Shown here piece after piece: positions 1-64,000 of a stretch of 64,000 nt of DNA; position 1 is the stretch's first letter, and each line of letters starts with the position of its first letter. A program made the position numbers and the translations under genes. The notes under the pieces are model-generated. The model saw only the letters and a list, made by a program, of their open reading frames with translations. It had not been told where the DNA came from and did no database searches. Where the stretch lies: contig NC_008390.1 in the NCBI RefSeq assembly GCF_000203915.1, positions 62,001-126,000 of the forward strand, in the 5' to 3' direction. This DNA is from Burkholderia ambifaria AMMD (GTDB taxonomy: Bacteria; Pseudomonadota; Gammaproteobacteria; Burkholderiales; Burkholderiaceae).

Positions 1-1047
1 CGACCCGCTGCCGTAGGCCGACGACGAAGACGAACCGCCGCCGAGGCCGCCGGACGGCAGCGGCGGGGTGCCGGACGTGCCGGTCGAGAAGTTGCCGCTC
101 GCCGACGAGCCGCCGCTCTGGTTGAAGCTGTTCGCATCGTTGGACGATGCCGACGAGCCGCTGTCGTTGCCGCCCTTGCCGAGCATCCCGCGCAGCGTCT
201 TCGCGAGCTTGACCGCATCGGCGTTGCGCAACGGCACGACGTGCATGTTGCCGGGCACGCCGCTCGGCGCGTCGAGCTGCTGCACGATGCGCTTCGCCGC
301 CGCGAGGCGCGATGCGCTCGATGCGCGCAGCATCAGCGAATTGGTGCGCGGGTCGGCCGTGACCGATACCTTCAGCGTCGCGTCGCTATTGCCGATCGCG
401 CCGGGGTCGAGCATCTTCTGCAGCTGCGCGGCGAGGTCGATCGCGTTCGCGTTACGCAGCGGTATGACCTGCACCTGCGCCCCCGCGGCGCTGTCGACGC
501 CTGCGATGATCTGCGCGATGCGGCGCACGTTGTCCGCGTAATCGGTGACGACGATCGTGTTGTTCGCCGGGTAGGCGGTGACCGTGTTGTTCGGCGAGAT
601 CAGCGGCCGCAGCACCGGCAGCAGGTTGTTCGCCGATTCGTTGTGCAGCTCGAACACCTGCGTGATGACCTGGTCGCCGCGTGCGCGCGGCGCATTGCCG
701 ATATAGGTCGGCACGCCCTGCAGCTTCGCGTCGGCCTCGGGCACGACCTTCAGCACGCCGTGATCCTGCACGAGCGCGAAGCCCTGCATGCGCAGCGCCG
801 ACTGCAGCGTCTTCAGTGCCTGGTCTTCCGGCACGGACCGTTCGGATACGAGGTTGAGCTGCCCCTTCACGCGGGGGTCGACGATGATGGTCTTGCCGGT
901 TGCGGCGCCGATCGCCTTCGCGACCTGGTCGATATCCGCATTCACGAAATTGAGCGTGACCTGAGCGTAGGCGGCTTGCGAGACGATGATGCCGGCGACG
1001 ATCAGGGTCGTGGCGACGCGCCGCATAACGAAGCGATTTCTTGTCAT
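1..1047 (-). CDS. gspD: Type II secretion secretin GspD, N-terminal part (cut by window start)
   Basis: This is the outer-membrane secretin of the type II secretion system; the first 349 residues are in the window and the frame runs open through position 1. The protein begins MTRNRFVMRR with a hydrophobic signal peptide ending near AYA (about residue 28). Then come the N0 domain (VTLNFVNADIDQVAKAIG) and the repeated N1-N3 secretin domains, recognisable by VFELHNESANNLLPVL, VQVIPLRNANAIDLAAQLQ and VVPLRNADAVKLAKTL. A Ser/Gly-rich loop follows in the last visible 50 residues, as is usual in N3. A second ATG lies seven codons in. The membrane-embedded beta-barrel lies outside the window. Orientation places the rest of the gsp cluster to the left. 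Confidence 0.93.
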   Translation of the reverse strand, partial: MTRNRFVMRRVATTLIVAGIIVSQAAYAQVTLNFVNADIDQVAKAIGAATGKTIIVDPRVKGQLNLVSERSVPEDQALKTLQSALRMQGFALVQDHGVLKVVPEADAKLQGVPTYIGNAPRARGDQVITQVFELHNESANNLLPVLRPLISPNNTVTAYPANNTIVVTDYADNVRRIAQIIAGVDSAAGAQVQVIPLRNANAIDLAAQLQKMLDPGAIGNSDATLKVSVTADPRTNSLMLRASSASRLAAAKRIVQQLDAPSGVPGNMHVVPLRNADAVKLAKTLRGMLGKGGNDSGSSASSNDANSFNQSGGSSASGNFSTGTSGTPPLPSGGLGGGSSSSSAYGSGS

Positions 1048-1416
1048 GGATGAATGGGTCGATGCCGGCTCAGGGCCACTTCCGGCGGTAGTGCTGGGAT
1101 CCAAGTCCTAAAGAGGCGACATTAGCAGTTTTTCATGTCCGAAATATCACATTGAGCTGAGGACTGTCTCACATACGACATGGTTTCGGCATACCGTATG
1201 CAATATGTAAGATTTCGGCCTCCGCCAGGCATTCCGGCCATCGCCGCCGTTTTGGGATGAACCGACACTGAAATGCGGTATAAACGGGCTGCTGTCTTTC
1301 GCTCGTCAATTCGTGACGGACTGCCGGTATGATACGGGCGGCGCGTTTCCATCCGTACGAATAACTGGCACGGGTTTTCCCGATCTTTGCGTCATTCCCT
1401 TTTCGTTTTCCGCACC
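1048..1416. other. Divergent spacer between gspD and the lytic transglycosylase gene
   Basis: No credible gene is visible in these 370 bases. The stretch is noticeably richer in A and T than its flanks and must hold the promoters for gspD (leftward) and the transglycosylase (rightward). I could not identify clear -35/-10 pairs. Confidence 0.5.
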
Positions 1417-1866
1417 ATGAACAGACGGTTCGCTTCGATCGCGTTGATCGCCGCCGGCGTGTGGTTCGCCTGCGGAAACGCTCGCGCGGATTGTTTCGAC
1501 GAGGCCGCCCGGTACCAGAAGGTCAATCCGCTGATTCTGCGCGCGATCGCGTGGCAGGAATCGCGCAACCGGCCCGCCGCGCTGAACAAGAATACGAACG
1601 GCTCGGTCGACTACGGCCTGATGCAGATCAATTCGATCCACCTGCCGACGCTGTCGCGCTACGGCATCGGCCGCGACACGCTGATGGAGCCGTGCAAGAA
1701 CGTCTATATCGCCGCGTGGCATCTGCGTCAGAAAATGAATCGCTACGGCAATACATGGCAGGCCGTCGGCGCCTATCATTCGGAAACGCCGTCGCTGCGC
1801 GACAAGTATGCGCGGCAGATCGCCGCAATCCTGGCGCAGTGGAAGCTGCTGCCGCCCGAGCAGTGA
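1417..1866 (+). CDS. Periplasmic lytic transglycosylase (SLT/goose-lysozyme-like domain)
   Basis: A 149-residue secreted muramidase of the SLT family that would cleave peptidoglycan between N-acetylmuramic acid and N-acetylglucosamine. The start at ATG 1417 (MNRRFASIALIAAGVW) gives a classical signal peptide ending near ARA-D. The catalytic glutamate is Glu48 in AIAWQESRNRP, followed by the family motifs NGSVDYGLMQINS and the C-terminal AVGAYHSE. A TTG at 1387 would give a longer, less natural start. Small stand-alone transglycosylases of this kind often sit beside secretion systems, where they open the wall for the apparatus; the divergent gspD neighbour makes a type II role plausible but unproven. 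Confidence 0.88.
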   Translation: MNRRFASIALIAAGVWFACGNARADCFDEAARYQKVNPLILRAIAWQESRNRPAALNKNTNGSVDYGLMQINSIHLPTLSRYGIGRDTLMEPCKNVYIAAWHLRQKMNRYGNTWQAVGAYHSETPSLRDKYARQIAAILAQWKLLPPEQ

Positions 1867-2065
1867 CGTCGCGCCGCGCCGCGGGCTGACGCCGGGCCGC
1901 TCGGCCGGTGCGCGTTTGATGCACAATGCGGGCTCACGCTGCGGTTTCGAGCGGCTTCGGGCGATGGCTCCGGGCGACCGGCATCGGGCGACTGGCCCCC
2001 GGCCGATCGCGCCCCGCCAGGGCCCCACGGCCGCTTTTTCATCTTTTCCGTTGGTGCAAATCGTT

Positions 2066-3376
2066 ATGAATCCGGCAATGAACCAGCCGTTGCCCGTCAC
2101 CGTGCTGTCCGGTTTCCTCGGCGCCGGCAAGACCACGCTGCTCAATCACATTCTCGCGAACCGCGCGGGCCTGAAAGTCGCCGTGATCGTCAACGATCTC
2201 GCGGCGGTCAACATCGACGCGTCGCTCGTGCGCGATGCGCAGGCGCTGTCGCACGTCGAGGAACGCCTCGTCGAGATGTCGAACGGCTGCATCTGCTGCA
2301 CGCTGCGCGACGACCTGCTCGTCGAGATTCGCAATCTCGCGGCCGACGGCCGCTTCGACGCGATCGTGATCGAATCGACCGGCATCGCGGAGCCGATGCC
2401 GATCGCCGAAACCTTCACGTTCGTCGACGACGACGGCGCGTCGCTGTCGAACGTCGCACGGCTCGACACGCTCGTCACCGTAGTCGACGCCTACAATTTC
2501 CTGCGCGACTACGGTTCCGACGACGCGCTCGCGACACGCGGCATCGCTGCATCGGACGAAGACGATCGCACGCTCGTCGAATTGCTGATCGAGCAGATCG
2601 AATTCTGCGACGTGCTGGTGATCAACAAGGCCGACCTCGTCGGCGCCGACGAACTCGCGCGCCTGCGGCACATCCTTGCGCGGCTCAACCCGCGTGCGCA
2701 CCAGGTCGTGTCGACGTTCGGCAACGTGCCGCTCGACGAAGTGCTGAACACCGGCCGCTTCGATTTCGACGAAGCCGCGAACGCGCCGGGCTGGCTCGCG
2801 TCGCTGGATGACGATCACACGCAGTGCGACGATCCCGAGTGCCATGATCCGCATCATGCGCACGTGCACGGCGAAGCCGACGAATTCGGCATCGGCAATT
2901 TTGTTTACCGCGCGCGCCGGCCGTTTCATCCGGCGCGACTCTGGGCGCTGCTGCATCAGGAGTGGCCGGGCGTGCTGCGCAGCAAGGGCTTCTTCTGGCT
3001 CGCGACGCGCAACGACATCGCGGGTTCGCTGTCGCAGGCGGGCGGCGTGTGCCGGCATGGCCCGGCAGGCCTGTGGTGGGCCGCGCAGGATCGCGCGGAA
3101 TGGCCGGATGACGACGAACTGCTCGCTGAAATTCGCACGGAGTGGCAGGGCGACCTCGACGATCGCTCGGTGGGCGATCGCCGTCAGGAACTCGTGCTGA
3201 TCGGCATCGGGCTCGATGCCGACGCATGGCGCGCGAAGCTCGATGCATGCCTGCTCACCGATGCGGAATTCGCGCTCGGTGCCGCGCAATGGACGACGTT
3301 CGACGATCCGTTCCCGGCGTGGGATGTCGACGCGCACGACGACGAGGATCCCGACGCGCAGATCGTGCACGCGTAA
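2066..3376 (+). CDS. CobW/COG0523-family GTPase, probable zinc metallochaperone
   Basis: A 436-residue G3E GTPase. It has Walker A GFLGAGKTTLLNH (residues 16-28), the family metal-binding motif GCICC, the switch motif ESTGIAEP and the guanine-specificity motif NKAD. The C-terminal CobW domain follows (FVYRARRPFHPARLW and SKGFFWLATR). Between the two halves is an Asp/His/Cys-rich stretch, DDDHTQCDDPECHDPHHAHVH written in pieces as DDDHTQCDDPE and CHDPHHAHVH, which looks like a metal-loading loop. Members of this family deliver zinc or other metals, often under Zur control in zinc limitation. I see no obvious Zur box. The ATG at 2066 is preferred; the longer open frame upstream has no family similarity. 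Confidence 0.88.
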   Translation: MNPAMNQPLPVTVLSGFLGAGKTTLLNHILANRAGLKVAVIVNDLAAVNIDASLVRDAQALSHVEERLVEMSNGCICCTLRDDLLVEIRNLAADGRFDAIVIESTGIAEPMPIAETFTFVDDDGASLSNVARLDTLVTVVDAYNFLRDYGSDDALATRGIAASDEDDRTLVELLIEQIEFCDVLVINKADLVGADELARLRHILARLNPRAHQVVSTFGNVPLDEVLNTGRFDFDEAANAPGWLASLDDDHTQCDDPECHDPHHAHVHGEADEFGIGNFVYRARRPFHPARLWALLHQEWPGVLRSKGFFWLATRNDIAGSLSQAGGVCRHGPAGLWWAAQDRAEWPDDDELLAEIRTEWQGDLDDRSVGDRRQELVLIGIGLDADAWRAKLDACLLTDAEFALGAAQWTTFDDPFPAWDVDAHDDEDPDAQIVHA

Positions 3377-3470
3377 CACGCGGTAAAAAACGGCGCGCGA
3401 AAGCTAACCGTTAAATCTTGCAAGAGGTGTGCGGACTGTGGCGAAAATGCCGCGCGCGCCCAACAAAAAA

Positions 3471-3493
3471 CCCGCCAAAAGGCGGGTTTTTTT
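3471..3493. terminator. Bidirectional intrinsic terminator between cobW-type gene and hupB
   Basis: Stem CCCGCC / GGCGGG with an AAAA loop, preceded by an A-run and followed by a seven-base T-run. It sits between two convergent genes, so it can stop transcription from both sides. Confidence 0.9.
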
Positions 3494-3511
3494 CCAGGCA
3501 CAGGCGCTGAA

Positions 3512-3790
3512 TCAACGCTTGTTGACGGCGTCCTTGAACGCCTTGCCAGCCGTGAACTTGACCGTCTTGGCTGCCGGGATCTTGATGGTTTCGCCCGTCT
3601 TCGGGTTGCGGCCCGTACGTGCTGCGCGCTTGCCCGAACCGAAGCTGCCGAAGCCGATCAGCTGAACCGCATCACCCTTCGACACGGCCTTCTTGATGAC
3701 TTCGAGCAGCGTGTCCAGCGTTTCGCCGGTTTGAGCCTTGCTGGCGCCCGTTTGGGCGGCGACGGCGTCGATCAGTTCCTGTTTGTTCAT
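3512..3790 (-). CDS. hupB: DNA-binding protein HU-beta
   Basis: This 92-residue histone-like protein bends and compacts DNA as a dimer. [19 protein letters not shown] at the N-terminus, the core [18 protein letters not shown] and the arm sequence [15 protein letters not shown] are diagnostic. A purine-rich ribosome site (AAAAAGGAACC) precedes the ATG. It is encoded on the minus strand and ends next to the shared terminator at 3471-3493. HU is a heavily transcribed gene, and its leftward orientation fits a replication origin lying to its right. Confidence 0.97.
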
Positions 3791-3840
3791 TAAGGTTCCT
3801 TTTTCAGGTTAGGTTTGACACGAACAGCGCGAACGCGCCG

Positions 3841-3846
3841 ATTATA
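3841..3846 (-). promoter_or_regulatory. Probable -10 element of hupB
   Basis: On the minus strand this reads TATAAT, about 50 bases upstream of the hupB start. No good -35 lies at the usual distance, so the assignment rests on the perfect -10 alone. The rest of the 3791-4180 spacer holds no gene that I can support. Confidence 0.5.
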
Positions 3847-4180
3847 CGTGCGCGAACCGTGCCATCGAGAGTCAGACTCCGACGACACAGCGCCGAATCC
3901 TGGCCCGCGCGACGTGCCGTCCGGCTTGGCCGGCGGCCACCCCGCGGTACGGCGTTGCTATGATAGCGCAGCGCAAACCCAATAACGACAAGGGTTTCAA
4001 AGATTTTCATCGGTATTTCGCCGAATGAATCGTCGATTGCCCGTTTTTTGACCTGCGCCAACCGGACAGGATACGCAGCCGCGTCCGCCCGCACGCAACG
4101 CCGTTGGATTTTGCCAACGGCGCGCCGGACGCTTCCGCGCAAACCCTTGCCAGGCTTGGCTGCCACGTTTTTTGTTTCGC

Positions 4181-6139
4181 ATGCCCGACCGACTCGTTCC
4201 CGCCACGCTCGCCCGCCGCGACGACGGCATTCTCGTCTCGCCCGAATACGGCGAGCTCCCTCGCGACGCGTCGCGCGCTCGCGCGCACGCGAACCGGATG
4301 CTCGCCGGCACCGGCCTGCTGGCCCGCTGGCAGGGCCGCCGCACGTTCACGATCGTCGAGACCGGATTCGGCACGGGCGGCCGTTTTCTCGCGACGTGGG
4401 CCGCATGGCGCGACGACCCCGCACGCTGCGAGCGGCTGCATTTCGTCGCGATCGAAGCGCATCCGTTCACGCGCGAGGACCTGCGCCGCGCCGTTTCTCA
4501 TCTGGTTGCGGACACAACCATCTCGGAAAACGCCGACGCTTTGATCGACGCGTGGCCGATGCATGTGCCCGGCCTGCACCGGCTCGAATTCGACGCGGGG
4601 CGCGTGGTGCTCACGCTCGCATTCGGCGATGCGCGTGACATGCTGCAACGGCTCGTCGCGCGCGCCGATGCGTTCTATCTCGGCAATGTCGCGTCGGCCG
4701 CGCACGGCGATGTGCTGTCGGCCGACGTGATCCGCGCGCTCGCACGCATCGCCGCCGACGGTGCGACCTATGCGACGCATTCGCACGACGACACCGTGAA
4801 ACATGCGCTCGAGCAAACGGGTTTCACGAGTCGCGACGTCGAGGATTGCGCAGGCGAGCCCGCGTTGCGCGTCGGCGAATACGCACCGCGCTGGCGGATG
4901 CGTCGACACGAACCGCCGCGCGCATTGCCGGTTGCCGCGCGCGAAGCGATCGTGATCGGTGCGGGCCTGGCAGGCTGCGCGGTCGTCGAACGGCTCGCCG
5001 CGCGCGGCTGGAACATCACGCTGATCGAGCGGCACGAACGAATCGCGAGCGAGGCATCGGGCAATCCGGCCGGTGTATTCCATCCGCTGATGACGCGCGA
5101 CGACAACGTCGCGAGCCGCCTCACGCGCAGCGGCTTCCTGCATGCGCTCGCACGCTGGCGCGCGCTCGAGGATGCGGGCCATGCGTTCGCGCGCAGCACG
5201 CGCGGGATGATCCATCTCGCGGAATCGGCCGACGATTTCGCGCGGATGCGCGATGCGTTCGATGCGCTCGGCGCACCTTCCGACTATGTGTCGCTGCTCG
5301 ATACGGACGCCGCCCGCGCGCATCTGAACCTGCCGGTCGCACACGGCGGCCTGCTGTTTCCGCACGGCGGCGCCGTCTGGCCGGCCGGGGTGTGCGCGGC
5401 ACAAATCGCGGCGGCCGGCGAACGCGTAACACTGCTGGCCGGCACCGAAGTCGCCCGGCTCGAGCGCGATCGCGACATATGGCGCGCCGTCGATGCGGCA
5501 GGCGCGACGCTCGCCGAAGCGCCGGTCGTCGTGCTCGCGAACGCGGGCGACGCGGTGCGTCTCGCGGGCCTGCGGCACGTTGCGCTGCAACCGGTGCGCG
5601 GCCAGCTCACGCTGCTGCCGCCCGGCAGCACGGCGCCGCTGCCGTGCCCCACGATCGGCGACGGCTATGCGGTGCCGCTCGACGACGGCACGCTGCTGAT
5701 TGGCGCGACGTTCGAACCCGACGACGTCGATCGGACGATGCGCACCGTCGGACATATCGAAAACCTCGCGCGCGTCCGGCATCTGCTGCCCGGCCTGATC
5801 GGCGAGCTGCCGGACGTCGATACGCTGCGCGGGCGCGTCGCGTTTCGCTGGGTCGTCGCCGACCGCGTACCGGTGATCGGCCCGCTCGCCGACGAAGCGC
5901 AGGCCGTCGCGAACGCCCGCGCGCTGAGCGGCGCGAAAGCGCGCGACCTGCCGCGCACCGCGGGCCTCTACGGCGCCTTCGGCTACGGCTCCCGCGGGCT
6001 CGTCTGGGCGGCGCTCGGCGCCGAGCTGATCGCGTCGCAACTCGAAGGCGAGCCGCTGCCGCTCGAGCGCGAACTCGTCGACGCCGTCGACCCGGCCCGA
6101 TTCCTGATCCGCGCGCTGCGCGGCCGCCAGATCGGCTGA
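4181..6139 (+). CDS. mnmC: MnmC-type tRNA 5-methylaminomethyl-2-thiouridine biosynthesis protein, methyltransferase half degenerate
   Basis: A 652-residue homologue of the bifunctional enzyme that finishes mnm5s2U34 in tRNA wobble position. The C-terminal FAD oxidoreductase half (from about residue 255) looks intact: EAIVIGAGLAGCAVVERLA, EASGNPAGVFHPLM and the terminal GAFGYGSRGLVWAALGAEL. The N-terminal SAM methyltransferase half keeps ETGFGTGGRFLATWAAW. However, the family signature DGFAPxKNxDLW, which should follow DAFYL, reads LGNVASAAHGDVL, and the later FGWKR-type motif is also lost (EDCAGEPAL). The changes are in-frame substitutions, not a frameshift. My reading is that the oxidase is active and the methyltransferase is probably not. 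The start ATG at 4181 is preferred over TTG at 4172. Confidence 0.88.
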   Translation: MPDRLVPATLARRDDGILVSPEYGELPRDASRARAHANRMLAGTGLLARWQGRRTFTIVETGFGTGGRFLATWAAWRDDPARCERLHFVAIEAHPFTREDLRRAVSHLVADTTISENADALIDAWPMHVPGLHRLEFDAGRVVLTLAFGDARDMLQRLVARADAFYLGNVASAAHGDVLSADVIRALARIAADGATYATHSHDDTVKHALEQTGFTSRDVEDCAGEPALRVGEYAPRWRMRRHEPPRALPVAAREAIVIGAGLAGCAVVERLAARGWNITLIERHERIASEASGNPAGVFHPLMTRDDNVASRLTRSGFLHALARWRALEDAGHAFARSTRGMIHLAESADDFARMRDAFDALGAPSDYVSLLDTDAARAHLNLPVAHGGLLFPHGGAVWPAGVCAAQIAAAGERVTLLAGTEVARLERDRDIWRAVDAAGATLAEAPVVVLANAGDAVRLAGLRHVALQPVRGQLTLLPPGSTAPLPCPTIGDGYAVPLDDGTLLIGATFEPDDVDRTMRTVGHIENLARVRHLLPGLIGELPDVDTLRGRVAFRWVVADRVPVIGPLADEAQAVANARALSGAKARDLPRTAGLYGAFGYGSRGLVWAALGAELIASQLEGEPLPLERELVDAVDPARFLIRALRGRQIG

Positions 6140-6814
6140 TCTCGTCAGCCGGATCCTCACAGTGCTTCGATTTTCCTGCGCAAAGTTATCCACGCGATGC
6201 TGTGGATAACTGCGAGGAATCCGCGCGCAGTTCGTGTGTAATCACAGTGGACGTAAACTGGGCAACTCGGCACAGCTGTGAAACGGCCCGAAAGTTGCCC
6301 CACTCAAACGTCTGTGAGCGAACAGCCTGTGCAACGGGTTGTGGCGGCGCCAACTCCTTGATCTTGTTGCGTAAACCGAAGTTATCCACAGAACTGTGGG
6401 CGCCTTGTTAACTTCTACTATGTATACATACAAGTAAACCTTTGAAACCAAAGACCTGCGGTGCCTCACAGCGCCGCGAGTCGATTCGATCGGTTCCGGA
6501 GCGAAAAAGCTGTGGCACAATCGGTTTCCTTCGCGTTCGTTCGGCCCTGGCGCCGGACATGCTTCAACGGAACGGTCGGCACGATTTCGAATCTGAGTCT
6601 TCGAGACCGCGCAGTCCGTTCACACACCAGGCCGACAATCCAGATCGGCAGCCTGAACGACAGTTCCGCCTGATGGCGGAAGAGGCGGATCCCATGTCCT
6701 GCCGTCGTCGACCACAACAATCACATTCGGGGCGACACCCAGCCGGCGCGCATCTCATTTCCGACGCTTGACCCCGCGTCGCTGGCGGTTGCTTCCAAAG
6801 GAGAAGTCACCACG
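6140..6814. other. Gene-free spacer with DnaA boxes and an AT-rich stretch
   Basis: No credible gene. The left half carries the DnaA boxes described separately. A 10-bp palindrome CACAGCTGTG lies at 6271-6280. The right half (6450-6795) looks like degraded coding-like DNA without family similarity and leads to the ribosome site AAAGGAGAAG at 6797-6806 for the next gene. Confidence 0.7.
6184..6445. other. Candidate origin-like region: three DnaA boxes plus AT-rich stretch
   Basis: A perfect 10-bp inverted repeat AGTTATCCAC (6184-6193) / GTGGATAACT (6202-6211) carries two DnaA boxes, TTATCCACG at 6186-6194 and a perfect TTATCCACA on the minus strand at 6201-6209. A third perfect box lies at 6382-6390. 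It is followed at 6405-6445 by the most AT-rich stretch nearby (TTGTTAACTTCTACTATGTA and on). Boxes beside an AT-rich unwinding tract are the classical layout of a bacterial origin. Highly expressed genes also point away from here (hupB left, atp operon right). This is inference; a cumulative GC-skew plot would decide. Confidence 0.5.
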
Positions 6815-9159
<2,345 letters not shown>

Positions 9160-9664
9160 AAAAATGTTTTGCAGATTACGGGCTCGACCGCGCGGCGATT
9201 CACTGAACGCCGTTCGGTGCCGATTCGCGCGCGGCACGTCGCCAGTCGTCCTGAAAATCTGTGGATAACTCAATATTCCGCTTCAAAGTCAACGCTCTGC
9301 GGGATGGATAACCCGGTGGATCGGTGCCCTCGGCATGGTGGCCGATCCGAACAGGAAAATGTTTGCGCGTGGCGCCGTAGGGCCGGCAGAGATTGCCGGC
9401 ACAACGAAAAAGTCCGGTTATCCAGTGATTTTCCACAGAATGAAGGGGATAACTTAGCTGTGCGATTTTCCGCTCTCGCTTAGAATGTCGGCTTTGCGGA
9501 CACCGGAACGACGTGTGTCTCACCGGTCGCCGCGAACGCGACCGCCGCGTGTGCCTCGCGACGGCCGTGTCGACGCTCCTCGATGAGCGTCTGTTTTGAG
9601 ATAGACATTCGATCTCCACACTACGGCTGCTCGGCAATCCGGGCGGCGGCAAAGCGAAAAGACT
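9160..9664. other. Gene-free spacer with a second DnaA-box cluster
   Basis: No credible gene. A perfect DnaA box on the minus strand at 9260-9268 is followed by weaker relatives: TTATCCATC on the minus strand around 9304-9312, TTATCCAGT at 9418-9426, TTTTCCACA at 9429-9437 and TTATCCCC on the minus strand at 9445-9452. There is no strongly AT-rich tract comparable to the one at 6405-6445. Confidence 0.6.
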
Positions 9665-10303
9665 ATGAGCGAAGGCGTTTACGGGAATCAGGCTTCGGGA
9701 CGTGTGACCCACAGCTTGCTGCGATTGAGTACGGCCATGCGAAGCCAGGCATGGGATTGGGCGGAAGGCGCGGGTCTCACGCCGACGCAGGGCGAGATCC
9801 TCGTGCTGCTGCTGCAACGCAAGGGCCCCATGCGGCTCGGCGAGATCGCACGCGAGACGCAGCTCACCGCGGCGACCACCAGCGATGCGGTCAGCACGCT
9901 CGAAACGAAGGGGCTCGTCGAGAAGCGTCGCGCACTGGACGATGGCCGCGCGCTCGCCGTGCGCCTGTCGGCCCGCGGCCGTACCGCGGCCAAGAAGGCG
10001 CTGCAATGGCCGGAATTCCTGACGAAAGCAGTCGGCAAGCTCGGCGCGGACGAGCAGGGCGCGCTGTACCGCGCGCTGCTGAAGACGCTGCGCGAACTGC
10101 AGGTGGCCGGCGCGACGCCGCCGCAGCGCATGTGCCTGACGTGCACGCATTTGCAGCCGGGCAAGCCGTCGAAGAAGACCGTGCATCACTGCGCGGCGCT
10201 CGACCTGTCGATGACCGACAGCGATCTGCGTCTCGACTGTTCGGTGCACGAAGAAGCCGACGCGGCCACGCAAAAGAAGACCTGGAAGGTATTCGCCGGC
10301 TGA
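9665..10303 (+). CDS. MarR-family transcriptional regulator with cysteine-rich C-terminal tail
   Basis: A 212-residue winged-helix regulator. The MarR core occupies about residues 14-145, with the recognition region LGEIARETQLTAATTSDAVS and wing KGLVEKRRALDDGRALAVRL. Beyond it lies a 65-residue tail containing four cysteines (157, 160, 176, 192) with histidines at 174, 175 and 195 (MCLTC, HHC, DCSVH). That spacing could hold a metal ion or an iron-sulfur cluster, which would make it a metal or redox sensor; this is inference. The amidotransferase gene starts 25 bases downstream and may be in the same operon. Confidence 0.85.
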   Translation: MSEGVYGNQASGRVTHSLLRLSTAMRSQAWDWAEGAGLTPTQGEILVLLLQRKGPMRLGEIARETQLTAATTSDAVSTLETKGLVEKRRALDDGRALAVRLSARGRTAAKKALQWPEFLTKAVGKLGADEQGALYRALLKTLRELQVAGATPPQRMCLTCTHLQPGKPSKKTVHHCAALDLSMTDSDLRLDCSVHEEADAATQKKTWKVFAG

Positions 10304-10328
10304 CGTCCGTCGATCGACCGGGAGGCCG

Positions 10329-11042
10329 ATGATGAACGCTGAAGTGGTGGCGATTCGCCACGTGCATTTCGAGGACCTCGGCAGCTTCGAGCAGGTGCTC
10401 GGCGAGCGCGGGCGGCGCGTGCGCTATGTCGACGTCGGATCGTCGCGCGTCGAGGTGCTCGACGCGCTGCAGCCGTCGCTGCTCGTGATGCTCGGCGGCC
10501 CGCTCAGCGTGTACGACGATGCGCAGTATCCGTCGATCCCGCCGCTCGCCGCGCTGGTGCGCCAGCGCATCGACGCGGGACTGCCGATCCTCGGCATCTG
10601 CCTCGGTGCGCAGTTCATCGCCCGTGCGCTCGGTGCGCGCGTCTATCCGGCGGCGCAGAAGGAACTCGGCTGGGCGCCGCTGACGCTCACCGACGCGGGT
10701 CGTGCGTCGCCGATGCGCCATCTCGACGGCGCGGCAACGTCGATGCTGCACTGGCACGGCGATACGTTCGACCTGCCGGGCGGCGCGATCCATCTCGCGT
10801 CCACACCGGCATGCCGCCACCAGGCCTTCGCGTGGGGGCAGCACGTGCTGGCGCTGCAATGCCATCCTGAAGTCCGCGCCGACCGCTTCGAACCCTGGCT
10901 GATCGGTAACGCCGGCGAAATCGCGTCGACGCCGGGCATCGACGCGCGGCAGCTGCGCGCCGACACCGTGCAGCACGGTCCCGCGCTGGAGGCGGCCGCG
11001 CGACGCATGTTCGCGGAGTGGCTCGACAGCGTCGGGCTTTGA
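10329..11042 (+). CDS. Class-1 glutamine amidotransferase (GMP-synthase-like)
   Basis: A 237-residue stand-alone triad amidotransferase domain. The nucleophile elbow is GICLGAQFIA, and the histidine-glutamate pair is in LQCHPEVRAD. Such proteins (GuaA-N-like) hydrolyse glutamine or related gamma-glutamyl compounds. The partner or substrate cannot be told from sequence. Two ATGs lie in tandem at 10329 and 10332 behind the ribosome site GGGAGG; either could be used. It probably shares a transcript with the MarR gene upstream. Confidence 0.85.
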   Translation: MMNAEVVAIRHVHFEDLGSFEQVLGERGRRVRYVDVGSSRVEVLDALQPSLLVMLGGPLSVYDDAQYPSIPPLAALVRQRIDAGLPILGICLGAQFIARALGARVYPAAQKELGWAPLTLTDAGRASPMRHLDGAATSMLHWHGDTFDLPGGAIHLASTPACRHQAFAWGQHVLALQCHPEVRADRFEPWLIGNAGEIASTPGIDARQLRADTVQHGPALEAAARRMFAEWLDSVGL

Positions 11043-11255
11043 AGCCGAGCGTGCGGCACCGCGCGTGAGCGGCCCGCCGGCAAAACCGGCCGGCGCACCG
11101 CGGCATCGCGCGCGCATTGCCTCACCGTCGCCATTGCCGCCAGCTTCACGCCGGCTGTCCCTGACCATCGGCTTACTGCCGAACCGGCCGCCAGCAGGCT
11201 TCCAGCCTGCGTGCTACGCTCGTCAGCTCTTTCTCTTTCCTGGCGAGCGGCACCC

Positions 11256-12368
11256 ATGACTGCGCTGTTTTCTCCGTTCACGCTGCGCGGCGTGACCCTT
11301 CCGAACCGGATCGTGATCTCCCCGATGTGCCAGTACTCCGCCGAGCGCGGCGAGGCGACCGACTGGCACATGATCCATCTCGGCCATCTCGCGCTGTCCG
11401 GCGCGGGCCTGCTTTGCATCGAAGCGACCGCCGTCGAACCCGACGGGCGCATCACGGCCGGCGACCTCGGGCTGTGGGACGACGTGACCGAAGCGGCGCT
11501 CAAGCCCGTGCTGGCGTCGATCCGCAAGCATTCGTCGGTCCGCGTCGCGATGCAGTTGTCGCATGCAGGACGCAAGGCGTCGAGCGACGTGCCGTGGAAC
11601 GGTGGTCAGCTCGTGTCCGTCGCCGATGGCGGCTGGTTGCCGCACGCGCCGTCGGCGCTGCCGCACAAGGACGGCGAGACGCCGCCGCTCGCACTCGACG
11701 CGGCCGGCCTGAACCGGATCCGCGACGCGTTCGCGGCCGCCGCGAAGCGTGCCGCGCGCCTCGGCATCGACGCGATCGAAGTGCATGCCGCGCACGGCTA
11801 CCTGCTGCACCAGTTCCTGTCGCCGATCTCGAACCAGCGTACCGACGAATACGGCGGCTCGCGCGAGAACCGGATGCGCTTTCCGCTCGAGATCTTCGAG
11901 ATCGTGCGCGCGGCGTTTCCGGAGGACCGGCCGGTCGGCGTGCGCGTGTCGGCGACCGACTGGGTCGAGGGCGGCTGGGAACTCGACGACACGATCGCGT
12001 TCGCGCACGAACTGAAGCAGCGCGGCTGCGACTGGATCGACGTGTCGTCCGGCGGCGTGTCGCCGCTGCAGAAGATTCCGCTGTCTCCCGGCTACCAGGT
12101 GCCGTTCGCGCAGGCCGTGAAGCGCGCGGTCGGGATGCCGACGATCGCGGTCGGCCTCATCAACGATCCCGCGCATGCGAACCGGCTGATCGAGGCGGGC
12201 GACGCCGATCTGGTCGCGATGGCGCGTGCGATGCTGTACGACCCGCGCTGGCCGTGGCATGCGGCCGCCGAGCTCGGCGCGCAGGTGTCGGCGCCGCCGC
12301 AGTACTGGCGTTCGCAGCCGCGCGAGCACAAGGCGTTGTTCGGCGACATCGCATTCGGCCAGCGTTGA
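11256..12368 (+). CDS. Old yellow enzyme family NADH:flavin oxidoreductase (NamA/YqjM-like)
   Basis: A 370-residue TIM-barrel flavoprotein that would bind FMN and reduce activated double bonds using NAD(P)H. The N-terminus NRIVISPMCQYSAERGEATDW is the hallmark of the YqjM/xenobiotic-reductase branch. Its active-site Cys (MCQYS) replaces the Thr of classical old yellow enzymes. The substrate-binding His pair is in EVHAAHGYLLHQFLSP, followed by TDEYGGSRENRMRF and the phosphate-binding VGLINDPAHANRLIEAGDAD. Likely roles are detoxification of enones or nitro-compounds. A terminator follows at 12453-12484. Confidence 0.9.
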   Translation: MTALFSPFTLRGVTLPNRIVISPMCQYSAERGEATDWHMIHLGHLALSGAGLLCIEATAVEPDGRITAGDLGLWDDVTEAALKPVLASIRKHSSVRVAMQLSHAGRKASSDVPWNGGQLVSVADGGWLPHAPSALPHKDGETPPLALDAAGLNRIRDAFAAAAKRAARLGIDAIEVHAAHGYLLHQFLSPISNQRTDEYGGSRENRMRFPLEIFEIVRAAFPEDRPVGVRVSATDWVEGGWELDDTIAFAHELKQRGCDWIDVSSGGVSPLQKIPLSPGYQVPFAQAVKRAVGMPTIAVGLINDPAHANRLIEAGDADLVAMARAMLYDPRWPWHAAAELGAQVSAPPQYWRSQPREHKALFGDIAFGQR

Positions 12369-12452
12369 GCGTCATGCGCGTGATATTGCGCACGATGTTG
12401 AACGAAGCAATCTTGAACGTGTAGGATGCGGATGATTCGCCGCATGGCCCGA

Positions 12453-12484
12453 CGCGGCACCCACCGGTGCCGCGTTTTCGTTTT
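12453..12484 (+). terminator. Intrinsic terminator after the flavin oxidoreductase gene
   Basis: Stem CGCGGCAC / GTGCCGCG with a CCACCG loop, followed by TTTTCGTTTT. It separates the oxidoreductase gene from the SET-domain gene. Confidence 0.8.
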
Positions 12485-12548
12485 GCGCGACGCTGGGCCG
12501 TGAGCGCGGCCGTCTTCCATTCAATTCGTCTTCACAAGGATTCGTTCG

Positions 12549-13085
12549 ATGAGTTCACGCAGGATCGCGGTGCGCCGCTCGGGAGTACACGGCAAGGGCG
12601 TGTTCGCGGTGGCGCCGATCAAGGCCGGCGAGCGCGTAGTGGAATACAAGGGCGAGCGGATTTCATGGAAGGAAGCGCTGCGTCGGCATCCGCACGACCC
12701 GAGCGAGCCCAACCATACGTTCTACTTCGCACTGGAAGAAGGCGGAGTGATCGACGGCAAGATCGACGGCAACAGCGCGCGCTGGATCAACCATTCGTGC
12801 GCGCCGAACTGCGAGGCCGAGGAGACGAAGGGTCGCGTGTTCATCCACGCGCTGCGCGACATCGAGCCGGAAGAAGAGCTGTTCTACGACTATGGCCTCG
12901 TGATCGACGAGAAGCTGACGAAGAAGCTCAAGCGCGAGTACGCGTGCCATTGCGGCGCGGACGCATGCCGCGGCACGCTGCTCGCCACACCGGACGACGA
13001 CGGCAAGAAGAGGAAGAAGAAAGACAAGAAGGACAAGGACGGCAAGTCCGAGTCCGCCGCGAAGGACAAGAAAAAGAAGAAGTGA
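12549..13085 (+). CDS. SET-domain protein lysine methyltransferase-like protein with polylysine tail
   Basis: A 178-residue protein with a complete compact SET domain: KGVFAVAPIKAGERVVEYKG at the N-terminus, ARWINHSCAPNCEAEE with the NHSCAPNC SAM/knot motif, and ELFYDYGLV. It also has a post-SET cysteine cluster YACHCGADACRGT (Cys-x-Cys-x4-Cys) that would bind zinc. These are the features of eukaryotic-type protein lysine methyltransferases. The last 30 residues are almost purely Lys, Asp and Arg (KKRKKKDKKDKDG onward), a histone-like basic tail. Targets are unknown. It stands alone between a terminator and a convergent two-component operon. Confidence 0.88.
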   Translation: MSSRRIAVRRSGVHGKGVFAVAPIKAGERVVEYKGERISWKEALRRHPHDPSEPNHTFYFALEEGGVIDGKIDGNSARWINHSCAPNCEAEETKGRVFIHALRDIEPEEELFYDYGLVIDEKLTKKLKREYACHCGADACRGTLLATPDDDGKKRKKKDKKDKDGKSESAAKDKKKKK

Positions 13086-13175
13086 CCGGGGCGGCCGCGC
13101 ATCGCGCGCGGCGGCTTCATCGGACGGCCGCCGCGTGGCCGTTCTTCTCACTACCCGATGCGCGCACCGCGCGAC

Positions 13176-14660
13176 TCAGTGCGTCGGCGCGGCGGCCGGC
13201 GTTTCGCTCGCCGGCTTCTCGGTACGCTTGGCGAGCGGCACGCGCACCACGAAGCGTGAACCGCCTTCCGATGCATCCTCGTACGACACCGTGCCGCCGT
13301 GCATCGCGATGATGTCGTGGACGATCGCGAGCCCGAGCCCCGCGCCCGTCTCGACGCCGTTGCCGCTTTGCGCATCGCCGCGGAAAAAGCGCTTGAACAG
13401 GTCGGCCTGCTGACTGGCCGGCACGCCCGGGCCGTTGTCCTCGACGACGATCTCGGCGGCCGGCTGGCCACTCTCGAGCGCGCCGCGCGCGACGTTCACC
13501 GTGATCCGCGCGCCGTTAGGCCGTGCGAGCGGCACGTATTTCAGCGCATTGTCGAGCAGGTTCGCGATCACCTCGCGCAGCAGCACGGGGTTGCCGCGCA
13601 CGTTCAGCGTTTCGTCTTCGCCGGGATCGTCGCTGCGCTGGAAGCCGAGATCGACATGCGACGCGAGCGCGCGCGGCACCCACTCGGCACCCGTCTCGAA
13701 TGCCATCGCGGCCAGGTCGACGTCGACGAAACGTGCGGCCTGCTCGCCCGGCTCCGCGCGCGCGAGCGACAGCAACTGGTTCGACAGCCGCACCGCGCGG
13801 TCGGCGGCCGCGCGCAGCTCGCGCACCGCGGCGTAGGTCTGCTGCGGGTCGCGCGCGACGGCGGCCTGCTCGGCATGCAGCTTCACGGCGGTGAGCGGCG
13901 TGCGCAACTGGTGCGCGGCATCGGCGATGAACTTGCGCTGCGCGTCGAGCGCGGTCTTCAGGCGGCCGAGCAGCGCGTTCATCGCGCTCGTCAGCGGCCG
14001 GATTTCGAGCGGCACGTCGGTTTCGTCGACCGGCTCCAGCGACGTGTGGGTCTGCCGGTTCAGCGAATCGGCGAGATGCGTGAGCGGGCCGAGCTGCTGG
14101 TTCACGACGCGCCACACGATGCCCCAGCCCGCCAGCAGCAACAGCAGCAGCGGCATCATGATCGCGACGAGGAATTCGGCGGCGATCCGGTAGCGGTGCC
14201 GCACCGGCTGCGCGACCTCGACCACCATCGGCCGGCCGCCGTCGACTTCCTCGACGCGCACCTGCGCGACCCGCACCGCGCGGTTGTCGTACTCGGCCTC
14301 GAATACGTACGCGTGATGCATGCGGCGCACGTTGATGCCGCGCAGCGGCAGCTTCGGATCGCCGGCGAGCTCCTCCTCGCCGTCGCTGATCCGGTAGATC
14401 AGCGCTTCGGCCGGATCGGAGAACATCGCCTGCGCGAGCGGCGGCACCGTGAACGGCGCGTCGGGGCCGGCGATCTGGATCTGTTTGGAGATGGCGGTGG
14501 CGAGATCGGCGAGCGAGCGGTCGATCACGTGTTGCGTGTATTGCCACGCGAGCCAGTAGGCAATCAGGCCGCTCATCAGCGCGAGCATCGACAGCGGCGC
14601 GGCGAGGCGTCTGAGCAGCGAGCGGCGCAGGCTGGTGGTGACAGCCGGATCAGAAGACAT
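13176..14660 (-). CDS. Sensor histidine kinase (QseC/TctE-like)
   Basis: A 494-residue inner-membrane kinase. Two transmembrane segments (about residues 20-40 and 165-185, LVAIMMPLLLLLLAGWGIVW) flank a periplasmic sensor domain of the 2CSK-N type. Then come a HAMP linker and the H-box AAHQLRTPLTAVKLHAEQ with the phospho-accepting His. The N box is LLREVIANLLDNALKY, and the G boxes are VEDNGPGVP and GAGLGLAIVHDI. The signal is not evident from sequence. The ATG at 14660 is preferred over an upstream TTG. It follows its response regulator by 116 bases in the same direction. Confidence 0.92.
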   Translation of the reverse strand: MSSDPAVTTSLRRSLLRRLAAPLSMLALMSGLIAYWLAWQYTQHVIDRSLADLATAISKQIQIAGPDAPFTVPPLAQAMFSDPAEALIYRISDGEEELAGDPKLPLRGINVRRMHHAYVFEAEYDNRAVRVAQVRVEEVDGGRPMVVEVAQPVRHRYRIAAEFLVAIMMPLLLLLLAGWGIVWRVVNQQLGPLTHLADSLNRQTHTSLEPVDETDVPLEIRPLTSAMNALLGRLKTALDAQRKFIADAAHQLRTPLTAVKLHAEQAAVARDPQQTYAAVRELRAAADRAVRLSNQLLSLARAEPGEQAARFVDVDLAAMAFETGAEWVPRALASHVDLGFQRSDDPGEDETLNVRGNPVLLREVIANLLDNALKYVPLARPNGARITVNVARGALESGQPAAEIVVEDNGPGVPASQQADLFKRFFRGDAQSGNGVETGAGLGLAIVHDIIAMHGGTVSYEDASEGGSRFVVRVPLAKRTEKPASETPAAAPTH

Positions 14661-14776
14661 TTCGACGGGCAAATGGATAAGCGCCGCTCACGGGGAGCGG
14701 CGCGGTCGTGCGCCGGACGGCGACGCGGGCAGGGCGGCGCGCCGGCGGCACCTGGCCGGCCGGCATGCGGCGCCGC

Positions 14777-15469
14777 TCAGACGCTCGCGGTCTGGCGGAT
14801 TTCCTGCAGCAGGTAGCCGAAGCCGCGCACCGTGACGATCTCGACACGGCACTGCTCGAGTTTCTTGCGCACGCGGTGCACGTAGACTTCGATCGCGGTG
14901 TCGCCCAGATCGCCGCCGAAATGCGTGAGGTGATCCTGCAGCTGGGCCTTGCTGACGACGCGGCCGTGGCGCAGCAGCAGCATTTCGAGCACCGCGAACT
15001 CGCGCGGCGACAGTTCGAGCGGCTTGTCGTCGTTGAAGATGCGGCGATCGACGCCCGACAGGCGGACGCCGCCGAGCGACACTTCCGGACGCGGCATGTC
15101 GCTGTGCGGGCCGCTGCGACGCATCACCGCGCGGATGCGCGCTTCGAGCTCGGCCGGCTCGAACGGCTTGAGCATGTAGTCGTCGGCGCCGGAGTTCAGG
15201 CCCTGGATCCGGTCGTTCAGTTCGTCGCGCGCGGTCAGCACGATGACGGGCGTGTGGCGGTTGGTCTGGCGGAAACGCGTGAGCAGCGTCATGCCGTCGA
15301 TGCCCGGCAGGCCGAGGTCGAGGATCACGAGTTCGTGGCGGTTTTGTGCCAGCGCCTGTTCGGCAAAGATGCCGTCATGCACCATGTCGACGGTGAAGCC
15401 AGCCTGCTCGAGGCTGCTCTGGATACCGCGTGCGATGGGGCGGTCGTCTTCGATCAGAAGGAGTCGCAT
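14777..15469 (-). CDS. OmpR/PhoB-family response regulator
   Basis: This 230-residue two-domain regulator has a receiver domain (MRLLLIEDDRPIARGI; phospho-acceptor Asp51 in VILDLGLPG; conserved Thr and Lys in VIVLTARD and DDYMLKPFEP). Its C-terminal winged-helix DNA-binding domain contains LELSPREFAVLEMLLLRHG and VYVHRVRKKLE. It is upstream of, and co-directional with, the sensor kinase at 13176-14660, so the two form a cognate pair. The upstream region is shared with the divergent DUF3717 gene. Confidence 0.94.
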   Translation of the reverse strand: MRLLLIEDDRPIARGIQSSLEQAGFTVDMVHDGIFAEQALAQNRHELVILDLGLPGIDGMTLLTRFRQTNRHTPVIVLTARDELNDRIQGLNSGADDYMLKPFEPAELEARIRAVMRRSGPHSDMPRPEVSLGGVRLSGVDRRIFNDDKPLELSPREFAVLEMLLLRHGRVVSKAQLQDHLTHFGGDLGDTAIEVYVHRVRKKLEQCRVEIVTVRGFGYLLQEIRQTASV

Positions 15470-15591
15470 GAAGTTCGCTCAAGTACAATGGGTTGGCGGT
15501 TCAGGCACGCGGACAGCACGACACCGTTTCCACAGGGGCGCCGCATCGCCTGACATCAAGCATGGCGGCCAGCGAACGATTACATCCAATC

Positions 15592-15822
15592 ATGTCCGAT
15601 ATCTCGATCCACGACCTCGAAGCCGCGATCAATTTCTGGCGCGCCCGCTCGCCGTCGAGCGGCGACGAACTCAAACTCTGCGAAGAGGCCAGCGCGCTCT
15701 CCAAGCCGTATGCGCTGCTGATTGTACAGCGCGAAGCCGCGCTGCAACTGGAAGGTTTGGACCCCAAGGCGCGGAAAGCGTACGAGACTTACGTGCGCCT
15801 TAAGGATGGCTTGGAAAGCTGA
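15592..15822 (+). CDS. DUF3717 family small protein
   Basis: A 76-residue soluble protein beginning MSDISIHDLEAAINFWRAR, with the core ELKLCEEASALSKPYALLIV. I recognise this as the DUF3717 family, found mainly in Burkholderiales and without a known function. It is predicted mostly helical, with no signal or membrane segment. An upstream ATG at 15562 would add ten residues, but the family start fits 15592. It is transcribed divergently from the response regulator. Confidence 0.78.
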   Translation: MSDISIHDLEAAINFWRARSPSSGDELKLCEEASALSKPYALLIVQREAALQLEGLDPKARKAYETYVRLKDGLES

Positions 15823-15912
15823 AGGCTTTCGCTCAGTACATCCTAGAAAACGTTCAGCAAAATGAAAAGTTGACGCGCCGCGCGTCGCAGGATGCGCGGC
15901 GGCAGGGAAGTC

Positions 15913-16221
15913 TCAGGCGGCCGGCTGGGTGTGCGCACACACGTGGTCGATGAACTGCGCGAGCAAGATGTCGCGCTCGGTCAGGCCGTGCGCGTCGTGG
16001 GTCGACAGCGTGATGTCGACACGGTTGTACACGTTGAACCATTCCGGATGGTGATTCATTTCCTGCGCCTTGATCGCGATACGCGTCATGAAGCCGAAGG
16101 CCTCGTTGAAATCGGCGAAGCGCAGGCTGCGCTGGATCGCGTCGCGGCCCGGCACGGCCGTCCAGTGCGGCAGGCCTTCGAGCCGGGTCTTGCGTTCTTC
16201 TGATGTGAGCTTGTGGATCAT
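15913..16221 (-). CDS. phhB: Pterin-4a-carbinolamine dehydratase
   Basis: A 102-residue enzyme that dehydrates the carbinolamine form of the pterin cofactor released by phenylalanine hydroxylase, allowing its recycling. The active-site signature is [17 protein letters not shown] with the conserved His pair, followed by [13 protein letters not shown]. The start at 16221 ([11 protein letters not shown]) has a ribosome site (CGAGGTG); the longer upstream frame lacks similarity. It lies 178 bases downstream of phhA in the same direction, the usual phh arrangement. Confidence 0.93.
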
Positions 16222-16399
16222 GTTGCACCTCGTTCGGTAACCAGCGGCGCCCGCGCGCGGGCAAAGGCCACGCGGCAAAGCCGGTACCGGTCATTGTTTC
16301 ATAGTTGTGCGACGGGCATCTGGAGGCGGGCATTGGGGGACGGCCGTCCGGTGAGAGGCGGGCGCCGGAGCCCGAATCATGCCGGCGTGGCCTGCCGCG

Positions 16400-17326
16400 T
16401 TACGCACGCGCGCCGTCCGGCCAGCCTTCGCCCGTGCCGCGATGCAGCACGAGATCATGCTCGAGCACCGCGCCGGCCGGGAATTCCGGCAGCCCGGCCA
16501 GCCGGTCGGCCAGCGCACGGCCGTCGACGTCGGCGAGCGCGAACAGCTGCGCGAAATCGTCGATCACGAAGTAGGTCGTCTGGAACGTGTCGATCCGGTA
16601 CTGCGTGCGCATCACGCGCTCCAGGTCGAAGCCGAGCCGGTTCGGCGCCGCGCTTTCGAGGCTGTACAGGCTCTCGCCCTTGCTCGACACGATCCCGGCG
16701 CCGTAGATCGACAGCCCGTTCGTGCCGTTCGGGTCGCGAATCAGCCCGAATTCCACCGTATACCAGTAGAGGCGCGCCAGCCGCGCGAGCGCCGCTTCGT
16801 CGTCGGCGACCGCGAGCGCCGTGCGGCCGTAGGCCTGCATGTAGTCGGCGAACACCGGCTCGATCAGCAGCGGCACGTGGCCGAACAGGTCGTGGAAACA
16901 GTCGGGTTCCTGCAGGTAGTCGAGCTGGTCCGGGCGGCGCATCCACCAGGTGACCGGAAACCGCCGGTTCGCAAGGTGCTCGAAGAATACGCGATCGGGC
17001 ACGAGGCCCGGCACCGCGACGATCTCCCAGCCGGTTGCCCGCTTCAACTGGCGGTTCACGTCGGCGAACGACGGCACGCGGTCGGCCGGCAAGTCGATCT
17101 TCCCGAGGCCGGTGACGAACGCATCGCATGCGCGTCCGCGCAGCAGCGCCGACTGGCGCGCATAGAGCTGCTGCCACACCGCGTGGTCGACCTGGCCGTA
17201 GCGTTCGAGCGGCTGGTCGATGGTGAAATCGGCGCGGGTTTCGAGGCCCGCGTCGAACTGCTCCTGCAGTTTCGCGGTGACGACGGTGGACATGATCAGG
17301 CTCTGCACGCTGTAGTTGGGAACCAT
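16400..17326 (-). CDS. phhA: Phenylalanine-4-hydroxylase
   Basis: A monomeric bacterial aromatic amino acid hydroxylase (about 300 residues) that converts phenylalanine to tyrosine using tetrahydropterin, oxygen and non-haem iron. The iron ligands are visible: two His in DCFHDLFGHVPLL and the Glu in LYWYTVEFGL. The pterin-binding FPVTWWMRRPDQLDYLQEPD is also conserved. Two starts are possible: ATG 17326 (MVPNYSVQS) and ATG 17293 (MSTVVTAKLQ). Neither has a strong ribosome site. It is divergent from an Lrp-type regulator that probably controls it. Confidence 0.94.
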   Translation of the reverse strand: MVPNYSVQSLIMSTVVTAKLQEQFDAGLETRADFTIDQPLERYGQVDHAVWQQLYARQSALLRGRACDAFVTGLGKIDLPADRVPSFADVNRQLKRATGWEIVAVPGLVPDRVFFEHLANRRFPVTWWMRRPDQLDYLQEPDCFHDLFGHVPLLIEPVFADYMQAYGRTALAVADDEAALARLARLYWYTVEFGLIRDPNGTNGLSIYGAGIVSSKGESLYSLESAAPNRLGFDLERVMRTQYRIDTFQTTYFVIDDFAQLFALADVDGRALADRLAGLPEFPAGAVLEHDLVLHRGTGEGWPDGARA

Positions 17327-17432
17327 GCAAGTGTAGAGCGGGCGACATGCGGAATGGGCGCAATGATGGCGTGAATTCGCTCGGTGATGCGATAATCACG
17401 CATCGAAACACGAATCAATGCGGAGTATGCTC

Positions 17433-17918
17433 ATGCTGGAACTCGATCACTTCGATCTCGCGCTTCTCGATGTGCTGCAGCGCTTCGGCCGCGCGACGCA
17501 CCAGCAGCTCGGCGAGGAGGTGCCGCTGTCGCCGTCGCAGATCGGCCGGCGGCTGCAGCGGCTCGAGGCGGCCGGCGTGATCGAAGGCTATCGCGTGATG
17601 CTGCGCCCCGAAAAGCTCGGGCTCGGCGTCACCGCGTTCACGAGCCTGAAGCTCAAGCACCACGGCGATTCGATCATCGAGCAGTTCCAGCAGCAGATCG
17701 ACGTGCTGCCCGAGGTGCTCGAATGCCATGCGGTGGTGGGCGATGCCGACTATCTGCTGCGGATCGTCGCGCCGGATCTCAACGCGCTGTCGCAGTTCGT
17801 CATGAAGAAGCTGATGCGCGTGCCGGGCGTCGACAGCGTGCGCTCGAACATCGTGCTGACGACCTTCAAGCGCAACGGCGCGCTGCCGCTCGCGCATCTG
17901 GCGCCCGGCGCCGCGTGA
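17433..17918 (+). CDS. Lrp/AsnC-family regulator, probable regulator of phhA/phhB
   Basis: A 161-residue regulator with an N-terminal helix-turn-helix (DLALLDVLQRFGRATHQQLG, SPSQIGRRLQRLEAAGVI) and a C-terminal RAM effector domain (VLECHAVVGDADYLLRIVAP). ATG 17433 is preferred because the sequence GCGGAG lies seven bases upstream; ATGs at 17418 and 17427 would give longer forms. It is divergent from phenylalanine hydroxylase across about 100 bases, the standard placement for a local amino-acid-responsive regulator. Confidence 0.88.
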   Translation: MLELDHFDLALLDVLQRFGRATHQQLGEEVPLSPSQIGRRLQRLEAAGVIEGYRVMLRPEKLGLGVTAFTSLKLKHHGDSIIEQFQQQIDVLPEVLECHAVVGDADYLLRIVAPDLNALSQFVMKKLMRVPGVDSVRSNIVLTTFKRNGALPLAHLAPGAA

Positions 17919-17972
17919 GGCGGTGGCCAGGCCGCCGGCGGGGTGCCGGATCCCGCCGCGGATAGGGCCCAA

Positions 17973-18506
17973 TCAGGCCGCTTCGGATTGCGCGTCGGCG
18001 TTCAGCAGGTCGACGTACGCGACCGCGACGAGATCGTCCTGCGCCACGCCCAGCTTGGCGAACACGTCATGCGCTTCGGCTTCGCCGCCGGCTTCGTCGT
18101 CGTCGGGGCCGAGCACCACTTCCAGTTCGATGAAATCGCCGAGGCCGTCGACGCGGTCGAGGTGAATCCGCGTGCGGCCGACCAGGTACACGTGCCGTTC
18201 CTTCGTCACGATCCCGCGCGTGGTCAGCGCGGTCGCGAGCAGCGAATGCATCGCGTCCGGGTTCGTTACCGGGCTGCGCGTGTAGTACGACGCCTTCGGG
18301 CCGTCGCGGTCGTCGCGCTGATAGAAGATCAGTTCGGCCGGCGTGCCGTCCTCGAAGCGGCGCAGCTTCAGCCGGCCGCGCGGGACGTCGTAGAAGAAAT
18401 CCTGCTGCCGGTAGAAAAGCGGTGCTTCGGTCGCGAGCGTAGCCGCCTGTTCGCGCAGCCGGTCGAATTCACGGGCGCGGGCTTTGATCTCGATGTTGCG
18501 GGCCAT
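17973..18506 (-). CDS. CYTH-domain protein (class IV adenylate cyclase / triphosphatase-like)
   Basis: A 177-residue CYTH superfamily protein. The N-terminal signature is MARNIEIKARAREFDRLREQ with the ExK pattern, and further charged beta-strand motifs follow (GRLKLRRFEDG, ELIFYQRDD, RTRIHLDRVDGLGDFIELEV). Family members hydrolyse inorganic triphosphate or thiamine triphosphate or make cyclic AMP through a metal-dependent tunnel site. Which of these applies cannot be decided from sequence. The start at 18506 has an AAGGAG ribosome site. Confidence 0.85.
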   Translation of the reverse strand: MARNIEIKARAREFDRLREQAATLATEAPLFYRQQDFFYDVPRGRLKLRRFEDGTPAELIFYQRDDRDGPKASYYTRSPVTNPDAMHSLLATALTTRGIVTKERHVYLVGRTRIHLDRVDGLGDFIELEVVLGPDDDEAGGEAEAHDVFAKLGVAQDDLVAVAYVDLLNADAQSEAA

Positions 18507-18701
18507 GCGGGTCTCCTTCAATCATGGATCTCGCGGTTTGCGAACGCACAATCTAGCAAAAAGCCCGCGATGGTGGCGTGACGAGCCCCCCGGACGCGGC
18601 GACACGACGCGGGGCGGGTTGAATGGGGCGCGGCGGCAATCGGGCGGCGAATCAGGCTCGGAAGCCCGGTGCACGATCGGCCGCATCGACATCAGCCGCC
18701 C

Positions 18702-19601
18702 TCATATCGCCCACTGCGCTTCGATCAGCCGCAGCGCGGCCGCGATCGCCGGTTCGTCGCGCCGCTCGGCCAGCGTCACGAACGTCAGTTCGGTCGGCAC
18801 CGTCACGCGTTCGACGATCGTCAGCGCATGCGCATGCGCTTCGGCCAGCGCGGTCGAGTCGCGTGCGAGCGTCAAGCCGATCCCGGACTTGACGAGGTCG
18901 AGCATCGACTGCTCCTGATCGACCTCGGCAACCTTGACCGGCTGCGCGCCGGCCGCCGCGAAGCGCCGCGACAGCAGCCGGTGATGGGCGGACGCGGGCG
19001 GCGTCCAGATCCACGGCAGCGCGGCGAGCGCGCGCCAGTCGTGCGCGCGCTGCACACGCTCCTTCCAGCCGGCCGGCGCCAGCACGCGATACTGGAAATG
19101 CGTGAGCGTGACCGTATGGAACAGCATCTCGTCGCGCGGATCGTCCTCGCCCGGCCGGCCGATGTAGTAGCCGACGTCGAGCGCCTGCGCACGCACCTGC
19201 TCGAGTACCCAGCCCGACATCCCGTGCCGCAGCGCCGTCTCGATCTGCGGATGGGTTTCGACCAGCGCGCGCAGAAAGCCGCCGAGCCGCAGGAAGCCCG
19301 GATCGAGGATCGTGCCGATCCGCAGCCGGCCGCGCACCTCATGGCGCAGCGCCGCCGCGGCGCGCTGCACGTCGGCGGCCGCGGCCAGCGCGCGCTCCGC
19401 GTGCGGCAGCAGCGTCTGGCCGTCGCGCGTGAGCGCGAGCCCGCGAGACGTGCGCGTAAACAGCGTGATGCCGAGCGCTTCCTGCAGATGCTTGATCTGC
19501 AGGCTGACGGCCGGCTGCGTCAGGTGCAGTTGCGCGGCCGCGCGCGTGAGGTTGCCTTCGCGGGCGACCGTCGCGAACGCGCGAAGCAGGGTGAGATCCA
19601 T
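18702..19601 (-). CDS. LysR-family transcriptional regulator, divergent from GMC oxidoreductase
   Basis: A 299-residue LysR regulator: helix-turn-helix MDLTLLRAFATVAREGNLTR and LTQPAVSLQIKHLQEALG, followed by a periplasmic-binding-protein-like effector domain (RLRIGTILDPGF). The start at 19601 matches the family. It is transcribed away from the GMC oxidoreductase gene at 19776, the typical layout in which the regulator controls its divergent neighbour. Confidence 0.9.
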   Translation of the reverse strand: MDLTLLRAFATVAREGNLTRAAAQLHLTQPAVSLQIKHLQEALGITLFTRTSRGLALTRDGQTLLPHAERALAAAADVQRAAAALRHEVRGRLRIGTILDPGFLRLGGFLRALVETHPQIETALRHGMSGWVLEQVRAQALDVGYYIGRPGEDDPRDEMLFHTVTLTHFQYRVLAPAGWKERVQRAHDWRALAALPWIWTPPASAHHRLLSRRFAAAGAQPVKVAEVDQEQSMLDLVKSGIGLTLARDSTALAEAHAHALTIVERVTVPTELTFVTLAERRDEPAIAAALRLIEAQWAI

Positions 19602-19775
19602 CGTCGTGATATGAGCGCAGCTTATAACGCAGTTCAGCATAACTCATTGGATCGACGGCCGGGCGGCGGAGTACGCTTCATCGATCGCGTCGCCCGCGGC
19701 GCACCATGCTGAAAACGACGTGCGCGAGTGTGCTGCACGGCGTACAACAAGGAAGAAGACGCAAGGAGACATGTC

Positions 19776-21461
19776 GTGAGTACTCAACGTACGCTCGAGG
19801 GCGAATTCGATTACGTGATCGTCGGCGCGGGCACCGCGGGCTGCGTGCTCGCGAACCGCCTGACCGAGGATCCCGAGATCCGCGTGCTGCTGCTCGAGGC
19901 GGGCGGCAAGGACGACTATCACTGGATCCACATCCCGGTCGGCTATCTGTACTGCATCGGCAATCCGCGCACCGACTGGCTGTACAAGACGCAGCCCGAG
20001 GCGGCGCTCAACGGCCGCGCGCTGTCGTATCCGCGCGGCCGCGTGCTCGGCGGCTGCTCGTCGATCAACGGGATGATCTACATGCGCGGCCAGCGCGAGG
20101 ATTACGACAGCTGGGCGCAGGAAACCGGCGACGCCGGCTGGTCGTGGGACAGCGTGCTGCCGATCTTCAAGCGCAGCGAAGACCACCACGCGGGCGCGAG
20201 CGATGCGCACGGCGCGGGCGGCTACTGGCGCGTCGAGAAGCAGCGGCTGCGCTGGGAGATCCTCGAATCGTTCGCGCAGGCCGCGCAGCAGACGGGCATC
20301 CCCGCGACCGACGATTTCAACCGCGGCGACAACACCGGGGTCGGCTATTTCGAAGTGAACCAGAAGCGCGGCGTGCGCTGGAATACGTCGAAGGCGTTCC
20401 TGCGGCCCGCGATGACGCGCCCGAACCTGACCGTCATCACCGGCGCGCACGCGCAGCGCGTGATCTTCGACGGGCGGCGCGCAGTCGGCGTCGAGTATCG
20501 CGGCGGCGGCACCGACTACGTCGCGCACGCGCGCGCCGAAGTGCTGCTGACTTCCGGCGCGGTGAATTCGCCGCAGCTGCTCGAACTGTCCGGCATCGGC
20601 GCGGGCGCACGGCTGCAGGCGCTCGGCATCGACGTCGTGCAGGATCTGCCTGGTGTTGGCGAGAACCTGCAAGATCATCTGCAATTGCGGATGGCGTTTC
20701 GCGTCGATGGCGTGCGCACGCTCAACACGCTGTCCGCGCACTGGTGGGGCAAGCTGATGATCGGCGCCGAATATGCGCTGCTGCAGCGCGGGCCGATGTC
20801 GATGGCGCCGTCGCAGCTCGGCGCGTTCGCGAAGTCCGATCCGGACGATCCCGCGCTCACGCGCCCCGATCTCGAATATCACGTGCAGCCGCTGTCGCTC
20901 GAACGCTTCGGCGAGCCGCTGCACGCGTTCAACGCGTTTACGGCGTCCGTCTGCCATCTGCGGCCGAGCTCGCGCGGCAGCGTGCACATCGCGAGCCCCG
21001 ATGCGGGCGTCGCGCCGTCGATCGCGCCTAACTACCTGTCGACCGACCACGATCGTCATGTCGCCGCGAACGCACTGCGCCTCACGCGCCGGATCGCATC
21101 CGCGCCGGCGCTCGCGCGCTATCGTCCGGAGGAGATCCTGCCGGGCACGCAGTATCGGACCGAAGCCGAACTGATCGATGCGGCGGGCGCGATCGGCACC
21201 ACGATCTTCCATCCGGTCGGCACGTGCCGGATGGGGCGCGCGGACGACGAACGGGCCGTCGTCGACAGCCGGCTGCGCGTGCGGGGCGTCGCGGGGCTGC
21301 GGATCGTCGATGCATCGGTGATGCCGTTCATCACGTCCGGCAACACGAATTCGCCGACGCTGATGATCGCCGAGCGCGCGAGCGACATGATCCGAGCCGA
21401 TCGACGCGCGGCGCATGAAGCGACGCACGTGCGAACGGAAGCGGTGGTGACGGCTGCGTGA
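19776..21461 (+). CDS. GMC-family FAD-dependent alcohol dehydrogenase/oxidase
   Basis: A 561-residue glucose-methanol-choline oxidoreductase. The FAD-binding Rossmann motif is DYVIVGAGTAGCVLANRLTE, the GMC signature 1 region is YPRGRVLGGCSSINGMIYMR and signature 2 is SGAVNSPQLLELSGIG. The catalytic His lies in IFHPVGTCRMG and the C-terminal NTNSP motif is present. It resembles choline dehydrogenase and polyethylene-glycol or long-chain alcohol dehydrogenases; the substrate is unknown. I chose GTG 19776 because AAGGAGAC lies just upstream. A Liv-type transporter operon follows after 420 bases. Confidence 0.9.
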   Translation: MSTQRTLEGEFDYVIVGAGTAGCVLANRLTEDPEIRVLLLEAGGKDDYHWIHIPVGYLYCIGNPRTDWLYKTQPEAALNGRALSYPRGRVLGGCSSINGMIYMRGQREDYDSWAQETGDAGWSWDSVLPIFKRSEDHHAGASDAHGAGGYWRVEKQRLRWEILESFAQAAQQTGIPATDDFNRGDNTGVGYFEVNQKRGVRWNTSKAFLRPAMTRPNLTVITGAHAQRVIFDGRRAVGVEYRGGGTDYVAHARAEVLLTSGAVNSPQLLELSGIGAGARLQALGIDVVQDLPGVGENLQDHLQLRMAFRVDGVRTLNTLSAHWWGKLMIGAEYALLQRGPMSMAPSQLGAFAKSDPDDPALTRPDLEYHVQPLSLERFGEPLHAFNAFTASVCHLRPSSRGSVHIASPDAGVAPSIAPNYLSTDHDRHVAANALRLTRRIASAPALARYRPEEILPGTQYRTEAELIDAAGAIGTTIFHPVGTCRMGRADDERAVVDSRLRVRGVAGLRIVDASVMPFITSGNTNSPTLMIAERASDMIRADRRAAHEATHVRTEAVVTAA

Positions 21462-21883
21462 CACCACGCTGACATCCACGACAGCGGGCCGTCATCTGCT
21501 CGCCCGCTGATTCGCTATACGAAGCAAGCCGAAGCGAGCGGATCGCACCGGATTGGTGAGATAAACGTGCACAGTGTGCGTGCGTTCGCGCAGGCACGCG
21601 CGATGCGCATGCGCGTACCGATTGATGCGCGTGTCAAAAAACACGTCGCAAATTCGCGAAGCGCCGCATCGGATATGGCTGCCAGCCCTATAAGTGCAAA
21701 TCCCGATGATTGCACTGCACCAACGGGGCGACAATGTGGCGCAATGTGCAGACGCGTCGGCGCGGGAGACCACCCTCGATGCGTAATACGGCGTCCGGGG
21801 ACAGCCCGCTCATCCGCAGACCTGTTCGCGGTCGCTTGCGCGAATCTTCCCGGTGGTTCGCCTGACTTCGTACGGAAGGGAAC
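21462..21883. other. Spacer between GMC oxidoreductase and first Liv-type transporter
   Basis: No gene supported. The stretch is less GC-rich than its flanks and contains a 10-bp palindrome GCGCATGCGC at 21605-21614. It presumably holds the promoter of the transporter operon. Confidence 0.5.
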
Positions 21884-22663
21884 ATGATTCTCGGCGACAC
21901 GATTCTCGAAACACGCGGACTGACGAAGGAATTCAGGGGCTTCACCGCCGTGAACGGTGTCAACCTGCGTGTGCGCCGCGGTGCGATCCATGCGTTGATC
22001 GGACCGAACGGCGCAGGCAAGACCACCTGCTTCAACCTGCTGACCAAGTTCCTGACACCGACGGCCGGTCAGATCGTCTTCAACGGCATCGACATCACCG
22101 ACGAGCGCCCGGCACAGGTCGCGCGCCGCGGCATCATCCGTTCATTCCAGATCTCGGCGGTATTCCCGCACCTGAGCGCGCTGCAGAACGTGCGCATCGG
22201 CCTGCAGCGCTCGCTCGGCACCGAATTCCATTTCTGGCGCAGCGAGCGCACGCTGAAGCGGCTCGACGATCGCGCGATGGACCTGCTCACGCAGGTCGGC
22301 CTCACCGATTTCGCGCATGTGCCGACCGTCGAGCTCGCATACGGCCGCAAGCGCGCGCTCGAGATCGCGACGACGCTCGCGATGGAACCCGAACTGATGC
22401 TGCTCGACGAGCCCACGCAAGGGATGGGCCACGAAGATGTGGACCGCGTGACCGCGCTGATCAAGAAGGTGGCGAGCGGCCGCACGATCCTGATGGTCGA
22501 GCACAACATGAACGTGATCGCCGGCATCTCCGACACGATCACCGTCCTGCAGCGCGGCGAGGTGCTGGCCGAAGGCTCGTATGCGGAGGTGTCGAAGAAT
22601 CCGCTCGTGATCGAAGCCTACATGGGCAGCGCCGACGCGGCGCTCGCGGGGGCGCACGCATGA
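21884..22663 (+). CDS. Branched-chain-amino-acid-type ABC transporter ATPase (LivG-like)
   Basis: A 259-residue ABC ATPase of the LivG group. Walker A is GPNGAGKTTCFNLLTK, the signature region is the divergent ELAYGRKRALEIATTLAM (in place of LSGGQ), and Walker B is MLLDEPTQGMG, followed by the H-loop in MVEHNMNVI. It energises uptake together with the LivF-like ATPase that overlaps its stop codon, plus the permeases and binding protein downstream. This is the first gene of a five-gene operon ordered ATPase, ATPase, binding protein, permease, permease. Confidence 0.92.
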   Translation: MILGDTILETRGLTKEFRGFTAVNGVNLRVRRGAIHALIGPNGAGKTTCFNLLTKFLTPTAGQIVFNGIDITDERPAQVARRGIIRSFQISAVFPHLSALQNVRIGLQRSLGTEFHFWRSERTLKRLDDRAMDLLTQVGLTDFAHVPTVELAYGRKRALEIATTLAMEPELMLLDEPTQGMGHEDVDRVTALIKKVASGRTILMVEHNMNVIAGISDTITVLQRGEVLAEGSYAEVSKNPLVIEAYMGSADAALAGAHA

Positions 22664-23415
22664 AGCGCAGCGAACGGGAGGAACGCGAATTGAGCGGCGT
22701 CGAGAGCGGCACGCCCGCGCTGGAGATCACGGGCCTCGAGGCCTGGTACGGGGAATCCCACATATTGCACGGCGTCGACCTGAGCGTTCATCGCGGCGAG
22801 GTCGTGACGCTGCTCGGCCGCAACGGCGCGGGCCGCACCACGACGCTGCGCGCGATCATGGGCCTCACCGGCCGCCGCAGCGGCTCGATCAAGGTCGCGG
22901 GCAACGAGACGATCGGCCTCGCGACGCACCGCATCGCGCATTTCGGCGTCGGCTATTGCCCGGAGGAGCGCGGGATCTTCTCGAGCCTGTCATGCGAGGA
23001 GAACCTGATGCTGCCGCCGCTGATCGGGCCGCGCGAGCATGCGATGCCGCTCGACGAGATCTACGCGATGTTCCCGAATCTCGCGTCGCGCCGGCAGAGC
23101 CAGGGCACGCGGCTGTCCGGCGGCGAGCAGCAGATGCTCGCGGTGGCGCGGATCCTGCGCACCGGCGCGAACCTGCTGCTGCTCGACGAAATCTCCGAAG
23201 GCCTCGCGCCGGTGATCGTGCAGGCGCTCGCGCGCATGATCATCGCGCTGAAGGCGCGCGGCTACACGGTCGTGATGGTCGAACAGAATTTCCGTTTTGC
23301 CGCGCCGCTCGCCGATCGCTTCTACGTGATGGAGCATGGCCGCATCGTCGAGCATTTCCGTGCATCCGAACTGGAAGGCAAGATGCCGATCCTTCACGAC
23401 CTGCTCGGGGTGTGA
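22660..23415 (+). CDS. Branched-chain-amino-acid-type ABC transporter ATPase (LivF-like) with variant Walker A
   Basis: A 251-residue LivF-like ATPase whose ATG overlaps the stop of the preceding gene (ATGA), so translation is probably coupled. The signature RLSGGEQQMLAVARIL, Walker B LLLLDEISEGLAP and the H-loop region MVEQNF are intact. Walker A reads GRNGAGRTTTLRA, with Arg in place of the normally invariant Lys; the codon is CGC at about 22834. The other three Liv-type ATPase domains in this window all keep Lys. A few LivF relatives carry this Arg, so it may be a subfamily trait rather than loss of function. Confidence 0.92.
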   Translation: MKRSEREERELSGVESGTPALEITGLEAWYGESHILHGVDLSVHRGEVVTLLGRNGAGRTTTLRAIMGLTGRRSGSIKVAGNETIGLATHRIAHFGVGYCPEERGIFSSLSCEENLMLPPLIGPREHAMPLDEIYAMFPNLASRRQSQGTRLSGGEQQMLAVARILRTGANLLLLDEISEGLAPVIVQALARMIIALKARGYTVVMVEQNFRFAAPLADRFYVMEHGRIVEHFRASELEGKMPILHDLLGV

Positions 23416-23492
23416 CGCCGCCCCGTTTCCCTTGCCGCTAGCCGTGGCGGCCCTCGAATAACCACAACGCATCAGAACAACAGGAGACGTCA

Positions 23493-24692
23493 ATGAAAAT
23501 GAAGACCCTCGCGCAGGCCTGTCTCGCGCTCGCGACCGCCGCGTTCACCGCCGGCGCCGCGCATGCCGCGGATACCGTGAAGATCGGTTTCGTCACCGAC
23601 ATGTCGGGGCTGTATGCGGACATTGACGGTCAGGGCGGCCTCGAGGCGATCCGCATGGCGGTCGCCGACTTCGGCGGCAAGGTGCTCGGCAAGCCGATCG
23701 AGGTCGTGTACGCGGATCACCAGAACAAGGCCGACATTGCCGCGTCGAAGGCGCGCGAATGGATCGACCGCGGCGGGCTCGACCTGCTCGTCGGCGGCAC
23801 GAATTCGGGAACGGCGCTGGCGATGGCCAAGCTCGCCGCGGAGAAGAAGAAGGTCTACATCAACATCGGTGCGGGCGCGGACACGCTGACGAACGAGGAG
23901 TGCACGCCGTACACGGTGCACTATGCGTACGACACGATGGCGCTCGCGAAAGGCACCGGCTCGGCGGTGGTGAAGCAGGGCGGCAAGACGTGGTTCTTCC
24001 TGACCGCCGACTACGCGTTCGGCAAGGCGCTCGAGAAGAACACGTCCGACGTCGTGAAGGCGAATGGCGGCCAGGTGCTCGGCACGGTGCGCCACCCGCT
24101 GTCGGCGTCGGATTTCTCGTCGTTCCTGCTGCAGGCGCAATCGTCGAAGGCGCAGATCCTGGGCCTCGCGAACGCGGGCGGCGACACGATCAACTCGATC
24201 AAGGCCGCGAAGGAATTCGGCATCACGAAGACGATGAAGCTCGCCGGGCTGCTGATGTTCATCAACGACGTGCACAGCCTCGGCCTCGAAACGACGCAGG
24301 GCCTCGTGCTGACCGACAGCTGGTACTGGAACCGCGATGCGGCATCGCGCCAGTGGGCGCAGCGCTACTTCGGCAAGATGAAGAAGATGCCGTCGAGCCT
24401 GCAGGCGGCCGACTACTCGTCGGTGACGACCTACCTGAAGGCCGTGCAGGCCGCCGGCACGACCGACTCCGACAAGGTGATGGCCGAGCTGAAGAAGATG
24501 AAGATCAGCGACTTCTACGCGAAGGGCACGATCCGTCAGGACGGCAGCATGATTCACGACATGTACCTGATGGAAGTGAAGAAGCCGTCGGAGTCGAAGG
24601 AGCCGTGGGACTACTACAAGGTGCTCGCGACGATTCCGGGCGACCAGGCGTTCGGCACCAAGAAGGAATCGCGCTGCGCGCTGTGGAAGTAA
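23493..24692 (+). CDS. Periplasmic substrate-binding protein of Liv-type ABC transporter (first system)
   Basis: A 399-residue type I periplasmic binding protein. The signal peptide is MKMKTLAQACLALATAA ending near AHA-ADT. The mature protein begins VKIGFVTDMSGLYADIDG, and LLVGGTNSGTALAMAKLA is typical of the family. AGGAGACGTCA precedes the ATG. It belongs to the ABC operon at 21884-26670. The ligand is not evident; the upstream GMC alcohol dehydrogenase makes a non-amino-acid ligand possible. Confidence 0.92.
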   Translation: MKMKTLAQACLALATAAFTAGAAHAADTVKIGFVTDMSGLYADIDGQGGLEAIRMAVADFGGKVLGKPIEVVYADHQNKADIAASKAREWIDRGGLDLLVGGTNSGTALAMAKLAAEKKKVYINIGAGADTLTNEECTPYTVHYAYDTMALAKGTGSAVVKQGGKTWFFLTADYAFGKALEKNTSDVVKANGGQVLGTVRHPLSASDFSSFLLQAQSSKAQILGLANAGGDTINSIKAAKEFGITKTMKLAGLLMFINDVHSLGLETTQGLVLTDSWYWNRDAASRQWAQRYFGKMKKMPSSLQAADYSSVTTYLKAVQAAGTTDSDKVMAELKKMKISDFYAKGTIRQDGSMIHDMYLMEVKKPSESKEPWDYYKVLATIPGDQAFGTKKESRCALWK

Positions 24693-24811
24693 GCGCGACG
24701 TAGCGGTGTAGCGGCGCGCGGGGGCCGCGGCGATGTGCTCGCTGCGCCGCCCGCGTGCGCCGCCGCTTGAAGGTTGCGCACGCAACGAAACTCATACTGA
24801 CGGCTAAGTCG

Positions 24812-25696
24812 ATGGAAATCTTTGGCATTCCGTTGCCGGCGATGCTGAGCCAGTTGCTGCTCGGGCTCGTCAACGGCTCGTTCTACGCGATCCTGAGCCT
24901 CGGGCTCGCGGTGATCTTCGGGCTGCTCAACGTGATCAACTTCGCGCACGGCGCGCTGTTCATGCTGGGCGCGATGCTCGCATGGATGGGGCTGTCGTAC
25001 CTCGGGTTGCCGTACTGGGCGATGCTCGCGCTCGCGCCGCTGCTCGTCGGCGCGTTCGGGATCCTGGTCGAGCGTTCGATGCTGCGATGGCTGTACAAGC
25101 TCGATCACCTGTACGGGCTGTTGCTCACGTTCGGCCTCACGCTCGTCGTCGAAGGCGTGTTCCGCTCGGTCTACGGCTCGTCCGGCCAGCCGTACGACGT
25201 GCCGTCGCAGCTGTCCGGCGCGACCAATCTCGGCTTCATGTTCCTGCCGAACTACCGCGCGTGGGTGGTCGTCGCGTCGCTTGCGGTGTGTCTCGCGACC
25301 TGGTTCGTGATCGAGAAGACGCGCCTGGGCGCCTATCTGCGTGCCGGTACCGAGAACCCGAAGCTCGTCGAGGCGTTCGGCGTGAACGTGCCGATGATGA
25401 TCACGCTCACCTACGGCTTCGGCGTCGCGCTCGCGGCGTTTGCCGGCGTGCTTGCCGCGCCGGTGATCCAGGTGTCGCCGCTGATGGGCCAGCCGATGAT
25501 CATCACCGTGTTCGCGGTGGTCGTGATCGGCGGGATGGGCTCGATTCTCGGCTCGATCATCACGGGGCTGATGCTCGGCGTGATCGAGGGCTTCACGCGC
25601 GTGTTCTATCCGGAAGCGTCGGCCACGGTCGTGTTCGTGATCATGGCGATCGTGCTGCTGATCCGCCCGGCGGGCCTGTTCGGCAAGGAAAAATGA
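24812..25696 (+). CDS. Liv-type ABC transporter permease (LivH-like, first system)
   Basis: A 294-residue polytopic inner-membrane permease. GLVNGSFYAILSLGLAVIFG and LNVINFAHGALFMLGAML are the hallmark N-terminal helices of the LivH family, and VIGGMGSILGSIITGLMLG is the conserved cytoplasmic coupling region. The start at ATG 24812 (MEIFGIPLPAML) removes an implausible leader. Its stop overlaps the start of the next permease gene. Confidence 0.92.
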   Translation: MEIFGIPLPAMLSQLLLGLVNGSFYAILSLGLAVIFGLLNVINFAHGALFMLGAMLAWMGLSYLGLPYWAMLALAPLLVGAFGILVERSMLRWLYKLDHLYGLLLTFGLTLVVEGVFRSVYGSSGQPYDVPSQLSGATNLGFMFLPNYRAWVVVASLAVCLATWFVIEKTRLGAYLRAGTENPKLVEAFGVNVPMMITLTYGFGVALAAFAGVLAAPVIQVSPLMGQPMIITVFAVVVIGGMGSILGSIITGLMLGVIEGFTRVFYPEASATVVFVIMAIVLLIRPAGLFGKEK

Positions 25697-26670
25697 TGCA
25701 GAGAAAAGTGCTCTACGGCGTGCTGCTCGCCGCACTGCTCGCCGCGCCGTTCATCGGCGCGTATCCGGTCTTCGTGATGAAGGTGCTCACGTTCGCGCTG
25801 TTCGCGGCCGCGTTCAACCTGCTGATCGGCTATACGGGGCTGCTGTCGTTCGGCCATGCGATGTTCCTCGCGACCGCCGGCTACGGCACCGGTTATACGA
25901 TCCAGACGCTCGGCTTCACGCCGGAGCTCGGCGTGCTCGTCGGCACGTTCGCCGCGACGCTGCTCGGGCTCGTCGTCGGGCTGTTCGCGATCCGGCGACA
26001 GGGCATCTACTTCGCGATGATCACGCTCGCGTTCGCGCAGATGGTCTACTTCATCTACCTGCAGGCGCCGTTCACGCGCGGCGAGGACGGCCTGCAGGGC
26101 GTGCCGCGCGGCCACCTGTTCGGGCTCGTCGACCTGTCGAACGACGTCGCGCTCTACTACGTCGTGCTCGCGGTGATCGTGGCCGCGTGCGCGTTCATCG
26201 TGCGAATCGTGCACTCGCCGTTCGGCCAGGTGCTCGTCGCGATCAAGGAGAACGAGGCGCGTGCGATCTCGCTCGGCTACGACACCGATCGCTTCAAGCT
26301 GCTCGCGTTCATCCTGTCGGCCGGGCTCGCGGGGCTGGCCGGTTCGCTGAAGGTGCTGGTGCTCGGCTTCGAGACGCTGTCCGACGCGCACTGGACGATG
26401 TCGGGCCTCGTCGTGCTGATGACGCTCGTCGGCGGGATGGGCACGCTGTTCGGGCCGTTGCTCGGCGCGGCGCTGATCGTCGCGCTGGAGGACCGGCTCG
26501 GCGACATCGGCGAATGGCTCGCCTCGGTCACCGGGATCGGCTGGTTCCACTCGCTCGGCGAGTCGACGACGATCGTCACGGGGCTGATCTTCATCGCGTG
26601 CGTGCTGGCATTCCGGCGCGGGATCGTCGGCGAGATGGTCGCGCGGGTCAAGACGCTCAGGCCGTCCTGA
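25693..26670 (+). CDS. Liv-type ABC transporter permease (LivM-like, first system)
   Basis: A 325-residue LivM-like permease: FAAAFNLLIGYTGLLSFGHA, the family signature around KENEARAISLGYDTDRFK, and VLMTLVGGMGTLFGPLLGA. ATG 25693 overlaps the stop of the LivH-like gene (ATGATG; 25696 is an alternative start). It completes the first five-gene transporter operon. No clear terminator follows directly; the next intrinsic terminator is at 26951. Confidence 0.92.
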   Translation: MMQRKVLYGVLLAALLAAPFIGAYPVFVMKVLTFALFAAAFNLLIGYTGLLSFGHAMFLATAGYGTGYTIQTLGFTPELGVLVGTFAATLLGLVVGLFAIRRQGIYFAMITLAFAQMVYFIYLQAPFTRGEDGLQGVPRGHLFGLVDLSNDVALYYVVLAVIVAACAFIVRIVHSPFGQVLVAIKENEARAISLGYDTDRFKLLAFILSAGLAGLAGSLKVLVLGFETLSDAHWTMSGLVVLMTLVGGMGTLFGPLLGAALIVALEDRLGDIGEWLASVTGIGWFHSLGESTTIVTGLIFIACVLAFRRGIVGEMVARVKTLRPS

Positions 26671-26875
26671 ATGCATCGCGCCGGTGCGGCGGGGGTGGTG
26701 CAGCGCGGAGGGGCGAGGTTGATGCGAAGCACCATCCGGCACGGCCGGGAAGGGCGTTTCGGCGGCCGCCGGCCGGCCCCGCGCGGCAGCGCTGGTGCCC
26801 CATTTTCGTGCGGCGATGCACCATAGGGGTAAATGCTAAGTTGTCCCGGCATGAAAGGTCCTTTAATCTTCGTTC

Positions 26876-26988
26876 AGTTCTGATGCACCGCGAAACGAAT
26901 TTGCAGGTGGAGAACGAGGAGACAATCGAGGCACAAAGTGCCCGGACCCCAAAGCGCTGTTGGACGGAATCCAACAGCGCTTTTTCAT
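26876..26988 (+). ncRNA. Candidate small RNA with intrinsic terminator
   Basis: A plausible promoter (-35 TTGTCC at 26841-26846, 17-bp spacer, -10 TAATCT at 26864-26869) precedes about 110 bases that end in a strong intrinsic terminator. A small hairpin GGCAC-AAA-GTGCC lies at 26930-26942, followed by the 14-bp terminator stem. An ATG-initiated frame crosses it but has no family similarity. It could be a free-standing small RNA or a leader; the assignment is inference. Confidence 0.4.
26951..26988 (+). terminator. Strong intrinsic terminator
   Basis: Perfect 14-bp stem AAAGCGCTGTTGGA / TCCAACAGCGCTTT with a five-base loop, and the T-run TTTTT overlapping its 3' end. It lies 280 bases after the LivM-like gene. 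Confidence 0.88.
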
Positions 26989-27777
26989 TTGTGTGCGCGA
27001 ATTTCCCTCGATGGTGCAGGGAAGCGGCGCCGCGTTCCGCGCGCCCGTATTCGGCTTCGCACTGCCCGCGTTTCAGTTTCACCCCGTCCTCCCGTTTTCG
27101 TCGTGCCTGCCGGTCGATCGCCACTGGCGCGCAGCCGCGTGCATGCCGTCCGGGCTTACCCGGTTGGCGTGCGCAAAAAGCGTCCGTTACACTCAGCTTT
27201 CGCCGACCGCGCGGTCGGGAAAATCGGTCGGCAGTTCTCCTACAAGCAAAATGCAGAAGAGGGAGTACGGTTGGATGAGAAGCGCAGGACGATGGATCGG
27301 GGCACGGCGGGCGGCTGGCGCCGCTCGTACGGGGTGGGTAGCGCATGGGTATGCCCGTGCTTTCGCGAGCCGTTCTGCGGCCGGTATGCGCGCTCCGGCG
27401 CGATTGGCCGGCACGGTTCTTTCTCCGGTCGTTGCGTTCGCATCCACATGAACTGCCGCGCTTCCGATCTTGCGCCGCCCGCGCGCGTGGCCGAATCCGC
27501 TTTGGCCGGTCGATCTGCCGACGATCGTTGCGTGCGCATCGATCGCCTTTCCCGCCAAGCCGCCTTTCCGCGCTTGCTTCATCCTGACGACATTGCTGCC
27601 GCGCATCGTGACGGTCGAACGACCGCTTCGGAATGCGCGGCGGGCGCGCGCGCGTTTCACGGGAAAACGAGCGTAGGCGCGGCATGGCGAGATAGTTAAA
27701 TTATTAACTTGTTTTGAGGACCGGGAGCCGCCCGAGCGACCCGTGGATTTTTCGAGCAGCGTTTGGAGACGACATAA

Positions 27778-28935
27778 ATGAAGATGAATCGATGGATGGA
27801 GGCTCTGCTTGCCGCGGGCCTCGTGTGTGCGGCGGCCACGGCGTCGGCACAGGTGAAGATCGGCGTGACGCTGTCGGCCACCGGGCCGGCCGCATCGCTC
27901 GGGATTCCGGAAAAGAACACGATCGCGCTGCTGCCGAAGGAAATCGCGGGCAAGAGCGTCCAGTACATCGTCCTCGACGATGCGTCCGACACGAGCCGCG
28001 CGGTGCAGAACGTGCGCAAGCTGATCGACGAGGATCACGTCGACGCGATCATCGGTTCGTCCGTCACGCCGAATTCGCTCGCGATGCTCGATCCGGTGTC
28101 GCAGGGCAAGACACCGACGATCTCGCTCGCGGCGAGCGCGCAGATCATCGCGCCGATGGACGCGAAGCGCGCGTGGATGTTCAAGGTGCCGCAGAACGAC
28201 CAGCTGATGGCCGATGCGATCGCCGGCTACATGGCGAAGCACGGCGTGAAGACGATCGGCTTCATCGGCTTCGCCGACGCGTACGGCGACAGCTGGTACA
28301 ACACGTTCAACGCGGCCGCGGCGAAGAACGGGTTGAAGGTCGTGTCGAACGAGCGCTACAACCGCACCGACGCGTCGGTGATGGGGCAGGTGCTGAAGCT
28401 GCTGGGCTCGAATCCCGACGCGGTGCTGATCGCCGGTTCCGGCACGCCGGCCGCGCTGCCGGCCAAGACGCTCAAGGAGCGCGGCTACAAGGGCAAGGTG
28501 TACCAGACGCACGGCGTCGCGAACAACGACTTCCTGCGCGTGTGCGGCAAGGATTGCGAAGGCGAGATCCTGCCGGCCGGCCCGGTGCTCGTGACCGACC
28601 AGCTGCCCGATTCGAATCCGGTGAAGAAGCCGGCACTCGGCTACAAGGCTGCGTACGAGAAGGCATACGGCGCGGGCTCGCTGTCGACCTTCGGCGGGCA
28701 TGCGTGGGATGCGGGGCTGCTGCTGCAGCGCGCGATTCCCGACGCGCTGAAGAAGGGCCAGCCGGGCACCGAGGCGTTCCGCGAGGCGCTGCGCGCGTCG
28801 CTCGAGAGCGTGAAGGACCTGCCCGTGTCGCACGGCGTGATCAACATGACGTCGACCGACCACAACGGCTTGGACACGCGTGCGCGCGTGATGGTGCAGA
28901 TCGTCGACGGCAAGTGGAAGCTGCAGGCCGAGTAA
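27778..28935 (+). CDS. Periplasmic substrate-binding protein of Liv-type ABC transporter (second system)
   Basis: A 385-residue type I binding protein. Signal peptide MKMNRWMEALLAAGLVCAA ends near ASA-QVK. The mature part has VKIGVTLSATGPAASLGIP, AIIGSSVTPNSLAMLDP and FIGFADAYGDSWYNTFN. The ATG follows TTGGAGACGAC. It is the first gene of a four-gene operon: binding protein, permease, fused permease-ATPase, ATPase. It is only moderately similar to the first system's binding protein, so the ligands probably differ. Confidence 0.92.
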   Translation: MKMNRWMEALLAAGLVCAAATASAQVKIGVTLSATGPAASLGIPEKNTIALLPKEIAGKSVQYIVLDDASDTSRAVQNVRKLIDEDHVDAIIGSSVTPNSLAMLDPVSQGKTPTISLAASAQIIAPMDAKRAWMFKVPQNDQLMADAIAGYMAKHGVKTIGFIGFADAYGDSWYNTFNAAAAKNGLKVVSNERYNRTDASVMGQVLKLLGSNPDAVLIAGSGTPAALPAKTLKERGYKGKVYQTHGVANNDFLRVCGKDCEGEILPAGPVLVTDQLPDSNPVKKPALGYKAAYEKAYGAGSLSTFGGHAWDAGLLLQRAIPDALKKGQPGTEAFREALRASLESVKDLPVSHGVINMTSTDHNGLDTRARVMVQIVDGKWKLQAE

Positions 28936-29136
28936 GCATCACGTGAAACCGGCGGGCGCGGCGCGAACGGCGCCGTGCGCGCCGTCGGCAGCGCGGCGGG
29001 CCTGGCGGCCCGCGCTCGCGCCGCATGGAGTGTCCGGGAAGCCGCCGCACGACGCTTGACCTTCCGGTCGTGCCGTCGGCGTGCGCGGGCCGCTCCCGTC
29101 GCCGTTTCTCCGCAGCATTCTCGATACACGAAACGT

Positions 29137-30192
29137 ATGGATTTCTCGATTGCGGCGATCCTCGCGCAAGACGGCATCACGACCGGCGCCATTTATGCAT
29201 TGCTGTCGCTGGCGCTCGTGCTGGTGTTTTCCGTCACGCGGGTGATCTTCATTCCCCAGGGCGAATTCGTCGCCTACGGCGCGCTCACGCTTGCGGCGTT
29301 GCAGGCGCAGAAATTTCCCGCGACCTGCTGGCTGTTGTTCGTGATGGGCATCGCGTGCTTCATGCTGGAAGTCGGCGGCTTGGTGCGCCATCGCGAACGC
29401 CGCCATCAGCTCGGCCGCGCGCTCGCGACGCTGGCGAGCCGCTACGTGCTGCTGCCGCTTGCGGTGTTCGCGCTCACGCGCAGCTTTGCCGCGCAGCCGC
29501 TGCCGATGCTCGCGCAGATCGCACTGACGCTCGCGATCGTCGTGCCGATGGGGCCGTTCGTCTACCGGCTCGTCTATCAGCCGATCGCCGAAGGCACGAC
29601 GCTGCTGCTGCTGATCGTGTCGGTCGCCGTCCATTTCGCGATGGTCGGCCTCGGGCTCGTGATGTTCGGCGCGGAAGGTTCGCGTACCAACGGATTCGCG
29701 GACGCGTCGCTGGCGGTCGGCAGCATGACGGTGTCGGTGCAGAGCATTCTCGTGGTCGTGACCGCGCTGGTGCTGATCGGTGCGCTCTACGTGTACTTCG
29801 GTCGCACGATCGCCGGCAAGGCACTGCGCGCGACGTCGGTGAACCGGCTCGGCGCGCGGCTCGTGGGCATCGGCACGACCGAAGCAGGGCGGCTGGCGTT
29901 CACGCTGGCCGCGGGCCTTGGCGTGCTGTCCGGCATCCTCGTCGGCCCGCTGACCACTATCTATTACGACTCCGGCTTCCTGATCGGCCTGAAGGGCTTC
30001 GTCGGCGCGATCATCGGCGGGCTGGTCAGCTATCCGCTCGCGGCCGCCGGCTCGCTGCTCGTCGGCGTGCTCGAATCGTATTCGTCGTTCTGGGCGAGCG
30101 CGTACAAGGAAGTGATCGTGTTCACGCTGATCATCCCGGTGCTGCTGTGGCGCAGTTTCGCGACGCCGCATGCGGAAGAGGAAGAGGAGTGA
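29137..30192 (+). CDS. Liv-type ABC transporter permease (LivH-like, second system) with internal insertion
   Basis: A 351-residue LivH-like permease. [20 protein letters not shown] and [20 protein letters not shown] are the characteristic first helices, and [20 protein letters not shown] is the coupling region. It is about 55-60 residues longer than typical LivH because of an extra hydrophobic block around residues 65-120 (including [20 protein letters not shown]). It ends in an acidic tail (EEEEE). The next gene starts four bases after its stop. Confidence 0.9.
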
Positions 30193-30196
30193 CGCG

Positions 30197-31981
30197 ATGA
30201 AGACGATGGTACGCAACAAGACCTTCTGGGTGTTTCTCGTGGTGCTGTTCGCGCTGCCGGTGCTGCCCGGCGCGCTGCAGGTGCCCGAATACTGGATCAC
30301 GCTGCTGAACTACATCGGCCTCTACGCGATCGTCGCGATCGGGCTCGTGCTGCTGACGGGTGTCGGCGGGATGACGAGTTTCGGGCAGGCCGCGTTCGTC
30401 GGCATCGGCGCGTATGCGACGGCGTTCCTGACGACGCGATACGGCGTGTCGCCGTGGCTCGCGCTGATCGTCGGCGTCGTGCTGACGGCGCTCGTCGCGC
30501 TGGTGCTGGGTGCGGTCACGATGCGGCTGTCCGGGCACTTTCTGCCGCTCGGCACGATCGCATGGGGCCTCGCGCTCTTCTATCTGTTCGGCAACCTCGA
30601 GCTGCTCGGCAAGTACGACGGGATCAACGGGATTCCGGCGCTGAACCTGTTCGGCATCGAGCTCGGCAGCGGCCGCAGCCTGTACTTCCTGATCTGGGCC
30701 GTCGTGCTGGCGGCGATCGTGTCGGTGCAGAACCTGCTCAACAGCCGCCCCGGCCGCGCGATCCGCGCGCTGCGCGGCGGCGGTGTGATGGCCGAGGCGA
30801 TGGGCGTGAACACCGCATGGATGCGCGTCGTGATCTTCGTCTACGCGGCCGTGCTCGCCGCGGTATCGGGCTTCCTGTACGCGCACCTGCAGCGCGCGGT
30901 GAACCCGACCCCGTTCGGGCTGAACCACGGGATCGAATTCCTGTTCATGGCCGTGGTCGGCGGCGTGTCGCACGTGTGGGGCGCGGTGCTCGGTGCGGCG
31001 ATCCTCACCGTGCTGCAGGACTACCTGCAGACGCTGCTGCCGAAGCTGCTCGGCTCGGAAGGCAACTTCGAGATCATCGTGTTCGGCGTGCTGATGGTGC
31101 TGCTGCTGCAGTACGCGCGCCAGGGCGTGTGGCCGTTCGTCGCGAAGCTGTTTCCGCGCGGGCCGCGCGCCCATGTGCCCGACCAGGCCGATCCGCTGCC
31201 GCAGCGCGCGAAACCTGTGGCCGGCGAGCCGCTGCTCGTCGTCGACAACGCGCGCAAGCAGTTCGGCGGGCTGGTGGCCGTCAACGACGTGAGTTTCGAC
31301 GTGAAGGCGGGGCAGATCATCGGCCTGATCGGCCCGAATGGTGCCGGCAAGTCGACCACGTTCAACCTCGTGACCGGCGTGCTGCAGCCGACCGGCGGCA
31401 CGATCACGTTCCGTGGTGAGCGGATCGACGGGCTCACGTCGCGGCAGATCGTCCGGCGCGGAATCGGCCGTACGTTCCAGCACGTGAAGCTGCTGCCGAC
31501 GATGACGGTGCTCGAGAATGTCGCGATCGGCGCGCATCTGCGCGGCCATACGGGCGTATGGCGCAGCATCGCGCGGCTCAACGCGCACGAGGAGGCGCAA
31601 CTGCTGGCTGAAGCGGCACGGCAGATCCGCCGCGTCGGCCTCGAAAAGCACATGTACGACGAAGCCGGCAGCCTCGCGCTCGGCCAGCAGCGGATTCTCG
31701 AAATCGCCCGCGCGCTGTGCTGCGACCCGATGCTGCTGCTGCTCGACGAGCCGGCCGCCGGGCTGCGCTACCAGGAGAAGCAGCAACTCGCCGATCTGTT
31801 GCGGCGGCTGAAGGCCGAAGGGATGAGCGTGTTGCTCGTGGAACATGACATGGATTTCGTGATGAATCTCACCGACCGGCTGGTGGTGATGGAATTCGGC
31901 ACGCGGATCGCGGAAGGGCTGCCGCAGGACGTGCAGCAGGATCCGGCGGTGCTCGAAGCGTATCTGGGCGGGGTGGAGTGA
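30197..31981 (+). CDS. Fused Liv-type permease and ATPase (LivM-LivG fusion)
   Basis: A 594-residue single polypeptide. Residues 1-320 are a LivM-like permease ([40 protein letters not shown]). A short linker rich in Pro and charged residues ([19 protein letters not shown]) leads to a LivG-like ATPase from about residue 345. That half carries Walker [17 protein letters not shown], the region [15 protein letters not shown], Walker [13 protein letters not shown] and the H-loop in LVEHDMDFV. No stop or frameshift interrupts the join. The fusion ties one ATPase to one permease; the second ATPase is the next gene. Confidence 0.93.
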
Positions 31982-32739
31982 TGACGGCGGACACGACGAT
32001 GCCGATTCTCGAGGTGCGCGGACTGGCGGTCCGGTACGGGAAAGTCGAGGCGCTGCACGGTGCGGCGATCAAGGTGGGCGCCGGGCAGATCGTCAGCGTG
32101 ATCGGCCCGAACGGTGCCGGCAAGTCGACGATGCTGAACGCGATCATGGGCGCGTTGCCCGTGACCGGGCATGCGTCGGGCGCGGTCATGTACCGCGGCC
32201 ACGACGTGGGCGCGCTGCCGGTCGAGCAGCGCGTCGCGCGCGGGATGTGCCTCGTGCCGGAAAAGCGCGAGCTGTTCAGTACGATGACGGTCGAGGACAA
32301 CCTCGTGCTGGGCGCGTATCGCCGCAAGCTCGCGGGCGAGTCGAACTTCCTCGACCAGCTCGATCATGTGTTTGCGCTGTTTCCGCGGCTCAAGGAGCGG
32401 CGCAAGCAGGCGGCCGGTACGCTGTCGGGCGGTGAGCGGCAGATGCTTGCGGTGGGCCGCGCGCTGATGGGCAAACCCGACCTGCTGATGCTCGATGAGC
32501 CGAGCCTCGGGCTGGCGCCGCTGATCGTGAAGGAGATTTTTCATATCATCAGCGCGTTGCGCGGCACAGGTGTCGCGACGCTGCTGATCGAGCAGAACGC
32601 GCGGGCGGCGCTGCAGATCTCGGACTACGGTTATGTACTGGAGACGGGGGAGCTGGCGCTGGAGGGGCCGGCGGCCGAACTGGCACAGAATCCGCGCGTG
32701 ATCGAAACGTACCTCGGGCTGGCGAAGAAGATGGCTTGA
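31981..32739 (+). CDS. Liv-type ABC transporter ATPase (LivF-like, second system)
   Basis: A 252-residue LivF-like ATPase with standard motifs: Walker [17 protein letters not shown], signature [16 protein letters not shown], Walker [14 protein letters not shown] and H-loop [10 protein letters not shown]. Its ATG overlaps the stop of the fused gene by one base (TGATG), implying coupled translation. A GTG one codon earlier is an alternative. The operon ends here, 27 bases before the parS palindrome and T tract. Confidence 0.93.
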
Positions 32740-32766
32740 TGGTTAGGGCGGGTGGCGGGAAACGGG

Positions 32767-32792
32767 CGGCGTGTTTCACGTGAAACACGCCG
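32767..32792. other. parS centromere site within a 26-bp perfect palindrome
   Basis: The central 16 bases at 32772-32787 (TGTTTCACGTGAAACA) match the universal chromosomal parS consensus exactly. The palindrome extends five bases further on each side (CGGCG ... CGCCG) and is followed on the plus strand by TTTTTGTTTTT, so the same sequence can form a terminator-like hairpin for the liv operon. ParB binds parS and spreads; parA and parB lie 3.2-4.9 kb downstream. Confidence 0.93.
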
Positions 32793-33182
32793 TTTTTGTT
32801 TTTGGGAGCAGGGCCATGCTCCGACGAATCGGGTTTGGGGATAAGTGCCGGAGCATCCAGCCGAAGCGCTGTGATGGGGGCGGGGTGCCTATCGTGCCGG
32901 GCTGCACAGGATAACGAGCATTGTGTGCTTGTGTGCACGACAGCCCGCTATTGCCGCGAGACGAACGGCACAGGGGATAAGTACCGGGCGATCGATCGGA
33001 AATACTGTGACCTCGGAGGGATGTCGACGCCTGTTTTGCACAGCTTGGCGATGTGCGTCGAGGCCGCGGGCGCACATTGCCGTAGCAGGCTGGGCCGGCA
33101 CAGCTCGGCCGATCGGCCAAAAAAACGCCGAAATGAACCGGCCCTACCATTCGGATGGCCTTCGGGTGAAAAGCGAACCCGC

Positions 33183-33188
33183 TATAAT
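33183..33188 (+). promoter_or_regulatory. Probable -10 element of mnmG
   Basis: A perfect TATAAT 57 bases before the mnmG start codon. No convincing -35 at 16-18 bases upstream, so confidence is moderate. Confidence 0.5.
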
Positions 33189-33244
33189 TCGCCCCATACA
33201 TTTCTCAGATAGGTTCGTGCACAGTCCTGTGTGCGGAATCCACC

Positions 33245-35215
33245 ATGCTTTTTCCCACAGAATTTGACGTCATCGTTGTCGGTGGCGGGCACGCCGGCAC
33301 GGAAGCCGCGTTGGCCTCGGCCCGTATGGGCGCGAAGACGCTGCTGCTGACCCATAACATCGAAACGCTCGGGCAGATGAGCTGCAATCCGTCGATCGGC
33401 GGCATTGGCAAGGGCCATCTGGTCAAGGAAGTCGATGCGCTCGGCGGCGCGATGGCTGCCGCGACGGACGAGAGCGGTATTCAGTTTCGGATCCTCAATT
33501 CGTCGAAGGGCCCGGCCGTGCGGGCGACGCGCGCACAGGCCGACCGTATCCTGTACAAGGCTGCGATCCGCCATCGGCTCGAGAATCAGCCGAACCTGTG
33601 GCTGTTCCAGCAGGCCGTGGACGATCTGATGGTGGAAGGCGACCGCGTGGTCGGCGCCGTCACGCAGATCGGCATCCGCTTCCGCGCGCGGGCGGTAGTG
33701 CTGACAGCAGGTACGTTCCTCGACGGCAAGATCCACGTCGGTCTGAACAACTATACGGGCGGTCGCGCGGGCGATCCGGCGGCCGTGTCGTTGTCGGCGC
33801 GCCTGAAGGAGCTGAAGCTGCCGCAGGGCCGCCTGAAGACCGGTACGCCGCCGCGTATCGATGGCCGCTCGATCGACTTTTCGAAGCTGGACGAGCAGCC
33901 GGGCGACCTTGATCCGATTCCCGTGTTCTCGTTCCTGGGCCGCGCGGAACAGCATCCGCAGCAGCTGCCGTGCTGGGTCACGCATACGAACGAGCGCACG
34001 CACGACATCATTCGCGGCGGCCTCGACCGTTCGCCTATGTATACAGGCGTGATCGAAGGCGTCGGCCCGCGCTACTGCCCGTCGATCGAGGACAAGATTC
34101 ACCGGTTCGCGTCGAAGGAATCGCACCAGATCTTCCTGGAGCCGGAAGGGCTGACGACCAACGAGTTCTACCCGAACGGAATTTCGACGAGCCTGCCGTT
34201 CGATGTGCAGCTCGAGCTCGTGCACTCGATGCGCGGCCTCGAGAACGCGCACATCCTGCGGCCCGGCTACGCGATCGAGTACGACTACTTCGACCCGCGC
34301 GCGCTGAAGGCGTCGCTCGAAACGAAGGCGATCAACGGGCTGTTCTTTGCGGGCCAGATCAACGGCACGACCGGCTACGAAGAAGCGGCCGCACAAGGCC
34401 TGCTGGCCGGCTTGAACGCAGGCCGCTACGTGCAGGAGAAGGACGCATGGTGCCCGCGTCGCGATCAGGCGTACCTGGGCGTGCTGGTCGACGACCTCGT
34501 TACGCGCGGCGTGGCCGAGCCGTACCGGATGTTCACGAGCCGTGCGGAATACCGCTTGAGCCTGCGTGAAGACAACGCGGACATGCGTTTGACCGAGATC
34601 GGCCGCGAACTGGGGCTCGTCGACGACGCACGCTGGGATGCATTCAGCCGGAAGCGCGACGCTGTTTCACGTGAAACCGAACGCCTGAAGTCGACGTGGG
34701 TCACGCCGAAGACGCTGCCGCCGGAAGAGGCGACGGCTTTGCTCGGGAAGGCGATCGATCACGAATATAGCCTCGCCGAGCTGCTGCGCCGCCCGGGCAT
34801 CAGCTACGACGGCGTGTGCAGCCTGAAGGGTGGCGAATGCGCGCCTACCGAACCGCTGGCCGACGATCCGGTGCTGCTCGAGCAGATCAAGGAGCAGGTC
34901 GAGATTGGCATCAAGTATCAGGGCTATATCGAGCGGCAGGCGAGCGAGATCGAGCGCAACGATGCGAACGAGAACACGCGCTTGCCGGATGGCATCGACT
35001 ACCGCGAGGTTCGCGGCCTGTCGTTCGAAGTGAGCCAGAAGCTCAACGAGTTCCGGCCGGAAACGATCGGCCAGGCCTCGCGGATCTCGGGCGTCACGCC
35101 GGCTGCGATCTCATTGCTGATGGTGCATCTGAAACGCCGTGGCCTTGGCCGTCGTAACGGCACCGCCGCAGAGGCGACGGAGCAGGGGGATGGCACCGTC
35201 CCGACGCAACAATGA
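33245..35215 (+). CDS. mnmG: tRNA uridine-5-carboxymethylaminomethyl modification enzyme MnmG (GidA)
   Basis: A 656-residue FAD protein that, with MnmE, installs the aminomethyl group on wobble uridine 34 of certain tRNAs. The FAD site is [20 protein letters not shown]. The two family signatures GPKYCPS-like ([13 protein letters not shown]) and [14 protein letters not shown] are present, as are [20 protein letters not shown] and the C-terminal [18 protein letters not shown]. Start MLFPTEFDV at 33245 fits the family. The next gene, rsmG, overlaps its stop. A second parS lies inside the coding sequence at 34663-34678. Confidence 0.97.
34663..34678. other. Second parS site, inside mnmG
   Basis: TGTTTCACGTGAAACC matches the parS consensus at 15 of 16 positions. 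It encodes the peptide CFT/VSRE-like stretch within AVSRETER of MnmG, so the site is compatible with an uninterrupted reading frame. Confidence 0.88.
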
Positions 35216-35898
35216 CGGCGCGTCGCGCGCCGGCGGTTAATCGGGACGTACTTGAACAGATGCTCGTCGACGGCACGGCCGCGCTCGACATCGCATTGAC
35301 GGATGCACAACGCAACCAGCTGCTCGACTATGTCGCGCTGCTCGGCAAGTGGAACGCGGTCTACAACCTGACTGCGATCCGCGACCCGAAGCAGATGCTG
35401 ATCCAGCACATTCTCGATTCGCTCTCCATCGTTCCGCATCTGCGCGACCGTGCATCGGCGCGCGTGCTCGACGTGGGTTCGGGCGGCGGCCTGCCCGGCA
35501 TCGTGCTGGCGATCGTCCGGCCGGACTGGCAGGTGACGTTGAACGATATCGTGCAGAAAAAGTCTGCATTCCAGACGCAAATGCGCGCGGAGCTGAAGCT
35601 CGCGAACCTGTCGGTCGTCACGGGGCGGGTCGAATTGCTGCAGCCGGGTGTCGACGTGCCGGAAAAATTCGACATGATCGTGTCCCGCGCCTTCGCGGAT
35701 CTATCCGACTTCGTTAAACTTGCTCGTCATCTCGTCGCACCCGGCGGATCGATCTGGGCAATGAAGGGTGTTCACCCGGACGACGAAATTGCACGACTGC
35801 CGGAAGGCAGCCGCGTAAAGCAGACGATGCGGCTTGCAGTACCGATGCTCGATGCCGAACGGCACCTGATCGAGGTGATCGTCGACGAGGCGAATTGA
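35212..35898 (+). CDS. rsmG: 16S rRNA (guanine527-N7)-methyltransferase RsmG (GidB)
   Basis: A 228-residue SAM methyltransferase that makes m7G527 in 16S rRNA; loss gives low-level streptomycin resistance in other bacteria. Motifs: [31 protein letters not shown]-binding [17 protein letters not shown] and [12 protein letters not shown]. Its ATG overlaps the mnmG stop by four bases (ATGA), and parA follows after about 50 bases, the conserved mnmG-rsmG-parA-parB order. Confidence 0.96.
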
Positions 35899-35949
35899 AG
35901 GCGCGCGTTAGCGCGCCGTTTGTTTGAAGGTAAAGGGAACACACCAACG

Positions 35950-36729
35950 ATGGCAAAGATCTTCTGCGTTGCGAACCAGAAGGGGGGCGTCGGCAAGACG
36001 ACGACATCGGTCAATCTCGCCGCAAGCCTTGCAGCGCAGGAGCAACGAGTCCTGCTGATCGATCTCGACCCGCAGGGCAACGCGACGATGGGCAGCGGGA
36101 TCGACAAGGCCGCCTGCGAGTCGACCGTGTACGAAGTGCTGATCGACGGCGTATCGGTGATGGACGCACGCGTGCGTCCGGAGGGCGTCACGTACGACGT
36201 GCTGCCGGCCAACCGCGAGCTGTCGGGTGCCGAGATCGAGCTGATCGGCATCGACAACCGCGAGCGTCGGCTGAAGGCCGCGCTCGAGCACGTGGCCGAC
36301 GACTACGACTTCGTGCTGATCGATTGCCCGCCGACGCTGTCGCTGCTGACGCTGAACGGACTGTGCGCGGCACATGGCGTCGTGATCCCGATGCAGTGCG
36401 AGTATTTCGCGCTGGAAGGGCTGTCGGATCTCGTCAACACGATCAAGCAGGTTCACGCGAACATGAATCGCGACCTGAAGATCATCGGCTTGCTGCGCGT
36501 GATGTTCGATCCGCGCATCACGCTGCAGCAGCAAGTCTCCGATCAACTGAAAGCGCACTTCGGCGACAAGGTGTTCGACGCGGTGATCCCGCGCAACGTG
36601 CGCCTGGCGGAAGCGCCGAGTTACGGGTTGCCGGGCGTCGTGTTCGACCGCAACTCGCGCGGTGCGCAGGCGTATATCCAATTCGGTGCCGAGATGATCG
36701 ACCGCGTGCGCGCGTTCGAGGTGTCGTGA
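35950..36729 (+). CDS. parA: Chromosome partitioning ATPase ParA (Soj)
   Basis: A 259-residue deviant Walker ATPase that moves ParB-parS complexes. The deviant Walker A is KGGVGKTTTSVNLAASLA, Walker A' is LLIDLDPQGNATMGSGID, and Walker B is FVLIDCPPTLSLLTLNGL. MAKIFCVANQKGG at 35950 is the family start; there is no extra N-terminal regulator domain, so this is the chromosomal rather than plasmid type. parB follows after about 30 bases. Confidence 0.97.
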   Translation: MAKIFCVANQKGGVGKTTTSVNLAASLAAQEQRVLLIDLDPQGNATMGSGIDKAACESTVYEVLIDGVSVMDARVRPEGVTYDVLPANRELSGAEIELIGIDNRERRLKAALEHVADDYDFVLIDCPPTLSLLTLNGLCAAHGVVIPMQCEYFALEGLSDLVNTIKQVHANMNRDLKIIGLLRVMFDPRITLQQQVSDQLKAHFGDKVFDAVIPRNVRLAEAPSYGLPGVVFDRNSRGAQAYIQFGAEMIDRVRAFEVS

Positions 36730-36760
36730 TCCGGACATGAGCGAAGCGAGGAAGAAAGAC

Positions 36761-37654
36761 ATGAACGCGGTACCAAAGAAGAAGGGCTTGGGACGTGGCC
36801 TCGAAGCGCTGCTCGGCGGCAGTGCGGACATCACCGAAGCGGTGAAGATCGAAGGGGCGCCGAACACGCTCGCGCTCGGCAAGCTGCAGGCGGGCAAGTA
36901 CCAGCCGCGGACCCGGATGGACGAAGGCAGCCTGCAGGAACTGGCGGCGAGCATCCGCGCGCAAGGCGTGATGCAGCCGATCCTGGTGCGGCCCATTTCG
37001 TCTGACAAATACGAGATCATCGCCGGCGAGCGACGTTTCCGCGCGGCACGCCTGGCCGGTCTCGACGAAGTGCCGGTGCTCGTGAAGGACGTGTCCGATC
37101 AGGCGGCTGCCGCGATGGCGCTGATCGAGAACATCCAGCGCGAGGACCTGAACCCGCTGGAAGAGGCGCACGGTATCCAGCGCCTGCTCGACGAGTTCGG
37201 GTTCACGCACGAACAGGCGGCCGAATCGGTCGGCCGTTCGCGCAGCGCGGTGTCGAACCTGCTGCGCCTGCTGAACCTCGCTGCGCCGGTGCAGACGATG
37301 CTGCTGGCCGGCGATCTCGACATGGGCCACGCGCGTGCGCTGCTCGCGGTCGACGCGGCGACGCAGATCACGCTCGCGCACCAGGTCGTCAACAAGCGCA
37401 TGTCGGTGCGCGAGACCGAGAAGCTGGTCGCGCACACGACGAAGGAAGCGCCTGCGGTGAAGGCGCGCGCGAAGGATGACGGCGGCCGCGACACGCGCCG
37501 TCTCGAAGAGGAGTTGTCCGACCTGCTCGCGTCGACGGTGAAGATCAAGCTCGGCCGCCGCGGGCGAGGGCAGGTGATGATCGATTTCGGCAACCTCGAT
37601 GCGCTCGAGGGCATCCTCGTGCGCTTGCGCGGCAACGTCGCGACCGAAGAATAA
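36761..37654 (+). CDS. parB: Chromosome partitioning protein ParB (Spo0J)
   Basis: A 297-residue CTP-dependent DNA clamp that loads at parS. N-terminal KKKGLGRGLEALLGG binds ParA. The CTP-binding motifs are QYQPR-like KYQPRTRMDEGSLQELAASI and IIAGERRFRAARLAGL, and NIQREDLNPLEEAHGIQRL is conserved. The helix-turn-helix is FTHEQAAESVGRSRSAVSNL, followed by a C-terminal dimerisation domain. ATG 36761 is preceded by GAGGAAGAAAG; an ATG at 36737 would add eight residues. Confidence 0.96.
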   Translation: MNAVPKKKGLGRGLEALLGGSADITEAVKIEGAPNTLALGKLQAGKYQPRTRMDEGSLQELAASIRAQGVMQPILVRPISSDKYEIIAGERRFRAARLAGLDEVPVLVKDVSDQAAAAMALIENIQREDLNPLEEAHGIQRLLDEFGFTHEQAAESVGRSRSAVSNLLRLLNLAAPVQTMLLAGDLDMGHARALLAVDAATQITLAHQVVNKRMSVRETEKLVAHTTKEAPAVKARAKDDGGRDTRRLEEELSDLLASTVKIKLGRRGRGQVMIDFGNLDALEGILVRLRGNVATEE

Positions 37655-37664
37655 CGAGGCGCGA

Positions 37665-38798
37665 TTGATAGAGAACACGGGCGCGGCGGCGCCACGCCGT
37701 TGGCTTGCCTGGCTGTTGAAGGAGCCGGTGCTGTCGGTACTGGCGCTTGCACTGATCATTCTGCAATGGTTGCATCCGCAACCAATCGCCACGCTGGCCG
37801 GGCGCGTCGACTGGCAGACCGTCGCGACGCTCGCGGGCCTGCTGATGCTGACCAAGGCGCTCGAGTTGTCCGGATGCCTGATGTGGCTCGCGCATCGCAT
37901 CGTCCATCACGTGCATTCGGAGCGCGGGCTCGCGATACTGCTTGTCGTGTTCGCGGCGGCACTCGCGATGTGGCTCACCAACGACGTCGCGCTGTTCGTC
38001 GTCGTGCCGTTGATGGTGTCGCTGCGCGCGCTGACGCCGCTGCCGTTCCGGCGGCTCGTGATCGTGGTCGCGCTGGCCGTCAACGCGGGGTCGGTCGCGA
38101 CGCCGCTCGGCAATCCCCAGAACTTGTTCCTGTGGCAATTGAGCGGCATGTCGTTCGGCCGTTTCGTCGTCACGCTCGGGCCGCTCGCGCTGGTGCTGAT
38201 GGCGCTGCTGCTCGTGCTGACGGCGTGCGCGTTTCGCGCGAAACCGCTCGACCTGTCGGGGGACGTCGAGGCCGTTCCGGTGCAGCGCATGCACGCGCTG
38301 CTCGCGGCGGTGCTGTTCGGTGCGTTCGTGCTGCTGGCCGACGCGCATCATCCGGTGCCGGCGCTGCTCGCCGTCGTGATCGCGCTGCTGGTCGCAAAAC
38401 GTGACGCAGTCCTGAAGATCGACTGGCTGCTGCTGCTGATCTTCGTGCTGATGTTCGTCGTGCTGCGCAGCGCGGCTGCGCTGCCCGTCGTGCACGACGC
38501 GATCGCGCGGACCCATCTCGATTCGCCACTGCGTGTGTTCGGGGCAGGTGTGGTGCTGTCACAGGGAATCAGCAACGTGCCGGCGGCCATCCTGCTGTCG
38601 GAATTCACGCACGACTGGCGCGCGCTCGCGTTCGGCGTATCGGTCGGCGGCTTCGGCTTCGCGATCAGTTCGCTCGCGAACCTGATCGCGGTGCGTCTCG
38701 CGAAGGAGCCGCGCATGTGGCTGCCGTTTCACCTGGTGTCGATTCCGTTCGCGATCGTGAGCGCGGCACTGGGCGCGTGGTTGCTCGTTCACGGTTGA
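37665..38798 (+). CDS. ArsB/NhaD-like (ion transporter superfamily) membrane permease
   Basis: A 377-residue protein with about ten hydrophobic segments, resembling the ion-transporter superfamily (ArsB/NhaD/CitM). Diagnostic regions are FAAALAMWLTNDVALFVVVP and NAGSVATPLGNPQNLFLWQL, and their C-terminal counterpart is SQGISNVPAAILLSEF. The two loops (TND and SNVP) are the re-entrant substrate sites of the fold. The ion is unknown. The start is probably TTG 37665 (LIENTGAAAPRRW) with ACGAGG upstream, ten bases after the parB stop, so it may be read from the par transcript. Confidence 0.82.
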   Translation: MIENTGAAAPRRWLAWLLKEPVLSVLALALIILQWLHPQPIATLAGRVDWQTVATLAGLLMLTKALELSGCLMWLAHRIVHHVHSERGLAILLVVFAAALAMWLTNDVALFVVVPLMVSLRALTPLPFRRLVIVVALAVNAGSVATPLGNPQNLFLWQLSGMSFGRFVVTLGPLALVLMALLLVLTACAFRAKPLDLSGDVEAVPVQRMHALLAAVLFGAFVLLADAHHPVPALLAVVIALLVAKRDAVLKIDWLLLLIFVLMFVVLRSAAALPVVHDAIARTHLDSPLRVFGAGVVLSQGISNVPAAILLSEFTHDWRALAFGVSVGGFGFAISSLANLIAVRLAKEPRMWLPFHLVSIPFAIVSAALGAWLLVHG

Positions 38799-39370
38799 GC
38801 GGCGCGGCCGCCTGCGGTGCAGACGTGCTGCAAGCGTGACGGAGAGGGCGCACGGCGTTCCCGGCCGTGGCGAACCCGGGCTGTTGATAAGTGCGGCGAT
38901 TCACAGTCGATATTCTGTGGCGGCACAACAACTGATTGCGAGCCTCGGCCCGCTCGCGGCCGAGCGCATTTCGCGTGTCGCGCCCACCGCGGTGATCACA
39001 CTAGTTCCTTTGTTCCACATCGTTGCGCCCGGTCGTTTTCCACGGTCGCGTCACAGCAGCATTCCTGCTGCGATCGCGTCGCGTCGATGACGCCCGTGCC
39101 AGGCATCGATGCCGCTTCATTTCCTCGTCGCCGTACTTTTTCGGGCAAGAAATACCGGTGCGGGAAGGCGACCTTACAACTGTCATCGTACGTCGTCGAT
39201 TCGCGCGTTTTTCATATGATGAGGCGTCGTTTTGCACAGGTTTTTGTCGCGTCTAAAGCCTTGAATCACTTGCAACTATCGCTTACAATCGCCCGGATTT
39301 GTTAGCTAGGCACCCCTGAAAGCTTTCGGAAAGTCTGGGGCCGGGTTCAAGGATTTTGCGGAAAATTGCG
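38799..39370. other. Spacer between permease gene and atp operon
   Basis: No credible gene in about 570 bases. It contains the third copy of the 34-bp motif (38886-38919) and the atp promoter (39261-39289). Base composition is less GC-rich than in the genes. Confidence 0.65.
39261..39289 (+). promoter_or_regulatory. Probable sigma-70 promoter of the atp operon
   Basis: TTGAAT (39261-39266), a 17-bp spacer and TACAAT (39284-39289): five of six matches at -10, four of six at -35, with ideal spacing. It lies about 80 bases upstream of atpI, the first gene of the ATP synthase operon. Confidence 0.72.
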
Positions 39371-39898
39371 ATGGCGGGTCAGGCGCCGAACGACAGGCAC
39401 GATGATCACCGAGCGCAACGCAGCGCTTCAGCGGCCGGCGAACGGCGCGAGTCCGATGCCGACGACTGGGATGCCGAGCAGCAAGATAACAACATCGTTC
39501 CGCTCACGCGGACGGAAGCCGAGAGGCTGTTCGGTCCGAACGTGAGCAAGCCGTCGCGCGTGACCCCCTCCAAGGTGGTGGCCGCGCAGGTGGTCTTGTC
39601 CCTGGTTGCAACGCTGGCGTGGTGGCTGTTTTCAAAGTCGCCGGGCGCCGCTGCGCAGTCCGCGTTTCTGGGCGGGGCGATCGGCTGGGTGCCAAGCGCG
39701 TTGTTCGTGGCACGACTGAAGGCAGGTGGCACGGCCACCGTCATGAGCTGGGTGATGGGCGAAGCCCTGAAACTCGGCCTGACGATCGGGATGTTCGCAG
39801 CAGTGGCGTTCGGCTGGGCCGGCGTGCACTGGGTGCCGTTCCTGGTCACGTACCTCGTCGTGCTGAAGACGTACTGGATCGCACTGGCCTGGCGGTAA
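39371..39898 (+). CDS. atpI: ATP synthase accessory protein I
   Basis: A 175-residue protein that helps assemble the c-ring of the F1Fo ATP synthase. A long hydrophilic N-terminus (residues 1-60, rich in Asp, Gln, Arg) precedes four hydrophobic helices, with SAFLGGAIGWVPSALFVARL as the AtpI hallmark and the VTYLVVLKTYWIALAWR end. Start at ATG 39371 (MAGQAPNDRH). First gene of the operon atpIBEFHAGDC. Confidence 0.9.
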   Translation: MAGQAPNDRHDDHRAQRSASAAGERRESDADDWDAEQQDNNIVPLTRTEAERLFGPNVSKPSRVTPSKVVAAQVVLSLVATLAWWLFSKSPGAAAQSAFLGGAIGWVPSALFVARLKAGGTATVMSWVMGEALKLGLTIGMFAAVAFGWAGVHWVPFLVTYLVVLKTYWIALAWR

Positions 39899-39954
39899 GA
39901 AACAAGCAGCGTGCGGTTTCGACAACGAACCGCACCGGCCCGTTCCCGCAATAG

Positions 39955-41202
<1,248 letters not shown>

Positions 41203-41330
41203 GGTTCCTCGGAAATATGCGCCCGGCGTAAGCCGGCGCAGGGCGGAACGGAGACTTGGGGCGCTGATCGAATGCAACTCGATGAGCGCCTTACCGTTTC
41301 ATTTTTCCGGATAGCAGATAAGGAAACACC

Positions 41331-41801
41331 GTGAATCTCAACGCAACTCTGTTTGCGCAAATGGTCGTGTTCCTGGTCCTCGCGTGGTTCACGATGAAAT
41401 TCGTGTGGCCGCCGTTGATCAACGCCCTCGACGAACGTTCGAAGAAGATCGCCGACGGCCTCGCCGCCGCGGAGAAGGGCAAGGCGGAACTCGACGCAGC
41501 GCACAAGCGCGTGGACCAGGAACTCGCGCAGGCCCGCAACGACGGCCAGCAGCGCATCGCCGACGCTGAAAAGCGTGCCCAGGCGGTCGCCGAGGAAATC
41601 AAGGCCAACGCCCAGGCTGAAGCCGCCCGCATCGTCGCCCAGGCGAAAGCGGAAGCAGAACAGCAAATCGTGAAGGCGCGCGAAGCGCTGCGTGGCGAAG
41701 TCGCCTCGCTGGCCGTGAAGGGCGCCGAGCAGATCCTGAAGCGCGAAGTCGATCAAACGGCCCACGCCCAACTGCTGAATCAACTGAAAGCCGAGCTCTG
41801 A
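41331..41801 (+). CDS. atpF: ATP synthase Fo subunit b
   Basis: A 156-residue peripheral-stalk subunit: one N-terminal membrane helix ([20 protein letters not shown]) followed by a long charged coiled coil rich in Ala, Glu, Lys and Gln that ends in LLNQLKAEL. It links subunit a to subunit delta and the F1 head. atpH follows after two bases. Confidence 0.97.
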
Positions 41802-41803
41802 TC

Positions 41804-42343
41804 ATGGCCGAACTTGCAACCATCGCCCGCCCTTACGCAGAAGCGCTGTTCCGCGTGGCCGAGGGAGGTGACATCGCCGCCTGGTCCACGCTCGTGCAAG
41901 AGCTGGCCCAGGTTGCGCGTCTGCCGGAAGTGCTGTCGGTCGCGTCGAGCCCGAAGGTGACGCGCACGCAAGTGGTCGAGCTGCTGCTTGCTGCGGTGAA
42001 GTCGCCGGTCGCGGCCGGCGCGGAAGCGAAGAACTTCGTGCAGATGCTGGTCGACAATCATCGTATCGCGCTGCTGCCGGAAATTGCCGAGCAGTTCGAG
42101 GCGCTCAAGAACGAACGTGAAGGTGCAGCCGACGCCGAGATCGTGAGCGCGTTCCCGCTGAACGGCGCGGATCTCGAAAGTCTCGTCTCTGGCCTCGAAC
42201 GCAAGTTCAAGCGCAAGCTGAAGCCGACGGTCGAAGTCGATTCGTCGCTGATCGGCGGCGTGCGCGTGACGGTCGGCGACGAAGTGCTCGACACCTCGGT
42301 TCGCGCGCGCCTCGCATCGATGCAGGCTGCCTTGACCGCCTGA
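41804..42343 (+). CDS. atpH: ATP synthase F1 subunit delta
   Basis: A 179-residue soluble subunit that clamps the peripheral stalk to the top of F1. [19 protein letters not shown] is the family N-terminus, and [20 protein letters not shown] is the conserved C-terminal signature. Confidence 0.97.
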
Positions 42344-42387
42344 GCGCCACGCCGGCACGCAACAGAATTGACTATCAGGAGCGAATA

Positions 42388-43929
42388 ATGCAACTCAATC
42401 CCTCTGAGATCAGCGAGCTGATCAAGAGCCGGATCCAGGGCCTTGAAGCGAGCGCAGACGTTCGCAACCAGGGCACCGTGATCTCCGTGACCGACGGTAT
42501 CGTGCGCATCCACGGCCTGTCGGACGTGATGCAGGGCGAAATGCTCGAGTTTCCGGGCAACACGTTCGGCCTCGCGCTGAACCTCGAGCGCGACTCGGTC
42601 GGCGCTGTGATTCTCGGCGAATACGAACACATCTCGGAAGGCGACGTCGTCAAGACGACGGGCCGCATTCTCGAAGTTCCGGTGGGTCCGGAACTCGTCG
42701 GCCGCGTGGTCGACGCGCTCGGCAACCCGATCGACGGCAAGGGCCCGGTCAACGCGAAGCTGACCGACGCGATCGAAAAGATCGCTCCGGGCGTGATCTG
42801 GCGTAAGTCGGTGTCGCAGCCGGTGCAGACGGGCATCAAGTCGATCGACGCGATGGTGCCGATCGGCCGTGGCCAGCGTGAGCTGATCATCGGCGACCGT
42901 CAGTGCGGCAAGACCGCGGTGGCGATCGACGCGATCATCAACCAGAAGGGCAAGGACCTGGTCTGTATCTACGTCGCGATCGGCCAGAAGGCTTCGTCGA
43001 TCATGAACGTGGTGCGCAAGCTCGAAGAAACGGGCGCGATGGAATACACGATCGTCGTCGCCGCTTCGGCTTCGGATTCGGCCGCGATGCAATACCTCGC
43101 ACCGTACGCCGGCTGCACGATGGGCGAATACTTCCGCGACCGCGGTCAAGACGCGCTGATCATCTATGACGACTTGACCAAGCAAGCCTGGGCATACCGT
43201 CAGATCTCGCTGCTGCTGCGCCGCCCGCCGGGCCGTGAAGCCTACCCGGGTGACGTGTTCTATCTGCACTCGCGTCTGCTCGAGCGTGCTGCTCGCGTGT
43301 CGGAAGAGTACGTCGAGAAGTTCACGAACGGCGAAGTGAAGGGCAAGAGCGGCTCGCTGACGGCACTGCCGGTCATCGAAACGCAGGCTGGCGACGTGAC
43401 CGCGTTCGTTCCGACGAACGTGATCTCGATCACCGACGGCCAGATCTTCCTGGAAACCGACCTGTTCAACGCAGGCATCCGCCCGGCAATCAACGCCGGC
43501 GTGTCGGTGTCGCGAGTCGGTGGCGCCGCTCAGACGAAGGTCGTGAAGAAGCTGTCGGGCGGTATCCGTACCGACCTCGCGCAGTACCGTGAACTGGCCG
43601 CATTCGCGCAGTTCGCATCGGACCTCGACGAAGCGACCCGCAAGCAGCTCGAGCGCGGCCGCCGCGTGACGGAACTGCTGAAGCAGCCGCAGTACCAGCC
43701 GCTGCAGGTGTGGGAACTGGCCGTGTCGCTGTACGCCGCGAACAACGGCTACCTCGACGATCTCGACGTGAAGCAAGTGCTCCCGTTCGAGAAGGGCCTG
43801 CGCGACAACCTGAAGACCAGCCACGCTGACCTCATCAAGCGCATCGAAGACACCAAGGATCTCTCGAAGGACGACGAAGGCGCGCTGCGCGCGGCGATCG
43901 AGTCCTTCAAGAAGTCGGGTGCCTATTGA
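42388..43929 (+). CDS. atpA: ATP synthase F1 subunit alpha
   Basis: A 513-residue non-catalytic nucleotide-binding subunit. Walker A is [15 protein letters not shown], and the signature [13 protein letters not shown] with the [17 protein letters not shown] stretch is diagnostic. Length is standard. Confidence 0.98.
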
Positions 43930-43998
43930 TCCGCGAGTGACACACTGAGGCCGCGCGGGTGCTGATGCGCCCGCGCCGCTTCGGTCAAGGAGCAAGCT

Positions 43999-44874
43999 AT
44001 GGCTGGAATGAAGGAAATTCGCGGCAAGATCAAGAGCGTGCAAAACACGCGCAAGATCACGAAGGCGATGGAGATGGTGGCCGCATCGAAGATGCGCCGC
44101 GCGCAGGAACGCATGCGCGCCGCTCGTCCGTACGCGGACAAGGTCCGAGCCATCGCCGCGCACATGAGCCGTGCGAACCCGGAGTACCGCCACCCGTTCA
44201 TGGTGGCGAACGACGGCGCGACGACGGCCGGCATCATCCTTGTCACGACGGACAAGGGTCTGTGCGGTGGTCTGAACACCAACGTGCTGCGTGCGACGGT
44301 GCAGAAGTTCAAGGAGCTGGAAGAGAAGGGCCAGAAGGTCGAAGCCACTGCGATCGGTAGCAAGGGCCTCGGGTTCCTGAACCGCTTCGGCGCGAAGGTG
44401 ATGTCGCAGGTCGTGCACCTCGGCGACACCCCGCATCTGGACAAGCTGATCGGCGCCGTGAAGACGCAGCTCGACCTGTACTCGGAAGGCAAGCTGTCGG
44501 CGGTTTATATCGCTTACACGCGCTTCGTCAACACGATGAAGCAGGAAGCCGTGATCGAGCAGTTGCTGCCGCTGTCGTCGGAGCACTTCGAGGCCGATGA
44601 CGGTACGCCGGCCACGTCGTGGGATTACATCTACGAGCCGGACGCGCAGGCAGTCGTCGACGAACTGCTCGTGCGTTACGTCGAGGCGCTGGTTTACCAG
44701 GCTGTCGCGGAGAACATGGCGTCCGAGCAATCGGCGCGGATGGTCGCGATGAAGGCCGCGTCCGACAACGCGAAGACGGTGATCAGCGAACTGCAGCTCG
44801 TATACAACAAGAGCCGCCAGGCCGCGATTACGAAAGAACTGTCGGAGATCGTCGGCGGCGCAGCCGCTGTTTAA
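43999..44874 (+). CDS. atpG: ATP synthase F1 subunit gamma
   Basis: A 291-residue central rotor shaft. N-terminal coiled coil [20 protein letters not shown] and C-terminal [20 protein letters not shown] are the conserved antiparallel pair that turns inside the alpha-beta hexamer. The middle domain includes [17 protein letters not shown]. Confidence 0.97.
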
Positions 44875-46335
<1,461 letters not shown>

Positions 46336-46440
46336 GGGGCGGGCGTAACGCGGCGGGCGCCGTGCGTCCGCGATGGATACCATGATGGTATCTTTTCGCG
46401 GATCGGAGCCCACGCGACACGCTCAACTCGCCGTGCATGG

Positions 46441-46566
46441 GATCGGAGTCAGCGCGCAAGTGTCCGCTCCGATCGACCGCCGCGAGGAAAGAGTAAGCGC
46501 TGAAGCGCCAACTCTTTCCAAGCGCGGCATGGGACGGGAGTAAGCGCTAAAGCGCCAACTCCCGTC
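46441..46566 (+). repeat. Three tandem covarying hairpins between atpD and atpC
   Basis: Three hairpins, each with 9-bp arms around a 16-base core, start at 46441, 46486 and 46533 (pitch 45-47 bases). Arm pairs are GATCGGAGT/GCTCCGATC (one G-U pair), GGAAAGAGT/ACTCTTTCC and GACGGGAGT/ACTCCCGTC. The cores are CAGCGCGCAAGTGTCC, AAGCGCTGAAGCGCCA and AAGCGCTAAAGCGCCA; each can form four inner base pairs (GCGC with GTGT or GCGC) capped by GCAA, TGAA or TAAA. Arm sequences differ but pairing is kept, which is compensatory change. The last hairpin ends 13 bases before the atpC start. Possible roles are RNA stabilisation, processing or translation control of atpC. Confidence 0.85.
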
Positions 46567-46579
46567 GGCAGGAGTCGAT

Positions 46580-47005
46580 ATGGCAACCATCAAAGTAGAC
46601 GTCGTCAGCGCGGAAGAGCAGATCTTCTCGGGTGAGGCGAAATTCGTCGCGCTGCCGGGCGAAACGGGTGAGCTGGGCATTCTGCCGGGTCACACGCCGC
46701 TGATCACGCGGATTCGTCCGGGTGCGGTGCGCATCGAAGTCGAGGGCGGCAACGACGAATTCGTGTTCGTCGCGGGCGGCATTCTCGAAGTGCAGCCGGG
46801 CGCCGTGACGGTGCTCGCCGACACCGCGATCCGCGGCAAGGACCTCGATGCGGCGAAAGCCGAGGAAGCGCGCAAGCGTGCCGAGGAAACGCTGCAGAAC
46901 GCGAAGTCGGACCTCGACCTCGCAAAGGCGCAATCCGAGCTCGCGACCGCGATGGCGCAGCTTGAGGCGATCCAGCGCCTCGCGAAGATTCGCAGCCGGC
47001 ACTAA
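46580..47005 (+). CDS. atpC: ATP synthase F1 subunit epsilon
   Basis: A 141-residue subunit: an N-terminal beta-sandwich ([40 protein letters not shown]) and a C-terminal two-helix domain ([15 protein letters not shown] onward) that inhibits ATP hydrolysis. The ribosome site GCAGGAG lies between the third upstream hairpin and the ATG. Last gene of the operon. Confidence 0.96.
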
Positions 47006-47032
47006 GCCGCGCGCGCGTATCCCGCGAAAGGA

Positions 47033-47058
47033 AGCAGCCTTCGGGCTGCTTTTTTTTC
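47033..47058 (+). terminator. Intrinsic terminator of the atp operon
   Basis: Stem AGCAGCC / GGCTGCT with a TTCG tetraloop and eight T residues, 28 bases after the atpC stop. Confidence 0.93.
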
Positions 47059-47262
47059 GTCCGTCGTTTTCGTCTGTTTTTTTTCGGGCCGGATCGTATC
47101 GTCCGGTCGTGCTATTTCATCCGTCGGCCGCGATTTGATGTCAGAGTGTCGTCAGCGGCGCGCGGCATCATGCGTGCAGAGGCGGTCCGCCGCGATCGCG
47201 GCGGAGCAGGCGCGCGTGAGCCGCGTGCCGGGCCGATCGGACAAAAACGGACGGAGACATCG

Positions 47263-48990
47263 ATGGCAGCAGACCTTGACGTGGGGGCGCTGATCGCGCC
47301 CGAAAACGGACTGTCGTACGTGCGCGGCGCGACCGACGTGCCGCTATCCGAAGCGACGATCAGCCGGTTCCTGCTCGACACCGCCGGCCGTTTTCCCGAT
47401 CGTCCGGCCGTCGTGTTCCGCGAACAACAGGTGCGCTGGACCTGGCGCGAGTTCGTGCAGGAGGTCGACGTGCTCGCGGCCGGCCTGGCCGCGCTCGGGA
47501 TCGTGAAGGGCGATTGCGTCGGCATCTGGTCGCCGAACCGCAGCGAATGGCTGCTTACGCAATTCGCGACCGCGCGCATCGGCGCGGTCCTCGTCAACAT
47601 CAATCCGGCCTACCGGCTCGCGGAACTCGAATACGCGCTGAACAAGGTCGGCTGCAAGGCCGTGATCGCGGCCGAGCGCTTCAAGACGTCGGCCTACGTC
47701 GAGATGCTGCAGACCATCGCGCCGGAGCTCGCGAGCGCGACGCCGGGCGACCTGCGGGCGGCGCGCGTGCCGAGCCTGCGCACGGTCGTGTCGATGGGCG
47801 ACGTCGCGCCGGCCGGCATGTTCCGCTTCGCCGACGTGATGGCGCGCGGCCGCGACACGCTCGACGTCGCGCGGCTCGATGCGATCGGCGCGACGCTCGC
47901 GGCCACCGATCCGATCAACATCCAGTTCACGAGCGGCACGACCGGCAGCCCGAAGGGCGCGACGCTCGCGCACCGCAACGTCGTCAACAACGCGCGCTTC
48001 ATCGCGATGGCGATGCGGTTCAGCGAGCAGGACGCGCTGTGCATCCCGGTGCCGCTGTATCACTGCTTCGGGATGGTGCTGGCCGTGCTCGCGTGCGTAT
48101 CGACGGGCGCGGCGATGGTATTCCCCGGCGAGGCGTTCGACCCGGTCGCGACGCTCGCGGCCGTCGCCGACGAACGCTGCACCGCGCTGCATGGCGTGCC
48201 GACGATGTTCATCGCGGAACTCGATCATCCGGAATTCGCGAAATTCGACCTGTCGACGCTGCGCACCGGGATCATGGCCGGCTCGCCGTGCCCGATCGAG
48301 ACGATGAAGCGCGTCGTGTCGCAGATGCATCTGTCCGAGATCACGATCGCGTACGGGATGACGGAGACGAGCCCCGTGTCGTTCCAGAGCTCGACCGACG
48401 ATCCGCTCGAGAAGCGCACGACGACGGTCGGCCGCATTCAGCCGCATCTGGAAGTGAAGATCGTCGATCCGGAAGGGCGCATCGTGCCGGTCGGCGCGAC
48501 GGGCGAGCTGTGCACGAAGGGCTATTCGGTGATGCTCGGCTACTGGGACGACGACGCGAAGACGCGCGAGGTGCTGGTCGACGGCTGGATGCACACGGGC
48601 GATCTCGCGACGCTCGATGCGGACGGCTATTGCAACATCGTGGGCCGGCTGAAGGACATGGTGATCCGCGGCGGCGAGAACGTGTACCCGCGCGAGATCG
48701 AGGAATTCCTGTTCAGGCATCCGAAGATTCAGAGCGCGCAGGTGTTCGGCGTGCCCGATGCGAAGTACGGCGAGGAGCTGTGCGCGTGGATCGTGCTGCG
48801 TGCGGACGAGCAGATGTCGGAGGACGACGTGCGCGCGTTCTGCAATGGCCAGATCGCGCACTACAAGATTCCGCGCTACATCCGCTTCGTCGACGAGCTG
48901 CCGATGACGGTGACGGGCAAGGTGCAGAAGTTCGTGATGCGCGAACGGATGATCGAGGAACTCAAGCTCGACGTGCAGAAGACCGCTTGA
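47263..48990 (+). CDS. AMP-binding acyl-CoA synthetase (medium/long-chain fatty acid type)
   Basis: A 575-residue adenylate-forming ligase that activates a carboxylic acid to its CoA thioester. The P-loop-like motif is [20 protein letters not shown], motif 2 is [13 protein letters not shown], and motif 3 is [14 protein letters not shown]. Then come [20 protein letters not shown] and the C-terminal catalytic lysine in [13 protein letters not shown]. The closest type is the FadD3/AcsM-like group of medium-chain acyl-CoA ligases, but the chain length is not determinable here. Start ATG 47263 with CGGAGAC upstream. Confidence 0.9.
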
Positions 48991-49069
48991 AACGACGGGC
49001 GGCCCGGAGGCGGAAAAGCGCGGCGGCCTTCGGGCCGCCCGATGCGGGCCGCTGCGTTTTCGATGGACG

Positions 49070-49095
49070 AAAAAAAGCGGGCTTATTAGCCCGCT
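49070..49095 (-). terminator. Intrinsic terminator for leftward transcription
   Basis: Stem AGCGGGCT / AGCCCGCT (49076-49083 and 49088-49095) with a four-base loop. On the minus strand the stem is followed by a T-run of six or more. The plus strand has A residues after the stem, so it works leftward only, although the nearest leftward gene ends 600 bases away. Confidence 0.82.
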
Positions 49096-49320
49096 AAAAA
49101 CCACACGCTACGGGGTTAGCGCGAGGAGACCAAAGATGAAACCGTGTCCGGCGGGGGCCGGAAACGACTCCAACAGGGATGCCCCTCGGAAGGGCTTCGG
49201 TACGTGACCGACTGGCTCGCAGCGCTTCGCGTCCGCTCACACTTGGCACACGAGACCGCATCCGTGTTGAAACCGTTGAGGCCCATTGTGGGCGAATTAA
49301 TGACCCCTCGCGGTAACAAA
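49070..49320 (-). ncRNA. Candidate structured RNA of about 250 nt ending in an intrinsic terminator
   Basis: Bases 49115-49126 (GTTAGCGCGAGG) and 49306-49317 (CCTCGCGGTAAC) can pair at 11 of 12 positions, closing a domain of about 200 bases. Inside are local hairpins TCCGGC/GCCGGA (49147-49162), CGGT/ACCG (49198-49210) and GCCCA/TGGGC (49281-49293). On the minus strand this is followed by a strong terminator, so a leftward transcript is favoured. No coding frame shows family similarity. I could not match it to tmRNA, RNase P or SRP RNA; 6S RNA or another class is possible but unproven. Confidence 0.42.
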
Positions 49321-49704
49321 GTGTTTCAGGTTGTAACGCCCGCCAGATAAGGCTTTCCGGGATTTTTTGCTGTTTTCGGGATCCTGAAAATGGTCATATT
49401 TACTTATCCTTTCCGCAGAGTTTTCATCGTGTGCGCGCAATGCGTTTTTCATGCGTATCGGCATCAGCGAATTGCCGATTTACACGACCGAACGTGCATC
49501 GCATGACAGCTACCGTGTATGACGATTCATTCGTCGGAAAGATTTTGAAACGTGATCGGCGGCCGCGATAGTCGGCCATTCGGCCAGTTTCACGATTTTG
49601 CGACCGCCGCGTCCCGCGCCGAGATGTAACGGCGCTTCGCATTCGATGAGAGGGACGCGGGGTCGGTGCGCGTTATCGGCGGCCGTTGCCGTGCGCGATC
49701 GCGC

Positions 49705-50517
49705 TTATTTCAGCCACTTGTCGGAGATCGACTGGTACTCGCCGCTCGACAGCGCGAGGTGCAGCCACTGGTCGACGTACTGCTGGAACGCGACGTCGCC
49801 GCGGGGCACCATGTACGCCTTTTCGCCGAACTGGAACGGCTTGTCCGGATGCACCGAGCAGAGGCCCGGATTCAGCTTTTGCTGCAGCATCGTCTCGGAC
49901 GCGTCCGTCACCATCACGTCCGCCTTACCCGCGAGGATCTGCTTGAAGATCGTCACGTTGTCCGGATAGACGGTGAGGTTCGCGTGCGTGAAGAACTGCT
50001 TCGCGAAGCGCTCGTTGGTGCCGCCCGGGTTCACGATCACGCGGGTCTCGGGCCGGTCGATCTGCGCGACGGTCTGGTACTTGTCTGCATCCGCGCAGCG
50101 CGCGATCGCCGTCTTGCCGTCGACCACGTATGGCTGCGTGAAGAACACGCGCTTCTGGCGCTCGAGCGTGGTCGATACGCCGCCCACCGCGATATCGCAC
50201 TTCGCGACGAAGTCGTTGGTGAGGTTCGACCAGCTCGTCTTCACGAACTGGGCCTTCACGCCGAGCGATTTCGCGAGCGATTCGGCCATGTCGATGTCGA
50301 TGCCCTCGAAGCGGCCGTCCGTGCGGTAGTACGAATACGGCTTGTAGTCGCCTGTCGTGCACACGCGCAGCGTGCCGCGGGCGAGCACGTCGTCGAGTCG
50401 CGAGCCGGCGTTGGCGCCGGCGACCGGGGACGCGGCTGCGGCGGTCTGAGCGTGCGCGGCGGCGCAGCAAAGCAGGGTGGCGGCGGCAAGCGCGGCCAGC
50501 GGGGCGAATGTCTTCAT
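49705..50517 (-). CDS. pheC: Periplasmic cyclohexadienyl (prephenate/arogenate) dehydratase
   Basis: A 270-residue secreted protein with the periplasmic binding protein type II fold and a signal peptide (MKTFAPLAALAAATLLCCAA ... AHA-Q). It closely follows Pseudomonas aeruginosa PheC: TLRVCTTGDYKPYSYYR, FEGIDIDMAESLAKSLGV, CDIAVGGVSTTLERQKR, VIVNPGGTNERFAKQFF, YPDNVTIFKQILAGKAD and ELCSVHP-like PGLCSVHPDKPFQFGEKAY. PheC converts prephenate to phenylpyruvate, and arogenate to phenylalanine, outside the cytoplasm. The main alternative is an amino-acid ABC binding protein, but no permease or ATPase gene is adjacent. Confidence 0.82.
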   Translation of the reverse strand: MKTFAPLAALAAATLLCCAAAHAQTAAAASPVAGANAGSRLDDVLARGTLRVCTTGDYKPYSYYRTDGRFEGIDIDMAESLAKSLGVKAQFVKTSWSNLTNDFVAKCDIAVGGVSTTLERQKRVFFTQPYVVDGKTAIARCADADKYQTVAQIDRPETRVIVNPGGTNERFAKQFFTHANLTVYPDNVTIFKQILAGKADVMVTDASETMLQQKLNPGLCSVHPDKPFQFGEKAYMVPRGDVAFQQYVDQWLHLALSSGEYQSISDKWLK

Positions 50518-50666
50518 CGGTCTCCTCCTTCGTTCGGGTTGATATCAGCGTCCGATCATAACGGAGCCCTCGCGCGCGTCATATGGCCGCCATCGCATCG
50601 GCATACGCGGCGGCACGGCCCCGCTCCGGTAAAATGCCGCTTTGCCTTCGCATCGTCGCTCCTACC

Positions 50667-51761
<1,095 letters not shown>

Positions 51762-52209
51762 GCGCAAGCGCCGTCATGCTGCACCGCGGCGTGACGGCGT
51801 TTCGCGGTCGGCACTAAACAGGGCGCAAGCCCGCACCGGTTGCCGATTCATCGCTTGTCAAGACTTGACTTATGCACATTTTCCACGTTGCAGCGCGGTA
51901 GAGCCCTGTATCGGTCGAATTGTCTCGCTATGGTTTGGGAATTTGAATAGCAGCCTTATGGAATAAGGCTTCGCGGGATGCGGCAGCGAGCGGGCCAAAT
52001 CGGCGGAAAGCACGGCCCCGCGCGCTTTGCGGCTGTTGAACGGCGAGTTCTCAACAAAGTTATCCACAGGCAGTTCAGGGTATACGGCGATTCCTAATGC
52101 GAATCCAAAACTTAGCGCCGAATCTGAAGTTTTACTTTAAGTTCGCCACCTTGACGCGAACGTGGGCGCCGGCCGTTCGTGCGCCGCGAACCGCCGCCGG
52201 AGCGCGCTG
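51762..52209. other. Spacer upstream of priA with DnaA boxes
   Basis: No credible gene. It carries TTATGCACA (51870-51878) directly followed by TTTTCCACG (51879-51887), and a perfect DnaA box TTATCCACA at 52060-52068. A 7-bp stem-loop AGCCTTA/TAAGGCT without a T tract sits near 51953-51971. Confidence 0.6.
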
Positions 52210-54471
52210 ATGGCCGATACCTACCTGCGCGTCGCGCTCGACCACCCGCTTGCCACCCTGTTCGACTACCGCTGCGACGTCCAGCCGGCGCCCGAGCCCG
52301 GCACGCTCGTCCAGGTGCCGTTCGGCAAGCGGCAGGTCGTCGGGCTCGTCTGCGAAGTGACGACTCACACCGACGTGCCGCCGTCGCGGTTGCGCGGGAT
52401 CGACGCCATCTGTACCGAACTGCCGCCGCTGGCGCCCGACTGGCTCGCGCTCGTATCGTTCGCGGCCGACTACTACCAGCGCGGCCGCGGCGAAGTCGCG
52501 CTGCCGGCGTTGCCGCAGGCGTTGCGCGATGCGCAGCGCTGGGGGCGGCTGCTGGCGCCGGAGGTGCGCTACCGGCTGAGCGAAGCCGGCCGCGCCGCGC
52601 TTCCCGACGCACTGCCCGCGCGCGGGGCCGCGCTGCGACGGCTCGCACAGGCGCTCGCCGACACCGATTCGCTGACGTTGCCCGACGTGCGCGCGTTGCA
52701 CCCGAAGGCGGCCGCCACGCTCGACGACTGGGCGGCGCGCGGCTGGGTCGCGATCGAGGAGATCGGCTGGGCCGATGCGCCTGTGCCCAAAGCTGTGGAT
52801 AACCTGTCGACAACCAGTGGACGAGCTGTGCCGCCGGCGCTCACCGACCAGCAGGCCGAGGCGCTCGACGCGATCCGCGCCGCGCAGGGTTTCGCGCCGT
52901 TCCTGCTGCACGGCGTGACGGGCAGCGGCAAGACCGAGGTCTATCTGCATGCGCTTGCCGCGCTGCTCGACGCGCGGCCCGACGCGCAGGCGCTCGTGCT
53001 CGTGCCCGAAATCAACCTGACGCCACAGTTCGAGGCCGCGTTTCGCGCGCGCTTCGCGGGCACGCTCGCGGACGACGCGATCGTCACGCTGCACAGCGGG
53101 CTCGCCGAGGGCGAACGTGCGCGCAACTGGCTCGCCGCGCACACGGGCCGCGCGCGGATCGTGCTCGGCACGCGGCTCGCGGTGCTCGCGTCGCTGCCGA
53201 CGCTCGCGCTGATCGTCGTCGACGAGGAGCACGAGCCCGCGTACAAGCAGCAGGAAGGGTTGCGCTATTCGGCGCGCGATCTCGCGGTGTGGCGCGCGAA
53301 GCATCTCGGCATTCCGGTCGTGCTCGGCTCGGCGACGCCGTCGCTCGAAAGCTGGTGGCAGGCCGAGCAGGGGCGCTATACGCGGCTCACGCTGTCGCGC
53401 CGCGCGGTGGCCGACGCGACGCTGCCCACCGTGCGGCTGATCGATCTCGAAGAGGAGCGGCGGCGCGGGCGCGCGTCGCTGGGCGGGCTGTCGGGGCCGC
53501 TCGTCGCGGCGCTGAAGGCGCGGCTCGAGCGCGGCGAACAGAGCCTCGTGTTCCTGAACCGGCGCGGTTACGCGCCGCAGCTCGCGTGCGACGCGTGCGG
53601 CTGGGTCGCCGGTTGCCCGCGCTGCAGCGCCTACGTCGTGCTGCACAAGCCCGAGCATGCGCTGCGCTGCCATCACTGCGGCTGGGAAGCGCGTATTCCG
53701 CGCTCGTGCCCGGAATGCGGGAACGTCGACATCGCGCCGCTCGGGCGCGGCACGCAGCGCATCGAGGAGGCGCTTGCCGAGGCCGTGACGGGCGCGCGGA
53801 TCCTGCGGATCGACGCGGACAGCACACGACGCAAGGGCAGCGCGCAGGCGTTGTTCTCGGACGTGCACGCCGGTGAAGTCGACATCCTGGTCGGCACGCA
53901 GATGATCGCGAAGGGGCACGACTTCCAGCGCGTGTCGCTCGTCGGCGTGCTCAATGCGGACACCGCGCTGTTCTCGCACGACTTCCGCGCGAGCGAGCGG
54001 CTGTTCGCGCAGCTGATGCAGGTGAGCGGTCGCGCCGGGCGCGCCGGGCTACCCGGCGAGGTGCTGGTGCAGACGCGTTATCCGCGTCACGCGCTGTATC
54101 ACGCGCTCGGCCGGCAGGATTACGTCGGCTTCGCGAATTCGACGCTCGGCGAGCGCCGCGACGCGCACCTGCCGCCGTTCGTCTACCAGGCGCTGCTGCG
54201 CGCCGAAGGACGCACGCTCGACGCGGCGCTCGCGTTCCTGCTGCAGGCCGCCGCCGCGCTGCCGGGGCTGCCAGGCGCCGATCGGGTGACCGTATACGAC
54301 GCGGTGCCGATGACGATCGTGAAGGTCGCGAACGTCCACCGCGCGCAACTGCTGCTCGAAAGCGCGTCGCGGGCGGCGCTGCAGCATGCGCTGCGGGCCT
54401 GGCTCCCCGAGCTGCGCGCGCTGAAGGGCGTCCATCGGTGGAACCTCGAGGTCGATCCGCTCGATATCTGA
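52210..54471 (+). CDS. priA: Primosomal replication restart helicase PriA
   Basis: A 753-residue 3'-to-5' helicase that reloads the replisome at stalled forks. An N-terminal fork-binding domain (MADTYLRVALDHPLATLFDY) is followed by helicase motif I FLLHGVTGSGKTEVYLHALA, motif II LIVVDEEHEPAYKQQ and motif III LGSATPSLESWW. Then come four CxxC zinc pairs (LACDACGWVAGCPRCSAY; LRCHHCGWEARIPRSCPECG) and motif VI QVSGRAGRAGLPGEVLVQTR. ATG 52210 is the family start. A perfect DnaA box lies in the coding sequence at 52794-52802, in the linker region before the helicase core. Confidence 0.97.
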   Translation: MADTYLRVALDHPLATLFDYRCDVQPAPEPGTLVQVPFGKRQVVGLVCEVTTHTDVPPSRLRGIDAICTELPPLAPDWLALVSFAADYYQRGRGEVALPALPQALRDAQRWGRLLAPEVRYRLSEAGRAALPDALPARGAALRRLAQALADTDSLTLPDVRALHPKAAATLDDWAARGWVAIEEIGWADAPVPKAVDNLSTTSGRAVPPALTDQQAEALDAIRAAQGFAPFLLHGVTGSGKTEVYLHALAALLDARPDAQALVLVPEINLTPQFEAAFRARFAGTLADDAIVTLHSGLAEGERARNWLAAHTGRARIVLGTRLAVLASLPTLALIVVDEEHEPAYKQQEGLRYSARDLAVWRAKHLGIPVVLGSATPSLESWWQAEQGRYTRLTLSRRAVADATLPTVRLIDLEEERRRGRASLGGLSGPLVAALKARLERGEQSLVFLNRRGYAPQLACDACGWVAGCPRCSAYVVLHKPEHALRCHHCGWEARIPRSCPECGNVDIAPLGRGTQRIEEALAEAVTGARILRIDADSTRRKGSAQALFSDVHAGEVDILVGTQMIAKGHDFQRVSLVGVLNADTALFSHDFRASERLFAQLMQVSGRAGRAGLPGEVLVQTRYPRHALYHALGRQDYVGFANSTLGERRDAHLPPFVYQALLRAEGRTLDAALAFLLQAAAALPGLPGADRVTVYDAVPMTIVKVANVHRAQLLLESASRAALQHALRAWLPELRALKGVHRWNLEVDPLDI

Positions 54472-54821
54472 TCCGAGCGGCGCGGGCCGCGCGCCATCAT
54501 CTGTTCACGCGAGCCGGCTGTCGAGACTCTCTCCCACCCGCTTGCGGCACCCGTCCAGCCGCCCAGTGCAACCGTTTTCGCTCTCCGCCCGGCACCCCGC
54601 GGGTTGCCCACGCGCGCCAAATCGGCCCGATCAGGGAAAACACCGATCCGCCGACCACGGGCAACCCCTAGGTTGCAACGATCTAAGTGGCTGATTATAT
54701 TGGCTAACTTGTGGGTGCAACCAATCTCGCAATTCGGTTGCACCTTTTTATTGCGTGCCGTAGGATTTCGCGCATCCTCTCACACCACATTGCCGGGCCC
54801 GCACCGGCGCACGAACCCACC
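54472..54821. other. Spacer upstream of putA with operator-like elements
   Basis: No gene supported. The right half contains the GTTGCA motifs and inverted repeat annotated as probable PutA operators (54672-54749) and AT-rich promoter-like DNA (TGATTATATTGGCTAAC around 54692). Confidence 0.65.
54672..54749. promoter_or_regulatory. Probable PutA autoregulatory operators (GTTGCA motifs)
   Basis: The hexamer GTTGCA, known as the PutA operator core in E. coli, occurs at 54672-54677 (within the palindrome GTTGCAAC), on the minus strand at 54716-54721, and at 54737-54742. The last two lie in a 9-bp inverted repeat GGTGCAACC (54714-54722) / GGTTGCACC (54736-54744) followed by TTTTT, so the same DNA could also form a terminator-like hairpin in the leader. 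PutA downstream has the N-terminal ribbon-helix-helix domain needed to bind such sites. Confidence 0.75.
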
Positions 54822-57800
54822 ATGGCAAGCACGACTCTCGGCGTCAAAGTCGACGACCTTCTCCGCTCGCGCCTGAAAGACGCGGCCGCGCGTCTCGAGC
54901 GCACTCCCCACTGGCTGATCAAGCAGGCGATCTTCGCGTATCTCGAGCGGATCGAGCACGGCCAGTTGCCGCCCGAGCTGTCGGGCCACAGCGGCGTGAC
55001 GGAGCTCGCCGACGGTCAGGCGACGGACAGCGACGACGACAACTCGCCGCATCCGTTCCTCGAGTTCGCGCAGAACGTGCAGCCGCAATCGGTGCTGCGC
55101 GCGGCGATCACGGCCGCGTATCGCCGACCCGAGCCGGAATGCGTGCCGTTCCTGCTGGGCCAGGCGCGCCTGCCGGCCAACTTGCAAGCGGACGCGCAGG
55201 CGCTCGCGACGACGCTCGTCGAGGCGCTGCGCGAGAAGAACTCGGGCGGCGGCGTCGAAGGGCTGATCCACGAGTTCTCGCTGTCGAGCCAGGAAGGCGT
55301 CGCGCTGATGTGTCTCGCCGAAGCGCTGCTGCGCATCCCCGATCGCGCGACGCGCGATGCGCTGATCCGCGACAAGATCAGCAAGGGCGACTGGCGCTCG
55401 CACGTCGGCCACGCGCCGTCGCTGTTCGTGAACGCGGCGACCTGGGGGCTGATGATCACCGGCAAGCTCGTGACGACCAACAGCGAAGCGGGCCTGTCGT
55501 CGGCGCTCACGCGCCTGATCGGCCGCGGCGGCGAGCCGCTGATCCGCAAGGGCGTCGACATGGCGATGCGCCTGATGGGCGAGCAGTTCGTCACCGGCGA
55601 GACGATTTCCGAGGCGCTCGCGAACAGCCGCAAGTACGAAGCGCGCGGCTTCCGCTACTCGTACGACATGCTCGGCGAAGCGGCGACGACCGAAGAGGAC
55701 GCGCTGCGCTACTACGCGTCGTACGAGCAGGCGATCCACGCGATCGGCAAGGCGGCCGGCGGCCGCGGCATCTACGAAGGCCCGGGCATCTCGATCAAGC
55801 TGTCGGCGCTGCACGCGCGCTACGCGCGCTCGCAGCAGGACCGCACGATGAGCGAGCTGCTGCCGCGCGTGCGCGCGCTGGCGCTGCTCGCGCGTCGCTA
55901 TGACATCGGCCTGAACATCGACGCGGAAGAAGCCGACCGTCTCGAACTGTCGCTCGACCTGCTCGAGGCGCTGTGCTTCGATCCGGAGCTCGCGGGCTGG
56001 AACGGCATCGGCTTCGTCGTGCAGGGATACCAGAAGCGCTGCCCGTTCGTGATCGACTACCTGATCGATCTCGCGCGCCGCAGCCGTCACCGCCTGATGA
56101 TCCGCCTGGTCAAGGGCGCGTACTGGGACAGCGAAATCAAGCGCGCGCAGGTCGACGGCCTCGAAGGCTATCCGGTCTACACGCGCAAGATCTACACGGA
56201 CGTGTCCTACCTCGCGTGCGCGAAGAAGCTGCTCGCGGCGCCGGACGCCGTCTACCCGCAGTTCGCGACGCACAACGCGTACACGCTGGCCGCGATCTAT
56301 CACCTCGCCGGCCACAACTACTACCCGGGCCAGTACGAATTCCAGTGCCTGCACGGGATGGGCGAGCCGCTGTACGAGGAAGTCACGGGCCGCGACAAGC
56401 TGAACCGCCCGTGCCGCGTGTACGCGCCGGTCGGCACGCATGAAACGCTGCTCGCGTACCTGGTGCGCCGCCTGCTGGAGAACGGCGCGAACACGTCGTT
56501 CGTGAACCGCATCGCCGATAAGACCGTGTCGGTGAAGGAACTGGTCGCCGATCCGGTCGACGAGGCGTCGAAGGTCGTGCCGCTCGGCGCGCCGCACGCG
56601 AAGATCCCGCTGCCGCGCCACCTGTACGGCGACGAGCGTCCCAACTCGATGGGCCTCGACCTGTCGAACGAACACCGCCTCGCGTCGCTGTCGTCCGCGC
56701 TGCTCGCGAGTGCGCATCATCCGTGGCGCGCGGCGCCGATGCTCGCCGACGACGCGCTCGCCGACGCACCGGCGCGCGACGTGCGCAACCCGGCCGACCT
56801 GCGCGACGTGGTCGGCACGGTCAGCGAAGCGACGGCCGAACACGTGAGCGCGGCGCTCGCGCATGCGGTGGCTGCCGCGCCGATCTGGCAGGCGACGCCG
56901 GTCGATGCGCGCGCCGACTGCCTGGTGCGCGCGGCCGACCTGCTCGAAGCGCAGATGCACACGCTAATGGGTCTGATCGTGCGCGAGGCCGGCAAGTCGC
57001 TGCCGAACGCGATCGCCGAAATCCGCGAGGCCGTCGACTTCCTGCGCTACTACGCGGCGCAGATCCGCGACGAATTCTCGAACGACACGCACCGTCCGCT
57101 CGGCCCCGTGGTCTGCATCAGCCCGTGGAACTTCCCGCTCGCGATCTTCATGGGCCAGGTGGCCGCTGCACTGGCAGCCGGCAATACGGTGCTCGCGAAG
57201 CCGGCCGAACAGACGCCGCTGATCGCCGCACAAGCCGTGCGCCTGCTGCGCGAGGCCGGCGTGCCGGCCGGCGCGGTGCAGTTGCTGCCGGGCACCGGCG
57301 AGACCGTCGGCGCGGCGCTGGTCGCCGATTCGCGCACGCGCGCGGTGATGTTCACCGGCTCGACCGAAGTGGCGCGCCTGATCAACAAGACGCTGTCCGC
57401 GCGCCTCGACCCGGACGGCAAGCCGATTCCGCTGATCGCGGAAACGGGCGGCCAGAACGCGATGATCGTCGACTCGTCGGCGCTCGCGGAGCAGGTGGTC
57501 GCGGACGTGCTGCAGTCGTCGTTCGACTCGGCCGGTCAACGGTGTTCGGCGCTGCGCGTTCTGTGTCTGCAGGACGACGTCGCGGACCGCACGCTGACGA
57601 TGCTCAAGGGCGCGATGCACGAGCTGGCGCTCGGCAACCCGGACCGTTTGTCGACCGACGTCGGCCCGGTGATCGACGCCGAAGCGAAGCAGACGATCGA
57701 CACGCACGTCGCGACGATGACGGACAAGGGCCACACGGTCACGCAGCTGCCGGCGCCGGAAGCCTGTGCGCACGGTACGTTCGTGCCGCCGACGCTGATC

Positions 57801-58754
57801 GAGATCGGCAGCATCGACGAGCTCAAGCGCGAGGTGTTCGGCCCCGTGCTGCACGTCGTGCGCTACCGCCGCAATCAACTCGACAAGCTGCTCGAGCAGA
57901 TCCGCGCGACCGGTTACGGGCTGACGCTCGGCATCCATACGCGGATCGACGAGACGATCGCGCACGTGATCTCGAACGCGCACGTCGGCAACATCTACGT
58001 GAACCGCAACGTGATCGGCGCGGTGGTCGGCGTGCAGCCGTTCGGCGGCGAAGGGCTATCGGGTACGGGCCCGAAGGCCGGCGGCGCGCTGTACCTGCAG
58101 CGCCTGCTCGCGACGCGTCCGTCGGGCCTGCCGCGCTCGCTCGCGCAGATGCTGATCGCGGACGGCGCGGTCGAAGGCGACTCGCGCGGCAACCCGGCGG
58201 CGGCGCTCACCGCGCTGCGCGACTGGCTGATCGAGCAGCGCGAACCGGCGCTGGCCGCGCGCTGCGACGGCTATCTGGCGCAGGTGCCGGCCGGCGCGAC
58301 CGCGGTGCTGACCGGCCCGACGGGCGAGCGAAACACGTATACACTCGGCCCGCGCGGCACGGTGCTGTGCGTCGCGGCGACGCCGAGCGGTGCGCGTGCG
58401 CAGTTCGCGGCGGTGCTGGCGACGGGCAACCGCGCATTGTTCGCCGGTGCGGCGGGCGAGGCGCTGGTCGCGGCGCTGCCGGCCGCGCTGAAGGCGCATG
58501 CGGCCGTGCGCAAGCAGCCCGACGCGCCGTTCGACGCGGTGCTGTTCGAAGGCGACAGCGACGAACTGCAGACGCTCGTGAAGGACGTCGCGCAGCGGCC
58601 GGGCCCGATCGTGTCGGTGCAGGGCGTGTCGGCGGGCGCGTTCGAGAACGGCGACGCGGAAGACTACGCGCTCGAGCGGCTGCTGACCGAGCGCTCGGTC
58701 AGCGTGAACACGGCCGCGGCGGGCGGCAATGCGAATTTGATGACGATCGGCTGA
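54822..58754 (+). CDS. putA: Trifunctional proline utilisation protein PutA (repressor, proline dehydrogenase, P5C dehydrogenase)
   Basis: A 1310-residue protein that oxidises proline to glutamate in two channelled steps and represses its own gene when proline is absent. The N-terminal ribbon-helix-helix is TTLGVKVDDLLRSRLKDA. The FAD proline dehydrogenase barrel (about 190-560) includes SIKLSALHARYARSQQDR, RLVKGAYWDSEIKRAQ and FATHNAYTL. The aldehyde dehydrogenase half (about 640-1110) has VCISPWNFPLAIFMGQVA, Glu in AETGGQNAMIV and catalytic Cys in DSAGQRCSALR. The C-terminal domain is present. Start at ATG 54822. Confidence 0.97.
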   Translation: MASTTLGVKVDDLLRSRLKDAAARLERTPHWLIKQAIFAYLERIEHGQLPPELSGHSGVTELADGQATDSDDDNSPHPFLEFAQNVQPQSVLRAAITAAYRRPEPECVPFLLGQARLPANLQADAQALATTLVEALREKNSGGGVEGLIHEFSLSSQEGVALMCLAEALLRIPDRATRDALIRDKISKGDWRSHVGHAPSLFVNAATWGLMITGKLVTTNSEAGLSSALTRLIGRGGEPLIRKGVDMAMRLMGEQFVTGETISEALANSRKYEARGFRYSYDMLGEAATTEEDALRYYASYEQAIHAIGKAAGGRGIYEGPGISIKLSALHARYARSQQDRTMSELLPRVRALALLARRYDIGLNIDAEEADRLELSLDLLEALCFDPELAGWNGIGFVVQGYQKRCPFVIDYLIDLARRSRHRLMIRLVKGAYWDSEIKRAQVDGLEGYPVYTRKIYTDVSYLACAKKLLAAPDAVYPQFATHNAYTLAAIYHLAGHNYYPGQYEFQCLHGMGEPLYEEVTGRDKLNRPCRVYAPVGTHETLLAYLVRRLLENGANTSFVNRIADKTVSVKELVADPVDEASKVVPLGAPHAKIPLPRHLYGDERPNSMGLDLSNEHRLASLSSALLASAHHPWRAAPMLADDALADAPARDVRNPADLRDVVGTVSEATAEHVSAALAHAVAAAPIWQATPVDARADCLVRAADLLEAQMHTLMGLIVREAGKSLPNAIAEIREAVDFLRYYAAQIRDEFSNDTHRPLGPVVCISPWNFPLAIFMGQVAAALAAGNTVLAKPAEQTPLIAAQAVRLLREAGVPAGAVQLLPGTGETVGAALVADSRTRAVMFTGSTEVARLINKTLSARLDPDGKPIPLIAETGGQNAMIVDSSALAEQVVADVLQSSFDSAGQRCSALRVLCLQDDVADRTLTMLKGAMHELALGNPDRLSTDVGPVIDAEAKQTIDTHVATMTDKGHTVTQLPAPEACAHGTFVPPTLIEIGSIDELKREVFGPVLHVVRYRRNQLDKLLEQIRATGYGLTLGIHTRIDETIAHVISNAHVGNIYVNRNVIGAVVGVQPFGGEGLSGTGPKAGGALYLQRLLATRPSGLPRSLAQMLIADGAVEGDSRGNPAAALTALRDWLIEQREPALAARCDGYLAQVPAGATAVLTGPTGERNTYTLGPRGTVLCVAATPSGARAQFAAVLATGNRALFAGAAGEALVAALPAALKAHAAVRKQPDAPFDAVLFEGDSDELQTLVKDVAQRPGPIVSVQGVSAGAFENGDAEDYALERLLTERSVSVNTAAAGGNANLMTIG

Positions 58755-58838
58755 CCATCCTTGCCGTTCGGATCAAACAAAGGAAGCGGCAAGGCGATCC
58801 CGAAGCCGCTCCATTTACCCTGGTACCAAGGAGATGCT

Positions 58839-59978
58839 ATGCAACACACGATGAAAAAGGTGGCAGGCGCGACGTTCGTCGCTGTCATGTCGCTGGCGGG
58901 GACGGCCCATGCGGACGACGTGAAGATCGGTTACGCAGGGCCGATGACGGGCGCCCAGGCTCACTACGGCAAGGATATGCAGAACGGGATCGCGCTCGCG
59001 CTGGAAGACTTCAACGCGACGAACCCGAAGATCGGCGGCAAGCCGGTGAAGTTCATGCTCGAGACGCAGGACGACCAGGCTGACCCGCGCACCGGCACGA
59101 CGGTTGCGCAGAAGCTCGTCGATGACGGCATCAAGGGCATGCTCGGCCACTTCAACTCGGGCACGACGATCCCGGCCTCGCGCATCTACGCGAACGCCGG
59201 CATTCCGGAAATCGCGATGGCGACGGCGCCGGAATACACGCAGCAGGGTTACAAGACGACCTTCCGCATGATGACGTCCGACACGCAGCAGGGCTCGGTG
59301 GCGGGCACGTTCGCGTCGAAGGATCTCGGCATGAAGAAGATCGCGATCGTCGACGACCGCACGGCTTACGGCCAGGGTCTCGCCGACCAGTTCGAGAAGG
59401 CTGCGAAGGCCGGCGGCGCGACGATCGTCGACCGTGAGTTCACGAACGACAAGGCCGTCGACTTCAAGGCGATCCTGACCAAGCTGAAGGCGGCGAAGCC
59501 GGATCTCGTCTACTACGGCGGCGCGGATTCGCAGGCAGCGCCGATGGTCAAGCAGATGAAGGCGCTCGGCATGAGCGCACCGTTGATGAGCGGCGAAATG
59601 GTGAAGACGCCGACGTTCCTGAAGATCGCGGGCAACGCGGCCGAAGGCACGATCGCATCGCTGGCGGGCCTCCCGCTCGACGAAATGCCGGGCGGCAAGT
59701 CGTACGCGGAGAAGTACAAGAAGCGCTTCGGCGAAGACGTGCAGACCTACTCGCCGTACGCATACGACGGCGCGATGGCGATGCTGAACGCGATGAAGAA
59801 GGCCGATTCGACCGATCCGGCGAAGTACCTGCCGGTGCTCGCGAAGACCGACATGGCCGGCGTCACGTCGACCCACGTCGCGTACGACGCGAAGGGCGAC
59901 CTGAAGAACGGCGGCATCACGATGTACAAGGTCGAGAAGGGCGAGTGGAAGCCGCTGAAGAGCATCGGCGGCAAGTAA
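58839..59978 (+). CDS. Liv-type periplasmic amino-acid-binding protein (orphan, after putA)
   Basis: A 379-residue type I binding protein resembling LivJ/LivK. Signal peptide MQHTMKKVAGATFVAVMSLA ends at AHA-DD. The mature sequence has VKIGYAGPMTGAQAHYGKDM and VLGHFNSG-like GMLGHFNSGTTIPASRIYA. An AAGGAG ribosome site precedes ATG 58839. No permease or ATPase genes are adjacent, so it must use a transporter encoded elsewhere, possibly one of the two in this window. Its placement 84 bases after putA makes proline or a branched-chain amino acid plausible ligands. A strong terminator follows. Confidence 0.9.
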   Translation: MQHTMKKVAGATFVAVMSLAGTAHADDVKIGYAGPMTGAQAHYGKDMQNGIALALEDFNATNPKIGGKPVKFMLETQDDQADPRTGTTVAQKLVDDGIKGMLGHFNSGTTIPASRIYANAGIPEIAMATAPEYTQQGYKTTFRMMTSDTQQGSVAGTFASKDLGMKKIAIVDDRTAYGQGLADQFEKAAKAGGATIVDREFTNDKAVDFKAILTKLKAAKPDLVYYGGADSQAAPMVKQMKALGMSAPLMSGEMVKTPTFLKIAGNAAEGTIASLAGLPLDEMPGGKSYAEKYKKRFGEDVQTYSPYAYDGAMAMLNAMKKADSTDPAKYLPVLAKTDMAGVTSTHVAYDAKGDLKNGGITMYKVEKGEWKPLKSIGGK

Positions 59979-60050
59979 GCACGATGATGGTATGACGGGG
60001 GTTCGCGGCGCCGTGAAACGGGAGTTTTGCGGTGTCGGCCGCCGGCGTCG

Positions 60051-60093
60051 AACGCCCGCTGCAAGCGCGATGCGCTTGTGGCGGGCGTTTTTT
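60051..60093 (+). terminator. Intrinsic terminator after the Liv-type binding protein
   Basis: Stem AACGCCCGC / GCGGGCGTT enclosing an inner hairpin (AAGCGC / GCGCTT), followed by a T-run. Confidence 0.9.
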
Positions 60094-60159
60094 CGTCTGC
60101 AATGATTTTCGATCGCCGACGACCGCACGCTGCTCGGCGATCTCCCGCCATTGGCCGGT

Positions 60160-60828
60160 TCAGCCGTCAACCGAAGCCGACGCTGCCGATGATGACGAAG
60201 CCGCGTGTGCCAGCGTCACGGCCCGTTCGCGCGCAGCCTCTCTGCCCGCGTGATCGATTTCAGGTCCAAACAGTGTTTTCTCGACGACGATCGATTCGAT
60301 GTCCGTGATACCGATGAAGCGCAGCCACGCTTCGAGAAACGGCCGCTGAAAGTCGAACGACTCGGCGGGCGTGCTCGACTGCCTTGAATAGTCGAGGCCT
60401 CTCGCATAGATCACGACGGCTTTCTTGCGGTTCAGCAATCCCGCCAACCCGCGCTCGTCATATGAGAACAGGATGCCGCGGTGGGACACGGCATCGATGA
60501 AATGCTTGAGCTTGTAGGGGATGGAAAAATTCCACAGCGGCACGGAGAACAACAGCGTATCCGCGTCGTGCATCCGCTGCGCCAGCCGCCGAAAACCTGC
60601 CCACGCTTGCTGCTGGCCTTCGCTGAGCGGCGTGCCGCTCAAGTCCGCGTATTTGGCATCGAGCGCATCGCCGTCGAGTTCGGGCAAGTGCGTCGCCCAC
60701 AGGTCGAGCACGTCGACCCGATGCTCCGGATGCGCGTCGCGCCAGGCGTCGAGATACGCGTGCGCGACGTCGAGCGATGCGGACCGCGACTTGCGCGGGG
60801 ACGATTCGATATGCAGCAAGGTCGGCAT
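60160..60828 (-). CDS. FMN-dependent NADH:azoreductase/quinone reductase (AzoR-like)
   Basis: A 222-residue flavodoxin-fold reductase. MPTLLHIESSPRKSRSASLD is the FMN phosphate-binding start, and FSVPLWNFSIPYKLKHFIDA is the AzoR signature around the flavin. Such enzymes reduce quinones and azo dyes by two electrons. The ATG has an AGGAG site. It is divergent from a LysR regulator that probably controls it, as is common for azoR/ywrO-type genes. Confidence 0.88.
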   Translation of the reverse strand: MPTLLHIESSPRKSRSASLDVAHAYLDAWRDAHPEHRVDVLDLWATHLPELDGDALDAKYADLSGTPLSEGQQQAWAGFRRLAQRMHDADTLLFSVPLWNFSIPYKLKHFIDAVSHRGILFSYDERGLAGLLNRKKAVVIYARGLDYSRQSSTPAESFDFQRPFLEAWLRFIGITDIESIVVEKTLFGPEIDHAGREAARERAVTLAHAASSSSAASASVDG

Positions 60829-60941
60829 GGAACCACTCCTGACAGGTTGACGGCCCTCATCAGAACATAGTTCGATTCAAAATATAAACGAAGTATCATC
60901 GCGCTAATCAGTAGCATTCGCACTATATGGCGGGGCGTCTC
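60829..60941. promoter_or_regulatory. Divergent promoter region of azoreductase and LysR genes
   Basis: About 110 AT-rich bases (for example TTCAAAATATAAACGAAGTA) between divergent genes. LysR proteins typically bind such intergenic regions at T-N11-A motifs; I cannot single out one reliably. Confidence 0.5.
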
Positions 60942-61793
60942 ATGTTCGATACCGTTTTGCTGCGCTCTTTCGTGGCCGTCGTCCAGGAAGGCGGGTTTAC
61001 GCATGCCGCGGCCCGTCTGAATCTGACGCAGTCCGCGGTCAGCGCGCATCTGCGGCGCCTGGAAAAACAGATCGGCCGTGACCTGCTCGTGCGCACCACC
61101 CGCTCGGTCACGCTCACAGTGGACGGCGAACTGCTGCTCGGTTACGCACGCGCCATCCTCGCGCTCAATCAGGATGCGCGGGCGCAGCTGATGCGCGAAC
61201 CGAGCGCTGGCACGATCCGCGTGGGTCTGTCGGAAGACCTCGCCAATGTCAGGCTGATGCATGTGATGCAGGCGTTTGCCGTGCGGTACCCGCGCATCGC
61301 ATTCAGCATCAGGGTCGGCATCCCGGGCGAACTGCTCCAGGCGCTGGATCACGGTGAACTGGATGTGGTGATGGGTGGACGCTGCCACGACGGGCCCACC
61401 GGACGCGTGCTCTGGCGCGAGCCGCTCGTGTGGGCCGGTGCGGATTGGGCGTCGCTCACGCCTGGCGCACCGGTGCCGATTGCGCTGTTGCCGGAACCGT
61501 GCCCGTATCGTGAGGCCGCGCTGGCAGCACTGGCCCGCGCGCGCGTGGATTACCGGATCGTGCTCGTGTCCCCGAGCAGCGCCGGCCTGTGCGCCGCCGC
61601 GCACGCGGGCTTTGCGGTGACGCCGATCGTGCACACGCAACTGGCGCACGGCTTGCGTGCGATCCCGCCGGATGCCGGCCTGCCGGCCCTGCCCGATGTC
61701 GAGTTCACGATGTTCGCGGCGCCGGGCGCGTCGGCCCGGGTTGTCGATGAACTGGGCAACGCGATCGTGCTGGCATTCGCGCACAAAGGATGA
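60942..61793 (+). CDS. LysR-family regulator, divergent from azoreductase
   Basis: A 283-residue LysR regulator: MFDTVLLRSFVAVVQEGGFT and LTQSAVSAHLRRLEKQIGRD form the DNA-binding domain, followed by an effector domain (GTIRVGLSEDLANV). ATG 60942 is preferred because GGCGGGG lies just upstream and the family usually starts here; ATG 60927 would add five residues. It converges with aidB, 34 bases apart. Confidence 0.9.
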   Translation: MFDTVLLRSFVAVVQEGGFTHAAARLNLTQSAVSAHLRRLEKQIGRDLLVRTTRSVTLTVDGELLLGYARAILALNQDARAQLMREPSAGTIRVGLSEDLANVRLMHVMQAFAVRYPRIAFSIRVGIPGELLQALDHGELDVVMGGRCHDGPTGRVLWREPLVWAGADWASLTPGAPVPIALLPEPCPYREAALAALARARVDYRIVLVSPSSAGLCAAAHAGFAVTPIVHTQLAHGLRAIPPDAGLPALPDVEFTMFAAPGASARVVDELGNAIVLAFAHKG

Positions 61794-61827
61794 CGACGAT
61801 CATCGCGGCGACCGGGGCGGGAGGCCC

Positions 61828-63480
61828 TCAAGCCGGATAGGCCCGTTGCAGCAACGCGGCGACGTCGAGCGCATGCGGATCGAAGCCGCCTGCAATCCGC
61901 CCCCACGACGATTCACCCAGCCGCGTCGCGACGAACGCGTCGGCGACGGCCGCGGGCGCGTCACGCCGCAGCAGGCACGCCTGCGCGACGAGCGCGAGCC
62001 GCTGCGCGAACAGGCGGGCCGACGCCTCGAGCGTGTCGGCCGGCGCCGCGAGCATCGCGCGCAGCGCATCGAGCGCCGCGCGGATGCGCGGTTCGCCCGC
62101 GCCGAGGTCGGTCAGTTCGGCGAGCAGCGCCGCGGCCGCGTCGGGTTCGCGCGACACCGCGCGCAGCACGTCGAGGCACATCACGTTGCCGGAGCCTTCC
62201 CAGATCGAGTTGACCGGCGCTTCGCGGAACAGCCGCGCGATCGGGCCGTCGTCGACGTAGCCGTTGCCGCCGAACACCTCCATCACCTCGCCGGTCAGCT
62301 CGACCGCGCGCTTGCAGACCCAGAACTTCGCGGCGGGCGTGACGATCCGTTTCCACGCGCGTTCGCGCGGCGAGTCGTCGCGTTCGAACGCGTCGGCGAG
62401 CCGCATCGCGAGCGCGAGCGCGGCCTCGCTTTCGAGCGCGAGATCGGCGAGCACGGTGCGCATCAGCGGCTGCTCGGCGAGCGCGCGGCCGAACGCATGG
62501 CGCTGGCGCGTGTACGCGATCGCCTGCACGACGCCCTGGCGCAGCATCGCCGCGCTGCCGAGCACGCAGCTCAGCCGCGTGTAGGTGGCCATCTCGATGA
62601 TGGTCGGAATGCCGCGGCCTTCGTCGCCGAGCATGATGCCCCACGCGTCGTTCAGCTCGATCTCGCTGCTCGAGTTGCTGCGGTTGCCGACCTTGTTCTT
62701 CAGCCGCTGGATCTCGACCGCGTTCTTCGTGCCGTCCGGCCGCCAGCGCGGCACGTAGAAGCACGACGGGCCACCGGCCTCGGTGCGCGCGACGACCAGG
62801 TGCGCGTCGCACATCGGCGCGGAGAAGAACCACTTGTGGCCGCGCAGCCGGTATTCGCCGCCGCGCCCGCCCGCGCCGACGGCAGTCGCGAGCGTCGTGT
62901 TCGCGCGCACGTCGGAGCCGCCCTGTTTCTCGGTCATCCCCATGCCGAACCAGATCGAGCGCTTGTCGGCGACCGGCACGTCGCGCGGATCGTAGTCGTC
63001 GCTGTACAGCTTGTCGCGCAGCAGGTTCCACAGCGCGGGCTCCTTCTGCAGCACCGGAATCGCGGCCTGCGTCATCGTCGCCGGGCACAGCGTGCCGGCC
63101 TCGATCTGGCCGTGCAGGTAGAAGCCGGCGGCGCTCGCGGCCCAGCGGCCGGGGCGCGTATCGCGGAACGGGAGCGACACGAAGCCTTCGTGGCGGTACA
63201 GGCCGAGCAGCGTGTGCCAGGCCGGATGGAAGTCGACGCGGTCGATGCGCCGGCCGCGCCGGTCGAACGCGTTCAGCTCCGGCGTGTGGCGGTTCGCTTC
63301 GTCGGCGAGCTGTGCGGTGTCGGCGCTGCCAAGGCGCGCGCCGTATGCGTCGAGCTGCGGCACGGCCCAGTCGGCGCCCGCGCGGGCCAGCGCGTCGCGC
63401 AGCGCGATGTCGGTGGCGAAGAGGTTATAGTCGACCAGTTCGTCGAACTGGTTCGTGACTGCATGGTTCGACTCGGTCAT
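61828..63480 (-). CDS. aidB: AidB-like acyl-CoA dehydrogenase family flavoprotein
   Basis: A 550-residue FAD protein close in length and sequence to E. coli AidB, an alkylation-response protein that binds DNA and has acyl-CoA dehydrogenase fold. Shared stretches include VDFHPAWHTLLGLYRHEG, GMGMTEKQGGSDVRANTT, HKWFFSAPMCDAHLVVA, GNRSNSSSEIELNDAWG, TPAAKFWVCKRAVEL and PVNSIWEGSGNVMCLDVLR. Start at 63480 (MTESNHAV). Its DNA-protection role is known for E. coli; here it is inferred. It is divergent from a TetR regulator. Confidence 0.88.
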   Translation of the reverse strand: MTESNHAVTNQFDELVDYNLFATDIALRDALARAGADWAVPQLDAYGARLGSADTAQLADEANRHTPELNAFDRRGRRIDRVDFHPAWHTLLGLYRHEGFVSLPFRDTRPGRWAASAAGFYLHGQIEAGTLCPATMTQAAIPVLQKEPALWNLLRDKLYSDDYDPRDVPVADKRSIWFGMGMTEKQGGSDVRANTTLATAVGAGGRGGEYRLRGHKWFFSAPMCDAHLVVARTEAGGPSCFYVPRWRPDGTKNAVEIQRLKNKVGNRSNSSSEIELNDAWGIMLGDEGRGIPTIIEMATYTRLSCVLGSAAMLRQGVVQAIAYTRQRHAFGRALAEQPLMRTVLADLALESEAALALAMRLADAFERDDSPRERAWKRIVTPAAKFWVCKRAVELTGEVMEVFGGNGYVDDGPIARLFREAPVNSIWEGSGNVMCLDVLRAVSREPDAAAALLAELTDLGAGEPRIRAALDALRAMLAAPADTLEASARLFAQRLALVAQACLLRRDAPAAVADAFVATRLGESSWGRIAGGFDPHALDVAALLQRAYPA

Positions 63481-63599
63481 CGGGCTGTCTCCGGTCTCGT
63501 GCTTCGCGGTCTGCTGCGCGGGTGCCGTGCCACTGGCGATCGCGCGCCAGCGCCGGCTTCCGGTCAAACGTGTATCCGCTGAATTTCAGAGTAGCAAAT

Positions 63600-64000
63600 A
63601 TGCCGCCGCGACATGTTCAGGTTCCGGCGCCGCCCGGCCAGCCGGCGGCGCAACCCGCGCCCGCGTTGCGCCGCCGGCCGCGCCAGTCGCGCGCGCAGGC
63701 CACGTCCGACGCGCTTCAGCAGGCCTTCGTTCAGCTTTTGCTCGAGCGCGGCTACGCGAAGGCGACGATCCGCGAGATCGCGGCCGTCGCGGGCGTAAGC
63801 ATCGGCACCTTCTATGAATACTTCGGCGACAAGCAGAGCCTCGCCGCGCTGTGCATCCACCGGCGCGTGCAGGCGCTGGCAGACCGGCTGCGCGACGCGG
63901 CGCACGGCTTGGGCGGCGCGCCGCGCGCCGAACTCGCGGCCGCGCTGGTGGATGTGCAGGTCGATGCGATCGGCGCCGACGCCGCACTGTGGGGCGCTTT
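63600..64000 (+). CDS. TetR-family regulator, 5' part (cut by window end)
   Basis: The first 133 residues of a TetR regulator. A Pro/Ala/Arg-rich leader (residues 1-30) precedes the helix-turn-helix TIREIAAVAGVSIGTFYEYF with GDKQSLAALCIHRR. The frame is open to the window end. It is divergent from aidB across 120 bases, so it may regulate aidB and itself. Confidence 0.88.
   Translation, partial: MPPRHVQVPAPPGQPAAQPAPALRRRPRQSRAQATSDALQQAFVQLLLERGYAKATIREIAAVAGVSIGTFYEYFGDKQSLAALCIHRRVQALADRLRDAAHGLGGAPRAELAAALVDVQVDAIGADAALWGA

Follow-up and report, generated by a model that had tools for sequence, protein, structure and literature searches.

A dispersed, probably mobile hairpin family beside ribosome-binding sites of Burkholderiaceae, and its triple array between atpD and atpC of Burkholderia ambifaria

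Most descriptions of REP-like repeats treat them as scattered clutter outside genes; tiny mobile hairpins are also known as Rickettsia palindromic elements and as mitochondrial double-hairpin elements. The available text of Di Nocera et al. (2013; PMC3733652) describes a superfamily of CGTC-tagged REPs, which carry the tags CGTC, TGTC or CCTC, with CGTC changed to TGTC in many repeats. They have a CCA tail, a stem of 8–9 bp with complementary A/T at positions 1 and 2, and a loop of 4–5 nt. They mostly form head-head dimers, clusters are rare, and according to that text they have no dedicated transposase. Other REPs are mobilised by TnpA-REP proteins (RAYTs), and the available text of PMC8266576 reports that the enzyme of E. 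coli cleaves at a CT dinucleotide. REP palindromes also show compensatory changes in their stems, as described in the part of PMC2817692 available to us. Our results indicate that the hairpin array between atpD and atpC of Burkholderia ambifaria AMMD is probably related to such systems. With a rough probability of 0.8, the array is made up of three units of a miniature mobile palindrome from a REP-like family, and it is one of many dispersed sites where such units lie beside a Shine-Dalgarno sequence (SD).

The window analysed here is a stretch of 64,000 nucleotides (contig NC_008390.1, positions 62,001–126,000), and all coordinates are positions in this window. The atpD-atpC gap (46336–46579) is 244 nt long, and three 34-nt hairpins on the + strand occupy its 3' half, at 46441–46474, 46486–46519 and 46533–46566, with a pitch of 45 and 47 nt. 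In each copy, a 2x2 internal loop separates a 9-bp outer stem from a 4-bp inner stem, which a tetraloop closes. Folded alone, copies 1, 2 and 3 reach −18.9, −19.0 and −23.0 kcal/mol (z = −5.2, −5.5 and −7.1; 0/200 shuffles equally stable), and they match the family model with E-values of 1.1e-6, 3.5e-4 and 4.8e-11, respectively. The region 46430–46580 folds as a whole at −83 kcal/mol (z = −6.35; 0/200 shuffles as stable), which adds an outer stem around hairpin 2 (GCCGCG at 46479–46484 with CGCGGC at 46523–46528). The native SD of atpC (AGGAG, 46570–46574, + strand) starts three bases past hairpin 3 and is also present at two empty sites of other genomes. The atpC gene itself, encoding the ATP synthase epsilon subunit (46580–47005, + strand; Pfam PF02823 and PF00401), begins with ATG at 46580.

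These results are in agreement with much of what a sequence-only reading of this DNA had claimed, including three tandem hairpins with 9-bp arms, the caps GCAA, TGAA and TAAA, which the individual folds reproduced, a G-U pair in the arms, which is found as U-G in copy 1, and an array that ends just before the ribosome site of atpC. The gap was also said to be unusually long, and it is the longest of 30 Burkholderia gaps (range 107–247 nt, stop codon included). In contrast, the claim of covariation in copy 1, where the inner stem pairs GCGC with GTGT, did not hold, because this stem has two G-U wobbles, and hence one-sided changes rather than true covariation. With its GCAA loop and its wobbles, hairpin 1 looks like the oldest of the three copies.

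Around the array, 10 Rfam matches up to E = 10 were obtained in 46300–46700, all far below the gathering score, and a known Rfam RNA was rejected on these grounds. An intrinsic terminator was rejected as well, since the hairpins of the window have no T-run behind them on the top strand. A long native stem-loop (46341–46417; −43.6 kcal/mol, z = −4.06) lies 5' of the hairpins in the same gap. At four other Burkholderia loci, arrays start directly after the atpD stop codon and this native stem-loop is gone, as if replaced. Several Burkholderia genomes also have a second, divergent epsilon-like gene with ~42–49% identity (e.g. G319:C2:542158-542541), perhaps from a second ATPase operon.

Comparison of orthologous sites defines the unit. 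The atpC gaps of 30 Burkholderia genomes (the 30 best loci of 41 genomes, sorted by eye) comprise 2 empty sites, 9 scars, 12 single hairpins and 7 arrays of 3–5 hairpins. The empty site reads CGCTCAACC|AGGAGTCGAT, and in the scars the left-arm GGAG runs directly into the bases that follow the SD. Among named genomes, Paraburkholderia sp. BCC1886 is an example with an empty atpC site, and P. piptadeniae one with a filled site. Of 30 purE sites, again sorted by eye, 21 are empty, 8 are filled and 1 is a scar. Here the insert lies within the few bases that separate the upstream stop codon from the SD, as is apparent from an empty site (L441), TGAGCG|AGGAAC, and a filled one (L443), TGAGCG-AGCTTTGCATGG-hairpin-GAC-AGGAAC. 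At both genes the insert measures ~49 bp and sits immediately 5' of the SD. Its size equals the array period, which is 49 in 141 of 159 junctions. Same-strand arrays of 2–9 units make up 82 of 135 clusters. The unit of ~49 bp thus appears to consist of a 12-nt left flank ending in GCATGG, the 34-nt hairpin and GAC. Unit 1 of the window (46429–46477, + strand) has exactly this size, with the left flank CGCCGTGCATGG at 46429–46440, the hairpin at 46441–46474 and GAC at 46475–46477. We infer that the scars at atpC and purE arose by deletion between two GGAG copies, one in the left arm and the other in the SD.

Units are dispersed, and their presence and number differ between orthologous sites. 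This bears on the proposal of the sequence-only reading that the array could be a device of the atp operon, which would tune the stoichiometry of epsilon, i.e. the alpha3beta3gamma-epsilon ratio, through mRNA processing or translation. The position before atpC and the maintained folding are in line with such a role. However, the same hairpins precede nadA, purE, a DUF485 gene and many other unrelated genes. Intact hairpins are missing at atpC in 11 of the 30 Burkholderia, where the site is empty or retains only a scar; absence from close relatives, provided that these express atpC normally, was named by that reading itself as evidence against its proposal. The number of hairpins detected at atpC ranges from 0 to 12, the latter in genome G305, which is not among the 30. 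A dedicated stoichiometry device is disfavoured by the unrelated genes and by the empty or scarred atpC sites, and we consider it very improbable.

The alternative offered by the sequence-only reading, a dispersed palindromic repeat that inserted here, is borne out by the genome searches for the hairpin and its core. With the array as DNA query, 9 matches were found in the own genome, 8 of them outside the array locus. The core pattern with up to 3 mismatches gave 36 matches versus 25 for a reversed control, so that weak pattern matches are mixed with chance; the 20 matches with 0–1 mismatch fall, by eye, in family arrays and rRNA-spacer hairpins. A covariance model, R1, was built from alignment A1 of 41 units and its columns include flank. 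Applied to the own genome, R1 identified 29 units with E ≤ 0.001, a number that rises to 38 at E ≤ 0.1. Beyond this genome, R1 matches were present in 41/41 Burkholderia genomes (the own genome and 40 drawn), with at least 4–62 units each; scoring was confined to the best candidates, so that unit counts over the surveyed genomes are minimum values. Matches were also present in 45 of 120 Burkholderiaceae genomes, covering 8 of 25 genera, and in 4 of 300 Burkholderiales genomes, the own genome included, all four being Burkholderiaceae. Within our survey, the repeat family was seen solely in the Burkholderiaceae. A plasmid collection contained 22 records with matches (Paraburkholderia, Caballeronia and Burkholderia). 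A phage origin was rejected, since the family model had no match in a phage collection of 50,697 records and an exact search for one pattern had 0 matches in viral_contigs.

In the own genome, arrays lie upstream of atpC, nadA, purE, a DUF485 gene and others. Pfam matches support the names NadA, AIRC (purE), DUF485 and AtpC, while the remaining names, including gltB, were assigned by eye. The nadA gene carries units in at least 15 genomes, in regions picked by score. Single family hairpins were also observed at five loci in rRNA operon spacers of the own genome; by eye, these copies sit in the tRNA-Ile/tRNA-Ala and 23S-5S spacers, antisense to the rRNA.

Because the columns of R1 contain flank, a second model, R2, was built from the 34-nt hairpin only, without flank columns, and gave 45, 105, 85 and 157 matches over four genomes at E ≤ 0.05. 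The location of arrays relative to the SD was counted with R2 in 60 regions taken from the best matches listed (16 of G332, 6 of G305 and 38 of G346; five further arrays of G305 fall outside this sample). These regions contained 70 clusters, of which 61 were kept and 9 below thresholds were dropped. In this flank-independent sample, 38/61 arrays lie directly 5' of an SD and start codon, compared to 0/61 in the same test on the other side of the array and 19/897 at random positions. Per genome, the SD-side arrays number 14/17 in G332, 5/6 in G305 and 19/38 in G346. Of the further arrays in G346, 8 are enclosed by leader ORFs in antisense orientation and 3 are located at A-tracts of terminators. 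Another 12 of the 61 arrays fit none of the location classes, and some of them are nested inside the loop of another hairpin. The R2 count replaces an earlier one, 84/115 arrays with exact GACAGGAG, which was biased because the R1 columns include that flank. At protein genes, units mostly adjoin the SD on its 5' side, in one orientation, and leave the SD intact. Such a preference for ribosome-binding sites is unusual. In G346, family hairpins were observed right beside terminator A-tracts at four loci; nested hairpins, one within the loop of another family hairpin, likewise occur at four loci of the survey.

A different arrangement is found in G365, which belongs to another genus of the Burkholderiaceae. 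In all 20 regions fetched around high-scoring copies, the hairpin is embedded, antisense to the gene that follows, in a longer element. By script, an in-frame start giving a short leader ORF was detected in 16/20, and at three loci this ORF apparently runs on into the next gene. The composite occurs in many near-identical copies. A composite with an antisense hairpin in a short leader ORF was also observed at three loci of G346. The own genome has one decayed relative of the composite, at the N-terminal end of a presumed nadC gene; the 110-aa piece taken for NadC had no Pfam match, and the name is our own reading.

The distribution of the units might alternatively reflect selection on a genome-wide cis-regulatory RNA element, in which a protein, or another factor, binds the hairpin and thereby controls translation or decay of many mRNAs. 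This could explain why units sit just upstream of the SD in a single orientation, the wobble bias on the top strand described below, and the occurrence at the same genes across several species, as at nadA. Retention of the nadA units for a function could also count against our preferred explanation. Yet, close relatives differ in the presence of units at atpC and purE, copies also occur in rRNA spacers, at terminator A-tracts and antisense in leader ORFs, and neither the many identical copies of G365 nor the nested copies are expected of such an element. We therefore regard a regulatory element of this kind as quite unlikely.

The hairpin stems are maintained. In the 41 units, 94.2% of the cells are paired and 9/13 pairs have changes on both sides, with 53 cells of both-side changes versus 14.7 in shuffles. 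For the SD-proximal hairpins of atpC at 30 loci, 94.9% of the cells are paired and 7 pairs have both-side changes, with 41 such cells versus 15.5 in shuffles; these covariation counts are inflated by kinship among the sequences. The number of covarying pairs in the atpC set is unremarkable, as 31 of 500 shuffles reach 7. The underlying alignment, A3, has 30 rows of 38 detected hairpins: three without a proper unit, four out of register and one duplicate were dropped, and 15 listed loci where the script detected no hairpin, some of them degenerate hairpins and some empty, are not part of it. Type-B hairpins comprise 32 units with just 6 distinct sequences. Hence, the proposal of the sequence-only reading that RNA structure is under selection stands as far as the fold is maintained, but compensatory changes alone are no proof of an RNA role, since covariation is also seen in REP palindromes.

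A second line of analysis concerned the strand on which wobbles pair. All distinct hairpins together have 157 G-T versus 105 A-C wobbles (p = 0.0016). The array neighbours, i.e. the units besides the best one of each array, have 134 versus 79 (p = 2e-4), and the filter on the arms by which they were collected makes no distinction between G-T and A-C. Among all distinct hairpins, the bias is reversed at pair 9, beside the internal loop (5 G-T versus 27 A-C), and without this pair, an exclusion decided post hoc, the array neighbours have 130 versus 61 (p = 7e-7). The best units of arrays have 3 versus 4, and the atpC set alone, which is small, has 18 versus 11, which is not significant. No excess of C-to-T was found among linker substitutions on the top strand. 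Stems are thus kept by compensatory changes, and the wobbles in excess pair on the top strand. Folding of the top strand, the message strand at SD sites, therefore appears to be selected, be it in the RNA or in single-stranded DNA.

Quasi-palindromes are known to be corrected at the DNA level when they are replicated, and this might also keep the arms paired, in which case covariation would be uninformative on function. The many units with perfectly palindromic arms fit this explanation. Conversely, it predicts no strand preference, whereas G-T exceeds A-C on the top strand without a C-to-T excess in the linkers, and the 2x2 internal loop stays mismatched. We consider correction an unlikely explanation of the pairing.

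Our preferred explanation, a miniature mobile palindrome, calls for an enzyme. A Y1_Tnp gene was found in 104 of 120 Burkholderiaceae genomes, namely in all 45 carriers of the hairpin and in 59 genomes without hairpins. The own genome has one Y1_Tnp match, beside a glutamate synthase gene. No units were found in the 5-kb regions around the shared gene in 20 genomes (0/20), and the own gene lacks neighbouring units as well. In 21/21 genomes, the HuH motif of the shared protein reads QVQ, AVQ or AVH and the Tyr is a Val. The shared Y1_Tnp was rejected as mobiliser, because these catalytic residues are lost and the gene also occurs in the 59 hairpin-free genomes. Four hairpin-free genomes of another genus have a Y1 protein with both HuH and Tyr, and a second Y1 match is present in G255 (partial) and G380 (strong), outside the 21/21 count. 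An active mobilising enzyme was not found among the Y1_Tnp proteins examined (shared gene, 21 genomes), and no transposition event was observed. Possibly, the shared transposase-like protein, kept despite its lost HuH and Tyr, has been domesticated. On the complementary strand, CT, the dinucleotide cleaved by TnpA-REP of E. coli, bounds the unit on both sides at atpC sites of Paraburkholderia such as L048 and at the filled purE site L443. These boundaries are a lead only, because the Burkholderia atpC inserts have no second CT.

In our model of insertion, an enzyme would recognise the hairpin of the mobile palindrome and link it to the complementary strand at a pyrimidine-rich site, with CTCCT, the complement of the SD, as the presumed target. 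Further insertions or tandem duplications would then lengthen the head-to-tail arrays, and deletion between short GGAG repeats would shorten them. Hairpins that settle beside ribosome-binding sites would become part of the messenger RNA, and those of the window would be transcribed between atpD and atpC. An effect of the atpC hairpins at the mRNA level is plausible. At most they may have a local insulating or stabilising role at the ribosome-binding site, weak enough for species to gain and lose them. A more specific idea is that the translation start region is the main target of the element. It would recognise the SD and leave it intact on insertion, with a mobiliser other than the shared Y1 protein; in one related genus it would have become part of a leader-ORF composite, and the conserved but dead Y1 protein may have been retained for binding the hairpins. 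We regard this idea as tentative and rather doubtful. If true, a portable hairpin given to many leaders would be raw material for regulation at the mRNA level. The empty, filled, multiplied and scarred versions of one gene in dozens of species are natural experiments on leader hairpins and expression, and they raise the sharp question of which enzyme aims at the Shine-Dalgarno sequence.

An earlier description of the family was not found in the literature searched, which covers few subscription papers, and one may exist. The core strings of the family appeared in one paper only, where Table 4 of PMC5968390, in its available text, reports a 25-nt 'CRISPR' repeat of Paraburkholderia terrae, GCGTAAGCGCTAAAGCGCTAACGCC, with 'NI' in the cas column. 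This repeat equals the core of the family hairpin, which suggests that it is a family element. A CRISPR array was rejected for our units, because conserved linkers rather than unique spacers separate them, one linker making up 76 of 159 junctions. The 'double-hairpin RNAs' of PMC5688073, as presented in its available text, are another family (RF02278), and the main text of a B. cenocepacia start-site paper contains neither 'hairpin' nor 'stem-loop'.

Antisense copies in leader ORFs resemble the palindromes within ORFs known as Rickettsia palindromic elements, a likeness at the level of description. Unlike our family, neither these nor the mitochondrial double-hairpin elements are described as SD-directed in the available texts that name them (PMC3733652, PMC2800124). 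The family shares more with the CGTC-tagged REPs as described in PMC3733652. On the complementary strand, TGTC stands at the 5' foot of the palindrome in 55/61 array ends and CCA at its 3' foot in 44/61, the outer stem has 9 bp, and no Y1_Tnp gene is flanked by units (0/20 regions; Y1_Tnp only). In contrast to these REPs, the majority tag inside the arrays is GGTC (112/159), which is outside their tag list, the interior spans 16 nt and contains a further 4-bp stem, where these REPs have a loop of 4–5 nt, and pair 1 is G-C in 256/275 units and pair 2 A-T in 180/275. Furthermore, the arrays run head-to-tail with a 49-bp period instead of forming head-head dimers, and they are SD-side, a term that the main text of PMC3733652 does not use. 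Compared to GTAG REPs, the family lacks the GTAG (GT[A/G]G) tag and has GCATGG as left flank on the top strand and TGTC on the other. It also differs from RAYT-mobilised REPs in that no RAYT gene is flanked by units (0/20) and the shared Y1 protein retains neither HuH nor Tyr. Yet, as in the REPs and BIMEs with TnpA-REP of E. coli and Stenotrophomonas, as far as the available texts of PMC8266576 and PMC2817692 describe them, the unit is a short imperfect palindrome with mid-stem mismatches, which forms mosaic arrays, accumulates compensatory stem changes and is spread through intergenic regions.
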